This document shows, piece by piece, positions 1 to 44,706 of a stretch of DNA of 44,706 nucleotides (within the stretch, counting starts at the first letter, position 1; every line of letters starts with the position of its first letter). Made by a program: the position numbers and the translations under genes. The notes below the pieces were generated by a model, which saw only the letters and a program-made list of their open reading frames with translations, was not told the DNA's origin and ran no database searches. Source of the DNA: Candidatus Heimdallarchaeota archaeon (GTDB lineage: Archaea; Asgardarchaeota; Heimdallarchaeia; Heimdallarchaeales; Heimdallarchaeaceae). The DNA is taken from positions 1-44,706 of the forward strand of contig JAGLRO010000052.1 in NCBI GenBank assembly GCA_023136245.1. The letters are read 5' to 3'.

Positions 1-1
1 A

Positions 2-664
2 ATTGATGAAGAAATAGTTATTGTGGATACATCTATTGAACCAGAATTAATTGTGGAAACTCAAAGTGAAATAGTTGAAGATGTAACTGCAACAGAAGAA
101 AAAGAACCGATCACAGATGAACCAGTTCCTGAAATTCCACAAATTGCAGAATTGCCTGAAACGGCAGAAACAGCAGTAGAAGATGCGGAAGTAACAATTG
201 AAGAAAAATTAAAAACTCCAGAAATGGTTCCAGAAGAACCTAAAATTCAAGTACCACTACCAAGATTACCTGAGATTGATAAACCAATCGAAGTTGAAGA
301 GAGTGCTGCTGAAATAGATAGTGATATTATCCCAGAATTTGTTGAAAAACTTGTTATAGAATCTATTCCTGAAGAAGTTCAACCTGTTGAGGATTCAGTT
401 GAAATAGTAGTTGAACAAGAATCTGTAGAAACAGAAGGAGTAGAAATTGACTTCACTGCAGAAGATATCAAGAATTTTGCAAGCTTTTTAGTTAAAAAGA
501 AAGAAGTCATATTAGAAGAATCTTTTTCTGTTGATGACATTAAGAGTATGTCTGATTTTCTTTTTAAGAGCAACAATAATAATCAGAGTCACAAAGAAGA
601 AACAAAAGAATCTACTAAAGAAGAAGAAACAGAAGAATTTACTAAAGAAGCTCAAGATATTTAG
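2..664 (+). CDS. Glu-rich low-complexity protein, 5' end cut by window edge
   Basis: The reading frame is open from base 2 with no stop, so the true start lies outside the window; the GTG at 23 is only the first start-type codon inside it. The visible 221 residues are dominated by Glu, Val, Ile and Pro, which suggests a disordered acidic tail. Near the C-terminus two similar 15-18 residue segments follow each other, one containing AEDIKNFASFL and one containing VDDIKSMSDFL, so a short helical motif looks duplicated. A Lys/Glu/Thr-rich stretch ends the protein. Its TAG stop (662-664) overlaps the stop of the convergent GTPase gene. I do not recognise the family; the visible part shows no enzyme motif. 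Confidence 0.75.
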   Translation: MDEEIVIVDTSIEPELIVETQSEIVEDVTATEEKEPITDEPVPEIPQIAELPETAETAVEDAEVTIEEKLKTPEMVPEEPKIQVPLPRLPEIDKPIEVEESAAEIDSDIIPEFVEKLVIESIPEEVQPVEDSVEIVVEQESVETEGVEIDFTAEDIKNFASFLVKKKEVILEESFSVDDIKSMSDFLFKSNNNNQSHKEETKESTKEEETEEFTKEAQDI

Positions 665-1893
665 ATTGGTCTACTCTCACCATATCTTCGATATTCAAGT
701 TCTCCATCAAGAAAAATAGGTATTTCTCTTATTTCAGTTACACATTCATGAGTTGGGAATATTTCAATTGAAATTGTACCGAAACCTTTCTGAATTTTAA
801 TGCCTCTTTCGAGTTGTTCAGCATTTTCAACCGCTACATCAATTAGTGATTTTTGCAGATTTCTTCCACATATATCACATCTGTAATTTATTGATTGATC
901 GAGCCTACGTTCTATATTATCTGATCTGGGTATTCCTTCCTTGGCTAGAAAATCTACTAAAGTATCTTTCATCTTGATTCTCGCTCTACCGATAAGCTCT
1001 TCAGGTTGGAAAAGCTCTCTCATTTCTTTTGCGACATTTTCGAAGAAATCAACTTCTTTTTCAAGAGACATTGATGGAGGAAAAACAGCTGTCAGAATTA
1101 GATCTTGGTCTACTTCCTTCATGTATACCCTGTTTTCTTCAAATGAGAATGCTGCATAATCAAGCTGTAGTGTTGGAGAAAACATCTTTGAAAGGTCATT
1201 TTTAAGTTTTATAAAGTTGAATCCAGCATATCTTTCTGGTTGTGAGTATAACATTAATCCTTGAGATGTTGAAAGGGAAATAAAAACTAAATCTTGTTTA
1301 TCGAATGTTTCTTTTATCTTCACAGATTTACTGTCATCTTTTGGATATACATAAGAAAGTATGTTCTGCATTGCATCCCATATTGTATCCTCAAAAATTG
1401 ATGTTCCATGAATTTCTGCCATTGGATATTCAGTTATTTCAAAGATTTCCTTTATTGATTGAAGAACTGGCTCTCTTTTATTAGGGGGGACAACATCCAT
1501 CTTGTGAGCAAAAACATAAATTCTTGCATCCTTACTTAGTTCTTTAGCATTCTCCAAAGTTAGATCAAAATAATACTTCGATCTCATTATGTTAGATGCA
1601 TCAGAAACATCAACAACAAAGATAAAAGCTCTTGCATCACTGAATGTTCTTTCTTTATATTGTTCAAAAACTTCATTGAGATAATTTGTTTGACCACCGA
1701 CATCAAAGAGGTTTATAGAACTTCCTGCTAAATTGAATAATTTTCTATTAATTCTTACTGTAGCAGGATTCATCGAAGTAGCTTCGGGAGTAAAACCTTC
1801 GAAGACAACTTGTCGAATTGATGTTTTTCCAGATTGAGATAATCCTAAAACAACAATTTTAGATTCATGTTCACTACTGCTGCCAGCAATCAT
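661..1893 (-). CDS. Rag/Gtr-like small GTPase with C-terminal roadblock-like and zinc-binding regions
   Basis: Residues 12-170 form a Ras-superfamily G domain: P-loop GLSQSGKTS at 17-25, G3 DVGGQ at 64-68, and G4 as HKMD at 130-133. HKMD in place of NKxD is typical of eukaryotic RagA/Gtr1 proteins, which signal nutrient status at lysosomes together with roadblock/longin proteins. Residues about 200-300 have the alternating strand/helix pattern of a roadblock- or longin-like domain, as in Rag C-termini. A tail of about 70 residues carries a CDICG knuckle near 337 and a THEC motif near 385, a possible zinc site not found in Rag proteins. At 410 aa it is longer than RagA (about 313). The start is an ATG about 33 bp downstream of a TATA box. 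The nucleotide-binding part is secure; the role is inferred. Confidence 0.85.
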   Translation of the reverse strand: MIAGSSSEHESKIVVLGLSQSGKTSIRQVVFEGFTPEATSMNPATVRINRKLFNLAGSSINLFDVGGQTNYLNEVFEQYKERTFSDARAFIFVVDVSDASNIMRSKYYFDLTLENAKELSKDARIYVFAHKMDVVPPNKREPVLQSIKEIFEITEYPMAEIHGTSIFEDTIWDAMQNILSYVYPKDDSKSVKIKETFDKQDLVFISLSTSQGLMLYSQPERYAGFNFIKLKNDLSKMFSPTLQLDYAAFSFEENRVYMKEVDQDLILTAVFPPSMSLEKEVDFFENVAKEMRELFQPEELIGRARIKMKDTLVDFLAKEGIPRSDNIERRLDQSINYRCDICGRNLQKSLIDVAVENAEQLERGIKIQKGFGTISIEIFPTHECVTEIREIPIFLDGELEYRRYGESRPI

Positions 1894-1920
1894 TATTCTC
1901 TATGACTTGATGGATTATCT

Positions 1921-1930
1921 ACCTATAAAA
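1921..1930 (-). promoter_or_regulatory. TATA box of the Rag-like GTPase gene
   Basis: On the minus strand this reads TTTTATAGGT, centred about 33 bp upstream of the ATG at 1893. That predicts a transcript with a leader of only a few bases, as in other genes of this window. Confidence 0.5.
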
Positions 1931-2047
1931 TATTTATGATAATTCTCTTAATAATGAAAAAAACTTCTAGATGGGATTTAATCACGTTTTAAAGTCTCCT
2001 TTCAAGAAAGTAGAGTGTGTATTACACTTACAATGAAAAACAAGAAG

Positions 2048-2085
2048 TCCACCTTTTTGGAAAGGGCAGTATTCAAAAATGTGGA
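2048..2085. other. Hairpin in the gene-free gap upstream of the flavoprotein
   Basis: Arms TCCACCTTTTTGGAA (2048-2062) and TTCAAAAATGTGGA (2072-2085) pair over 13 bp with one mismatch and one bulged base around a 9-nt loop. It lies within the 306-bp gap 1894-2199, the longest in the window, where I see no tRNA or other gene. It could be the core of a small RNA, a terminator of unannotated transcription, or a DNA site read by a dimeric protein. The sequence alone does not decide. Confidence 0.35.
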
Positions 2086-2199
2086 TAGCTTTGCACTATA
2101 ACGTAAGCATATTTTCCTGTGATTTTTTTAAACAAATATATTCAAGATTGATTTCTAGTTGTGCAAAACAATAATAAATGAATGCTTCTATTTTTAATT

Positions 2200-3717
2200 A
2201 TGACATTCGATGTGATAGTCATTGGATCTGGCTTAGGTGGACTTGTAGCTGGGGCAAAACTAGCAAAGGAAGGTAAGAAAATTTTACTTCTAGAACAAGA
2301 ATCAACACCAGGAGGATATGCTTCTTGTTTTATATTAAATGATTACATCATTGATCTTGGCCTTCACGCAATAGATGGCATGTATGAAAGAGATCCAAAA
2401 ATTGAGATTTTTGAAGACCTAGATGTTTTCTTCAATGTAGAATTTGAAAAAATCCCAACTGGCTTTTATAGGTTTACAAATAAAAGAAAAGATTTTATTG
2501 TGCCTGATTCAGCTGAGGAAGCTATTACATCTTTAACAGAACAGTTCCCAGAAGAAGAAAAAGGAATAAAGAAATTCTTCAAAACAATAAATACATTAAC
2601 AAAGCACACTCATTCAATACCAAGGTCAAAATTCTTACAAGCAATTGTTGGTCCTTTTGTACCAATTCTTTTCTCTAGTATTCCTCAATGGGGAGGAAAA
2701 ACTGCTGGAGAACTATTTGATAAGTATTTTAAGAATGAAGACTTGAAACTAGCATTAGCTGGTACAATTCAATATTATGGAGATGATCCTTACAAGCTTT
2801 CTGCTATAATATTTGCATTAGCCTTATCATCTCGTTTTAAAGCAGGAACTCATTACATAAAAGGAGGATCAGTAAAACTCTCCTATAGTTTAGCAAATTT
2901 CATTATTGAGCATGGTGGAACGATTCTATTTAATCGGAGAGCAACTAATATCATCGTGAAACGAGGAAGAGCAGTTGGAGTTGAATATGTATCAACAAAA
3001 AGAAAAGCTGGCAAAGTTAACAGAGTTGATGCCAAATATATTGTCTCGAATGCTTCTGTACCACAAGTAGTAAATGATCTACTACCTGAAAAAGTGAATA
3101 AAAAATTTAGACAGCAAATAAACAAAGCAGATGTGGGACATTCCATTCTAAATGTCTTTTTAGGTTTCAAAAAATCGCTTAAGGAACTTGGGAATACAAG
3201 TTATACAACTGTGGTTAATAATGAAGGTGTGATCAATCTAGCAGACGTTTCAACCAATCACAAAAGTGATTATGAGAAAAGGAATTTCATTTTTGTTGAC
3301 TATAGTCAAATTGACTCACGGTTAGCACCTTCAGGAAAAAGTACAGGAGTAATTAGTACTGTAGATTATCTTGAAAATTGGAAGGACTTGAGTAAGAATG
3401 AATATATTGAAAAGAAGAAAGAAATTGCTTACATTTTTATTAGAAGATTATCGGAACTAATACCGGATTTAGTTCAACATATTGAATATTTTTACGTTTC
3501 AACTCCTAGAACTAAGTATGAATACACTCTAAATCCACAAGGAACACTTTTAGGTTTTGCTTATACTATTAAGCAATCAGGTATGAATAGACTCAAATCA
3601 AAATCTCCTATTAAGAATTTATACTTCTCGTCTGCTTGGACTTTCCCAGGAGGAGGTTTTTCTTCTACTATTTGGGCAGGATGGCAATGTGCAGAACAGC
3701 TCCTGAAAAAACTCTAG
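2200..3717 (+). CDS. Phytoene desaturase / carotenoid isomerase-like FAD oxidoreductase
   Basis: The N-terminus has the dinucleotide-binding Rossmann motif VIGSGLGGLVAGAKLA followed by LLLEQESTPGG, the FAD signature of the CrtI/CrtISO/retinol saturase group (COG1233). The C-terminus closes with the family's second FAD contact, YFSSAWTFPGGGFSSTI. The length of about 505 aa is normal for CrtI-like proteins. Such enzymes desaturate or isomerise polyprenoid chains with bound FAD, often at the membrane. I chose ATG 2200 because MTFDVIVIG is the usual family start; an in-frame ATG at 2182 would add six hydrophobic residues. No other carotenoid gene is nearby, so the substrate is open. Confidence 0.85.
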   Translation: MTFDVIVIGSGLGGLVAGAKLAKEGKKILLLEQESTPGGYASCFILNDYIIDLGLHAIDGMYERDPKIEIFEDLDVFFNVEFEKIPTGFYRFTNKRKDFIVPDSAEEAITSLTEQFPEEEKGIKKFFKTINTLTKHTHSIPRSKFLQAIVGPFVPILFSSIPQWGGKTAGELFDKYFKNEDLKLALAGTIQYYGDDPYKLSAIIFALALSSRFKAGTHYIKGGSVKLSYSLANFIIEHGGTILFNRRATNIIVKRGRAVGVEYVSTKRKAGKVNRVDAKYIVSNASVPQVVNDLLPEKVNKKFRQQINKADVGHSILNVFLGFKKSLKELGNTSYTTVVNNEGVINLADVSTNHKSDYEKRNFIFVDYSQIDSRLAPSGKSTGVISTVDYLENWKDLSKNEYIEKKKEIAYIFIRRLSELIPDLVQHIEYFYVSTPRTKYEYTLNPQGTLLGFAYTIKQSGMNRLKSKSPIKNLYFSSAWTFPGGGFSSTIWAGWQCAEQLLKKL

Positions 3718-3769
3718 TATTTTTGATTATATTTTTAACTTATTTCAAAATCTTCAGCTTATCGAAGCT

Positions 3770-4621
3770 TTATGTCCAGCTTTCCGCATAATCCTTTATA
3801 AATTGATCAAGAGAACGTGGTTTCTTCTTTAATAGTTTCTTAAAGTCTAGATAGATGGTGTCAGAATTATTGCTTTTGACAGCTGAGTAGATTATCCTCA
3901 TTATTCTAGTCATACCTCTATGAAATCCATATTCTAGCATCTTTTTCTTGAATTCTCTTCCAGAAGGATTACTATATCTTATTGGTTGATTTAGAATAGA
4001 AGTCATCTTCTCTGCAACTTCATGAAAATTCCATGCAGTATCTCCTGTAATTCTGAGTGTTCTATTTTTTTGTCTCCCACTTTTCAATATAGTAGCTGCT
4101 ACTTCTGCAATGTCTCGGACATCTGTGAAACTGATTTTTCCGTCTCCTGCTGGAACGAAAATATCTTTTTCTTTCTGAATAATTCCCTTGTGAGTAGTTG
4201 ACAGATTCTGCATAAAATATCCAGCTCGAATGTGAGTATAAGTGATTTTAAGTTTCTCCAGATATCTTTCTATTTTGTAGTGCGGGACAAATGGCATCGC
4301 ATCTGCAATTGATAGAGTAACTACGTGTTTTATTGACTTCTCCTTAATCAGATCCATGAAGGGAAACATGTATTTTTTCACTTTTCCAATTTCAGGGGGT
4401 CTCATCAAAAATACTCTGTCAATATCTTCTAAACAAGATTCAAAGGTTTCAGGATCATAAAAATCAAGTTTACGATACTGAACTTTATCACCAAATCTGA
4501 TAATTACTATTTCTTTTTTAATACCTGCAGCGAAAATTGTTACATCTTCTTCATCCTTTAGAAATTTTATTATTTCTCTTCCAACATTACCTGTAGCACC
4601 AGTAACTAGTATATTTACGAT
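3770..4621 (-). CDS. NmrA-like NAD(P)-binding protein with a non-canonical start codon
   Basis: The product resembles NmrA-type atypical short-chain dehydrogenases, which bind NAD(P) and act as redox sensors or reductases on quinones or azo dyes. The N-terminal Rossmann motif ILVTGATGNVG is encoded at about 4580-4615 and the frame is continuous from there to the stop at 3770, giving about 283 aa, a normal family length. Between the upstream in-frame TAA and the Rossmann motif there is no ATG, GTG or TTG. The best start is ATC at 4619-4621 (read MVNILVTGATG), with ATC 4625-4627 as an alternative. The first usable TTG, at 4406-4408, would delete 71 residues including the whole cofactor motif. 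The gene is divergent from a MarR regulator, a common pairing for quinone- or drug-responsive reductases. Confidence 0.75.
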   Translation of the reverse strand: MVNILVTGATGNVGREIIKFLKDEEDVTIFAAGIKKEIVIIRFGDKVQYRKLDFYDPETFESCLEDIDRVFLMRPPEIGKVKKYMFPFMDLIKEKSIKHVVTLSIADAMPFVPHYKIERYLEKLKITYTHIRAGYFMQNLSTTHKGIIQKEKDIFVPAGDGKISFTDVRDIAEVAATILKSGRQKNRTLRITGDTAWNFHEVAEKMTSILNQPIRYSNPSGREFKKKMLEYGFHRGMTRIMRIIYSAVKSNNSDTIYLDFKKLLKKKPRSLDQFIKDYAESWT

Positions 4622-4653
4622 TTGGATACACCCAATCGCATTTATTCTTGAAG

Positions 4654-4661
4654 TTTAAAAA
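4654..4661 (-). promoter_or_regulatory. Probable TATA box of the NmrA-like gene
   Basis: The minus strand reads TTTTTAAA here. A transcript starting about 25-27 bp downstream would begin near 4630, a few bases before the proposed ATC start codons. An ATG at 4639-4641 lies too close to the box and runs into a stop after eight codons. Confidence 0.45.
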
Positions 4662-4671
4662 TATTTTGCAT

Positions 4672-4691
4672 ACGAAAATTACGAATACGAA
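4672..4691. promoter_or_regulatory. Triple ACGAA repeat between divergent MarR and NmrA-like genes
   Basis: Three direct ACGAA copies begin at 4672, 4681 and 4687, between the two divergent TATA boxes. This is where a MarR autorepressor would block both promoters. It is a direct repeat, not the palindrome typical of MarR sites, so assignment as the operator is an inference. Confidence 0.35.
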
Positions 4692-4694
4692 AGA

Positions 4695-4701
4695 TTTATT
4701 A
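4695..4701 (+). promoter_or_regulatory. TATA box of the MarR gene
   Basis: TTTATTA centred 27 bp before the ATG at 4725, the spacing expected for a leaderless archaeal transcript. Confidence 0.5.
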
Positions 4702-4724
4702 TCTTTTATTAATAGGAATACAAA

Positions 4725-5165
4725 ATGAATAAACCTTCTAAAATTGGTCTGTATATAGCAAGAATACATCAGACATCTGACAGAATATTTTTGAGAAAAT
4801 TGAAAGAAAATAACTTAGCTGATCTTAATCCTTCACAAGGAAGAGTTCTTTTTGCATTAAGAGAAAATGATATGATTTCAATTCAACAGTTAGCAGATCG
4901 CACTTCTTTAAGTAATTCAACTCTCACAGTTGTATTGGATAAATTAGAAAATAAAGATTTAATTGAAAGAGTTCATTCAAAAGAAGATCGAAGAAAATAT
5001 CTGATAAAATTGAAAGAGAAATTTTTCGAAGCTTTCGATATATATTTTGGAATTGTGCTAGAAATGAGTCAGATTTACTATGAAGGTTTTTCTTCAGAAG
5101 AAATTGAAGAGTTAGAGAAAAAGCTTTTGATTATTCTTGACAATCTTGAGAAACAAGAAAAATGA
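4725..5165 (+). CDS. MarR-family winged-helix transcriptional regulator
   Basis: The 146-aa product has the complete MarR plan. The recognition-helix region reads QQLADRTSLSNSTLTVVLDKLE, followed by the wing with the family signature ERVHSKEDRRKYL. Flanking N- and C-terminal helices would form the dimer interface. MarR dimers bind palindromic DNA and release it on binding small phenolic or oxidant ligands. The gene is transcribed away from the NmrA-like reductase, so it probably controls that gene and itself through the 4621-4724 interval. Confidence 0.93.
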   Translation: MNKPSKIGLYIARIHQTSDRIFLRKLKENNLADLNPSQGRVLFALRENDMISIQQLADRTSLSNSTLTVVLDKLENKDLIERVHSKEDRRKYLIKLKEKFFEAFDIYFGIVLEMSQIYYEGFSSEEIEELEKKLLIILDNLEKQEK

Positions 5166-5216
5166 TTCTTCTTCCAACTAGTTAATTATAGTTTTTTAGC
5201 GAAAAATTAGTAATAA

Positions 5217-5234
5217 TGTGCTGATTGTTGCACA
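5217..5234. promoter_or_regulatory. TGTGC-N8-GCACA palindrome before the ferredoxin gene
   Basis: A 5-bp inverted repeat sits immediately upstream of a TATA-like ctttatcta (5240-5248) serving the gene at 5282. The position fits a transcription-factor site overlapping the BRE. The arms are short, so chance is possible. Confidence 0.3.
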
Positions 5235-5281
5235 CTAAACTTTATCTATAACTTGAAACGTGCCATAAGAGGAGATTTCTG

Positions 5282-6376
5282 TTGTTCAAGACAAAATCAG
5301 CTTCTGATCCTTATGAAATGCTTGCAAGGACATTAAATCGAATTCCTAATGGTTTTGCTAAAGCAAAAGATGGTAGCCATTTGAAGGTTCTCAAATGGAT
5401 TTTTACTCCTGATGAAGCTGAATTAGCTAGCAAAATGAAAGTAACAGGTGAGACATTAGAAAAAATGTCTAAAAGACTGAAAATCCCTACAATAGAATTA
5501 ACAGAAAGAATTAATGTAATGAAGTCTAAGGGTCAACTTCATATCCGATATTCAAAGGAAAAGAAGAAATATGGTCTTTTACCTTTCGTTGTTGGGATTT
5601 ATGAAGATCAATTGTTCAGAATGGACAAAGACTTTGCTCAATTAACAGAGAATTACTTCCAAGAAACTAAAGGTCAAGAACTTTTCAGTCATCAACCAGC
5701 ACTTCATAAGGTAGTACCTGTAAACAGAGTTATCAAATATGACTTTGAAATCCACCAGCAAGATGAAGCGGAGATGATGGTTAGAAGAGCTAAAAGCTGG
5801 GGAATACGAGAGTGTATATGCAGAAAACAGCAAGAATTACTAGATAAAGGTTGTGACTATCCCAAGAGTGTATGTTTATCCTTCTCAAGCAGAGAAAATG
5901 CATATGAGAACAACGTAAACACAAAACCAATCACATTGGAAGAATCTCTTAGGATACTAAGAGAAGCTGAAGAAACTGGATTGATTCACTCTTCAATGAA
6001 TATAGAAGGTGGTTTTGGATATATCTGTAACTGCTGTACTTGTTGTTGTGGTGTTTTAAGGGGTTTAACAGAATGGAATCAACCAGCAGCTTTTGTGAAG
6101 TCAAACTATAATATTTCAATTGATGAAGATCTGTGCATTGGTTGTGGAAAATGTATAGATAGGTGTCAATTTAATTCTCTTGAATTAATTGATCAAAAAT
6201 GTCATTCAAACGAAAGATGTGTTGGTTGTGGTGTTTGTGCAATTGTGTGTCCAAAGGATGCAATGTTATTAATCCCTAGAAAGGGATCAGAGAAAATAAG
6301 AACACCAAAAAGTCTCATTAGATGGATGTTGAGAAGAACAATCTCAAGAAGAGTAAATTCCTTTAGAGTTATATAA
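5282..6376 (+). CDS. Winged-helix and 4Fe-4S ferredoxin-domain protein
   Basis: The first 110 residues look like a winged helix (TPDEAELASKMKVTGETLEKMSKRLKIP, then a basic wing). The middle carries an unusual Cys set: CIC, two further Cys about 9 and 16 residues on, then CNCCTCCCG. The C-terminal third has two bacterial-type ferredoxin motifs, CIGCGKCIDRC and CVGCGVCAIVC, each able to hold a 4Fe-4S cluster. Proteins of this plan occur in anaerobic archaea and bacteria and are usually annotated only as 4Fe-4S binding; a DNA-binding redox sensor or an electron carrier are both possible. The TTG start is supported by the ribosome site GGAG at 5271-5274, seven bases upstream. The gene stands alone. 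Confidence 0.82.
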   Translation: MFKTKSASDPYEMLARTLNRIPNGFAKAKDGSHLKVLKWIFTPDEAELASKMKVTGETLEKMSKRLKIPTIELTERINVMKSKGQLHIRYSKEKKKYGLLPFVVGIYEDQLFRMDKDFAQLTENYFQETKGQELFSHQPALHKVVPVNRVIKYDFEIHQQDEAEMMVRRAKSWGIRECICRKQQELLDKGCDYPKSVCLSFSSRENAYENNVNTKPITLEESLRILREAEETGLIHSSMNIEGGFGYICNCCTCCCGVLRGLTEWNQPAAFVKSNYNISIDEDLCIGCGKCIDRCQFNSLELIDQKCHSNERCVGCGVCAIVCPKDAMLLIPRKGSEKIRTPKSLIRWMLRRTISRRVNSFRVI

Positions 6377-6524
6377 CCTATTGGAAAACATCTAGTTAAG
6401 TTCTGTTTTCTAATAGTGTTAATTCTCACTAAAATTAACATATTTGTGATTATTATTAGTTCAATTATTGGAATTGAGGAGAAACCGTTTTAATAGTCTA
6501 TGTGGATTATATCAGAGAAGATAA

Positions 6525-7415
6525 ATGAAAAAAAATGAAGCATTTCCAGGAAATATAAAAAGATATTTGGTTCTTTTTCTTGTTTGTAGCTTTTTTTTCT
6601 ATTTAATTATTCCTTCTACATCTCAAGCAAATCCTGCGATCATACCATCAGATGATTTTGAAGTTGGAGGTTTGATACCTGGAAATTTTTCACACAACCT
6701 AGAGTTGGTTTATGCATTTGTTCTCTTGGATATTGATGCAACTGAATACAACAAGTACTTTGATGTTGATTTCGATGGTACTTATCAAATATACAATCCC
6801 AACGAAACAGTTTCTTATTATATTGCAGCTCCTTTTACTGGAGCTTATGAAGGATTGGAAGAAACACTTGTAGTACTAGTAAATGATGAAGAAATTGACT
6901 GTGAATTAGTTTATCTAAATGAAACTGATTTAATCGAATGGAATGAATATTTCTGGGGTTATTATTTCACAAGAATTTTCGCAATTTGTGAAATCACATT
7001 TGAAGCAGAAACTCAAACATCCATTAGTTTCAATTGGGAAGCTCGAATGGAAAAAGAACATGATTTAGCACTGATTTATTATGATGTAGGTACTGGTAGA
7101 TCATGGAATGGAGGGGTAACAGAAAGGGTTCAATTCAAGATTCATGGTAAACAACCCTCAGCTTATACTGGAGCTCCTAAGAGTCAAAATGAAACACTTT
7201 GTGATATGTCTAGATTTTGGGGTGGAAAAATTTATACTTGGCATTGGGAGAATCAGATAATTCAAGATAATGTTGTAGGTGTTAATTATGATTATGAAAT
7301 TCTTAAAAATACTACCTTAGCAATCGTTCTACCATCAACCTTTGGTTCTTTTCTTTTTATAATTTTAGTTTCAGTTTCTTACATCTACAAAAGGAAAAAG
7401 GTGATTTTAAAATGA
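6525..7415 (+). CDS. Secreted, C-terminally anchored protein of unknown function
   Basis: A signal peptide (Lys-rich start, hydrophobic LVLFLVCSFFFYLIIP near residues 15-31) is followed by about 230 residues rich in aromatic and acidic amino acids. A C-terminal membrane helix (about 266-288) and the basic tail YKRKK follow, so most of the protein should lie outside the cell. Two Cys pairs in the outer part could form disulfides. I do not recognise the fold. Its stop overlaps the start of the next gene by four bases (ATGA), so it is translationally coupled to a solute-binding protein and may act with it. Confidence 0.8.
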   Translation: MKKNEAFPGNIKRYLVLFLVCSFFFYLIIPSTSQANPAIIPSDDFEVGGLIPGNFSHNLELVYAFVLLDIDATEYNKYFDVDFDGTYQIYNPNETVSYYIAAPFTGAYEGLEETLVVLVNDEEIDCELVYLNETDLIEWNEYFWGYYFTRIFAICEITFEAETQTSISFNWEARMEKEHDLALIYYDVGTGRSWNGGVTERVQFKIHGKQPSAYTGAPKSQNETLCDMSRFWGGKIYTWHWENQIIQDNVVGVNYDYEILKNTTLAIVLPSTFGSFLFIILVSVSYIYKRKKVILK

Positions 7416-9217
7416 AAAAAAGTAGGTTGATTATGTTTTTAGTAATACTCTCCATGCTTCTTCCTTCTGTAGTAGATGCTCGAGAACATGACATTCAACG
7501 TTTCTTTTCAGTAAATCTTCTCTCTCCAAACACCGATCCTATTTTAAATCAATGGTCGAAAATAATTGAGGAGCAGCTTCCAAAAATTGGAATAGGTGTT
7601 GTTTTTCATGAATCTACTAGTTGGGAAAATATTGCTTTAAGAACGTGGTCTTATCCTTTAATTGATTATGACTACATTCCAATATATTCAGAAGGAGGTT
7701 TTGATATTCTCTTTCTAACAGAATCATGGGACATTGATTGGTATCCATATAAATTTTATATTCCTTGTTTTACATCCTCATTTCATCAGTACATTAATCC
7801 TTATTATGATTCAGTATTATCTGATTATGAAACAAGTTTAGATCCTTTAGAAAGAACAGAATATGCTCAAGAACTACAGAGAATTCTTTATGAGGATTTA
7901 CCAGCAATTCAGATATTCTATCCAAGACAAATTTTTGGATTCAATAAAAATGTATCAGGAGTTAATCCAACTCTTCTTAATTTTGCATATCCTCGTCCAG
8001 AATATTGGAAGGAATCAGGAGATAAACACATAATCTATGCTCTTTTCAAAAATCTTTCAGATTATAATAATTTCAAGATTAAATTTAACGATCAATTTGG
8101 CTTTGATACTAATTGGGCTCAATGTGTTTATGGATCTCTTTTCAAACGTAACCAAGATTCTTTTGATTGGGAAACTTCGATTGCAAAAAATATAACTATC
8201 TCTGATGTTATTAATAGGAATTTTAACATAACTATTGACTTAGATGTTAATGCTAAATTTAGTGGTGGTGAATCAGTACTATCTGAAGATATAAAATACT
8301 CATATAATCTTTTTATGACACCTGCTGTCAATTCACCTAATTATGAGTTCCTTTGTTCATGGTTTAAAAACAATGATTCAATAGTTGTAGTTGATGAAGA
8401 TACACTTAGATTTGAGTTTGACAAATTCTATAATTTCATATACAGTATCCTCTCTTTTGGAATAATAGATAAGAGTGTTGTAGAACCATTAGTCACATTA
8501 CATGGTTATGAGATTTTTAACCAAGAACCCTTTTCTACAAATGTAAGTGATGCTCTTGTTACATCTTGTGGTCCTTTTAAACTATCAAAATATGATGTCA
8601 ATAATGGTGTTGTTGAGCTTATTCCTAATGAATTCTGGTCTGGACATTCACTTAGTCTAGAAAATATCACATTTGTTAGTATTCAAGATAAAGAAATAGC
8701 TCTTTCAGAATTAGCTTCAGGTAGTATTGATATTGTAGATGCTGATTATGATTATAATTACAGCCATTTCGAAAATTTAAATGCAATAAATGCTGTTTAT
8801 AGTAAGTCTTTGACTGCTGGTGAATTAGCTTTCAACATGAAACACCCAATTATGGGGACTGGAGAATTAACTCTTGAAGGAACTGCAGAATATGCGAAGA
8901 AAATAAGGCAGGCAATTAATTATGCTATACCTAGGCAAATTATAATTGATGAGATTTTGGATGGAATGGCGACTCCTGGAGTTACTTTTTGCCCTGAAGG
9001 GTGTATTGGTTATGATGATTCACTAATGCCTTACGAGTATAATTTAGACAAAGCCATCGAATTGATAGGAGTGATGTATTGGTGGAACACTCCAACTACA
9101 TTGATAAACAAGATAGAAGGAATAACTATCATATTCTCTATGATGAGTATTGGATTCATTTCTATCTTCTTGAATTACTGGAAAAGAAAAACCATTCCAT
9201 CACGAAAATCTTATTAA
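7412..9217 (+). CDS. Family-5 solute-binding protein (OppA/DppA-like) with swapped lobe order
   Basis: Signal peptide (residues 1-24), then about 150 residues that match the usual C-terminal lobe of SBP_bac_5 proteins: NTDP..NQWSKIIEEQLPKIGIGV, FDILFLTESWDIDWYP, DPLERTEYAQELQRILYEDLPAI. Only after this comes what is normally the N-terminal lobe: VYGSLFKR, AKFSGGESVLSEDIKYSYNLFM, SCGPFKL, LASGSIDIVDA, IRQAINYAIPRQIIIDEIL. A C-terminal membrane helix (about 569-592) and basic tail would anchor it outside the cell. Known family members bind peptides, sugars or nickel for ABC importers. No permease or ATPase gene is in the window, so it is an orphan receptor here. It overlaps the previous gene by four bases. 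The family call is firm; the permutation rests on my reading of the domain order. Confidence 0.85.
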   Translation: MKKSRLIMFLVILSMLLPSVVDAREHDIQRFFSVNLLSPNTDPILNQWSKIIEEQLPKIGIGVVFHESTSWENIALRTWSYPLIDYDYIPIYSEGGFDILFLTESWDIDWYPYKFYIPCFTSSFHQYINPYYDSVLSDYETSLDPLERTEYAQELQRILYEDLPAIQIFYPRQIFGFNKNVSGVNPTLLNFAYPRPEYWKESGDKHIIYALFKNLSDYNNFKIKFNDQFGFDTNWAQCVYGSLFKRNQDSFDWETSIAKNITISDVINRNFNITIDLDVNAKFSGGESVLSEDIKYSYNLFMTPAVNSPNYEFLCSWFKNNDSIVVVDEDTLRFEFDKFYNFIYSILSFGIIDKSVVEPLVTLHGYEIFNQEPFSTNVSDALVTSCGPFKLSKYDVNNGVVELIPNEFWSGHSLSLENITFVSIQDKEIALSELASGSIDIVDADYDYNYSHFENLNAINAVYSKSLTAGELAFNMKHPIMGTGELTLEGTAEYAKKIRQAINYAIPRQIIIDEILDGMATPGVTFCPEGCIGYDDSLMPYEYNLDKAIELIGVMYWWNTPTTLINKIEGITIIFSMMSIGFISIFLNYWKRKTIPSRKSY

Positions 9218-9340
9218 AGAGTTTTTCATCATTCACGATGAGATTTTTATTATTGAAATTAGAATGATATTTTAGATGTCTTTAAATGTTAATCCTAACC
9301 ATTTTCAATATTTATAATAATAATTAAAATGCTCCCAAAA

Positions 9341-9348
9341 CCTTTATA
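9341..9348 (+). promoter_or_regulatory. TATA box upstream of the second solute-binding protein
   Basis: CTTTATAG predicts transcription from about 9370, giving a leader of roughly 115 nt before the ATG at 9484. It would also cover the small ORF at 9399. Confidence 0.4.
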
Positions 9349-9398
9349 GAACACTTTTCCTATTGTTTTAGTTGATAAGAAATAAGGAAAATTTCATA

Positions 9399-9491
9399 TT
9401 GAACAAAAATGCTGCAATATTCATATCAATATTATTGCTTCTATTTACTCCTTATATCAAAATAAAACAATTGGAATTGGATAATGAATAA
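9399..9491 (+). CDS. Possible 30-aa hydrophobic leader ORF
   Basis: A TTG-started frame encodes MNKNAAIFISILLLLF... ending at TAA 9489-9491, overlapping the next gene's start by eight bases. It looks like a bare signal peptide. It may be the remains of a duplicate of the 6525-7415 gene, which occupies the same place before the first binding protein, or chance. Support is weak: the ribosome site is poor and the ORF is short. Confidence 0.25.
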   Translation: MNKNAAIFISILLLLFTPYIKIKQLELDNE

Positions 9492-11301
9492 AATGAGGAA
9501 AAAAATACTTGTTGTTCTATTTCTATGTTTCTTTTTGTTTTTACCTGGTATTATCAGTTCCCAAGATGTAGAAATTCCAATAGCATTTAAGATTAATCTT
9601 CTCTCTCTAAATACTGATCCAGCTCGAAACCAATGGTCTCTCTTAATACAAGAGCAGCTTCCAAAAATTGGGATAGGTGTAACATTTCATGAATCTACCT
9701 CTTTGAAAAATATAGCTTCTCGTACTTGGTTTTATCCTGGAGGTGAATGTGGTATTATTCCACCATACTCTGAAGGTGGTTTCGATATATTGCTTATTGG
9801 TTGGTCATGGGACCTTGATTGGGATCCTACTGATTTTTATTCTACTTCTTCTATATATCCTTCTGGAAATAATTTCTATCAGTATAACAATCCAAACTTT
9901 GATGAGATGCTTAATAAATATCTAAAAACAATTAATTCAACACTCAGAACTCAATATTCTCACGAGCTTCAAGCTATGTTGTATGACGATTTGCCAGCTA
10001 TAAGTATTACTTACCCAAGAGAACTTTATGGATTTAAAGAACATCTTTATGGTATTGATGAACTTCTCTTTGCAACATCAAATCTTCGTCCAGAAAACTG
10101 GGGTGACTCAGAAGATCATATTATTGTTTATGCAATTCCTGAAAAATTAAAAGAATATAACATCTTTCTACAAGAGTCTTTCTATGATGCTCAATGGATG
10201 TCTGCTATATATGGTTCTTTGTTTAAAAGAGGACAGGATCACCATGATTGGGAACCCGCAATTGCAAATACCACAACTTTTAGTTCAGATGGACGAAATA
10301 TAACTGTAACTATAGATTCAAACGCAAAATTTAGTGATGGCTATCCAGTTCTTGCAGAAGACATAAAATATTCTTATGAACTCTATATGTCACCAAAGTT
10401 GTGTTCTTCTCCATTTTCAAGTAAATCTAAATATCAAATTTTAACTAGATGGTTTGCATCTAATGATTCAATTGAGGTTATTGACACACATTCTCTCAAC
10501 TTTAATTTGACTGATGATTATAGTTTTGCACTCGGTCTCCTATCTTTTGGTATAATAGATAAAAGTACTGTTGAACCAGCAATCTCAACATATGGTTATG
10601 ATATATTTGGTGAGGTTCCATTAACTGGTAATGTTCAAAATACCTTGGTTAAATCTTGTGGTCCATTCAAACTAGATTTCTATTATCCTAATTCAAGTTC
10701 GGTAAGACTCAAACCTAACCTATATTGGAATAATCTTACTGTTTCAAAAGGAAAACAGCCATTATTAGATGAATTGAACATTTCTTATATCTCTAGTGTT
10801 GATTCTGCATTAGCAGGGCTTTTTTATGGAAATATCGATATATTGGATTCTCATTATGATTTAGTTCAACTTGATGTGGGTTTTGGGGATGGTCCAATTG
10901 TAGGTAAAATAGTAAAGGTTCCTAAACATGAAGAAATAGCAATAAACATGAAACACCCGATTATAGGGACTGGTGAGTTAACACCAGTTGGTACTACAGA
11001 ATCAGCTAAAAACATTCGAAAAGCAATTAGTCATGCAATACCCCGAAATTATATCGTTGATGAAATTCAGCGGTTCGGTGATCCTGGAATATCACCTATA
11101 CCTGATTCATGTATAGGTTTTGATAAATCTTTGAAACCTTATGCCTATGATCTTGATCTTGCTATAGATTATATGGAAAAAACAGGTGTATACTCGTGGC
11201 ATACATGGCCTCCTTATGAAACAGGGATAACTTCTCTTATTTTACTCTCATTGACAAGTTTAGTTTCTGTTAGTTGTTTAAGAAGGATAAGACTAAGATA
11301 A
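9484..11301 (+). CDS. Second family-5 solute-binding protein with the same swapped lobes
   Basis: This 605-aa product is a tandem paralogue of the 7412-9217 protein and shows the same order: signal peptide (1-26), C-lobe-type segment (NTDPARNQWSLLIQEQLPKIG, FDILLIGWSWDLDWDPTDF, RTQYSHELQAMLYDDLPA), then the N-lobe-type part (IYGSLFKRGQD.HDWEPA, AKFSDGYPVLAEDIKYSYELYM, SCGPFKL, NIRKAISHAIPRNYIVDEI), and a C-terminal membrane helix near 583-599. The C-lobe segment here is closer to the family consensus (GWSWDLDWDPTDF, NPNFDEML) than in the first copy, so this may be the better-conserved receptor. Short patches of DNA are nearly identical between the copies, for example 7571-7597 and 9652-9678. 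No transporter subunits are nearby. Confidence 0.87.
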   Translation: MNKMRKKILVVLFLCFFLFLPGIISSQDVEIPIAFKINLLSLNTDPARNQWSLLIQEQLPKIGIGVTFHESTSLKNIASRTWFYPGGECGIIPPYSEGGFDILLIGWSWDLDWDPTDFYSTSSIYPSGNNFYQYNNPNFDEMLNKYLKTINSTLRTQYSHELQAMLYDDLPAISITYPRELYGFKEHLYGIDELLFATSNLRPENWGDSEDHIIVYAIPEKLKEYNIFLQESFYDAQWMSAIYGSLFKRGQDHHDWEPAIANTTTFSSDGRNITVTIDSNAKFSDGYPVLAEDIKYSYELYMSPKLCSSPFSSKSKYQILTRWFASNDSIEVIDTHSLNFNLTDDYSFALGLLSFGIIDKSTVEPAISTYGYDIFGEVPLTGNVQNTLVKSCGPFKLDFYYPNSSSVRLKPNLYWNNLTVSKGKQPLLDELNISYISSVDSALAGLFYGNIDILDSHYDLVQLDVGFGDGPIVGKIVKVPKHEEIAINMKHPIIGTGELTPVGTTESAKNIRKAISHAIPRNYIVDEIQRFGDPGISPIPDSCIGFDKSLKPYAYDLDLAIDYMEKTGVYSWHTWPPYETGITSLILLSLTSLVSVSCLRRIRLR

Positions 11302-11513
11302 GGTCGAATTTTGATATTGCTATCGATTATATAGAATCAGCTGGATATGATGTAATATATTATCCAGAATATACTTCCCATAATTACAATAAAATTTTCA
11401 GAAATATTGCTCTAATTGCTCTAGGAGTATTTGTAGTACTTGGGGGGATAATTATATATCTAATATTTGTTGTAAAAAAGATTGAATCGAAAATATACAT
11501 AATGAGCAAATAG
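11302..11513 (+). pseudogene. Remnant of a third solute-binding protein C-terminus
   Basis: Directly after the stop at 11301 a frame reads FDIAIDYIESAGYD, then a membrane helix (about 11401-11475) and a short basic tail. This matches the last 50 residues of the two preceding proteins (YDLDLAIDYMEKTG plus anchor). The frame has no start of its own outside the previous gene and no ligand-binding domain. It is best read as the tail left by deletion within a tandem array. Confidence 0.6.
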
Positions 11514-11557
11514 ACAACAAATCTGAAACACTACAAAAGAGAATATTTTTTCGCTTA

Positions 11558-12913
11558 TTACTTGAAAGGCCATTTATCTAATAATTCCAGGTTATCTTCT
11601 AATTTCGCATCTTTTAGTAACTCAATTGTCTCATTTTCTGTTAGTATTCTTGGGAGTTCTTTGATTTTACTCAACTCATAAATATAGACTAAAGCGAATG
11701 CAAGAGATAGCTTTGCATCCAATTTACTTATTTTATCGAAAGTATCTGCAGATGTATGACCATATCCTCTTCCTGCACCAGGATCCGGTCTTTCTCCATA
11801 AACACACATGTTTGGTATTCCTTTACATAGAAAAGGATAGTTATCACTTGCTGTTATAATGTTTTTTGAAACTGTAGTCTCATACAAGAACTCACTTTCC
11901 ATCTCCTTTATCTTGTTGTATAATTCCTCGTAACCATTACAAGCAATGTGTTTTGGTACATGACCAACTAATCCATCAAAATTAACCATTGCTACAATGT
12001 CACTTACATCTGTATTGTTAACATAAATCGTAGAACCTACCACTCCAAATTCTTCAACTGCAAAAGCAAAAAATCTCAGTGTTCTTGCAGGGATAACATT
12101 ATTCTCTTTAATCATCCTTGTTAATTCTAATAACACTGCAATAGAACCAGCATTATCAGTTGCTCCTTGAGCTAAATCATGTCCATCATAATGCCCACCT
12201 ATAGCTACTATTTCATCTGTTGCATGTCCTGGAATATCCCAAATAATGTGTTTAGATGTATCTTCTTGTGTATGGTTAAATACAAAGATTTTACCAACAA
12301 CTTCTTTGTACCTCCGAATCGATTCAATAAGGTACTCATATGTTTCTTTCGAAATCCCAATAGCTGGTATTTCTCCAATTCTGTTGGATCTTACTGAACC
12401 AGTTGGAAATAACTGTCCTGGATTATGATTAGCAAAAATAAATGCTTTTGCTCCAAACTTTACTGCATTTGCATATTTGATGCGTCTGTGTAACCATCCT
12501 TCCTCAGTTTTTCCAGAATGAACCATAACAATTCTTCCTGGTATCTTTTCTTTTATTTTCTCCATTTCAGTTTGAGAACCTCCTCCTCCATCTATAATTA
12601 TCTCCTCTATTCCTTCTTCATCTGTAGAAGGTGCTAAAACTAGAGAAATAGATGGAAAAATCTCTTTCTCAGGAGAACTGATTGAGAAATTACACGTTCC
12701 TCTTTGCCAACCTTGATATTCAAATTCGAATTCTGAGTGCTTTATTCCAGTTTTATTCAGCTGTTCTATAATGTATTCTTGGGCTCTTTTTTCGCTAATG
12801 GTTCCAGAGAACCTGCTACCTAGAAGACAAAGATCTTTTATTATTTCTAAAACTCTATTTTCAGAAAAAATCTTTCCTAGACATTTTTCTACTTGTTCAT
12901 CTGAATCAAGCAT
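11558..12913 (-). CDS. M28-family zinc aminopeptidase with PA-like insert
   Basis: The co-catalytic zinc site of family M28 is complete: H241 and D243 in GGHYDGHD, bridging D253 in ATDNAGS, catalytic E287 with E288 in FAVEEFG, D313 in NFDG, and H386 in GYGHTSAD. Residues about 85-215 form an inserted region like the protease-associated (PA) domain. No signal peptide is present, so it probably trims peptides in the cytoplasm, using a water activated between two Zn ions to release N-terminal residues. It is the last gene of a minus-strand group with a thioredoxin-like protein (gap 32 bp) and a KaiC-like ATPase. Substrate preference cannot be read from the sequence. Confidence 0.9.
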   Translation of the reverse strand: MLDSDEQVEKCLGKIFSENRVLEIIKDLCLLGSRFSGTISEKRAQEYIIEQLNKTGIKHSEFEFEYQGWQRGTCNFSISSPEKEIFPSISLVLAPSTDEEGIEEIIIDGGGGSQTEMEKIKEKIPGRIVMVHSGKTEEGWLHRRIKYANAVKFGAKAFIFANHNPGQLFPTGSVRSNRIGEIPAIGISKETYEYLIESIRRYKEVVGKIFVFNHTQEDTSKHIIWDIPGHATDEIVAIGGHYDGHDLAQGATDNAGSIAVLLELTRMIKENNVIPARTLRFFAFAVEEFGVVGSTIYVNNTDVSDIVAMVNFDGLVGHVPKHIACNGYEELYNKIKEMESEFLYETTVSKNIITASDNYPFLCKGIPNMCVYGERPDPGAGRGYGHTSADTFDKISKLDAKLSLAFALVYIYELSKIKELPRILTENETIELLKDAKLEDNLELLDKWPFK

Positions 12914-12945
12914 ATATATATAAAATACTGGTTGTTTTTTTAATT

Positions 12946-13206
12946 TTACCCAAAATCTAAGAAGAAATCTAGCTGCTCTTGAATAAAAGCTTCATCCGCA
13001 GCTCCTATAATTCGCTGATTATTAGGGAGAATGATAGTAGGTAATGCAATTACATCATATTCTTCTGCTTTATCAATATCCTTTGTGATATCAATAATTT
13101 CTAGCTCAAGATGTTCAGTTTGTGCGACTATTCGTTTTAAAACATCCTTTATGTAAGGACACCAACTGCATGTCGGGCTCGTAAAGCACATGATTTTTAG
13201 TACCAT
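12946..13206 (-). CDS. Small thioredoxin/glutaredoxin-like protein
   Basis: An 86-aa protein with the redox motif C13-S-W-C16 after a first beta strand, and a cis-proline loop ALPTI near residue 55. This is the compact thioredoxin fold of small archaeal glutaredoxin-like proteins, which reduce disulfides of partner proteins. It lies nine bases downstream of the KaiC-like ATPase, so the two are likely co-transcribed. A further Cys at position 7 is unusual. Confidence 0.87.
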   Translation of the reverse strand: MVLKIMCFTSPTCSWCPYIKDVLKRIVAQTEHLELEIIDITKDIDKAEEYDVIALPTIILPNNQRIIGAADEAFIQEQLDFFLDFG

Positions 13207-13215
13207 TCTATCTAC

Positions 13216-14631
13216 CTAACCGATTATTTCTATTAGGGGAATTGTGTCTCTGAACTTCACTATTTTTGGTAAGAAAGTAGCACCTGTTGAACTCTTTAGA
13301 CATTCTATATAATTGCAATAATCAACTCGTGAAAATCGAATAATAATATCAGCTGTAGTTCGAAGTCTTGCTAAAATCTCTCTGCTGATAGCATTAAAGT
13401 TGATAAATGAGTATGCTATTGCTCTTCTTTCCTTCACATTAAATGATTGAAGTGCGAAATATCTTAAGAAATTTGATTCAGAGAGTATATTTACATCATC
13501 TGTAAGATCTCCATATAGGACCACTTCTTGTTTTGCTTTTTCAAATGCTTCCATTAGTTCTACAGTTACTGAAATCATATCATCTGTTGTCATTAGTTGT
13601 CTCATTTCTCTTGCCTCAACAGCTGTAACAGATCTATTATATTTGTCAATAAAAACTATATTTCCTTCATTTAGATGCTTAGTGATATCAGTTTTAGCTC
13701 TCTTGTATTCTTCTAGAATTTTAGCTGGATACATATGGACATTAGAGTGAATTACAACACCCTTTCCTTGATTCAGATGTTTGTGCAATGTAGTTAAAAA
13801 GAGTGGAAAATAATTTGTCTCGCCATCCAATTCAATTAAGACAACAGTTCCATTTGGAATTCCTCCCCCCAATAACTCGTCGAGTCTTTGAATTCCTGTT
13901 TCTTCCTCGGTGATTAATATCGTTGGAGGTTGCTCTGACCTAAGGATCATAATGCCCTGTTTGTTGATAATAAATCTATTCTCAGAACTGATAGGTTGAG
14001 CAGATCTTAGTTTTGGAACTGAAATTCGTTTTATGAGTTGATTATTCTTAAGTTCTGTTCTGATTTTTATAACACCATCAACTAGAAATTCTTCAAGTGT
14101 AGTAAAATCTTCTGCCCCCTTAGATTCAGCTGTCAATACTAATGATGATCCCACATCTGTTATTTCACGTATAAAATCCATGAAACTACTTCTAGCAGTT
14201 TTTTCATACTGGAATTCAGCAAAGAAAGCAGATGCAGAATCAAAGAATACTAGTTTCGCTTTTATATCCTCAATTCTCTTTTTAACTCGAGTAATGATCC
14301 CTGATAGATCGAATCTATCTGTTTGAACTAAGCCAACCCCTTGAGGTTTAAGAGACATTTTATCAACAATTAACATATTATTATCAATATAAGGTTGAAA
14401 ATCCATACCAAATGATTTCACATATTCAATCAATTTATCTGGTTCTACTTCAGTTGAAATAAACAAAACAGGTATATCTTGTTTTAAAGCTCCCATTGTC
14501 ATGAATAATGATAGAACAGTTTTTCCTGCACCCGCAGTACCTTTTATAGCGTAACAATTTCCTGTTCTTAAACCCCCATCTATCATATTATCTAATTCTT
14601 CTATCCCAGTAGAAATAATCATATTCTTCAA
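13216..14631 (-). CDS. KaiC-like double RecA-fold ATPase, second domain degenerate
   Basis: Domain 1 (about 1-235) has GIEELDNMIDGGLRTG, Walker A GTAGAGKT at 31-38, a Glu at 61 in STEVE where KaiC has its catalytic pair, and Walker B LVFFD ending at D131. Domain 2 (about 246-471) begins with the matching GIQRLDELLGGGIPNG, but its P-loop position reads ELDGETNYF (267-275), so it should not bind ATP in the normal way. Archaeal KaiC-like proteins are linked to signalling and surface-structure control; a role in a clock is not implied. It is first in a minus-strand group with a thioredoxin-like protein and an M28 peptidase. Confidence 0.87.
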   Translation of the reverse strand: MKNMIISTGIEELDNMIDGGLRTGNCYAIKGTAGAGKTVLSLFMTMGALKQDIPVLFISTEVEPDKLIEYVKSFGMDFQPYIDNNMLIVDKMSLKPQGVGLVQTDRFDLSGIITRVKKRIEDIKAKLVFFDSASAFFAEFQYEKTARSSFMDFIREITDVGSSLVLTAESKGAEDFTTLEEFLVDGVIKIRTELKNNQLIKRISVPKLRSAQPISSENRFIINKQGIMILRSEQPPTILITEEETGIQRLDELLGGGIPNGTVVLIELDGETNYFPLFLTTLHKHLNQGKGVVIHSNVHMYPAKILEEYKRAKTDITKHLNEGNIVFIDKYNRSVTAVEAREMRQLMTTDDMISVTVELMEAFEKAKQEVVLYGDLTDDVNILSESNFLRYFALQSFNVKERRAIAYSFINFNAISREILARLRTTADIIIRFSRVDYCNYIECLKSSTGATFLPKIVKFRDTIPLIEIIG

Positions 14632-14701
14632 TTATAGTATTTAGTTTTCTTGTATAAAATTATATCTAAAGTTTTGGTGAAAAAAGTTAATTATCTCAAC
14701 C

Positions 14702-14709
14702 TATTTATA
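14702..14709 (+). promoter_or_regulatory. TATA box of endA
   Basis: TATTTATA centred about 29 bp before ATG 14735 and 20 bp before ATG 14726. The spacing favours 14735 as the translated start of a leaderless mRNA. Confidence 0.5.
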
Positions 14710-14734
14710 CTGTAATCCTTGCAGAATGCTGATT

Positions 14735-15286
14735 ATGGCTCCTGAATTTATAGCTCAAATTATAGGAAATCGAATTATTGTTTGGGATATTGATCACGGT
14801 ATGGAATTGTACTCAAACGGTTTTTTTGGAAAACCGATTGGTGTTCGAAAACCTCAAAAGGGCGATGAATTCAGAGATCCTTCTGAGATATCTTATTTTG
14901 AAACTATCTACCTTTTGGAAAAGAGGAAATTAAAACTATTAAACGAAAAAAAAGAGAAAATTGCAAAAAAAACATTTCTTGAGATGTGTCATCAGCAATA
15001 TATTAATTTCGAAAATAAGATGTATGTTTATCGACATTTAAGAGATCTTGGTTATGTAGTAAGACCAGGTTTGAAATTTGGAGTTGACTTTGCTGTCTAT
15101 ACAAAGGGTCCAGGTCTAGAACACAGCCCCTATATGGTGCAGATAATAGAAAATGAGGGAAAAATAAATCCTATAGAGCTTGTTAGGGCTGGAAGACTTG
15201 CTACTACAGTTAGAAAGAACTTTGTTATAGCTTCTATGATAAAAAAGAAGTTGCATTTCTTTGTTTTTAACAGATACAAACCTTAA
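14735..15286 (+). CDS. endA: tRNA-splicing endonuclease, homotetramer type
   Basis: This enzyme cuts pre-tRNA at the bulge-helix-bulge, leaving 2',3'-cyclic phosphate ends for RtcB ligase. The catalytic triad is visible: Tyr in FAVYTKG, His in LEHSPY, Lys in TVRKNFVIA (Y122, H130, K161 from this start). The N-terminal half, with GNRIIVWD and the GFFGKP loop, is the family's other domain. At 183 aa it matches the short alpha4 type, as in Methanocaldococcus, not the fused 350-aa form. ATG 14726 is an alternative start adding three residues. No tRNA gene is nearby. Confidence 0.93.
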   Translation: MAPEFIAQIIGNRIIVWDIDHGMELYSNGFFGKPIGVRKPQKGDEFRDPSEISYFETIYLLEKRKLKLLNEKKEKIAKKTFLEMCHQQYINFENKMYVYRHLRDLGYVVRPGLKFGVDFAVYTKGPGLEHSPYMVQIIENEGKINPIELVRAGRLATTVRKNFVIASMIKKKLHFFVFNRYKP

Positions 15287-15385
15287 GAAAATTAAAATCT
15301 ATTTCCTTCTGCAATGGAACTTGAGTGAAAAAGGAGTTATATCACCACAAAACATTAAAAGAGAAATAACCATATTTTCTATGTT

Positions 15386-16570
15386 ATGAGTTCTTCACAA
15401 GGGTGGCAAGTAGATTTATTGGAAGTAGCTCAAAAGTGCGTGTATTGTGGTTATTGTTCACTTTGTCCTACATTCAAAGAATTAAAATGGGAAAATTACC
15501 ACCCTAGGGGAATTCTAGACCAAATCAAACTTTACTACTCAGAGAGAATTAAAGATAATCTGAAAAACGATGTTTCCAAATCTTTGTTTGATGCAATTTT
15601 CGCTTGTACAATGTGTAAGGCATGTGAAAATATCTGCATAGTTGATCTACCTCTTTTGAAAGTTTGGGAACAAGTGAGACAAGAATCTTTCAAAAGAGGA
15701 AGATGGAATTCTAAATTGCTATCGTTGTATAATAAAGTGAAATCTTCACATAATATATATGGATTACCAGCTGAAGAAAGAGTAACTTGGGCAGCTTTAA
15801 GCAATATGGTTATGACTAGAAGAATTCAAAGAAAAGCACCCTTAGCATATTTCATTGGATGTCAGGCTTCTTATTCAGGAAAAATGGAAGGAGTTGCTGA
15901 GAGTGTTGTTAAGATTTTAAGAAAATCCAAAGAGAATTTTACAATTCTGGGAACAGAAGAATGGTGTTGTGGATCTCCTATTTTTCTGGCAGGTGGATAT
16001 TCTGTTGGTAAATCTTTTGCAAAACACAATCTTGAGCAATTTAAGAAGCTTGGAGTAAAGAGAGTTGTTACTGCCTGCGCTGGTTGCTATCGAGCGTTTA
16101 AAGTAGTATATCCCAGAATCTTAGGGGAGAAATGGGATATCGAAGTTTTACATATTACTGAATTAGTCAACGAGTTACTAGCAGAAGGGAAAATTCAACT
16201 AAAAAAGAAATTCAAAGAAAAAGTTACATTTAAAGATCCTTGTGAGCTAGTCAGACATTGTGGTTTAATAGAAGCTCCTCGTGATGTTATCAAACAAATA
16301 CCTGGAATTAGATATGAAGAATTACCTTCAAATCGCGAGGATGCCTTATGTTGCGGAGGAGGAGGATTACTAAAATTAAACGATGATAATCTTGTAAGTC
16401 AGGTCAATTCAAGACTTATAACTGATATTCAATATTCTGAAGCTGATATAGTTCTTAATGGGTGTCCAACATGTCTAGATACTATTCGTAGCAACTTAAG
16501 AAAACAGAATTTAAATGTTGAAGCCATAGACATATCTGAATTCATCAAAAGAGCGATGGAGTTGAAATAA
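15386..16570 (+). CDS. HdrD/GlcF-like iron-sulfur oxidoreductase subunit with two CCG domains
   Basis: The N-terminus holds two 4Fe-4S motifs: CVYCGYCSLCP and CTMCKACENIC. Two CCG domains follow, with signatures GCQA..WCCGSP..CAGC and DPCELVRHC..CCGGGG..CPTC. CCG domains bind non-cubane 4Fe-4S clusters in heterodisulfide reductase HdrB/D and are also present in GlcF/LutA. The 394-aa length fits an HdrD- or GlcF-like subunit. The stop shares bases with the next gene's start (TAATG), and that gene encodes a GlcD-like flavoprotein, so the two should form one dehydrogenase. A GcvH-like lipoyl protein ends the operon, suggesting a thiol or disulfide substrate instead of glycolate. Cluster binding is clear; the substrate is inferred. 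Confidence 0.9.
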   Translation: MSSSQGWQVDLLEVAQKCVYCGYCSLCPTFKELKWENYHPRGILDQIKLYYSERIKDNLKNDVSKSLFDAIFACTMCKACENICIVDLPLLKVWEQVRQESFKRGRWNSKLLSLYNKVKSSHNIYGLPAEERVTWAALSNMVMTRRIQRKAPLAYFIGCQASYSGKMEGVAESVVKILRKSKENFTILGTEEWCCGSPIFLAGGYSVGKSFAKHNLEQFKKLGVKRVVTACAGCYRAFKVVYPRILGEKWDIEVLHITELVNELLAEGKIQLKKKFKEKVTFKDPCELVRHCGLIEAPRDVIKQIPGIRYEELPSNREDALCCGGGGLLKLNDDNLVSQVNSRLITDIQYSEADIVLNGCPTCLDTIRSNLRKQNLNVEAIDISEFIKRAMELK

Positions 16571-17982
16571 TGGCTTTAAAGAAGAAAGCACGCTCGAGAT
16601 TCATACGATACCTAGGTAAACAATTCAGGGATGACAGTACGATTCTTCAGCTCTATTCACGTGACATGGCCGAATTACCATCATTGACAAAAATTCTTTA
16701 CAAGAACATTCCAGATGCTGTAATTTTACCAAGAAATACAGAGGATATTCAAAAAATCTATCAAATTGCAAATGAAAACAATGTATCAATTACTCCTAGG
16801 AGTGGTGGAACTGCCGGTTTTGGTGGTGCTATAACGTATAAAAAAGGAATAGTTGTTGACTGTAAAGGAATAGAGAGTGAATTATACATAGACCCTCTTG
16901 AACAAACTGTAACAGCTAGTCCTTCTATAATCTTCTCTGATTTACAGAGACAATTAAAGCAACAAGGATTTTCGTTGTGTGCATTCCCATCCAGTTATTA
17001 TTCAGCAACCATTGGTGGATGGATTGCTCACGGAGGTTTTGGTGTGGGTAGTTCTCAATATGGTGGTGCTTTGGATCAGATTGTAAACCTTGAAGTTGTG
17101 CTTCCTAACGGAGAACTGAAGATATACGATAAAAGTGAAGATCTTGCTCTGTTTGTAGGTTCTCATGGTACTCTTGGCATTCTAACAAAAATCTCTTTGA
17201 AAATAAAATTCGATATACCTCTAAAACAATGGGGGTGTACCTTTGATTCTCCTAGAGAACTAGAGGATGGATTAGCAGAACTATCAAAGATAAATCCTTA
17301 TTCTATTTGGTTTTTCAATCCTTCACATATTTCTAAATTTAATGATACTTTTGGTTATTCGTTACCTTATAGGTATGTTGTGATAATTTCTAAGGAAATT
17401 AGCTTTGAAGAAGAGGAGAGCGAATTTTATACAATGTTTAACCAAGCAATAAGAAAAGCTGGAGGGCAGATTCTAGATAAGAGATACATAACAAATATCT
17501 GGGACCATCGGTTCAAAACTTTTTCAATGCTTAAAGAATATGATGATTTCCTGGTTTCTGAACTTATACTTCCTATCAAAACTAGTAATAAATATCTCCA
17601 AAAATTAAATGTGAAATATAAAAATGGTATTCATTTTGAAGGTGAACTAATCTCTGATACTCATTATTCTCTATTATTGTTCTTACCACTAGATGAAAAA
17701 ATAAGTTCTATAAAGAGAACTTTCCTTTATCTGAGGTTATTCAAATATACAATAAAAGGAATTAAATTCGGAGGATATCCTTATTCAACGGGTATGTTTT
17801 TCGCAGGATACTATTCGAAAATCTATGGTAAAGAACAATATCATAAATATAAAGAATTCAAAAAACAAGTTGATAGTAAGAATATAAGCAATCCAGGGAA
17901 AGTAATTTCCCCAAGATTAAATTTATTTCCACTCATAAGTATGAAAGCAGCTATTAAGATTTTAAGTAGGTTGATACCATGA
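16570..17982 (+). CDS. GlcD-like FAD-linked oxidase subunit
   Basis: The PCMH-type FAD domain is seen in DAVILPRNTEDIQKIYQIANENN, then the pyrophosphate-binding loop TPRSGGTAGFGG and the segment GGWIAHGGFGVGSSQYG. The C-terminal FAD-oxidase domain ends with the family's NPGKVI near 435. Relatives oxidise D-lactate, glycolate or other 2-hydroxy acids and pass electrons to an iron-sulfur partner, here encoded just upstream. The residues that bind a 2-hydroxy acid are not obvious in the C-terminal half, which is divergent. The start overlaps the upstream stop, and the stop overlaps the GcvH-like gene by four bases, so the three proteins should be made together. Confidence 0.9.
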   Translation: MALKKKARSRFIRYLGKQFRDDSTILQLYSRDMAELPSLTKILYKNIPDAVILPRNTEDIQKIYQIANENNVSITPRSGGTAGFGGAITYKKGIVVDCKGIESELYIDPLEQTVTASPSIIFSDLQRQLKQQGFSLCAFPSSYYSATIGGWIAHGGFGVGSSQYGGALDQIVNLEVVLPNGELKIYDKSEDLALFVGSHGTLGILTKISLKIKFDIPLKQWGCTFDSPRELEDGLAELSKINPYSIWFFNPSHISKFNDTFGYSLPYRYVVIISKEISFEEEESEFYTMFNQAIRKAGGQILDKRYITNIWDHRFKTFSMLKEYDDFLVSELILPIKTSNKYLQKLNVKYKNGIHFEGELISDTHYSLLLFLPLDEKISSIKRTFLYLRLFKYTIKGIKFGGYPYSTGMFFAGYYSKIYGKEQYHKYKEFKKQVDSKNISNPGKVISPRLNLFPLISMKAAIKILSRLIP

Positions 17983-18416
17983 TTGTAAACGAATACAATT
18001 TTCCTGATGATTTGTTCTACTATATTAGAGAGCCTGGACATATCTGGATAAGAAGAAAAACTGATAATACAATAGAAATCGGCATTGATGATTATGCTTC
18101 AAAAAGGGCAGGAGAAATAGAATTCATAAGAACAATGCAAATAGGAAAAAGAGTAAAAAAAGATCAGATTATTGGAACCATTGAAAGTGGTAAATGGATT
18201 GGACAAATAAAATCTCCAATTACAGGAATAATTGTTGAGAAAAATGAAGATCTCAGAAGTGAACCCTCGATAATAAATGAAGATCCATATGGAAAAGGAT
18301 GGATTTTAACAATTGAAGGAAAAGATTTCGACATTCAAATTGAGGATGATGATGAAATTATAGAAACTGGAGAAAAACTCGAAGAATATATCAAATGGAG
18401 AATAAGTCAAGAATAA
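17979..18416 (+). CDS. GcvH-like lipoyl-carrier protein in a redox operon
   Basis: The 145-aa product aligns along most of its length with glycine cleavage H protein: GHIWIRR near 20, GIDDYASKRAGEIEFI near 35-50, the lipoyl hairpin GTIESGKWIGQIKSPITG with Lys72 at the lipoylation position, and INEDPYGKGWIL. The family normally carries aminomethyl groups on a lipoyl arm between GcvP, GcvT and GcvL, but none of those genes is here. It is instead the last gene of an operon with GlcD-like and HdrD-like subunits, overlapping the former by four bases. This recalls the lipoate-binding protein of the sHdr sulfur-oxidation system, where a GcvH-like protein carries sulfur to an Hdr complex. A C-terminal acidic extension of about 30 residues is extra. 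Confidence 0.9.
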   Translation: MIVNEYNFPDDLFYYIREPGHIWIRRKTDNTIEIGIDDYASKRAGEIEFIRTMQIGKRVKKDQIIGTIESGKWIGQIKSPITGIIVEKNEDLRSEPSIINEDPYGKGWILTIEGKDFDIQIEDDDEIIETGEKLEEYIKWRISQE

Positions 18417-18438
18417 TCTCTAAGATAAAAGGAATTAT

Positions 18439-18446
18439 TTTTATAA
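18439..18446 (+). promoter_or_regulatory. TATA box of uppP
   Basis: TTTTATAA centred about 29 bp before the ATG at 18472. This supports that start over the TTG at 18457. Confidence 0.45.
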
Positions 18447-18471
18447 CAAACACCAATTGCTAATCCATATT

Positions 18472-19296
18472 ATGATAATCTGGATAATGATAGGTTTTGC
18501 AATTCTTCAAGGAGTTTTAGAATGGTTACCAGTCAGCTCCAGTGGGCAGACAATACTTATTCTAAATGAAGCATTAAACATGGAAGCAAATGTTGCTTTA
18601 TCGTTATCTTTATGGTTACATTTAGGCACTCTGATAGCTGTTTTTGTAAAATACAGAAAAGAATTATGGTTTTATATTAATCTAAAGAATCAAGAAGAGA
18701 ATATAAAGAAGTGGAGACTATTTTTGGTCTTAAGTACACTTGGGACAATTATTGTTGGAATTCCTTGTTATTTTCTTGTTGATTATTTTATTGCATCCCC
18801 TGATTTCGGTGATTATTCAACCCTTGTAATTGGTATAGCTTTGCTAGTTACTGCAATAATTTTGTTTATTTCTAATAGAGAAAATGTTGAAGGAGAACCT
18901 TTGCAAGATATTTCTAAGAAGAAAATGGTAGGAAGTGGTTTATTACAAGGATTTTCTATTATTCCAGGTTTGAGTAGATCAGGAATTACAATGGGTGGTC
19001 TTCTTTTAATGAATGTAGAAAAGAATGATGCAATCAAAGGTAGTTTCTTGATGAGTATACCTGCAGTTTTGGGAGGATTCATACTCTCCTTAGCAGGAGC
19101 TTTATTCGAAGGAAGTAATATCTTTCCTATAGCTTGGTGGCAACTGATAATTGCTATACTAATAACAGCTGTTATTGGATATTTAACTATGGAATTGTTC
19201 ATTTTTATTGCAAGAAAATATAATTTTGCAATTATCTGTTTAGTTCTAGGATTGCTAGCAATTCTCTTATTCTCTTTAAGATGGATTGTTTCTTAA
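18472..19296 (+). CDS. uppP: Undecaprenyl/polyprenyl-diphosphate phosphatase (UppP/BacA family)
   Basis: An integral membrane enzyme with both family signatures: QGVLEWLPVSSSGQTIL near the N-terminus and IPGLSRSGITMGGLLLM near residue 165. These supply the catalytic Glu, Ser and Arg residues of the BacA fold. About eight hydrophobic helices cover the 274 aa, a normal size. It removes a phosphate from polyprenyl diphosphate to recycle the lipid carrier; in archaea this carrier serves protein N-glycosylation, not a peptidoglycan wall. The gene has its own promoter, so it is separate from the redox operon. Confidence 0.93.
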   Translation: MIIWIMIGFAILQGVLEWLPVSSSGQTILILNEALNMEANVALSLSLWLHLGTLIAVFVKYRKELWFYINLKNQEENIKKWRLFLVLSTLGTIIVGIPCYFLVDYFIASPDFGDYSTLVIGIALLVTAIILFISNRENVEGEPLQDISKKKMVGSGLLQGFSIIPGLSRSGITMGGLLLMNVEKNDAIKGSFLMSIPAVLGGFILSLAGALFEGSNIFPIAWWQLIIAILITAVIGYLTMELFIFIARKYNFAIICLVLGLLAILLFSLRWIVS

Positions 19297-19483
19297 TTTG
19301 TCAACGGTCATTTTAACTATCTGAACGTTTAAATAGCGCGAAACAAAAAAATTCATGTTTTAGTTTATTTCAAATTACAAGTTACAGATAGCGAAAACAT
19401 TAAATTTGTTGAGTAAGATATTAGAATAAGTTTAAGTTCAAACGTAGTCCAGCACAGTTACCATGATATAAATAGGTGAATTA

Positions 19484-20488
19484 ATGTCTTTCTATGAATT
19501 TCGAAAACGTATAATGGAAGAAAAGAAGAGAAGAGAGCGACAAGAAAAGCAAACGAGAACAGAATCTTCTCATGAATCAGTTGTCGGGAGAAATAAATTC
19601 AGTGTAGCATTATTAGGTTTAGAAAGAGCTGGAAAGACTTCTTTAGTTAAGAAATTATTAAAACAAGAGGACATAGTTGTTAGACCTACATATGGAGTGA
19701 ATTTGGAAAACTATCAATATAGAGATTTAAACTTCACTTGTTTTGATTTAGGTGGTCATCAACCATTTCGTTTGAGCTTATGGAAAAAGTTTATTGAGAG
19801 AGCAGACTCAGTGATTTACCTAGTAGATTCAGCAGATCATGCTCGATTTGATGAATCAAAAGAAACATTCTGGCATTATATCAATTTTGCCAAACAAAGC
19901 GCTCCAGTGCTATTCCTAGCAAATAAGAGTGATTTACCAAAATCAAAAGAACTAACTGAAATTAACACATCTTTCGAATTGGATAAATTTTTGCGAAATC
20001 TGAGACCTTTCAATATCAAAAAAGTTTCTGCCCTTACAGGACAGGGGATATATGAAGCATGGGATTGGGTAGTTGATGTTCTTTGTGGAGCACAACAATG
20101 GAAAGTCAAAATTGGTGCTGCTGTTCTTTCGGATATCGATGGAAATATTCTTTCTGAAGCAATTTTTGGAAGACCAAGTGAACAAGCAGTAATTGCGAAT
20201 GATTTTAAGAAATTAAAAGAATTAACAAAAATGTTTGCAGTTGAATCTAAGGAAAGCATTCAATCTGTCAAACTTGAAAGTCTCTATAAGAAACATGTGA
20301 GTCATGTCAAGAGAGGAGCATATTGTCTCTCTGTTATGATAGATCCTATCGATCCTGTAACTAGAGCTCAACAGATTCAGCTACGTATACTTGAAAACTT
20401 CAGTAGGAATCCTGTAGAAGTTCAAAAGAATCTGAGTGAAGTTTTCGAAAGCAAATTCCCACTGGAAGTTGAAGGAGGACGAAGATAG
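19484..20488 (+). CDS. Sar1/Arf-like small GTPase with C-terminal roadblock-like region
   Basis: After a charged helical N-terminus (1-35), residues 39-205 form an Arf-family G domain: P-loop GLERAGKTS at 45-53, switch I RPTYGVN with Thr69, G3 DLGGH at 88-92, and NKSD at 147-150. The DLGGH motif, with His where Arf and Ras have Gln, is the mark of Sar1, the COPII coat GTPase; DSADHARFDESKE after it also recalls Sar1. Residues 210-334 look like a roadblock/longin-type domain, not present in Sar1. The ribosome site AGGTGA at 19474-19479 supports this ATG. The next two genes follow closely and encode a degenerate GTPase and a longin-like protein, so the three probably work as a complex. Confidence 0.88.
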   Translation: MSFYEFRKRIMEEKKRRERQEKQTRTESSHESVVGRNKFSVALLGLERAGKTSLVKKLLKQEDIVVRPTYGVNLENYQYRDLNFTCFDLGGHQPFRLSLWKKFIERADSVIYLVDSADHARFDESKETFWHYINFAKQSAPVLFLANKSDLPKSKELTEINTSFELDKFLRNLRPFNIKKVSALTGQGIYEAWDWVVDVLCGAQQWKVKIGAAVLSDIDGNILSEAIFGRPSEQAVIANDFKKLKELTKMFAVESKESIQSVKLESLYKKHVSHVKRGAYCLSVMIDPIDPVTRAQQIQLRILENFSRNPVEVQKNLSEVFESKFPLEVEGGRR

Positions 20489-21487
20489 TTGAGTGGCTAC
20501 CTTTCTTTTATTCGAGATAAAATCATGATTGACAAAGATAGGAAAATCCCTCAAGTAGCTATTCTTGGATTACAAGGTTCAGGAAAATCTAGTGTTGTAA
20601 GTCGTTTATTATATGGAACAGTAACAGATGCTCAACCTCCGCAATTAACTTGCTTTATCAGTATTACATATGGTAAATCCATAGTTACAATAATGGAAGC
20701 TGATGAAGAGACATCTAGAGAAAGCCCTTATTTTCTGGATATTTTGAGTGAAGTTGATGGTGTTGTGTTTGTTTTGGACGCGAAGACACAGCGTCATGTT
20801 GAAGCTTCATTTGAATATATATTCAGTTTACTCGAAAAAATACCACGAAAAACAGCCATTCTATTTCTTGTAAATAAAACAGATCTTACTGATTCAGTTC
20901 CTTTTCCAGATGTTTTACAAGATCCTGCATTTCAAGTCATTATGGACGATATTGATAGATCAGTATCCATTTATCCAGTGAGTGTTCGTACAGGTGAAAA
21001 TTTCTATACTGCTTTTGACTGGGTAATTTCAAGGATGACAGGTAGAACTCCCTTAAGAGAGGAAGTAACCCCCAAACGAGTTATTATTCTTCAAGAAGGT
21101 GGAGTTCCTGCTTTTGATTATACTTTTGATGCTTCAGTTGAAGAACATGACAGCACTCTTCTTGGAGGTTTAATAAGTGCACTTAATATCATGGCTTCTA
21201 CCATCTTCGAAAGCGATTCTGTTATGGATGTTGTTAAGTTGGGGGGAATGAAGATGGTTATTAGAAAGATGGGTGGGTGGAGCATTGTTCTTTTTGTTGA
21301 TCGAGATGATGCAGAATCTAAAGCACAATCATTGGCTGAAGAGATACTTAATGCATTCATAGATGAGAAAGAGAGAGATCCAACAAAGGAAATGCCAAAA
21401 CAGAAAAAATATGAAATTCTAAGTAAAATTCCTGAAATAGCTATTTTACTGGATCAACAACCAAGTAAAGAAGAAGATATAGTATAA
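20489..21487 (+). CDS. Degenerate small GTPase with roadblock/longin-like C-terminus
   Basis: The P-loop GLQGSGKSS (27-35) and NKTD (129-132) are intact, and the strand before G4 reads ILFLVNKTD. The switch II region that should carry DxxG reads TIMEADEETSRES, so GTP hydrolysis is probably lost. The C-terminal half has GGVPAFDYTF, LLGGLISALNIMASTIF and KLGGMKMVIRK, the alternating strands and helices of a roadblock/longin-like fold. TTG 20489 directly follows the previous stop and has GGAGG ten bases upstream; ATG 20525 would also keep the G domain. Pairing an active and a defective GTPase in one operon recalls Rag heterodimers. Confidence 0.82.
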   Translation: MSGYLSFIRDKIMIDKDRKIPQVAILGLQGSGKSSVVSRLLYGTVTDAQPPQLTCFISITYGKSIVTIMEADEETSRESPYFLDILSEVDGVVFVLDAKTQRHVEASFEYIFSLLEKIPRKTAILFLVNKTDLTDSVPFPDVLQDPAFQVIMDDIDRSVSIYPVSVRTGENFYTAFDWVISRMTGRTPLREEVTPKRVIILQEGGVPAFDYTFDASVEEHDSTLLGGLISALNIMASTIFESDSVMDVVKLGGMKMVIRKMGGWSIVLFVDRDDAESKAQSLAEEILNAFIDEKERDPTKEMPKQKKYEILSKIPEIAILLDQQPSKEEDIV

Positions 21488-21498
21488 GGAGAATTAAA

Positions 21499-22269
21499 AT
21501 GATAAACCCAAACGTAACCAAAGAACCAAATTTGGTGTTTAGTATATTCAAAGATTATGGACCAGAAATATTGTACAACAATTCAGATCTTGAAGAAAAT
21601 ATTGCTTTAACTCTGGTCATGAGCGGAATGACTTTAGTTGAAATGAATAAGCAATCAATTGGAAAGGTGGATGGAACTAAGAATCCAAAAATGTTGGGAC
21701 CTATTCCAGTACCTGAAAATGAGATACTTAAAGCAATAGCAATTCCTTTTGAAACAGAAATAGCTTCGTCTTCAGATGAAAGAATAGCAGCTGCAGGATA
21801 TAGACTATGTGTAGCTTATTTTATTTTTGAAGGTGGCGCAGTAAGAGAAGTATTAGATAGTTATGGGTTAATTGAACCTTATTTCACTTTGGTAGCGAGA
21901 GGTTTAAAGAAAGAAACTAGTATTAATCCTTCCACAATAAAAAACATGTATACAAGAATGATAGATATGTTCTCAGGTAAAATTCCTAGAATTTATGGAA
22001 TTAATCCAGATAATACACTAAAAGAAATGATAGGAAAACGATTGGAGCATGCAGATACATATCTTTTATGTGATCTTAATAAAAAAGAAATGTACATACT
22101 ACTATATAATCCATCAATGGATGTCTGGAGAAGAAGAGATATCTATAAAGTTGCATCAGAACTTAACTCAAGCATGTTTAGAAGTTCATTACGAATAAAA
22201 ACAATAGAAGATTTGAAAGAAATGGTTAGGATTCTTGAAATACTAAATATTGAAATTACTCCTGTTTGA
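21499..22269 (+). CDS. Longin-like protein co-transcribed with two GTPases
   Basis: The N-terminal half runs FSIFKDYGPEILYN, VMSGMTLVEM, then a PIPVPENE stretch and AIPFETEIASSSDERIAAAG, followed by hydrophobic strands. This pattern resembles longin/roadblock-like proteins of Asgard genomes, but I cannot name the family with certainty. The C-terminal half is mostly helical. The ribosome site AAGGAG lies seven bases before the ATG, and the gap to the upstream GTPase gene is 11 bases. By analogy with Rag-Ragulator or MglA-MglB, it may be a scaffold or activator for the GTPases upstream. Confidence 0.65.
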   Translation: MINPNVTKEPNLVFSIFKDYGPEILYNNSDLEENIALTLVMSGMTLVEMNKQSIGKVDGTKNPKMLGPIPVPENEILKAIAIPFETEIASSSDERIAAAGYRLCVAYFIFEGGAVREVLDSYGLIEPYFTLVARGLKKETSINPSTIKNMYTRMIDMFSGKIPRIYGINPDNTLKEMIGKRLEHADTYLLCDLNKKEMYILLYNPSMDVWRRRDIYKVASELNSSMFRSSLRIKTIEDLKEMVRILEILNIEITPV

Positions 22270-22332
22270 ATTCTTGAATCCTTATCTTTGAATTTTAATA
22301 ACTGAAATTCATCTGTTTTTATTTAGATTTCC

Positions 22333-22746
22333 TTATTCTGGAACATAACTCATCATTTCTAAATCGCTTCGGACGAACCACCCAATCTTCTTGTAGAATT
22401 TTATAATACTCTCATTATTTTTTTCAATGAATAGATGTATTTTGTGAATATTTTTGTTCTTGAATCTCTTATGTAATTCTTCCATGATCAGTATTCCATA
22501 GCCTTTTCGTTGATGTTCAGGTATCACTGCAAGATGATGAACATAACCTCTTCTTCCATCAAAAGCCCCCATTACAACTGCTACTACTTCATCATTTATT
22601 ACTCCTACCAGAAAAAGTTCAGGATTTTTTTTCTGAATTCTCTCAACTTGCTCCAGTGTGTCTGACGACCCTAATGATAAACCTGTTCTCTTCCAAATAG
22701 TATAAACTTCTTCATACATCTCGATGTCGAAATTTTTAATAATCAT
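22333..22746 (-). CDS. GNAT-family N-acetyltransferase
   Basis: The acetyl-CoA pyrophosphate loop is visible as VIPEHQRKGYGILIMEEL (the R/Q-x-x-G-x-G/A motif), preceded by the strand YVHHLAV and followed by the NNESIIKFYKKIGW segment typical of RimI-like enzymes. The product of about 137 aa would transfer acetyl to an amine, perhaps a protein N-terminus, but the acceptor cannot be told. I chose ATG 22746, since the TTG at 22785 would add 13 residues outside the fold. It is convergent with the longin-like gene and stands alone. Confidence 0.9.
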   Translation of the reverse strand: MIIKNFDIEMYEEVYTIWKRTGLSLGSSDTLEQVERIQKKNPELFLVGVINDEVVAVVMGAFDGRRGYVHHLAVIPEHQRKGYGILIMEELHKRFKNKNIHKIHLFIEKNNESIIKFYKKIGWFVRSDLEMMSYVPE

Positions 22747-22823
22747 CAAAATGCTGAATAATTTGCGGTTAAAGAATTTTTCCAATCTAAAAGTTCTAAA
22801 AGCTTCAATTTGAAGTAAGAATA

Positions 22824-23447
22824 ATGAAGAAAAGCAAAGTCATTTTACTACTAAGCGGTGGTTTTGATAGTACAATCGCTGGTTATCTTCTTCAAAAAAA
22901 AGAATATGATATTATACCTCTGCACTTATCAAACACTGACTTTGCTGGAGAAGAATCGATTAAAAAAAGCACTCTAATTTCTAAGAAATTTGGTTGGAAG
23001 AAAGTATATCTTATAGATATTGCTAATATTCTACAGTCTTTAGTTGATAATTGCAGACATTCCTATTATTTTGTTCTAATGAAGCGATTTATGCTTCAAT
23101 TGGCTGGTAAAATTGCAGATAAAGAAGAGGCTAATTTCATTGCTACAGGAGAAAGTCTTGGACAAGTTTCTAGTCAAACATTAACTAATATTAAAGTGAT
23201 TGAAAAAGCTACCAAGTACAGAGTTTTAAAACCATTAATCACATTTGATAAAGAAGAAATAGTTTCTCTTTCTAGAAAAATAGAAACTTTCGACATTTCA
23301 TCAGGTCCTGAAGTTTGTGATTTACTGGGACCTAAGCATCCTATAATTAATGCTAATATAGAAAATACAATTAAAGAAGAAGGCAAATTAGATTATGATG
23401 CACTTCTGACTGATTGTATAGAAAATCTACAAATAATTGAAAACTAA
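22824..23447 (+). CDS. Standalone ThiI-type PP-loop sulfurtransferase
   Basis: The PP-loop SGGFDSTIAGYLL near the N-terminus binds ATP and adenylates the substrate. The segments ATGESLGQVSSQTL, LKPLITFDKEEIVSLSRKI and CDLLGPKHP match the catalytic domain of ThiI, which makes 4-thiouridine at position 8 of tRNA and in some lineages the thiazole of thiamine. Full ThiI is about 400 aa with NFLD and THUMP tRNA-binding domains in front; here the 207-aa protein begins at the PP-loop domain with its own ATG. It would need a separate tRNA-binding partner or a different substrate. No THUMP gene is in the window. Confidence 0.85.
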   Translation: MKKSKVILLLSGGFDSTIAGYLLQKKEYDIIPLHLSNTDFAGEESIKKSTLISKKFGWKKVYLIDIANILQSLVDNCRHSYYFVLMKRFMLQLAGKIADKEEANFIATGESLGQVSSQTLTNIKVIEKATKYRVLKPLITFDKEEIVSLSRKIETFDISSGPEVCDLLGPKHPIINANIENTIKEEGKLDYDALLTDCIENLQIIEN

Positions 23448-23454
23448 TAAAATT

Positions 23455-24369
23455 CTACAAAATTTCTTTTTTAGTTTGCATAATCTCTTCTGTAATTTTC
23501 TCATATTTTTGAGCGGGTAAAGCTCCAATTTTTTGATATTTTACTTTTTCAGCAGCGAGAGCCATCCCATATGCTACCAAATATTCAATATCCTCTTGAA
23601 AATCCATTTCTGAGAGTAAATACGTCATGAAGACGTCTCCTGCTCCAGTTGGATCTTTCTTTTTTACAACGGGTGCTGCCATGTGAAAGTATCTACCATT
23701 TTTTGAAAAAGCAAGACCCTTCTCACTCATTGTTACAATCTGAATGTTATTCTGAGGTAGTAAACTCATGATCTCTTTCAATGAATCTTTCTTAGTGAAT
23801 TTTGCTGCTTCATTGAATGAGAATTTAACTATATCTACTGACTGAATTAACCAACTAATAAATTTCCTATCAAAAGAAAGTGAGATTTCTTTTTCACTAT
23901 CTATTTTTCTGATGAAACCCTGAATATCAACACCTACAATTTCATGATTTTCAATAGCCCATTTTATAGATGATTCAGATATTTCGTGAAATACTGGAGA
24001 TAGTAAACATGATTTTCCCCCTTCTTGGCTTTGCATAAAATCATCAAGCTTTTGAGCTTTTGAAAGCAAGTATAACTTTCTCTTCTCTTCGTAGATTTCA
24101 TGCAGAAATTTCGTAGTTTCATCAGAGTGAAAGAATTTCAATTGAAAGTTTTCAATAGAATTTAAGTATTGTAAATGTTCTTTAGGGAAATCTTTGCCGA
24201 ATGAAGTAATACCAACTATTTTTTTGTTAATCAAAGGAATTATCATTGTAGCAAAAGAAATAGGACCACCTAAGTCAGAAGAAACCTTTCGAGAAGTTTG
24301 TTCCGAATAGAAAACTTTGTCATCAAGAGCTACGTGACTTATAATATTTAGATCAATATTCACACTCAA
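23455..24369 (-). CDS. PfkB-family sugar/nucleoside kinase
   Basis: The C-terminal PfkB signature DPTGAGDVFMTYLL includes the catalytic Asp and the anion-hole glycines. The N-terminal GG of SSDLGGPISFAT matches the substrate-side motif. The 304-aa length is normal for ribokinase-like enzymes, which phosphorylate a hydroxymethyl group using ATP. The substrate cannot be read from the sequence and the neighbours give no hint: a convergent ThiI-like gene and a divergent membrane protein. Confidence 0.88.
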   Translation of the reverse strand: MSVNIDLNIISHVALDDKVFYSEQTSRKVSSDLGGPISFATMIIPLINKKIVGITSFGKDFPKEHLQYLNSIENFQLKFFHSDETTKFLHEIYEEKRKLYLLSKAQKLDDFMQSQEGGKSCLLSPVFHEISESSIKWAIENHEIVGVDIQGFIRKIDSEKEISLSFDRKFISWLIQSVDIVKFSFNEAAKFTKKDSLKEIMSLLPQNNIQIVTMSEKGLAFSKNGRYFHMAAPVVKKKDPTGAGDVFMTYLLSEMDFQEDIEYLVAYGMALAAEKVKYQKIGALPAQKYEKITEEIMQTKKEIL

Positions 24370-24457
24370 TAATTATTTATGTATGTACTTAAATTTTCTT
24401 CAATCTAACCGAATGAAATGGCAAACATTTTTGAAGGAGGAGGGTAGAACTATAGTC

Positions 24458-25948
24458 ATGACGACAGAAGAGAGGAAAGTAAGAGATTTTGGTTTAATCT
24501 TTTACTTATGGTTTTTAGTCGTACTTGCTGCGTATGCTTTCGGTGTCTATGCTATATATGACTTAATCATTTCTGGTCAAGGAGCTATAGATTGGATAGT
24601 TGGAAAAGCTCAAGGATTGAATCTTAGCGAACTAGAAAGTTACGTGATAGCTAATCCGATAATTAAAAACTGGATTTTTGGAGGAATAGCTATTCTATTT
24701 GTATTAGGTATTATTATAGCCTTTATCGAAGTTTGGTTCATGAGCTATTTCGGTGCTGAAATAGTCACTGGAACTATATTTGGAATACCTCTGCTTTTGA
24801 TTGGTGCTGGAGTATTCAGTCTTATATGGTTTGATCAAAAGTGGATTGGAGCTGCGATGTTAGTCCCTGCTGCATTTCTCATAGTGATTGTTCTTCTAGT
24901 TGCACGGCGAGTAGTTTTAGGTGCGAAAATATTCGAGACAAGTTGCGAAGCTGTTAACGAAAATAAGAGGACGTTACTACCAATACTTTTCTTCGCTATT
25001 ATGTCCATAATTACTTTCGCATTAGGAACTTCAGCTAGTGTCTGGATCGGAATCAATATAGGTAATATTCTCTCAGAATCAAGTAAATGGGTTCAAATGC
25101 TAGTTTTCTTCGTTGTAATTTATGTGTTCTTAGCGATATACTGGACAACTTTGTACTTCACTGATGCTATTAATATCTGCATTTACAAGCGCTGGAACAA
25201 TTACAAAGACGCAAGTATAAGAATAGCTATTAGAGAAATATGGAAAATTAAAGGAAGCATAGTTCTCTTTGGTATGTTCATGGCATTTTTTGACTGGTTA
25301 ATCAAAATAGTTCAATATTTCGCTGCTAAGAAAATAAAAGAAACTTCCAGATTCTTTAAATTCTGGAGCATTGCAAAGAAGGTACTTTATGTAATATTCT
25401 TCATCTTCGTAATTCTATTGAGATGGTTATTCAAGATATTAAAATTCCTAAATTATTATACTTTAACCATCATAGTTGTAGAAAAGCAAGGATTTATCAA
25501 AAGTATCGTTCGTTCTTCTGATCTAGCATTAGATTCTGGTGCTGATATAATAATCGGCAAAACTGGCGTTGGTATCGCTAAAGGTTTATTCTCTGCAATG
25601 ACTTTATCAATTTTTGCTGTTGGTGGTTTCTTTGCAGGATATTATTTGTTAGGTTTAGAAATAACAGGGAGTTTAACAGATGTAGCTATGTTTGGTGTTG
25701 CTGTTGCAATACTGTTCTTCTTCTTTGGTTATCTACCAATGACAGCAATTCTACGTCCTATATCAACTGCTTACAAGACAATTCTATTCTATTATATCAC
25801 AGATCCTTTCAGAGGAAAACCTGGAAGACGTACTCGTCTATCAAAAGATATCCAAGAAAGTGTCACTAAAGTACGAGAAAGAGTTATGGAGACTTATGAT
25901 AAAGAGGATAGACCTACATGGACAAAGCCAGAAGAAAGTGTGTCTTAA
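24458..25948 (+). CDS. DUF6159-like polytopic membrane protein
   Basis: About ten hydrophobic helices are seen in 497 residues. The central part, with SCEAVNENKRTLLPILFF and later IVVEKQGFIKSIVRSSDLALDSGADIIIG, follows the layout of DUF6159-type membrane proteins found in archaea and bacteria, whose function is unknown. The C-terminal 60 residues are charged and cytoplasmic. Upstream in-frame ATGs at 24383 and 24413 would add 25 or 15 residues, but the strong ribosome site GGAGGAGG (24436-24443) lies between them and ATG 24458, which I prefer although the spacing of about 14 bases is long. Confidence 0.72.
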   Translation: MTTEERKVRDFGLIFYLWFLVVLAAYAFGVYAIYDLIISGQGAIDWIVGKAQGLNLSELESYVIANPIIKNWIFGGIAILFVLGIIIAFIEVWFMSYFGAEIVTGTIFGIPLLLIGAGVFSLIWFDQKWIGAAMLVPAAFLIVIVLLVARRVVLGAKIFETSCEAVNENKRTLLPILFFAIMSIITFALGTSASVWIGINIGNILSESSKWVQMLVFFVVIYVFLAIYWTTLYFTDAINICIYKRWNNYKDASIRIAIREIWKIKGSIVLFGMFMAFFDWLIKIVQYFAAKKIKETSRFFKFWSIAKKVLYVIFFIFVILLRWLFKILKFLNYYTLTIIVVEKQGFIKSIVRSSDLALDSGADIIIGKTGVGIAKGLFSAMTLSIFAVGGFFAGYYLLGLEITGSLTDVAMFGVAVAILFFFFGYLPMTAILRPISTAYKTILFYYITDPFRGKPGRRTRLSKDIQESVTKVRERVMETYDKEDRPTWTKPEESVS

Positions 25949-25951
25949 TCC

Positions 25952-25966
25952 TTTTTTTTTCTTTTT
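25952..25966 (+). terminator. T-rich terminator after the membrane protein gene
   Basis: A T9-C-T5 run a few bases after the stop at 25948, with a second T7 tract starting at 25980. Archaeal RNA polymerase stops at such tracts without a hairpin. Confidence 0.5.
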
Positions 25967-26018
25967 CCCTATTAGCAACTTTTTTTAAATTGTATTAACA
26001 TATAGTATTAGTGAGATA

Positions 26019-27383
26019 ATGTCAACACGTCCAACCCGTAGGAGTTTAATAGGCAGTTATCGTTATGGAGTTATCATAAAACCCAATGAAACTGTGTTTT
26101 CTGAAGCAATGAATGGATCGATTGATCTTTATGATGGAAAACATATAATTGAAACACAAAAATTTACCTCTTTTGATCAATTAGCGAATACGATAATTGG
26201 ATTTTGGGAGTCGAAATTAGGATCGGATTTAAATGTTCATAGATTTGCGAATTGGCTTTCAGAATACTTCGCTGATATTGGAATTAAGAACATCAATTTT
26301 TACCAACTAATAGAAACGGTCAGAGATATAGGTAGAGGAGTTGCCTTACATTCGACTGGTATTGAAATAAGAGAAGCAAAAGTAATACAACAACCGCTAG
26401 TATCGCGAAAGGAAAGAGTAGCAGAAACTGAAATAGCTGTTGAAGTTGAAGAGGAACAAACAGATACTTATGTTTCTGAACAATTACTCAAACCTAGTGA
26501 GCTTTATGAAGCATCCGAAGCTGTTATTTCTACAATACCTCATGTAAAAGAAGAGATTGTAGAGGATAAAGAATTACCTCCTGATGATACATTACTAAAA
26601 CCAAGTGAAATATTGAAAAAACGCGACACAGTTGTTTTTAAAGAAGAAATACATGAGGTTAAATCAATGGCAGTTACAGGTGATCCTGTAGTCACTTCTG
26701 CAACTCCCAAGATTGTAAAGGAACCTCCTCCAACTGATAAGTTGCTTCGACCAAGTGAGTATCTTAAACTGAGAGAAACTATTGAAGCTGTATCGGGCTC
26801 TACAACTAGACCAAGTCAGATTCCTGAAGAAAAAAAAACTGATGTAATAAGACAAAAAAAAACAGTGAGTAAAAGACTGGCACCTCTATCTGAGAGTTTA
26901 CTAAAACCTAGTGAATATCTAAAACAAAGGGGAGAATTACAGAAAGAAGAAGTAGAAACTCTAAGAAAACCTAGTGATTTACTAAAAGCTAGAGACGATA
27001 CAGTTCTAAAACCACCAGTGAGAATAGATCCTAAAGAACATAAAATTCCAGTACCTCCATCAGTGAAAAAGAAGAAGGTACCCGAAAAATCTAAACGTAA
27101 GAAACCATCCTCCAAGTTAAAAGAATCTGGTTTACCCTTTGAAATAGAGGTTTTAGAAGGGCAAGAAGAAGAAGAAATAGAAGTCAAAACTGAATTGAAA
27201 ATAACAGATATTATGGGTATTGGTGACAAAACTGCAATGTTATTGAAGGATGGAGGATTTAACAATCTAGAGAAAATTATAAATTCTACACCAGAAGAAC
27301 TTAGTAAAGTAAGAGGAATAGGTATAACAACAGCTAAAAAGCTAATATATGGTGCTAAATCAATACTACAAAAAAATAAATGA
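26019..27383 (+). CDS. LLKPSE-repeat protein with C-terminal helix-hairpin-helix domain
   Basis: Residues 1-120 form a small folded region I do not recognise (SYRYGVIIKPNETVFSEAMNG onward). The middle 250 residues are charged and Pro-rich, and carry five copies of a motif close to LLKPSEYLKxRE, separated by 20-50 residue linkers. The C-terminal 60 residues are a double helix-hairpin-helix: IMGIGDKTAMLLKDGGF and VRGIGITTAKKLIYGAK, as in the N-terminus of RadA/Rad51 and other DNA- or RNA-binding proteins. An evenly spaced peptide in a disordered chain often docks a repeated partner, so it may tether proteins to nucleic acid. MobB follows 27 bases downstream. Confidence 0.8.
   Translation: MSTRPTRRSLIGSYRYGVIIKPNETVFSEAMNGSIDLYDGKHIIETQKFTSFDQLANTIIGFWESKLGSDLNVHRFANWLSEYFADIGIKNINFYQLIETVRDIGRGVALHSTGIEIREAKVIQQPLVSRKERVAETEIAVEVEEEQTDTYVSEQLLKPSELYEASEAVISTIPHVKEEIVEDKELPPDDTLLKPSEILKKRDTVVFKEEIHEVKSMAVTGDPVVTSATPKIVKEPPPTDKLLRPSEYLKLRETIEAVSGSTTRPSQIPEEKKTDVIRQKKTVSKRLAPLSESLLKPSEYLKQRGELQKEEVETLRKPSDLLKARDDTVLKPPVRIDPKEHKIPVPPSVKKKKVPEKSKRKKPSSKLKESGLPFEIEVLEGQEEEEIEVKTELKITDIMGIGDKTAMLLKDGGFNNLEKIINSTPEELSKVRGIGITTAKKLIYGAKSILQKNK
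26484..26990 (+). repeat. Five spaced LLKPSE coding motifs
   Basis: Copies lie near 26484, 26591, 26741, 26897 and 26961, encoding variants of LLKPSE-(L/I/Y)-L-K-x-R. The peptide is kept better than the linkers between copies, which suggests selection on the protein motif. Confidence 0.7.
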
Positions 27384-27410
27384 TATTCCTCTACAAAGGA
27401 ATTTCTAAGA

Positions 27411-27935
27411 ATGAAGTCTCCAAAAATCATACAAGCAATAGGTTTTTCTGAATCAGGAAAAACAACTTTTATTTCTGCTTTTAATAGAGTATTAAAGGAA
27501 AAGAATTTTCATTCTCTTTCCATTAAATCAGCTAGAAGACATAAATACAGTTCAAATGCTAAAGATTCAGATATGTTTTTGGAATCAGGTTCTGATACTT
27601 CATCGGTGGTTTTTGAAAAAACTACACAGATTTTAGTCAATCAGCAATTGGATATAGATTCAATAATTAAAATCTCATCGTCTATTCATGAGTTAGATTT
27701 TGTGCTAATAGAGGGTTTTAAAGAAGAAAATTATTCGAAAGTTCTTTTCTGGACCAAAGAACTTAATGATTTTAAAGAAACTGTTAATCTCAAGAATGTT
27801 GACTTTATTTTCTGCTCTAAAGAAATCTATCTAGAATACAAAGAAGAAGTGGATAAATTAATCTTAAAAACAAGTGCATATTTTGAGAATGATATAGACA
27901 TGCTAATCAAAAGGATTCTAGCCGATTTGGATTAA
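27411..27935 (+). CDS. mobB: Molybdopterin-guanine dinucleotide biosynthesis protein B
   Basis: The P-loop GFSESGKTT near the N-terminus and the family hallmark LDFVLIEGFKEE near residue 100 identify MobB, a GTP-binding protein that helps MobA add GMP to molybdenum or tungsten pterin. The 174-aa length is typical. A degenerate MobA-like gene starts 12 bases after its stop, so the two should be made together. No molybdenum or tungsten enzyme is encoded in the window. Confidence 0.87.
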   Translation: MKSPKIIQAIGFSESGKTTFISAFNRVLKEKNFHSLSIKSARRHKYSSNAKDSDMFLESGSDTSSVVFEKTTQILVNQQLDIDSIIKISSSIHELDFVLIEGFKEENYSKVLFWTKELNDFKETVNLKNVDFIFCSKEIYLEYKEEVDKLILKTSAYFENDIDMLIKRILADLD

Positions 27936-27947
27936 TGAGGTAACAAA

Positions 27948-29003
27948 ATGCATAGTTCTTTGAAATCTTTACTTGAAAAAACAGAAGAGAGCATTTCAAG
28001 AAGCAGAAAAGATCAGTCTCATATAACAGGTATAATTCTTGGTTTTGAACCGACAAATACGAATTCAGAGTTATTACTTCATCAAATCAGACATATTAGA
28101 CAATATGTTAACGAAATTATTATTTCAAAATCTGTAAGTTCAATCCCTCTTACTGAGAAATTACAGATTGAAAAAGAAAGTTTTGCTATTCGTTTTATTG
28201 GAATATCAGCTGATAAGCAGAAATATTCGATATCCACACTTTATCTCCTTTTGGAAGAGAGTATAAATGACAGGATTCTGTTTCTACCTTTTGATTTAGA
28301 TGTTTCAAAAAATATTATTGAAAAATTGATTCATCATGAAATACCTCTTTCTTCTTTTCTTGATCAAAATGGAAATTTGAATTCCTCTATTGCATTTTAC
28401 AATAAATGGATAAATCGCTTTAATTTGCAAATTTTAAGATTAAATGACAGAAAGGCGTTGGATGATCTTTTTAGGATATGTTCAAACAAAGTTTTCTACC
28501 AGATTTCCAAAGAATTAATCAATAAACAGATTCTTTCGAGTAAAAATAATGAAACTGTTTTTGTTCCTACATCTCTATTATTCCAAATAAACATACAAGC
28601 TATGGTAAAAATGGTTTCAATAATGCAACAGTTAAAGAAAGAATCAGAGGAGAAGAAAGTGATTTCCTCTCAATTCAGAATTCAACAACTAATTACATTA
28701 AGTCAACGATTTTCTAATTTAGGTCACAATTATCTAGCATTTCAGATTCCACTCTTTTTAACTAGATTAGATAAAAAAATAGAGAAACTTCCATTAGGAT
28801 GGTCTTTTGATAGATTAAAGGAGCTTGGTAGAGAGCAATTACTTGAAGAAGCAAATCTTTATGCTCAAGAAAAGATCGAAACTCTAAGATTCTGTTGCTT
28901 AAATGATCTCATAGATCTAGATTTTGCGAATAAACAAGACTTCGATTGGATTTCTGAAGAGAAGAGAAAAATAGAAGAAAAAATCAACCAAGATTTTAAA
29001 TAG
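27948..29003 (+). CDS. Degenerate MobA-like nucleotidyltransferase with C-terminal extension
   Basis: The first 140 residues follow the MobA layout: a first strand ITGIILGFE, a helix, EIIISKSV, a segment before a LLLEES helix, then DRILFLPFDLDVSKNIIEKLI, which matches the MobA metal-binding strand FLPCDMPF. The nucleotide-binding loop GGxSxRMG is absent, replaced by GFEPTNTNS, and the metal Asp context is altered. Residues 170-351 are mostly helical and do not belong to MobA. It directly follows mobB. It may be a binding partner or regulator of MobB, not an active transferase. The family call rests on layout and context. Confidence 0.6.
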   Translation: MHSSLKSLLEKTEESISRSRKDQSHITGIILGFEPTNTNSELLLHQIRHIRQYVNEIIISKSVSSIPLTEKLQIEKESFAIRFIGISADKQKYSISTLYLLLEESINDRILFLPFDLDVSKNIIEKLIHHEIPLSSFLDQNGNLNSSIAFYNKWINRFNLQILRLNDRKALDDLFRICSNKVFYQISKELINKQILSSKNNETVFVPTSLLFQINIQAMVKMVSIMQQLKKESEEKKVISSQFRIQQLITLSQRFSNLGHNYLAFQIPLFLTRLDKKIEKLPLGWSFDRLKELGREQLLEEANLYAQEKIETLRFCCLNDLIDLDFANKQDFDWISEEKRKIEEKINQDFK

Positions 29004-29064
29004 TTTTTAGTGGAAAAATCAAAGAACCATTATACATTTAAATAAGAAGAAAAAATAACCACTA

Positions 29065-30486
29065 ATGAGTCTTAGTTCCAGTTCGACCCTAAAACCCCTC
29101 CTAACAAGAATAAGTTTTGGTCTAATTCTACCCTTTCTTATAGAGATTCTCGTGTATATAATTTATACAGGTTTAAGAACCCAAGATTTCCAGTATTCTT
29201 TCATTCTAGTATTTGTGTTTTTTATTGTTCCAATTCTCTTTCTATACCTAGTTGGTCCAAAACTGATTTTTCAAGGAGGAAGAGTCAAAAAGAATATTGA
29301 ACAAAATCTAAAAAATAACTTCGAAAAAGTTTTCTTGAAACCTCGGAATTTTATTGTTAGAGATAAAACTATCCCGTTATCTGATATGGAACTAAAACTT
29401 ACAAAAAAAGAAAAAGAGATAATACAAAATAAAATACAAAAAAGGTTGATTCCAGAGATATTAAAAGACGCTGAAAAACAATATAATCAAAATTTCGTAG
29501 ATCGTAGTCACACTACCAGAAATGAACGCCTTTTAACTTACAATGAATCTTTGTTTCTTTTTAGTTTCGTAACTTCCATTCTATCATTAATAAATTTAAT
29601 ATTGATCATTATATTGTCTCAAAGAAGTATTATTTTTGACTTTTTTGTGCTAGATAAGTTGGATAGTATTGTAAATGTAATTGTTTTCGCTTCAATCTTT
29701 GGTGCTTTATTGCTTAGTAGTATTTATCTCTTTTTTATTTCTGCAAGACAACTTTGTAGAATAATTCCAAGAGTTTTACCAATTATTTACTATGAACCTG
29801 AGATAGAAAGAGAAAAAAGAATCTCACAAATCCAATCAATTGCCGAATTTCCTATTAGTAATTTGTTTGTCAGGAGAACACAGAGAGAATTATCAGGATC
29901 TATTGAAGAAGCAAAACGTAGATTATTGCTGTCGAGATTAACAGAAACCATATCTTGGTATTATCGTGATGAAATGGCAAAGACTAATGCTTGGAAACTT
30001 TACAAAGAAGTTCTAGAGGAAACCCAAATATCTAATGAAACCAAAGAAAGGATTGAACATCATTTCAAATTTGATCCATTAGTACAACTAATTTCAAGTA
30101 ATATTTTAACTTCTGATGAAGAACAAGCAATAAAAGCTGATATCGATTATGTTCAAGAGAAAATTGAAAACTGGGATAAAATAAGAAAAGAAGAACAGAC
30201 ACTTTCTTTCCTTCTGATTTACAGGACATTAGAGACAATTTTTAGAAAAGCACTTTCGGATTTTGTAACAGAACCTCAAGGAGAAGATGTGAATTTCATA
30301 AAACTAATTGATATTCTTCAAAATAATAAACTAATAACAAAAGATGAAGTAACTATGCTTCATGAGGTTAGATTTAAGAGAAATGTGCTATTTCATTCAC
30401 CAGGTAAAACTTTGGATATTGGAAAATCAACAATGGAGAAGTTATTATTACTAATAAATAAAATAATTAAGAGAATTAATGAATAA
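29065..30486 (+). CDS. Membrane protein with a C-terminal HEPN-like region
   Basis: Four membrane helices fall at about 11-35, 45-70, 165-188 and 205-230, with charged loops between. The C-terminal 200 residues are helical and cytoplasmic. They end with LIDILQNNKLITKDEVTMLHEVRFKRNVLFHSP, which has the layout of HEPN domains, including the RNxxxH motif (RNVLFH, near 30379-30396) that forms the RNase site in many HEPN toxins and defence proteins. I do not recognise the N-terminal part. A GDPD phosphodiesterase gene starts 25 bases downstream. No antitoxin-like nucleotidyltransferase is adjacent, so a toxin role is only a possibility. Confidence 0.72.
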   Translation: MSLSSSSTLKPLLTRISFGLILPFLIEILVYIIYTGLRTQDFQYSFILVFVFFIVPILFLYLVGPKLIFQGGRVKKNIEQNLKNNFEKVFLKPRNFIVRDKTIPLSDMELKLTKKEKEIIQNKIQKRLIPEILKDAEKQYNQNFVDRSHTTRNERLLTYNESLFLFSFVTSILSLINLILIIILSQRSIIFDFFVLDKLDSIVNVIVFASIFGALLLSSIYLFFISARQLCRIIPRVLPIIYYEPEIEREKRISQIQSIAEFPISNLFVRRTQRELSGSIEEAKRRLLLSRLTETISWYYRDEMAKTNAWKLYKEVLEETQISNETKERIEHHFKFDPLVQLISSNILTSDEEQAIKADIDYVQEKIENWDKIRKEEQTLSFLLIYRTLETIFRKALSDFVTEPQGEDVNFIKLIDILQNNKLITKDEVTMLHEVRFKRNVLFHSPGKTLDIGKSTMEKLLLLINKIIKRINE

Positions 30487-30511
30487 ATTTCTCAGAAGAA
30501 GGTAGAATTGA

Positions 30512-31345
30512 ATGGATAAATCCATCTATCTTACAAGCAATATTCCTTTTTTGAGAAATGATAAGCCTTTGTGTATTGCTCATAGAGGAAGGAGTGCATA
30601 TACTCCTGAAAATTCATTTCAATCATTTAAGGAAGCTTATGAATTGGGTGTAGATGTTTTAGACGCAGATATACGTTTAACAAAAGATAATATCCCTGTG
30701 GTATTTCACGATAAAACATTGGATAGAACAACAAATGGTAAAGGTCCAGTTCTGAATTACACATTCGAACAATTGCAGGAATTCGATTCAGGCTATTGGT
30801 TTGAGGATCCAAAAACTCAGGATTTTCCATTTAGAGAAAAAGGGTTCCAGATTATATCTTTAGTAGATTTGTTTGAAAAATTTCCAAAAATAAAAATAAA
30901 TTTAGAACTAAAGGACAAAATGTCATATGCACCTTCGACTCTATTAGATACAATTATTACAGCAGGATCCGAAGATAGAGTTATTGTAGGCTCCTTTCGT
31001 CACAAGCAGCTATCTAGATTTAGAGCTCTCTCTGTTTCAAGACAAATTCCAACAAGTGCTAGTCCAGTTGAAGTGTTGAGTTTTCTTATGCATTTACAGA
31101 TTTTCACAAAGAGGACTTTCTGTGCTTTGCAAGTTCCCCCTAATGTGAGTATCTTAAAAATTGCTACATACAGAAATATAAGAAGAGCTCACAAGAGAGA
31201 TTTAGCAGTTCACATTTGGACTATAAATGAAAGAGAAACTATGCGACGAATGTTATCTTGGGGAATTGATGGTATTTTCACAGATGATCCAGAAGTGCTT
31301 TTAGAAGAGCTGAATCACAGAGAGGAAAAGAAATCAAAAAGTTGA
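30512..31345 (+). CDS. Glycerophosphodiester phosphodiesterase (GDPD/UgpQ-like)
   Basis: The motif order is that of the GDPD TIM barrel: CIAHRGRSAYTPENS, DVLDADIRLTKDNIPVVFHDKTLDRTTNGKG, INLELKD in the middle, and WTINERETM..GIDGIFTDDPE at the end. The two catalytic His are in AHRG and FHD. The usual metal-binding ExD is DAD here, a conservative change. It hydrolyses glycerophosphodiesters to sn-glycerol 3-phosphate or glycerol 1-phosphate and an alcohol; no signal peptide, so cytoplasmic. It overlaps the convergent PHP gene by 31 bases. Confidence 0.92.
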   Translation: MDKSIYLTSNIPFLRNDKPLCIAHRGRSAYTPENSFQSFKEAYELGVDVLDADIRLTKDNIPVVFHDKTLDRTTNGKGPVLNYTFEQLQEFDSGYWFEDPKTQDFPFREKGFQIISLVDLFEKFPKIKINLELKDKMSYAPSTLLDTIITAGSEDRVIVGSFRHKQLSRFRALSVSRQIPTSASPVEVLSFLMHLQIFTKRTFCALQVPPNVSILKIATYRNIRRAHKRDLAVHIWTINERETMRRMLSWGIDGIFTDDPEVLLEELNHREEKKSKS

Positions 31346-32175
31346 TTTATGTTCTCTGAAGGAATAGGTATTTCCCCTAATTTTCCTGTATCTCCATGAA
31401 AATCTGTACCTCCTGTTATAAGCAGATCATTACGTTTACAGTATCTTTCTAAGAATGAAATAGCATCTTTAATCTTCTTCTCAGGTAAGTTAAAATCAGA
31501 ATGGTAATAATTGTAATAGACTTCGATTCCATCTATATCCCATGTTAGAATTAAATCCAGAATTTCTTCCAATTTCGTAAGATCAATAGCTTCTATATAG
31601 AGAGGATGTGGGAGAATAGCTGTACCTCTTGCTTTATGGATCAACTTGATAGCTTCTTCTGATTTGATAGTCTTTCTTGGAACATAAGCAGGTTTTCCCT
31701 CGTTTAGATATTTATCAAAAGCTTCGTGTACAGATTTCACATAGTTTTTTGATAATAGAGTTCTAGCAAAGTGTGGACGACCTGGACTTTTTGCAGTACC
31801 AATTTGTGTTAGGATTTCATCCAAGGTAATATGTAGATTTAGATCGTTTAACTTTGTAAGAATTTTTTTTATTCTTTCTTCTCGAGCTTTTTGCAGGTCT
31901 TTCAATTTAGTCTTCAATTTTTCATTCTTAGTATCAAAATTATATCCTAGAATCTCAATCTTCTTTCCTTCATATCTTGCAGATAATTCTATTCCGGTTA
32001 AATACTGGAAAGAAAAATGGTCAGATAATTCTTCTGCTATTTCTGTTCCTTCGAATGAATCATGATCCGTTATTGAAAACATAACTAGATTTTCATTTTC
32101 CGCTATTTGCATAAGTTTCTTTGGAGAAAAAATCCCATCAGAGAAATATGAATGACAATGTAAATCGATTTTCGT
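31315..32175 (-). CDS. PHP-domain phosphoesterase, apparently started at ACG
   Basis: The PHP metal site is complete only if the frame is read from 32175: KIDLHCHSYFSDG gives the first HxH, then ITDHDS, GIELSA, ILPHP and GGTDFHGD supply the remaining ligands. Relatives include RNase AM/TrpH-type 5'-nucleotidases and nano-oligonucleotide phosphatases. From the tandem TAA TAA of the upstream gene (32176-32181) the frame continues ACG AAA ATC GAT with no ATG, GTG or TTG until ATG 32112, which would remove the first 21 residues and both His of the HxH. ACG at 32173-32175 gives the usual family start M-K-I-D-L-H-C-H-S. Translation may be coupled to the upstream stop. Confidence 0.82.
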   Translation of the reverse strand, partial: TKIDLHCHSYFSDGIFSPKKLMQIAENENLVMFSITDHDSFEGTEIAEELSDHFSFQYLTGIELSARYEGKKIEILGYNFDTKNEKLKTKLKDLQKAREERIKKILTKLNDLNLHITLDEILTQIGTAKSPGRPHFARTLLSKNYVKSVHEAFDKYLNEGKPAYVPRKTIKSEEAIKLIHKARGTAILPHPLYIEAIDLTKLEEILDLILTWDIDGIEVYYNYYHSDFNLPEKKIKDAISFLERYCKRNDLLITGGTDFHGDTGKLGEIPIPSENINQLFDFFSSL

Positions 32176-32178
32176 TTA

Positions 32179-32592
32179 TTACACCTCAACTCTGTATAGT
32201 TTCTTAAAAATCTCCTCTAGCTCTACAAAAGTCTGATAGATCATGAAAGTTAGTGCAACAATCCATACTGCAGCAACTAAAAAGTATGAGTAAATTCCAG
32301 ATTTATCTGAGAAGTAAAAAATTAGGAACATAATGGTTTCAAGCAGTAATAATATTGGAATTGTAGAATAGACAAGAGGGAACCAATTAACTTTTCTAAG
32401 AACTCTAAGTTTTCCATTTTCCTCCACAGTTTTAAAATGAATCTTTGATAATCGTAAACCAAATCTGCACATTAGAGAGATTGAATCATCTGTACGTTTT
32501 TTTGTTTTTAGAGTCATTCTTTCTCGTGCGATTACATCAACCATGTCTAAAAACTCATGTGCTTCTAAAGCTAAAAATTCGAATTCTTTCAT
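32179..32592 (-). CDS. Small two-helix membrane protein of unknown function
   Basis: The 137-aa product has a charged N-terminal 70 residues, then two membrane helices (about 73-93 and 101-121) and a short basic and acidic tail, so both ends should lie in the cytoplasm. No family is recognised. It lies between pcp (three-base gap) and the PHP gene (three-base gap from its TAA to the ACG), forming a tight minus-strand operon. Confidence 0.75.
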   Translation of the reverse strand: MKEFEFLALEAHEFLDMVDVIARERMTLKTKKRTDDSISLMCRFGLRLSKIHFKTVEENGKLRVLRKVNWFPLVYSTIPILLLLETIMFLIFYFSDKSGIYSYFLVAAVWIVALTFMIYQTFVELEEIFKKLYRVEV

Positions 32593-32595
32593 TAT

Positions 32596-33231
32596 CTAAA
32601 CCTGTTTATCTTTTTCTATTATTTCTATGATTGTTTTTATTACTATCTCAATACCTTTTATTGTTGTTTCGATACTCATTGAGGGTAATTTCTTTCCAAT
32701 AACTTGCTCTGGCATTGAAGGAATGTGTAGAAATCCTGCTGGGATATTTAAATTACTTACATTAATATAATGCATTAAATGATAAAAGATCTGGTTACAT
32801 CCGAAAGTTCCTGCACTGTTTGAGATTTCACTTGGTATTTTATTTCTTTCCAAGTTTTTGTTTATTAACTTTATTGGAAGTTTCGTGAAATATCCATCTT
32901 GACCAACTACTTCTAATTTCAAATCAACAGGTTTTGTTCCACAATTATACGCAGATTTTTTGATATCAGCAATGTTTATTGCAATTCTTTCAAGAGAAAT
33001 AACTGGTCTTGGTGACTGACCAGTACATACAATTGCTGAAGGTAGTTCTTTAGTCATAATTCTCTCAATAGATCCCTTAATTTCATAGAAGCTTAATGGA
33101 ATCTCAAAAACTTTTACTCTGAAATCATTAATTACTTTATCATCAAATGATCTACAAGCAATGATAGATGGATTAACATCTGAATCTCCAAAAGGTTCAA
33201 AACCTGTTAGAATCATCTTATTTGACATCAT
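32596..33231 (-). CDS. pcp: Pyroglutamyl-peptidase I (C15 family)
   Basis: This cysteine peptidase removes N-terminal pyroglutamate from peptides. The catalytic triad is visible: Glu in ISLERIAIN, Cys in SNSAGTFGCNQIFYHLMH, His in AGFLHIPSMPEQ. The N-terminus ILTGFEPFGDSDVNPS is the family signature. The length of about 211 aa is normal. Two start choices exist, ATG 33231 or ATG 33216, the second giving MILTGFEPFG directly. It is first in an operon with the small membrane protein and the PHP enzyme. Confidence 0.95.
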   Translation of the reverse strand: MMSNKMILTGFEPFGDSDVNPSIIACRSFDDKVINDFRVKVFEIPLSFYEIKGSIERIMTKELPSAIVCTGQSPRPVISLERIAINIADIKKSAYNCGTKPVDLKLEVVGQDGYFTKLPIKLINKNLERNKIPSEISNSAGTFGCNQIFYHLMHYINVSNLNIPAGFLHIPSMPEQVIGKKLPSMSIETTIKGIEIVIKTIIEIIEKDKQV

Positions 33232-33320
33232 AAATCAGCTAGCAATTCTATCTGTATTATCTTTCTAAAGCTTCTAGGATAAAAGTTTTTCATCCATGAA
33301 AATTCAATTCAATCTAAAGA

Positions 33321-33330
33321 TTTTTAAAAA
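33321..33330 (+). promoter_or_regulatory. TATA box of the HhH-eL33 gene
   Basis: TTTTTAAAAA, predicting a start of transcription near 33351 and a leader of about 15 nt carrying AGGTG (33356-33360) before ATG 33367. Confidence 0.45.
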
Positions 33331-33366
33331 GAATTTTCTCTTTTGTGTCAAGAATAGGTGCTAAAA

Positions 33367-34128
33367 ATGGTAGAAAGTGAGATTCTAAAGATTCCGGGTA
33401 TAGGTAAGAAAGCAGCGAAAACTCTTGAAGATTGCGGTTTTAATACAATTGAAAAAATAACAAAATCTAATGCTGAAGAACTTTCGCAATTGCCAGGAAT
33501 AGGAAAAGTGACAGCAGAAAAAATCATTGATGGTGCAAAAGAGATACAAAAGGCAGCAGTTCCTGCCAAGAAAGCTCCTGCTAAAGCTCCTGCCAAGAAA
33601 GCTCCTGCTAAAGCTCCTATAAAAGTTACTACAAAGAAACCAATTCCAAAACCAAAAATTCTCAAACCTGAAGTGAAGGATGACAGTCCCCTACCTTCTG
33701 TCAAGAAAACCCCCGTAAAAACTCAAGTAACAATTATCAAACCCGAAATATCGCCAGCTACTAAAATTGCTATACAAAAAACTCCACATTTTCCGAAAAT
33801 TAAAAAGAAAAGAGTCACTAAGAAAAAGAAACCTGCTAAGAAGAAAACAATATCCAAAACATATGGAGTTATTAACAATGTCGTACATGATAAAATTGGC
33901 AAATCAAAGAACAGAAGTGCTGTTATGAAATTGTATGATCTTGAATTTCCCTTGGAAAAATATTTAGGACGAAAAGTGACTGTAACATTTCCAAAATCGA
34001 ATAAGCAGATAATAGGTACAATAACCAGAATTCATGGTAAAAGATCATCTATAGACAAAACAGTTATTGTAAGATTCAAACAGGGAATCAGTCCACACAT
34101 ATTAACAGCAAAAGGAAAAATTCAATAA
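33367..34128 (+). CDS. rpl35ae: Helix-hairpin-helix domain fused to ribosomal protein eL33 (L35Ae)
   Basis: Residues 1-60 are a double HhH: KIPGIGKKAAKTLEDCGF and LPGIGKVTAEKIIDGAK. Residues 62-160 are a Lys/Pro/Ala-rich basic linker with PAKKAPAK repeats. The last 90 residues match eL33: TYGVINNVV near the start, the central LGRKVTVTFP, and the family core IGTITRIHGK followed by VIVRFKQGISPHIL. eL33 is a large-subunit protein shared by eukaryotes and some archaea, normally 80-110 aa; here it sits at the end of a 253-aa chain. The HhH may add an RNA contact or a second function. I chose ATG 33367, with a GGTG ribosome site, over GTG 33358. It has its own promoter. Confidence 0.85.
   Translation: MVESEILKIPGIGKKAAKTLEDCGFNTIEKITKSNAEELSQLPGIGKVTAEKIIDGAKEIQKAAVPAKKAPAKAPAKKAPAKAPIKVTTKKPIPKPKILKPEVKDDSPLPSVKKTPVKTQVTIIKPEISPATKIAIQKTPHFPKIKKKRVTKKKKPAKKKTISKTYGVINNVVHDKIGKSKNRSAVMKLYDLEFPLEKYLGRKVTVTFPKSNKQIIGTITRIHGKRSSIDKTVIVRFKQGISPHILTAKGKIQ
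33559..33612 (+). repeat. 27-nt tandem repeat encoding the PAKKAPAK linker
   Basis: Two adjacent 27-nt units (33559-33585 and 33586-33612) differ at one base, and a third begins at 33613. They code for part of the basic linker of the eL33 fusion and may vary in number between strains. Confidence 0.85.
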
Positions 34129-34143
34129 TTGTTCCCCAATAAT

Positions 34144-34150
34144 CTTAAAA
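34144..34150 (+). promoter_or_regulatory. TATA box of the first small membrane protein
   Basis: CTTAAAA centred 28 bp before ATG 34175, which predicts a leaderless mRNA. Confidence 0.45.
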
Positions 34151-34174
34151 GGGATAATCAATAACTATCTTTTA

Positions 34175-34540
34175 ATGGCTAGGAAGCTCGATTACATTAA
34201 ATGGGGGAAGATTCTATCAATTGTTGGGGGAATATTATTTGTAATTGGGGGAGCTCTGCTTTTGATAGCGCATTTTGTTGGAAACTTCACATTGAATCCA
34301 ATTGCTTCTGATATAATAATTAAGACACCATTTTATTCATTTGGACTCAGACAAATACTCCTAGCTATCATAGGAATTGTACTAGGAGCACTTACAATTA
34401 TATTAGTAACTTTAGAGATTTCAGTTTTAGCAACAGGAATCCTTCTGATAGTAATTGGCATTCTTGGTTTAGGTTTTCCAGGATTATTTGTATTTATAGG
34501 TGGAATACTTTACATAATAGCTTCAACTAAGAAGAGATAA
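34175..34540 (+). CDS. Small four-helix membrane protein, glycine-rich
   Basis: Four hydrophobic helices fill the 121 residues, rich in Gly and Ile (ILSIVGGILFVIGGALLLIAHF, then three more), with a basic end TKKR. The plan resembles small tetraspan proteins of unknown function in archaea. It has its own TATA box and appears to be a distant paralogue of the next gene, since both begin with MA-K/R, Trp-Gly and an LxGG helix. Confidence 0.75.
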   Translation: MARKLDYIKWGKILSIVGGILFVIGGALLLIAHFVGNFTLNPIASDIIIKTPFYSFGLRQILLAIIGIVLGALTIILVTLEISVLATGILLIVIGILGLGFPGLFVFIGGILYIIASTKKR

Positions 34541-34627
34541 TCTCTTTTTGCTTCTTCTGAAGAATCTTGTTTGATAATAGATTTTTAATTCATTTTTGGG
34601 CATGGATCTTCAAGGCAAAAATTAAAA

Positions 34628-34635
34628 CTTATAAG
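34628..34635 (+). promoter_or_regulatory. TATA box of the second small membrane protein
   Basis: CTTATAAG centred 26 bp before ATG 34657. This decides the start against the upstream TTG 34567. Confidence 0.5.
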
Positions 34636-34656
34636 GAAGCGAAGAAAATCAATTGC

Positions 34657-35004
34657 ATGGCAAAAAAGAACAAAAAATTGGCTAATTGGGGTTCTATCCT
34701 GGCATTGATAGGTGGAATTATTGAAGCAGCTGTTGGAGTTCTAATGCTCATTGGTGGACTACTTGAAGAAATTCTAGATATTTTCAACACTGCATCTTGG
34801 GTTGGGAATTTTGGACCTCCTCTAGTCCATGCAATAATCCTGATTGTAATAGGTGTGCTTTCAATCCTAATAGCACTAGGAAGATTCGGACTTGATTGGA
34901 TTGCTATTGGAATTCTACTCATAATACTTGGAATAGTTGGAAGTGGAATTGGAGGATTATTAGTTATAATCGGTGGCATTTTATTTCTAATTGCTGGTTT
35001 ATAG
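34657..35004 (+). CDS. Small four-helix membrane protein, paralogue of the previous gene
   Basis: The 115-aa product starts MAKKNKKLANWGSIL and has four glycine-rich membrane helices, closing with LLVIIGGILFLIAGL. An upstream TTG at 34567 would add 30 polar residues, but the TATA box at 34628 places transcription initiation at about 34657, so those codons would not be in the mRNA. Function is unknown. Confidence 0.77.
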   Translation: MAKKNKKLANWGSILALIGGIIEAAVGVLMLIGGLLEEILDIFNTASWVGNFGPPLVHAIILIVIGVLSILIALGRFGLDWIAIGILLIILGIVGSGIGGLLVIIGGILFLIAGL

Positions 35005-35012
35005 TAATAAAC

Positions 35013-35028
35013 TCTTTTTTCTTTTTTT
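35013..35028 (+). terminator. T-rich terminator between the membrane protein and HerA-like genes
   Basis: A run of T6-C-T7 begins just after the stop at 35004 and precedes the next TATA box, as expected for an archaeal terminator. Confidence 0.5.
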
Positions 35029-35046
35029 GAAATCATTTTACAATAG

Positions 35047-35058
35047 TTTTTATATTTT
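35047..35058 (+). promoter_or_regulatory. TATA box of the HerA-like ATPase gene
   Basis: TTTTTATATTTT is centred about 31 bp before ATG 35084, giving a leader of a few bases at most. Confidence 0.45.
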
Positions 35059-35083
35059 GATTCTTCCTTTCTATTGAAGAATA

Positions 35084-38053
35084 ATGTCATATAATGATGA
35101 GCATGCTAGTTCCTTATTATTGGGCAATGAGCATACTTCTAAGGAAGAAATTTACTTACCTACTTCAGCATTAAAGAAACATGTAAGTGTTTTTGGTCAA
35201 AGTGGTAGTGGAAAAACTGTTGCGTGCAAAATAATTATTGAAGAAGCTGTCAGAAATAATGTACCAGCGATAATAATAGATCCTCAAGGGGATATAAGCA
35301 GTTTAGTAATGATAGAAGATTATGAGTTGCTTAAGAAATATGGTATATCTGAGGAATTTCATAATCAATATAAAGATAAAGTAGAAGTAGTAATATTTAC
35401 TCCAGCATCAGAGAAAGGTATACCTTTATCTATAAATCCTCTAATAATGCCCCCTCAAGAATTAGATAAAGAAGAAAGGATTTTAGCTATCGATGGAATA
35501 GCAACAACAATAGCAAATGTATTAGGGTATAAACTTAATTCAGAGCGGGGAGGAGCAATAAAAGCTTATCTTGTTTCTCTTTTTGAACAATGCTTGGAAA
35601 AAGATATACTTATTGCTGATTTTGAAATGCTCATAGATCTTATTAAAACTGAAGAAGCTTATCTTTCGGAATCTATTAGGACACTACTATCCCAAAAAGA
35701 GAAAGCTTCCTTGATTAAAAGAATAAAATCTATCAATGTTGGTGCTCCTTCTCTGATTTTTAATTTGGGTCCAAAATTGTCAATCCAAACTTTGATAAAA
35801 CCCACAGATCCCAACAAGGTTAGAATTGCGATAATTTTCTTAAACACTCTAGCAAATTTAAGATTGAGGGAGCTTTATATCACAACCTTAGCTCAAAGTC
35901 TCTACACTTTTATTCGCTCAAATCCCTCAGAGGATCCCCAATTGATATTATATATTGATGAACTTGCTGGACCACCTCAATTAATCCCCCCTCATCCGAA
36001 AAATCCTCCTACAAAGCAATGGTTGCAACTTTTATTTAAACAAGGGAGAAAATATGGTCTTTCGATGCTTGTTGCAACTCAGAACGTAAGTGACGTAGAC
36101 TACAAATCTTTTGGGCAAGTGAGCACTTTTCTTTTTGGTCGTTTTGTAACACCCCAAGATCTTCGAATTGTTGATAAAATGTTACAATCTCATCCTGAAG
36201 CAAGATATATTGTTGATCAATTACAAAAATGTAAGAGCGGAGAATTTTATATATTATCTCCTGATAACTTCAAAGAACCTGTCTATTTGGATACAAGACG
36301 CTTATACACAAGGCACAAAACTTTGTCCGATGAAGATGTTGCCAAATTGTATGAGAATCCACCTGCAACACTCTGTAAACAAATTGGAGATTATGATCAC
36401 GATATTGATTCAATTGATTTTGAAGACATAGAGAAGGAATTAAACTTAGAGGATTTGGAAAAGGAATTGTCATCAATCAGGAAATTAACCAGCACTCCAA
36501 GTTTGTTAGATAAACAAGCTGGCATTGTTAGACCTTCAGCTGATGATGAGCAAAAAAAAGGTGAAATTTCCTCTTCAGATCAAGCTATTGAGACAAAAAT
36601 CGATTTGTCTGAGACTGTTGGAGTGATTGAAGCAATCGATCTTTCCAGTGTTATTGAATCAACTAAAGAACAGTATCTCAAGTATGAACAAGTTGAGTTC
36701 AAAGAGTTGCTAGAAAAATTCTTTGGGGAAAGAAAATTCAGTTATTTAGGTACAAATAGTCTCTCTTTAGCATATGTTCCTTTTCTATATCTCGATTTCC
36801 AGATTAATGCTAAAAGAAGAATACAAGTAAATTACGCGAATGCAGATCGGTGGGAGAACATAACTCTAACTCTCCCTATTAAGAGAATTTTTCCATTGAT
36901 AGATAGAATAGAATTTAGTGATGATGAGAAAGTATGGAATCAAGATAGAATACCCATCCAAGCAGAAGAAGTATTTGAGGAATTAATATCCATCCTACCT
37001 TTAAAGAATCTGGGAAGTCTTTTTGGGGCTCCTTCATCAAATATCAAGCAATTACAAATACAAAGGAAACCAGAAACTATACTAGAATCTTTTCATGATG
37101 TTCTGTTGGTTGATCATACTTTTTATGTACAAGCATGGCAACAAGCACTAGAAGAAGGTTTAGTTGAAGTTGAAAACGAACATGAAGCTGAGATTAAACA
37201 CTGGTTAGAAGAAACAGAAAAGGAAAGAAATGCAGTTTGGAAAGCAATAGATGATAAAAGAAAGAGAGTAAAACAATTTAGAGCGAAAATTGAACAAGCA
37301 AAAGCAATTTACGTATCTCTAAAACCTTTGATGGAAGATAAGTATAAATACAAAAGTACTGGAAACATAGGAGAATATAATAAAGCTGTTGAAACGATTA
37401 AATTTGGTCCTGAAGTTGTTAGAAACTTTGTCAGAGAAGTAGAAGAGGGAATTGAGAGAATCAAATTACTAGATTACCAAATAAAGTCTACTCCGAAAGT
37501 TAAACTAGTTCAGAATACGGAATTAATTCTCAAGAAAGATTTTGTCATACCAAAAGCAAACGAGATTAAAGAGATATATGCAGCTTTCATAAATATCCCT
37601 GTTTCCCTTGCAGAAATCAATATTGTTGATGGAAAAGGAAATGAATTGTTACTGAAAGGTATAGCTGAATCTGCTTTAGGAACAGAGGTTCATCTTCTAT
37701 GTGAAATGTGTTCAGAGCAAGAATCAACGAAAATGCTATTTGTGTCAACTCCCGATGTTTGTTCTGTTTGCGGTAAAGTACTATGTCAGGATCATACAAT
37801 TGAAGATACTTTATCAAAAGAAATTATATGTTCTAATCATGCAGTAGTATGCTCATCATGTAAAAGCGTAGTTTCCACTAAAAGTGCAATAAAGTGTGAT
37901 TTTTGTGAAGAGTTTAGTTGTCAGGAACATAGACAGGAATGTTCTAGTTGTGGGAAAGTACTTTGTAAAACTCATGCAAAAGAAACGTTGAAAAAAGGTT
38001 TATTTAAAGAAGAAATTCAGATACTATGTCCAGATCACGGTAAAAGGAAGTGA
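35084..38053 (+). CDS. HerA/FtsK-type ATPase with coiled coil and C-terminal zinc-finger array
   Basis: Residues 1-430 are a HerA-like ATPase: Walker A GQSGSGKT (38-45), IIIDPQGD after it, Walker B LILYIDELAGP near 285, sensor segment LVATQNVSDVD near 330, and FGRFV. HerA-type motors are hexameric and move DNA, for example in repair with NurA, but many relatives have unknown cargo. A variable middle leads into a helical, possibly coiled-coil section (about 700-800), and residues 865-989 carry about nine CxxC or CxxxH pairs (CEMC, CSVCGKVLCQDH, CSSC, CDFC, CSSCGKVLCKTH, CPDH), consistent with several zinc knuckles. The start has a TATA box. Its stop overlaps the GTG of the following kinase gene by four bases. 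Confidence 0.86.
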   Translation: MSYNDEHASSLLLGNEHTSKEEIYLPTSALKKHVSVFGQSGSGKTVACKIIIEEAVRNNVPAIIIDPQGDISSLVMIEDYELLKKYGISEEFHNQYKDKVEVVIFTPASEKGIPLSINPLIMPPQELDKEERILAIDGIATTIANVLGYKLNSERGGAIKAYLVSLFEQCLEKDILIADFEMLIDLIKTEEAYLSESIRTLLSQKEKASLIKRIKSINVGAPSLIFNLGPKLSIQTLIKPTDPNKVRIAIIFLNTLANLRLRELYITTLAQSLYTFIRSNPSEDPQLILYIDELAGPPQLIPPHPKNPPTKQWLQLLFKQGRKYGLSMLVATQNVSDVDYKSFGQVSTFLFGRFVTPQDLRIVDKMLQSHPEARYIVDQLQKCKSGEFYILSPDNFKEPVYLDTRRLYTRHKTLSDEDVAKLYENPPATLCKQIGDYDHDIDSIDFEDIEKELNLEDLEKELSSIRKLTSTPSLLDKQAGIVRPSADDEQKKGEISSSDQAIETKIDLSETVGVIEAIDLSSVIESTKEQYLKYEQVEFKELLEKFFGERKFSYLGTNSLSLAYVPFLYLDFQINAKRRIQVNYANADRWENITLTLPIKRIFPLIDRIEFSDDEKVWNQDRIPIQAEEVFEELISILPLKNLGSLFGAPSSNIKQLQIQRKPETILESFHDVLLVDHTFYVQAWQQALEEGLVEVENEHEAEIKHWLEETEKERNAVWKAIDDKRKRVKQFRAKIEQAKAIYVSLKPLMEDKYKYKSTGNIGEYNKAVETIKFGPEVVRNFVREVEEGIERIKLLDYQIKSTPKVKLVQNTELILKKDFVIPKANEIKEIYAAFINIPVSLAEINIVDGKGNELLLKGIAESALGTEVHLLCEMCSEQESTKMLFVSTPDVCSVCGKVLCQDHTIEDTLSKEIICSNHAVVCSSCKSVVSTKSAIKCDFCEEFSCQEHRQECSSCGKVLCKTHAKETLKKGLFKEEIQILCPDHGKRK

Positions 38054-38628
38054 CAAAAATCGGTAGTCGAGTGAGACAACTATCTCCATTAGTTATACTT
38101 CTCTCAGGTTTACCTGGAACGGGTAAATCAACTCTAGCAAGGAAATTAGCCAGAAAATATCGTCTCGAACATATTAGTACAGATTCTGTGAGAAAAAGAA
38201 TTTTCAGAGATATTAGACAAGATTCCTTTGGACGCGGGTCATATTCTAGTAAACAAAGAAATGTTGTTTATGATACGATAAATTATGTGCTATATACTTT
38301 ATTAAAAAACGGAGTAGGATGTGTATTGGATGGGACCTTTTACAAAGATCACATGAGAAGTAAGGTTAAAAGAATCTGTGAGAGATTTAACGCAAAATAT
38401 CAATTAATTATAGTTACATGTCCAGAGAGTTTAATAATAAAAAGATTTGAAGAAAGAGAAAAAAGAAAACGAAGAACTTTAAGTGATGCAGATTCTAAAG
38501 TATACGAGAAGCTCAAAGAGCTTTTTGAACCAACATCTCTTCCACATATTGAGGTTGATATGGTAACAGATCACAATAAAATAATTGAAAGGATTGGAAA
38601 TGCTATCTCAGAAGGAAATAATAAGTAA
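38050..38628 (+). CDS. AAA_33/zeta-toxin-like P-loop kinase
   Basis: The P-loop SGLPGTGKSTLARKLA and the following STDSVRKRIF are typical of COG0645/AAA_33 kinases. A central CVLDGTF strand and a lid region VTCPESLIIKRFEEREKR complete the fold in 192 aa. In bacteria this domain is usually fused to an aminoglycoside-phosphotransferase-like domain (COG2187), which is encoded by the next gene. The GTG start overlaps the upstream stop. It probably phosphorylates a small molecule; the substrate is unknown. Confidence 0.85.
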   Translation: MTKIGSRVRQLSPLVILLSGLPGTGKSTLARKLARKYRLEHISTDSVRKRIFRDIRQDSFGRGSYSSKQRNVVYDTINYVLYTLLKNGVGCVLDGTFYKDHMRSKVKRICERFNAKYQLIIVTCPESLIIKRFEEREKRKRRTLSDADSKVYEKLKELFEPTSLPHIEVDMVTDHNKIIERIGNAISEGNNK

Positions 38629-39592
38629 ATTACTAGAACCTAGTTCTTACCCCCACGAAGTCACAAAGAAAATAGAACTTATAGAAACAAATATTAGCTG
38701 GATTTTCTTAACGGGTGTTTTTGCATATAAAATGAAAAAAGCAATAAAATTTGGTGATGTACTAGATTTTTCAACTATAGAGAAAAGAGAACAAGCTTGT
38801 AAAGATGAAATCAAATTAAATAAAAGATTAGCTCCCTCAATTTATTTGGATGTTGAGAGATTAAATCATGAAAGCATAATTGATTCATCTACAAAAAATC
38901 CTATAGAACATCTAGTTAAAATGAAAGAACTTCCTCAGGATTCTTTACTATCAAATAAAATTAATAAAGAAAAAAGTCTGAAGGAATCAACCATTGTTCA
39001 GATTGCAAAAACTATAGGGCAATTCCACCAGAAGAATACTGTACAACCAGATTTTTCTGTTTTTGATAATATTTTTGAAAAATGGGATGAGAATTTTCGT
39101 ACAACTGAAACCTATCCTAATTTCCCATTTGATCAAAGATTGAAAGAACGAGTTTATCAGTTTTTAGAGAAAAATAGATCTTTTTGGCAGGATAGGAAGA
39201 TGTGTGGAAAAATAGTGGATGGACATGGTGATCTAATTCTATCTAATATCTTCGAGATAAATGAAAAAATCATCATCTTTGATTGTATTGAATTCAATGA
39301 ATCACTAAGAATCCAAGATGTTTTGGAAGAAATTACCTTTTTAGCTATGGATTTAGATTTTTGGGGATTGAATCAATTATCCGATCTGTTTATTCAATCT
39401 TATCTTGCAGCAATTGGAGATACTATGAGTCACTCTTCTCCCTTTATACAGTTCTATAAATCTTATAGAGCTTATATCAGAGCCAAGGTTTATTGCTCTT
39501 TATCTATTCAGGAAAAGTCTTTCGAAAAACTAGAACATTTGCAAAAATTAATCAATAAATATATGAATCTGTCTTCATCCTATAAATTTTAA
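38600..39592 (+). CDS. Aminoglycoside-phosphotransferase-like kinase (COG2187)
   Basis: The catalytic loop is IVDGHGDLILSNIF with the Brenner-type HGDxxxxN pattern, followed by IIIFDCIEFNESLRIQDV, where the DC(I/L)EF segment is the COG2187 signature. The N-terminal part (SSYPHEVTKKIELIETNISWIFLTG..AYKMKKAI) supplies the ATP-site lysine. The 330-aa length fits the stand-alone half of the bacterial fusion. ATG 38600 lies inside the end of the preceding kinase gene, a 29-base overlap; TTG 38585 is an alternative. The pair should act together. Confidence 0.86.
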   Translation: MLSQKEIISKLLEPSSYPHEVTKKIELIETNISWIFLTGVFAYKMKKAIKFGDVLDFSTIEKREQACKDEIKLNKRLAPSIYLDVERLNHESIIDSSTKNPIEHLVKMKELPQDSLLSNKINKEKSLKESTIVQIAKTIGQFHQKNTVQPDFSVFDNIFEKWDENFRTTETYPNFPFDQRLKERVYQFLEKNRSFWQDRKMCGKIVDGHGDLILSNIFEINEKIIIFDCIEFNESLRIQDVLEEITFLAMDLDFWGLNQLSDLFIQSYLAAIGDTMSHSSPFIQFYKSYRAYIRAKVYCSLSIQEKSFEKLEHLQKLINKYMNLSSSYKF

Positions 39593-39638
39593 TTCAGAAG
39601 GATTTCAGATTTTATTCAAAACAATAGGAGTACCTTCA

Positions 39639-40481
39639 ATGAAAATAGGTTGTCATGTTTCTATAGCTGGTTCTGTTGATTTAGCATTTGAAAGAGCAAA
39701 GAATTTAGGATGCAATACTTTTCAAATATTCACAAAAAATCCTAGAGGTTGGAAAGCAAGAGAATTAGTTTCTGAAGAAAAAAATAGTTTCAACAAGAAA
39801 ATCTTAAAAGGTGATTTCTCTCCTATATTCTCACACATTTCTTACCTTCCAAATCTTGCATCTTTAGATCCTGAGATATATAAGAAATCTTTAGACAGTT
39901 TTATACTAGAAATTCAACGAAGTATCTCTTTATCTATTCCATATTTTATAATTCATTCTGGTTCATATAAGGGAGGAACAATAGAAGAAGGTTTTAACAA
40001 ATATTTATCTTCGATTCTTAAGGGAATAGAAGAAGGGAAAGGAAAGATAGCAATTCTAATTGAGAATTCCGCTGGAGGAAAGAACTCCATTACAGGTGAT
40101 TTAGAAAACATAGCGAAAATTCTGAATGAAGTTAATGATAAGAAATCGGTTGGTGTCTGCTTTGATACTTGTCATGCTTTCGGCGCAGGATATGATTTAC
40201 GTAATGAAAAAGCTTTGAAAAGCACTCTTGAAAAAATTGAATCAACAATAGGTATAGAAAATATAGCTGTTGTACATGCAAATGATTCAAAAGCTGAGTT
40301 AAAGTCAAATAGAGATTTTCATGAGCATATTGGGATAGGAGAGATTGGGGAACTAGGATTCAAGGCTATGATTAATAATTCAAATCTGCAAATCATTCCT
40401 TGGATTTTGGAAACTCCAGTAAATGATTTCCGGGGAGACAAAGAAAATATCCATTATCTTTTATCGTTGATGGAAAAATAG
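39639..40481 (+). CDS. nfo: Endonuclease IV (AP endonuclease)
   Basis: The family opens with MKIGCHVSIAGS and has QIFTKNPRGW, SHISYLPNLAS, IIHSGSYKG, ENSAGGKNSI, VCFDTCHAFGAGYD, VHANDSKAELKSNRDFHEHIGIGEIG and WILETP. These contain the His, Glu and Asp ligands of the trinuclear zinc site. The enzyme cuts DNA 5' of abasic sites during base excision repair. The 280 aa are full length. It follows the kinase pair by 46 bases. Confidence 0.96.
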   Translation: MKIGCHVSIAGSVDLAFERAKNLGCNTFQIFTKNPRGWKARELVSEEKNSFNKKILKGDFSPIFSHISYLPNLASLDPEIYKKSLDSFILEIQRSISLSIPYFIIHSGSYKGGTIEEGFNKYLSSILKGIEEGKGKIAILIENSAGGKNSITGDLENIAKILNEVNDKKSVGVCFDTCHAFGAGYDLRNEKALKSTLEKIESTIGIENIAVVHANDSKAELKSNRDFHEHIGIGEIGELGFKAMINNSNLQIIPWILETPVNDFRGDKENIHYLLSLMEK

Positions 40482-40494
40482 AAGGTTTTTATTC

Positions 40495-41082
40495 TTATGT
40501 CACAGGAGGGAATATAATGTTGAAGATAATTGAAAAGATGCCGCCAAGAATGATTGTATAAAGCCCAGCTAAGAAAGATGCTGCAATTGAAGGAACACTT
40601 TTCTCTCCTGGACGAATATCAGTATCGACTAACATTCCAGTAGCTTCATCAACTGCTTGACCTGTTGCCATTTCACTTACAATTTTCTTTTTTCTCATTT
40701 CTTGTACTTCTAGCTTAATATTTTCCCAACTAGTTGATTCTCTCTTGAATATTTTTTTGATTAGGATCCAGATTCCTTGAAAGAAATCAAGTGACATGGA
40801 AAATCCATAAATTAATGCGCTAGCACCATAGATGAATAGGAATAAGATTGTTGTGCTTAATGCTGCATTAGTAAAACCTAATCCAAAAGCTACACCTGTT
40901 ATCATAGCTGCAATCCACAAAATGGATGCAAGTAACCATGAATTTAAAGGCATTTTCATCATTCTATCATAAAGAATTGCTGTTCTCGATACTTCAAAAG
41001 AATAACCACAATATGAACACTTGAATGTTACTCCGTCCTCTAAGAGACCTATGTTATCAAGTTTACAGAATCTACAATTCAT
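40495..41082 (-). CDS. Zinc-ribbon membrane protein of unknown function
   Basis: A zinc ribbon at the N-terminus (C3, C6, C22, C25) is followed by two membrane helices (about 50-70 and 78-98), a charged loop of about 60 residues, and a final helix (about 165-190). It resembles many archaeal proteins that pair a cytoplasmic zinc ribbon with a short membrane domain, of no known role. It is the downstream neighbour of an Arf-like GTPase, 91 bases away. Confidence 0.75.
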   Translation of the reverse strand: MNCRFCKLDNIGLLEDGVTFKCSYCGYSFEVSRTAILYDRMMKMPLNSWLLASILWIAAMITGVAFGLGFTNAALSTTILFLFIYGASALIYGFSMSLDFFQGIWILIKKIFKRESTSWENIKLEVQEMRKKKIVSEMATGQAVDEATGMLVDTDIRPGEKSVPSIAASFLAGLYTIILGGIFSIIFNIIFPPVT

Positions 41083-41173
41083 TCAGTATCGCCTTTCAGC
41101 TCACAAGTAGATAAATTTAATGTCTTTATATTTGTTGTGGAAGTAACTTCTTTAGGTATTTGAGAATTGGACC

Positions 41174-42082
41174 CTACTCTACGAACTCTTTCACATACTC
41201 CTCTAATTTCTCATTAGTCAGTTTATTTTCATTACTTGAAATAAAATCATGTATTAGATAGGATATTCTTCCTGCTTCTGGAAGAGCCATGTCATTAGAT
41301 ACAGCAACAGAAATTACGTAATTATTTTCCTCTGAAATGAAGAAATAGTGCGGATCTAGTTTGATTACTTTGAGTTTCTCGTGCCCTAAAATTTCATTAG
41401 CAAATCCACTCAAAGCTTTCAGATATCCAATAAACATTCCTGGATCATTTACGAGATTCAAAGGATCATAGATATAAAGAGGCGTACCAATTGAATCCGA
41501 AATTACAATAGATAAAGGACTTTGTTCTTGAGCTTCGGTCGCTTGTTTGATTTTTGATACAAGCCACTTAAGTGCATAGATTAGATTTTCCTCTGTTCTT
41601 ATTGATGTTTTGAATATTTGAAATGAAATATTAGGGAATAAAGAAATTCGATTTAGCTTTAGTTCATCAATGATAATATCTAGTTCTTGTGATGTTTTTA
41701 AATCTGATTTGTTAGCTAGAAAAAGAATCACTTTCTCAGAAAAAACGCTTTTCAACCAATCATCTATCATCACCCAGAACCATTTTCGAGCTTCATCTAT
41801 TTCCTTTATATCACTAGAGTCAAATACAAATATTATACCCACTGAAGTCATAATATACGATTTCCACAGAGATGCTCGATAGGATTTCTGCCCGGAAATA
41901 TCAAAGATATTGAATATAACATCATCAATTTTGATTTGCTCAAAATCGAACCCTACAGTTGGTTTAGGACGAGTAAACTTCTTTTCTTTTAACCAGTTTA
42001 CAAAGGTTGTTTTACCAGCATATGGAAGTCCAATAACTGTTATTGGAATTCCTTTTTTTGTTAGTTTCAATATCTCTTCCAT
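41174..42082 (-). CDS. Arf-like small GTPase with C-terminal roadblock-like domain
   Basis: Residues 12-185 form an Arf-family G domain: P-loop GLPYAGKTT (18-26), switch I PKPTVGFD with Thr42, G3 DISGQ (61-65) with the catalytic Gln present, and NKSD (124-127). Unlike true Arf it has no N-terminal myristoylation glycine or amphipathic helix. Residues 195-302 (SIVISDSIGTPLYIYD onward) have the strand and helix pattern of a roadblock/longin-like domain. Its start is 31 bases after the stop of the 767-aa helical protein gene, so the two are probably one operon. Confidence 0.88.
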   Translation of the reverse strand: MEEILKLTKKGIPITVIGLPYAGKTTFVNWLKEKKFTRPKPTVGFDFEQIKIDDVIFNIFDISGQKSYRASLWKSYIMTSVGIIFVFDSSDIKEIDEARKWFWVMIDDWLKSVFSEKVILFLANKSDLKTSQELDIIIDELKLNRISLFPNISFQIFKTSIRTEENLIYALKWLVSKIKQATEAQEQSPLSIVISDSIGTPLYIYDPLNLVNDPGMFIGYLKALSGFANEILGHEKLKVIKLDPHYFFISEENNYVISVAVSNDMALPEAGRISYLIHDFISSNENKLTNEKLEEYVKEFVE

Positions 42083-42113
42083 TGTATTCCCTTTTGTATA
42101 GATTAGAATATGT

Positions 42114-44417
42114 TTAAAGATTTAGTATAAGGTAATCAAGAGTGGATACCATTTCTTGATAAGGAACTTCCTGTCTTTTTCTCCTATCTCTTATTGATTT
42201 TGCATTCTCTCTGCTAAATAAGGACATTGTGTAAACTAATTTTGGGAGCTCTTTTTGTTCATCCAGATAATTCACTACTTTTCCTAGCATCTCACTTACT
42301 TCGTAGAACAAGTCCCCTGCGTTTGTATAATTTGATATGCCTTTGCTAGATTTCTTAATCTTAGAATACAATTCAGCTAAAATAACGCTTTTAATCGCTT
42401 CAAACATCTTTTTTATAGCTGGAATGAAAGCTTTTCTTCTATGGACAAAATCCCAGTTGATCTCATTTCCTTTTATTGAAGCTTCTTTATTTGCAACTAT
42501 GAGTTCTTGAGTATCCATCATTATAAGATCTAAAAGCTCATGAAATTCTTTTAATTCCTGAAATTGCTTTTCAACGGAATCAGCAATAAAATCTGGTAAC
42601 TCATCTACTTCAGAAGAAACAGATATTATTTCCTCAATATAATCTCTAATATTCTTCTTGTAGGTACTTTGTAATCCTAAAGAAACAAGGCTTGATTCAG
42701 TTATCAAACCTACTACTTTGGTTTCTATCATACGTTCATTAATTATCTTCTTGAAATCCTTAATGTCTTTCTTAGGTTTCTTTATCTCTGAAATGCTTTG
42801 TTCAGCTTTTTTCGCAAAATAATGTGCTCTAGCTCTCAATATTAAATCAAGAACAATATTATTGTCTGCAAAAATATATATCTTGTTTTCAGATATTATT
42901 GATTTTACGTAATATCTCATTGCGTGAATTTTATGGCGTCTAGCATCCTTTTCAGATAAGAATGGTGGAAGTAACTCAATTGCTTTCTCTAGATATGAAA
43001 GTTTTTCATCTAATTCTTGTAATCTATTTAAGCTTTTTATTGGATTTTCATCATCTACTTTGAGAAAGGAAAGATGAATTTCATCTATAGCTGAACTCAT
43101 TGCTTTTAGTGGAAAACTAAATTGTGACATCAACCTATCAATAACATTAAGATGTGAAACATCTTTCTCTAAAAGTTCATTGATTATCATTAAAGCAGAT
43201 GAATAAATCACACTTACACCGTAAATATATGGAAGAGAACCTGCTCCTTCTATATCTTCCAGTAATTTGGATATTTCTAGACAATATTCTATTGCTTTCT
43301 CATTATTTTGATCATAAACACAGTTTACCACTTCTGTATACTTTAGTGCAAGTTCAGTAATTGAGTATAAGATCTGTAATTCTGATTCTTCTGGTTGTAT
43401 ACTCTCATGAATCGTTTTGCTTTGTTTACTTTCAGAAGCTTCAAGAACTTTACATGTTTTCTTGAACTCCTTTAATGCCTCTTTGTAATATTTTGATGCA
43501 TATGTTAGGTCTCCACTTTCCATCGCATTTTGTGCAAGAAGCTTAAAGTGATGCACTAATGCAATAGAACTATAAGCTTCAATTATTGGTAAAAATTCCA
43601 TCTGTATAGCTATTGCTCTGCTTCCTAGTGTTTCAGGAACTTTATTCCATATTTCAATTGTTGATTCAAAATGCTCTTTTGCATGACTAAGTATTGATAG
43701 TTCTGATATTGGATCTGCCCACCAAAAATCTTGAGATGCTTTCTTCGCTATATCTAGAATGTGTGTTAAAAGAGTTACACCTTGAAGATAATCATATTCA
43801 CCCCTTTTTGATAGAATTTTAGGATCTTTTGCACTCTCAGGTAACCCATCATAAATTGGAATGAGTCTTTTCAAATTTTCGAGTTGTACTAGAGGTAGTA
43901 TAACTTGAAGCAGATCGTTTGAAGTAGGAGACGGAGTTAAACCTTGTTTTTCTATTTCTGGTAATTCATCATTTAGAATTCTGTATAAGATTGTATCAAT
44001 AGATTCCTTTGATGTAATATAATATGCAAACTGGCTTGTAGATGGAGAAAAATTGAATACACCTGTGTTTCTAACCTGTGAATAAACATATGTTAGAACT
44101 CCTAATTGTAATTCAAATTGATTTAAAGCCATAAGCTGATTTCTAAGATCTCCATACAGAAGTTCGTGTAATGCAAGAGGATTATCTTTGTCTTCTAAAA
44201 TACTCATATAAACTTCATGAATTCTTTCTACAGCCATATCAGCTAAACTATTAATAACAGAAAGATTTTGTGAGCACGATTCGGCAAAAATGATCCAACT
44301 AGTAGATATTTCTTCTGGTTCATCTAATGTAGTAAAAGATTTGTAGAGATTATCACGCTCAAGTTCCATTTCAACAAATTTGTTGAATGGTCGAGTATCT
44401 AATAAAGAAAGATGCAT
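42114..44417 (-). CDS. Large all-helical protein upstream of an Arf-like GTPase
   Basis: The 767 residues are predicted almost wholly helical. A TPR-like unit SGDLTYASKYYKEALKEF lies near residue 310, and weaker helix pairs of similar spacing run from about 200 to 500. No membrane helix, signal peptide or catalytic motif is seen. It is the first gene of an operon with an Arf-like GTPase 31 bases downstream. Alpha-solenoid proteins are common GTPase effectors and coat components in eukaryotes, so an effector or scaffold role is a reasonable guess. No family is recognised. Confidence 0.8.
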   Translation of the reverse strand: MHLSLLDTRPFNKFVEMELERDNLYKSFTTLDEPEEISTSWIIFAESCSQNLSVINSLADMAVERIHEVYMSILEDKDNPLALHELLYGDLRNQLMALNQFELQLGVLTYVYSQVRNTGVFNFSPSTSQFAYYITSKESIDTILYRILNDELPEIEKQGLTPSPTSNDLLQVILPLVQLENLKRLIPIYDGLPESAKDPKILSKRGEYDYLQGVTLLTHILDIAKKASQDFWWADPISELSILSHAKEHFESTIEIWNKVPETLGSRAIAIQMEFLPIIEAYSSIALVHHFKLLAQNAMESGDLTYASKYYKEALKEFKKTCKVLEASESKQSKTIHESIQPEESELQILYSITELALKYTEVVNCVYDQNNEKAIEYCLEISKLLEDIEGAGSLPYIYGVSVIYSSALMIINELLEKDVSHLNVIDRLMSQFSFPLKAMSSAIDEIHLSFLKVDDENPIKSLNRLQELDEKLSYLEKAIELLPPFLSEKDARRHKIHAMRYYVKSIISENKIYIFADNNIVLDLILRARAHYFAKKAEQSISEIKKPKKDIKDFKKIINERMIETKVVGLITESSLVSLGLQSTYKKNIRDYIEEIISVSSEVDELPDFIADSVEKQFQELKEFHELLDLIMMDTQELIVANKEASIKGNEINWDFVHRRKAFIPAIKKMFEAIKSVILAELYSKIKKSSKGISNYTNAGDLFYEVSEMLGKVVNYLDEQKELPKLVYTMSLFSRENAKSIRDRRKRQEVPYQEMVSTLDYLILNL

Positions 44418-44515
44418 AAGAATTAATTATTTTTCTCTATTTTAAATGATTTGTAAAGCAATTGAATCAAAATTTCAACTCTTATTTGTCTAATGATAAA
44501 TTTGATACAAAAAAT

Positions 44516-44527
44516 CTAAATATATAC
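44516..44527 (+). promoter_or_regulatory. TATA box of the M24 peptidase gene
   Basis: CTAAATATATAC centred about 24 bp before the GTG at 44545, consistent with a leaderless mRNA and with that start codon. Confidence 0.5.
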
Positions 44528-44544
44528 TTGAATACCGATTTAGT

Positions 44545-44706
44545 GTGAAAGCTATTGATTTTAATCTGCGACGAAAGAAAATAGAGGACCATCTGATCAA
44601 GAACGAAATAGATCTATTTCTAGTTACTCCATCTGTGAATTTTGGTTATTTGTTTAATGGTTTCTTTTCATTAAGTGAAAGATTAGTATGTAGTGCTATT
44701 CTACCT
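44545..44706 (+). CDS. M24-type Xaa-Pro peptidase, N-terminal part, cut by window end
   Basis: The 54 visible residues begin with an RRKKIEDHLIKNEIDLFLVT segment, then a GYLFNGFFSLSERLV stretch and AILP. This is the start of the creatinase/prolidase N-terminal domain, where family members read close to LLVTSPENVRYLTGF. The catalytic pita-bread domain would lie outside the window. The start is GTG with a well-placed TATA box. The full enzyme would remove N-terminal residues before proline, using two metal ions. Confidence 0.75.
   Translation, partial: MKAIDFNLRRKKIEDHLIKNEIDLFLVTPSVNFGYLFNGFFSLSERLVCSAILP

Follow-up and report, generated by a model that had tools for sequence, protein, structure and literature searches.

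Tandem solute-binding proteins of family 5, probably circularly permuted, in Candidatus Heimdallarchaeota

The two genes and the order of their segments

The window, that is, the whole stretch of DNA that was analysed (44,706 nt), contains two tandem genes on the forward strand, ORF1 (7412..9217, 601 aa) and ORF2 (9484..11301, 605 aa). Transporter genes are absent from the window. Both products are matched by the SBP_bac_5 family (PF00496) and by a profile built from three unpermuted Asgard homologues (the canonical profile). Each protein carries a signal-peptide-like helix at the N-terminus and a hydrophobic helix at the C-terminus.

ORF1 starts with a signal-peptide-like sequence (MKKSRLIMFLVILSMLLPSVVDA, 7412..7480; sequence and a hydrophobicity peak at residue 6). 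The subsequent segment (7502..7978) corresponds to the C-terminal part of an ordinary family-5 protein. It covers positions 1-163 of the 164 in our model for this part (C model, 212 bits). It is followed by the counterpart of the ordinary N-terminal part (8030..9067), which covers positions 1-341 of the 347 in the corresponding N model (418 bits) and positions 18-273 of PF00496. The protein ends with a membrane anchor (9113..9169; hydrophobicity peak at residues 568-586) and a basic tail.

ORF2 is built in the same way. A signal-peptide-like start (9484..9564; sequence, hydrophobicity and a helix at residues 2-22 of the predicted structure) precedes the usually C-terminal segment (9586..10071; C model 2-163 of 164), which includes GGFDILLIGWSWDLDWDPTDF. 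The two old termini are connected by a new linker of ~17 residues (10072..10122, the NLRPENWGDSEDH region). The usually N-terminal segment (10123..11187; N model 1-345 of 347) ends with YAYDLDLAIDYMEKTG, and the C-terminal membrane anchor (11224..11280) is seen as a helix at residues 582-604 of the model and as a hydrophobic stretch at residues ~581-599. A C-terminal sorting signal was considered and rejected (NCBIfam VPXXXP-CTERM matches one relative only, with E=0.11).

The ORF upstream of ORF1 (6525..7415, forward strand, 296 aa) codes for a protein with a signal peptide and a C-terminal transmembrane segment, for which no known family was matched. Its stop codon overlaps the start of ORF1 by 4 bases, and a homologue is encoded directly upstream of a permuted binding protein at another locus (L074, 7117-8001, E=1e-41). 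It is probably a partner of ORF1.

PF00496 scores 137.5 and 140.8 bits for the two ORFs, above the Pfam cut-off of 32.4 bits, and matches two stretches in each of them. In ORF2, HMM positions 288-359 (at 9586-9846, E=3.2e-4) are upstream of positions 3-277 (at 10252-11187, E=1.1e-35). The canonical profile is matched at 429-598 and then at 60-414 by ORF2 (171 and 190 bits), and at 431-592 and then at 60-409 by ORF1 (127 and 170 bits). Thus, the C-part precedes the N-part in both proteins, which is not the ordinary segment order of SBP_bac_5. Both segments are homologous to one and the same normal protein, each region is covered once, and the order is rotated. When SBP frames were classified with the N and C models, 139 had the order C-then-N versus 24 with N-then-C.

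The earlier note on this DNA had described the usual tail segment at the front, the usual start segment behind it and a membrane anchor at the end, and had considered a circular permutation. The motifs that it quoted were found in the order that it gave, the anchor is present in both proteins, and the Pfam coordinates run rotated rather than in the normal order. Taking together the rotated profile coordinates, the single confident structure model (see below) and the existence of relatives in both orders, we conclude that ORF1 and ORF2 very probably (about 0.9) derive by natural circular permutation from a solute-binding protein of family 5 (cluster C, Dpp/Opp type).

For ORF2, the structure was predicted by AlphaFold from an alignment of 48 permuted relatives. 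A single model was obtained, with a pLDDT of 91.3 and a pTM of 0.85 over both parts; confidence drops around the signal peptide and in the loop that precedes the anchor. Foldseek, which is unable to follow a rotated chain, aligned ~240-415 columns of this model, and each of the 50 listed matches is the structure of a family-5 binding protein. On the strength of the model confidence and the sequence, the two parts are predicted, with high confidence, to close into one two-lobed binding-protein fold; a structure prediction was among the checks suggested in the earlier note.

The C-lobe is domain III of OppA/DppA, at approximately residues 271-479 (OppA numbering). When the profile was compared to PDB sequences, residues 218-570 of ORF2 aligned with residues 10-341 of Escherichia coli DppA. 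The binding-protein part of ORF2 ends at about residue 341 of DppA and starts just past that residue, so the cut falls ~70 residues inside the C-lobe. Both new ends are within the C-lobe, between helix YAYDLDLAIDYMEKTG and strand IAFKINLLSLNT. The first segment (residues ~35-196) represents the remainder of the C-lobe and the last return to the N-lobe, and the old ends are bridged by the ~17-residue linker. Here, two details of the earlier description have to be corrected. “Swapped lobes” is inexact, as the chain is rotated with its new ends inside one lobe; a lobe swap is rejected by the PDB alignments. Nor do the proteins end where the C-lobe would usually begin, because the C-lobe already includes helix AISHAIPRNYIVDEI and the segment that follows it. 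The chain would accordingly lead from the secretion signal into a strand that an ordinary mature protein reaches after ~345 residues. It would then complete the C-lobe up to the old C-terminus, cross the short new linker to the old N-terminus, pass through the N-lobe, return to the C-lobe and finish in the membrane anchor.

Transporter genes and the proposed uptake function

Families f2, f3 and f4, which belong to the same taxonomic order as the window's family, encode close homologues with the ordinary segment order, at six loci (L021, L027, L028, L031, L032 and L034) and others. They match both halves of ORF1 and ORF2 over the full length, in rotated order. At one of these loci (L031, genome G026), the unpermuted gene is in an operon with DppB, DppC, DppD and DppF. 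A short SBP_5 remnant (L032:22-849), in which the N-part jumps at ~149 to the C-part of the profile, adjoins a full-length copy.

The source genome codes for one DppBCDF set (contig C79), which has no adjoining binding-protein gene. The same is the case for the set of genome G022 (2.046-2.050 Mb). In the window's family, the permuted genes are scattered and often in tandem, as are the window pair, a group at 770-776 kb in G022 and genes on contig C12 of G001. The source genome has five full permuted proteins of the window's group. A second, divergent group is represented by a permuted protein on contig C51 and one on C198 that is cut by the contig end. Genes of permuted binding proteins adjoin Dpp permease or ATPase genes at nine loci, and another nine loci from Alphaproteobacteria and Haloarchaea have Dpp-type genes next to a permuted one.

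Given the Dpp linkage of the relatives and the orphan importer genes, we consider it likely that the window proteins function in Dpp-linked uptake. They would be Venus-flytrap receptors, tethered at the cell surface, which pass their solute on to DppBCDF, the importer whose genes lie at another place in the genome. The captured solute would probably be a peptide. In ORF2, D110 aligns with the Asp by which OppA clamps peptides, and D112, two residues further on, is the better conserved of the two (37 of 48 relatives). With the clamp-aligned Asp conserved in only 15 of 48 relatives, and the GW that precedes this position lacking in ORF1, peptides are a tentative ligand class.

Alternatively, the permuted proteins might be tethered surface receptors or sensors that no longer serve an importer. 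The genes of the Heimdall family are indeed numerous, scattered and mostly away from permease genes, and an additional transmembrane protein is encoded upstream of ORF1. However, other permuted relatives are part of complete Dpp operons, and the source genome has kept its orphan DppBCDF set, so that a loss of importer function is unlikely and Dpp-linked uptake is the reading that we prefer.

Three further observations concern transporter and binding-protein genes. (i) A generic ABC ATPase gene recurs at 12 loci, where it lies ~0.7-1.8 kb upstream of genes that code for permuted binding proteins of one group. (ii) DppB has an N-terminal extension of ~240 residues before the permease domains in the source genome (contig C79, L152:6396-8150, minus strand) and at L150:7675-9393; this extension is possibly an extracellular docking part. 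(iii) Contig C215 of the source genome (L007, 997-2109, minus strand) codes for a secreted protein of 370 aa, which has an isolated SBP_5 C-lobe in native order and a FIMAH domain (PF22888) but is devoid of an N-lobe.

Distribution, other cut points and origin

Every one of the 23 genomes of the window's family has the cut seen in the window, and so do nine from family f6. The carriers include the one-contig genome G022 (Ca. Heimdallarchaeum endolithica), so the arrangement is not an assembly artefact. The same cut is also found in more distant Asgard families (six genomes). Outside of Asgard archaea, carriers were found by tblastn of the junction against plasmids: Nitratireductor, Salipiger, Neorhizobium, Ketogulonicigenium, Microvirga and Roseomonas, and the haloarchaea Halalkalicoccus, Halobaculum and Natrinema. 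Maritalea was also matched, judged by the junction match and sequence only. One junction search retrieved 59 plasmid records with at least 80% of the query covered in one place. At annotated plasmid loci, the permuted gene is beside two permease genes and one or two ATPase genes. Thus, an Asgard-only trait is rejected, the same cut being present on bacterial and haloarchaeal plasmids. The bacterial permuted proteins that were examined at full length lack a C-terminal anchor.

Cut positions refer to a single profile of 573 positions, made from family-5 proteins in ordinary order; on this profile, the cut of the window is at ~372. About 20 proteins from the Asgard families f28, f11, f5 and f7 are cut at ~235. 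Their model, computed from 16 sequences, has a pLDDT of 80.8 and a pTM of 0.73 and matches family-5 structures; one representative (L223) adjoins DppB and DppC genes. Two proteins of the 235 type are fused to long additional extracellular regions (L220, a frame of 2026 aa; L224, 1349 aa). Further cuts, each represented by one protein only, are at ~303 (L216/L233), ~428 (L198) and ~155, the latter from Subdoligranulum (Clostridia). The Subdoligranulum variabile protein (OY725879.1, L244:3909-5696) is lipoprotein-like and matches the SBP_5 profile at 152-521 and then at 40-158. There is good reason to regard family 5 as a natural collection of permutants from Asgard archaea, Haloarchaea, Alphaproteobacteria and Clostridia. 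These have at least five cuts (~372, 235, 303, 428 and 155), several of which would be independent and the commonest perhaps made more than once, and some of the permutants would still serve Dpp-type importers. If this is true, evolution has repeatedly taken the route of chain rotation in family 5, and a large unlabelled subclass is hidden under annotations as “ABC transporter substrate-binding protein”.

Phylogenetic trees were computed on sequences returned to the ordinary order; their deep branches are long. Proteins with the cut of the window do not form one clade: at least 3-4 label changes are forced, and 0 bootstrap trees have a single clade. Constraining all Asgard A-side permuted rows together was rejected (AU test, p=0.0002), while a constraint of the window's family (f1), f6 and L163 was not (p=0.18). 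A single origin of this cut in all carriers is thus unsupported. The unpermuted group from f2-f4 nests among permuted proteins, beside the permuted L163 of f3. Judged by the tree, f2-f4 may have reverted to the ordinary order from a permuted ancestor. However, their N-part and C-part are still joined by the usual linker, D..nDG.yE in form, a feature that argues for the ordinary order being ancestral.

A permuted protein could arise if a normal gene was duplicated in tandem or fused and the outer pieces were subsequently lost. Wherever the cut falls, this would leave a signal peptide and an anchor at the ends. The earlier note had suggested looking for longer relatives in Asgard genomes. L235 (2286-7274, minus strand, contig C32 of G086), from a distant genome, codes for a protein of 1663 aa with two complete SBP_5 units in tandem (N-C-N-C), followed by further extracellular sequence; it is the only multi-copy form found. 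The postulated C-N-C form was not encountered among the classified SBP frames sampled. The tandem gene arrays and the L235 fusion make duplication, fusion and loss of outer parts a natural route, and we lean towards it as the origin of the permuted proteins.

The window proteins themselves might also be truncated remnants of a longer C-N-C protein and not complete permuted folds. Their ends match what such a form would leave behind, and the source genome does have an isolated C-lobe protein in native order (that on contig C215). This is very unlikely, however, as there are zero C-N-C proteins among the classified frames, the two parts cover the family-5 chain exactly once with nothing duplicated or missing, the model is confident throughout, and the arrangement is conserved in more than 100 homologues. 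A C-N-C form may, nevertheless, have been a historical intermediate. That two unrelated domains were joined by chance, or that assembly or annotation is at fault, has a negligible probability, because the two full-length, high-scoring stretches are complementary, both belong to family 5 and recur in more than 100 homologues. The carriers amount to tens of genomes, one of them a single contig, and annotated plasmids are also among them.

Comparison with known binding proteins

The permuted family-5 proteins resemble DppA, OppA and GbpA (SBP_bac_5, cluster C) in both sequence segments, in the predicted fold, in secretion and, where relatives are encoded beside Dpp genes, in the link to a DppBCDF-type transporter. 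They differ in that their segments are rotated, whereas the PDB sequences inspected are in ordinary order. The permuted profile matches 114 PDB sequences; the best 60 of these 114 align, in their best stretch, the N-part to the chain start, and none of these 60 spans the permuted order. The comparison of the 235-type profile with PDB sequences gave the same result. A search of open-access papers yielded no description of permuted binding proteins that belong to family 5, are of the Dpp or Opp type or come from Asgard archaea. The permuted binding protein that is known belongs to another class (see below), and the family-5 case is undescribed in the open-access literature searched.

Nature has here permuted a binding protein that has to dock with a membrane importer, which is a test of the chain connections on which closing, docking and tethering depend. 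Ready pairs for comparison are at hand, as there are close homologues in both orders, several cuts and genes in Dpp operons. For genome annotation, it is relevant that domain databases score either order alike. In biosensor design, engineers cut such proteins artificially, and nature may already offer working cuts. The case also bears on the evolutionary rearrangement of binding-protein folds.

In Pseudomonas aeruginosa, one DppBCDF importer is fed by several binding proteins, DppA1-A5 (PMC4206461). The situation in the source genome is similar, with several binding proteins per importer set. Sharing of the importer was shown by mutants in P. aeruginosa, whereas it is presumed for the window proteins, and no permutation was reported there (PMC4206461).

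The known case of circular permutation is TpMglB-2 (Tp0684), a ligand-binding protein of Type I (cluster B) from Treponema pallidum, which was described in 2016 (PMC4990184). Its authors suggest tethering as a possible reason for the permutation (PMC4990184). In family 5, soluble bacterial members that lack an anchor share the permutation, so tethering cannot be the whole reason. ORF1 and ORF2 do not belong to Type Ic (cluster Bc, MglB-like), PF00496 being the sole family found and the listed PDB matches being from cluster C. TpMglB-2 and the window proteins have in common that they are naturally permuted, membrane-tethered binding proteins of the ABC transporter type. TpMglB-2, however, is of the Type I sugar-binding class, has its cut in the N-lobe and has an extra hinge (PMC4990184). 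The permutations of TpMglB-2 and of family 5 are unrelated events.
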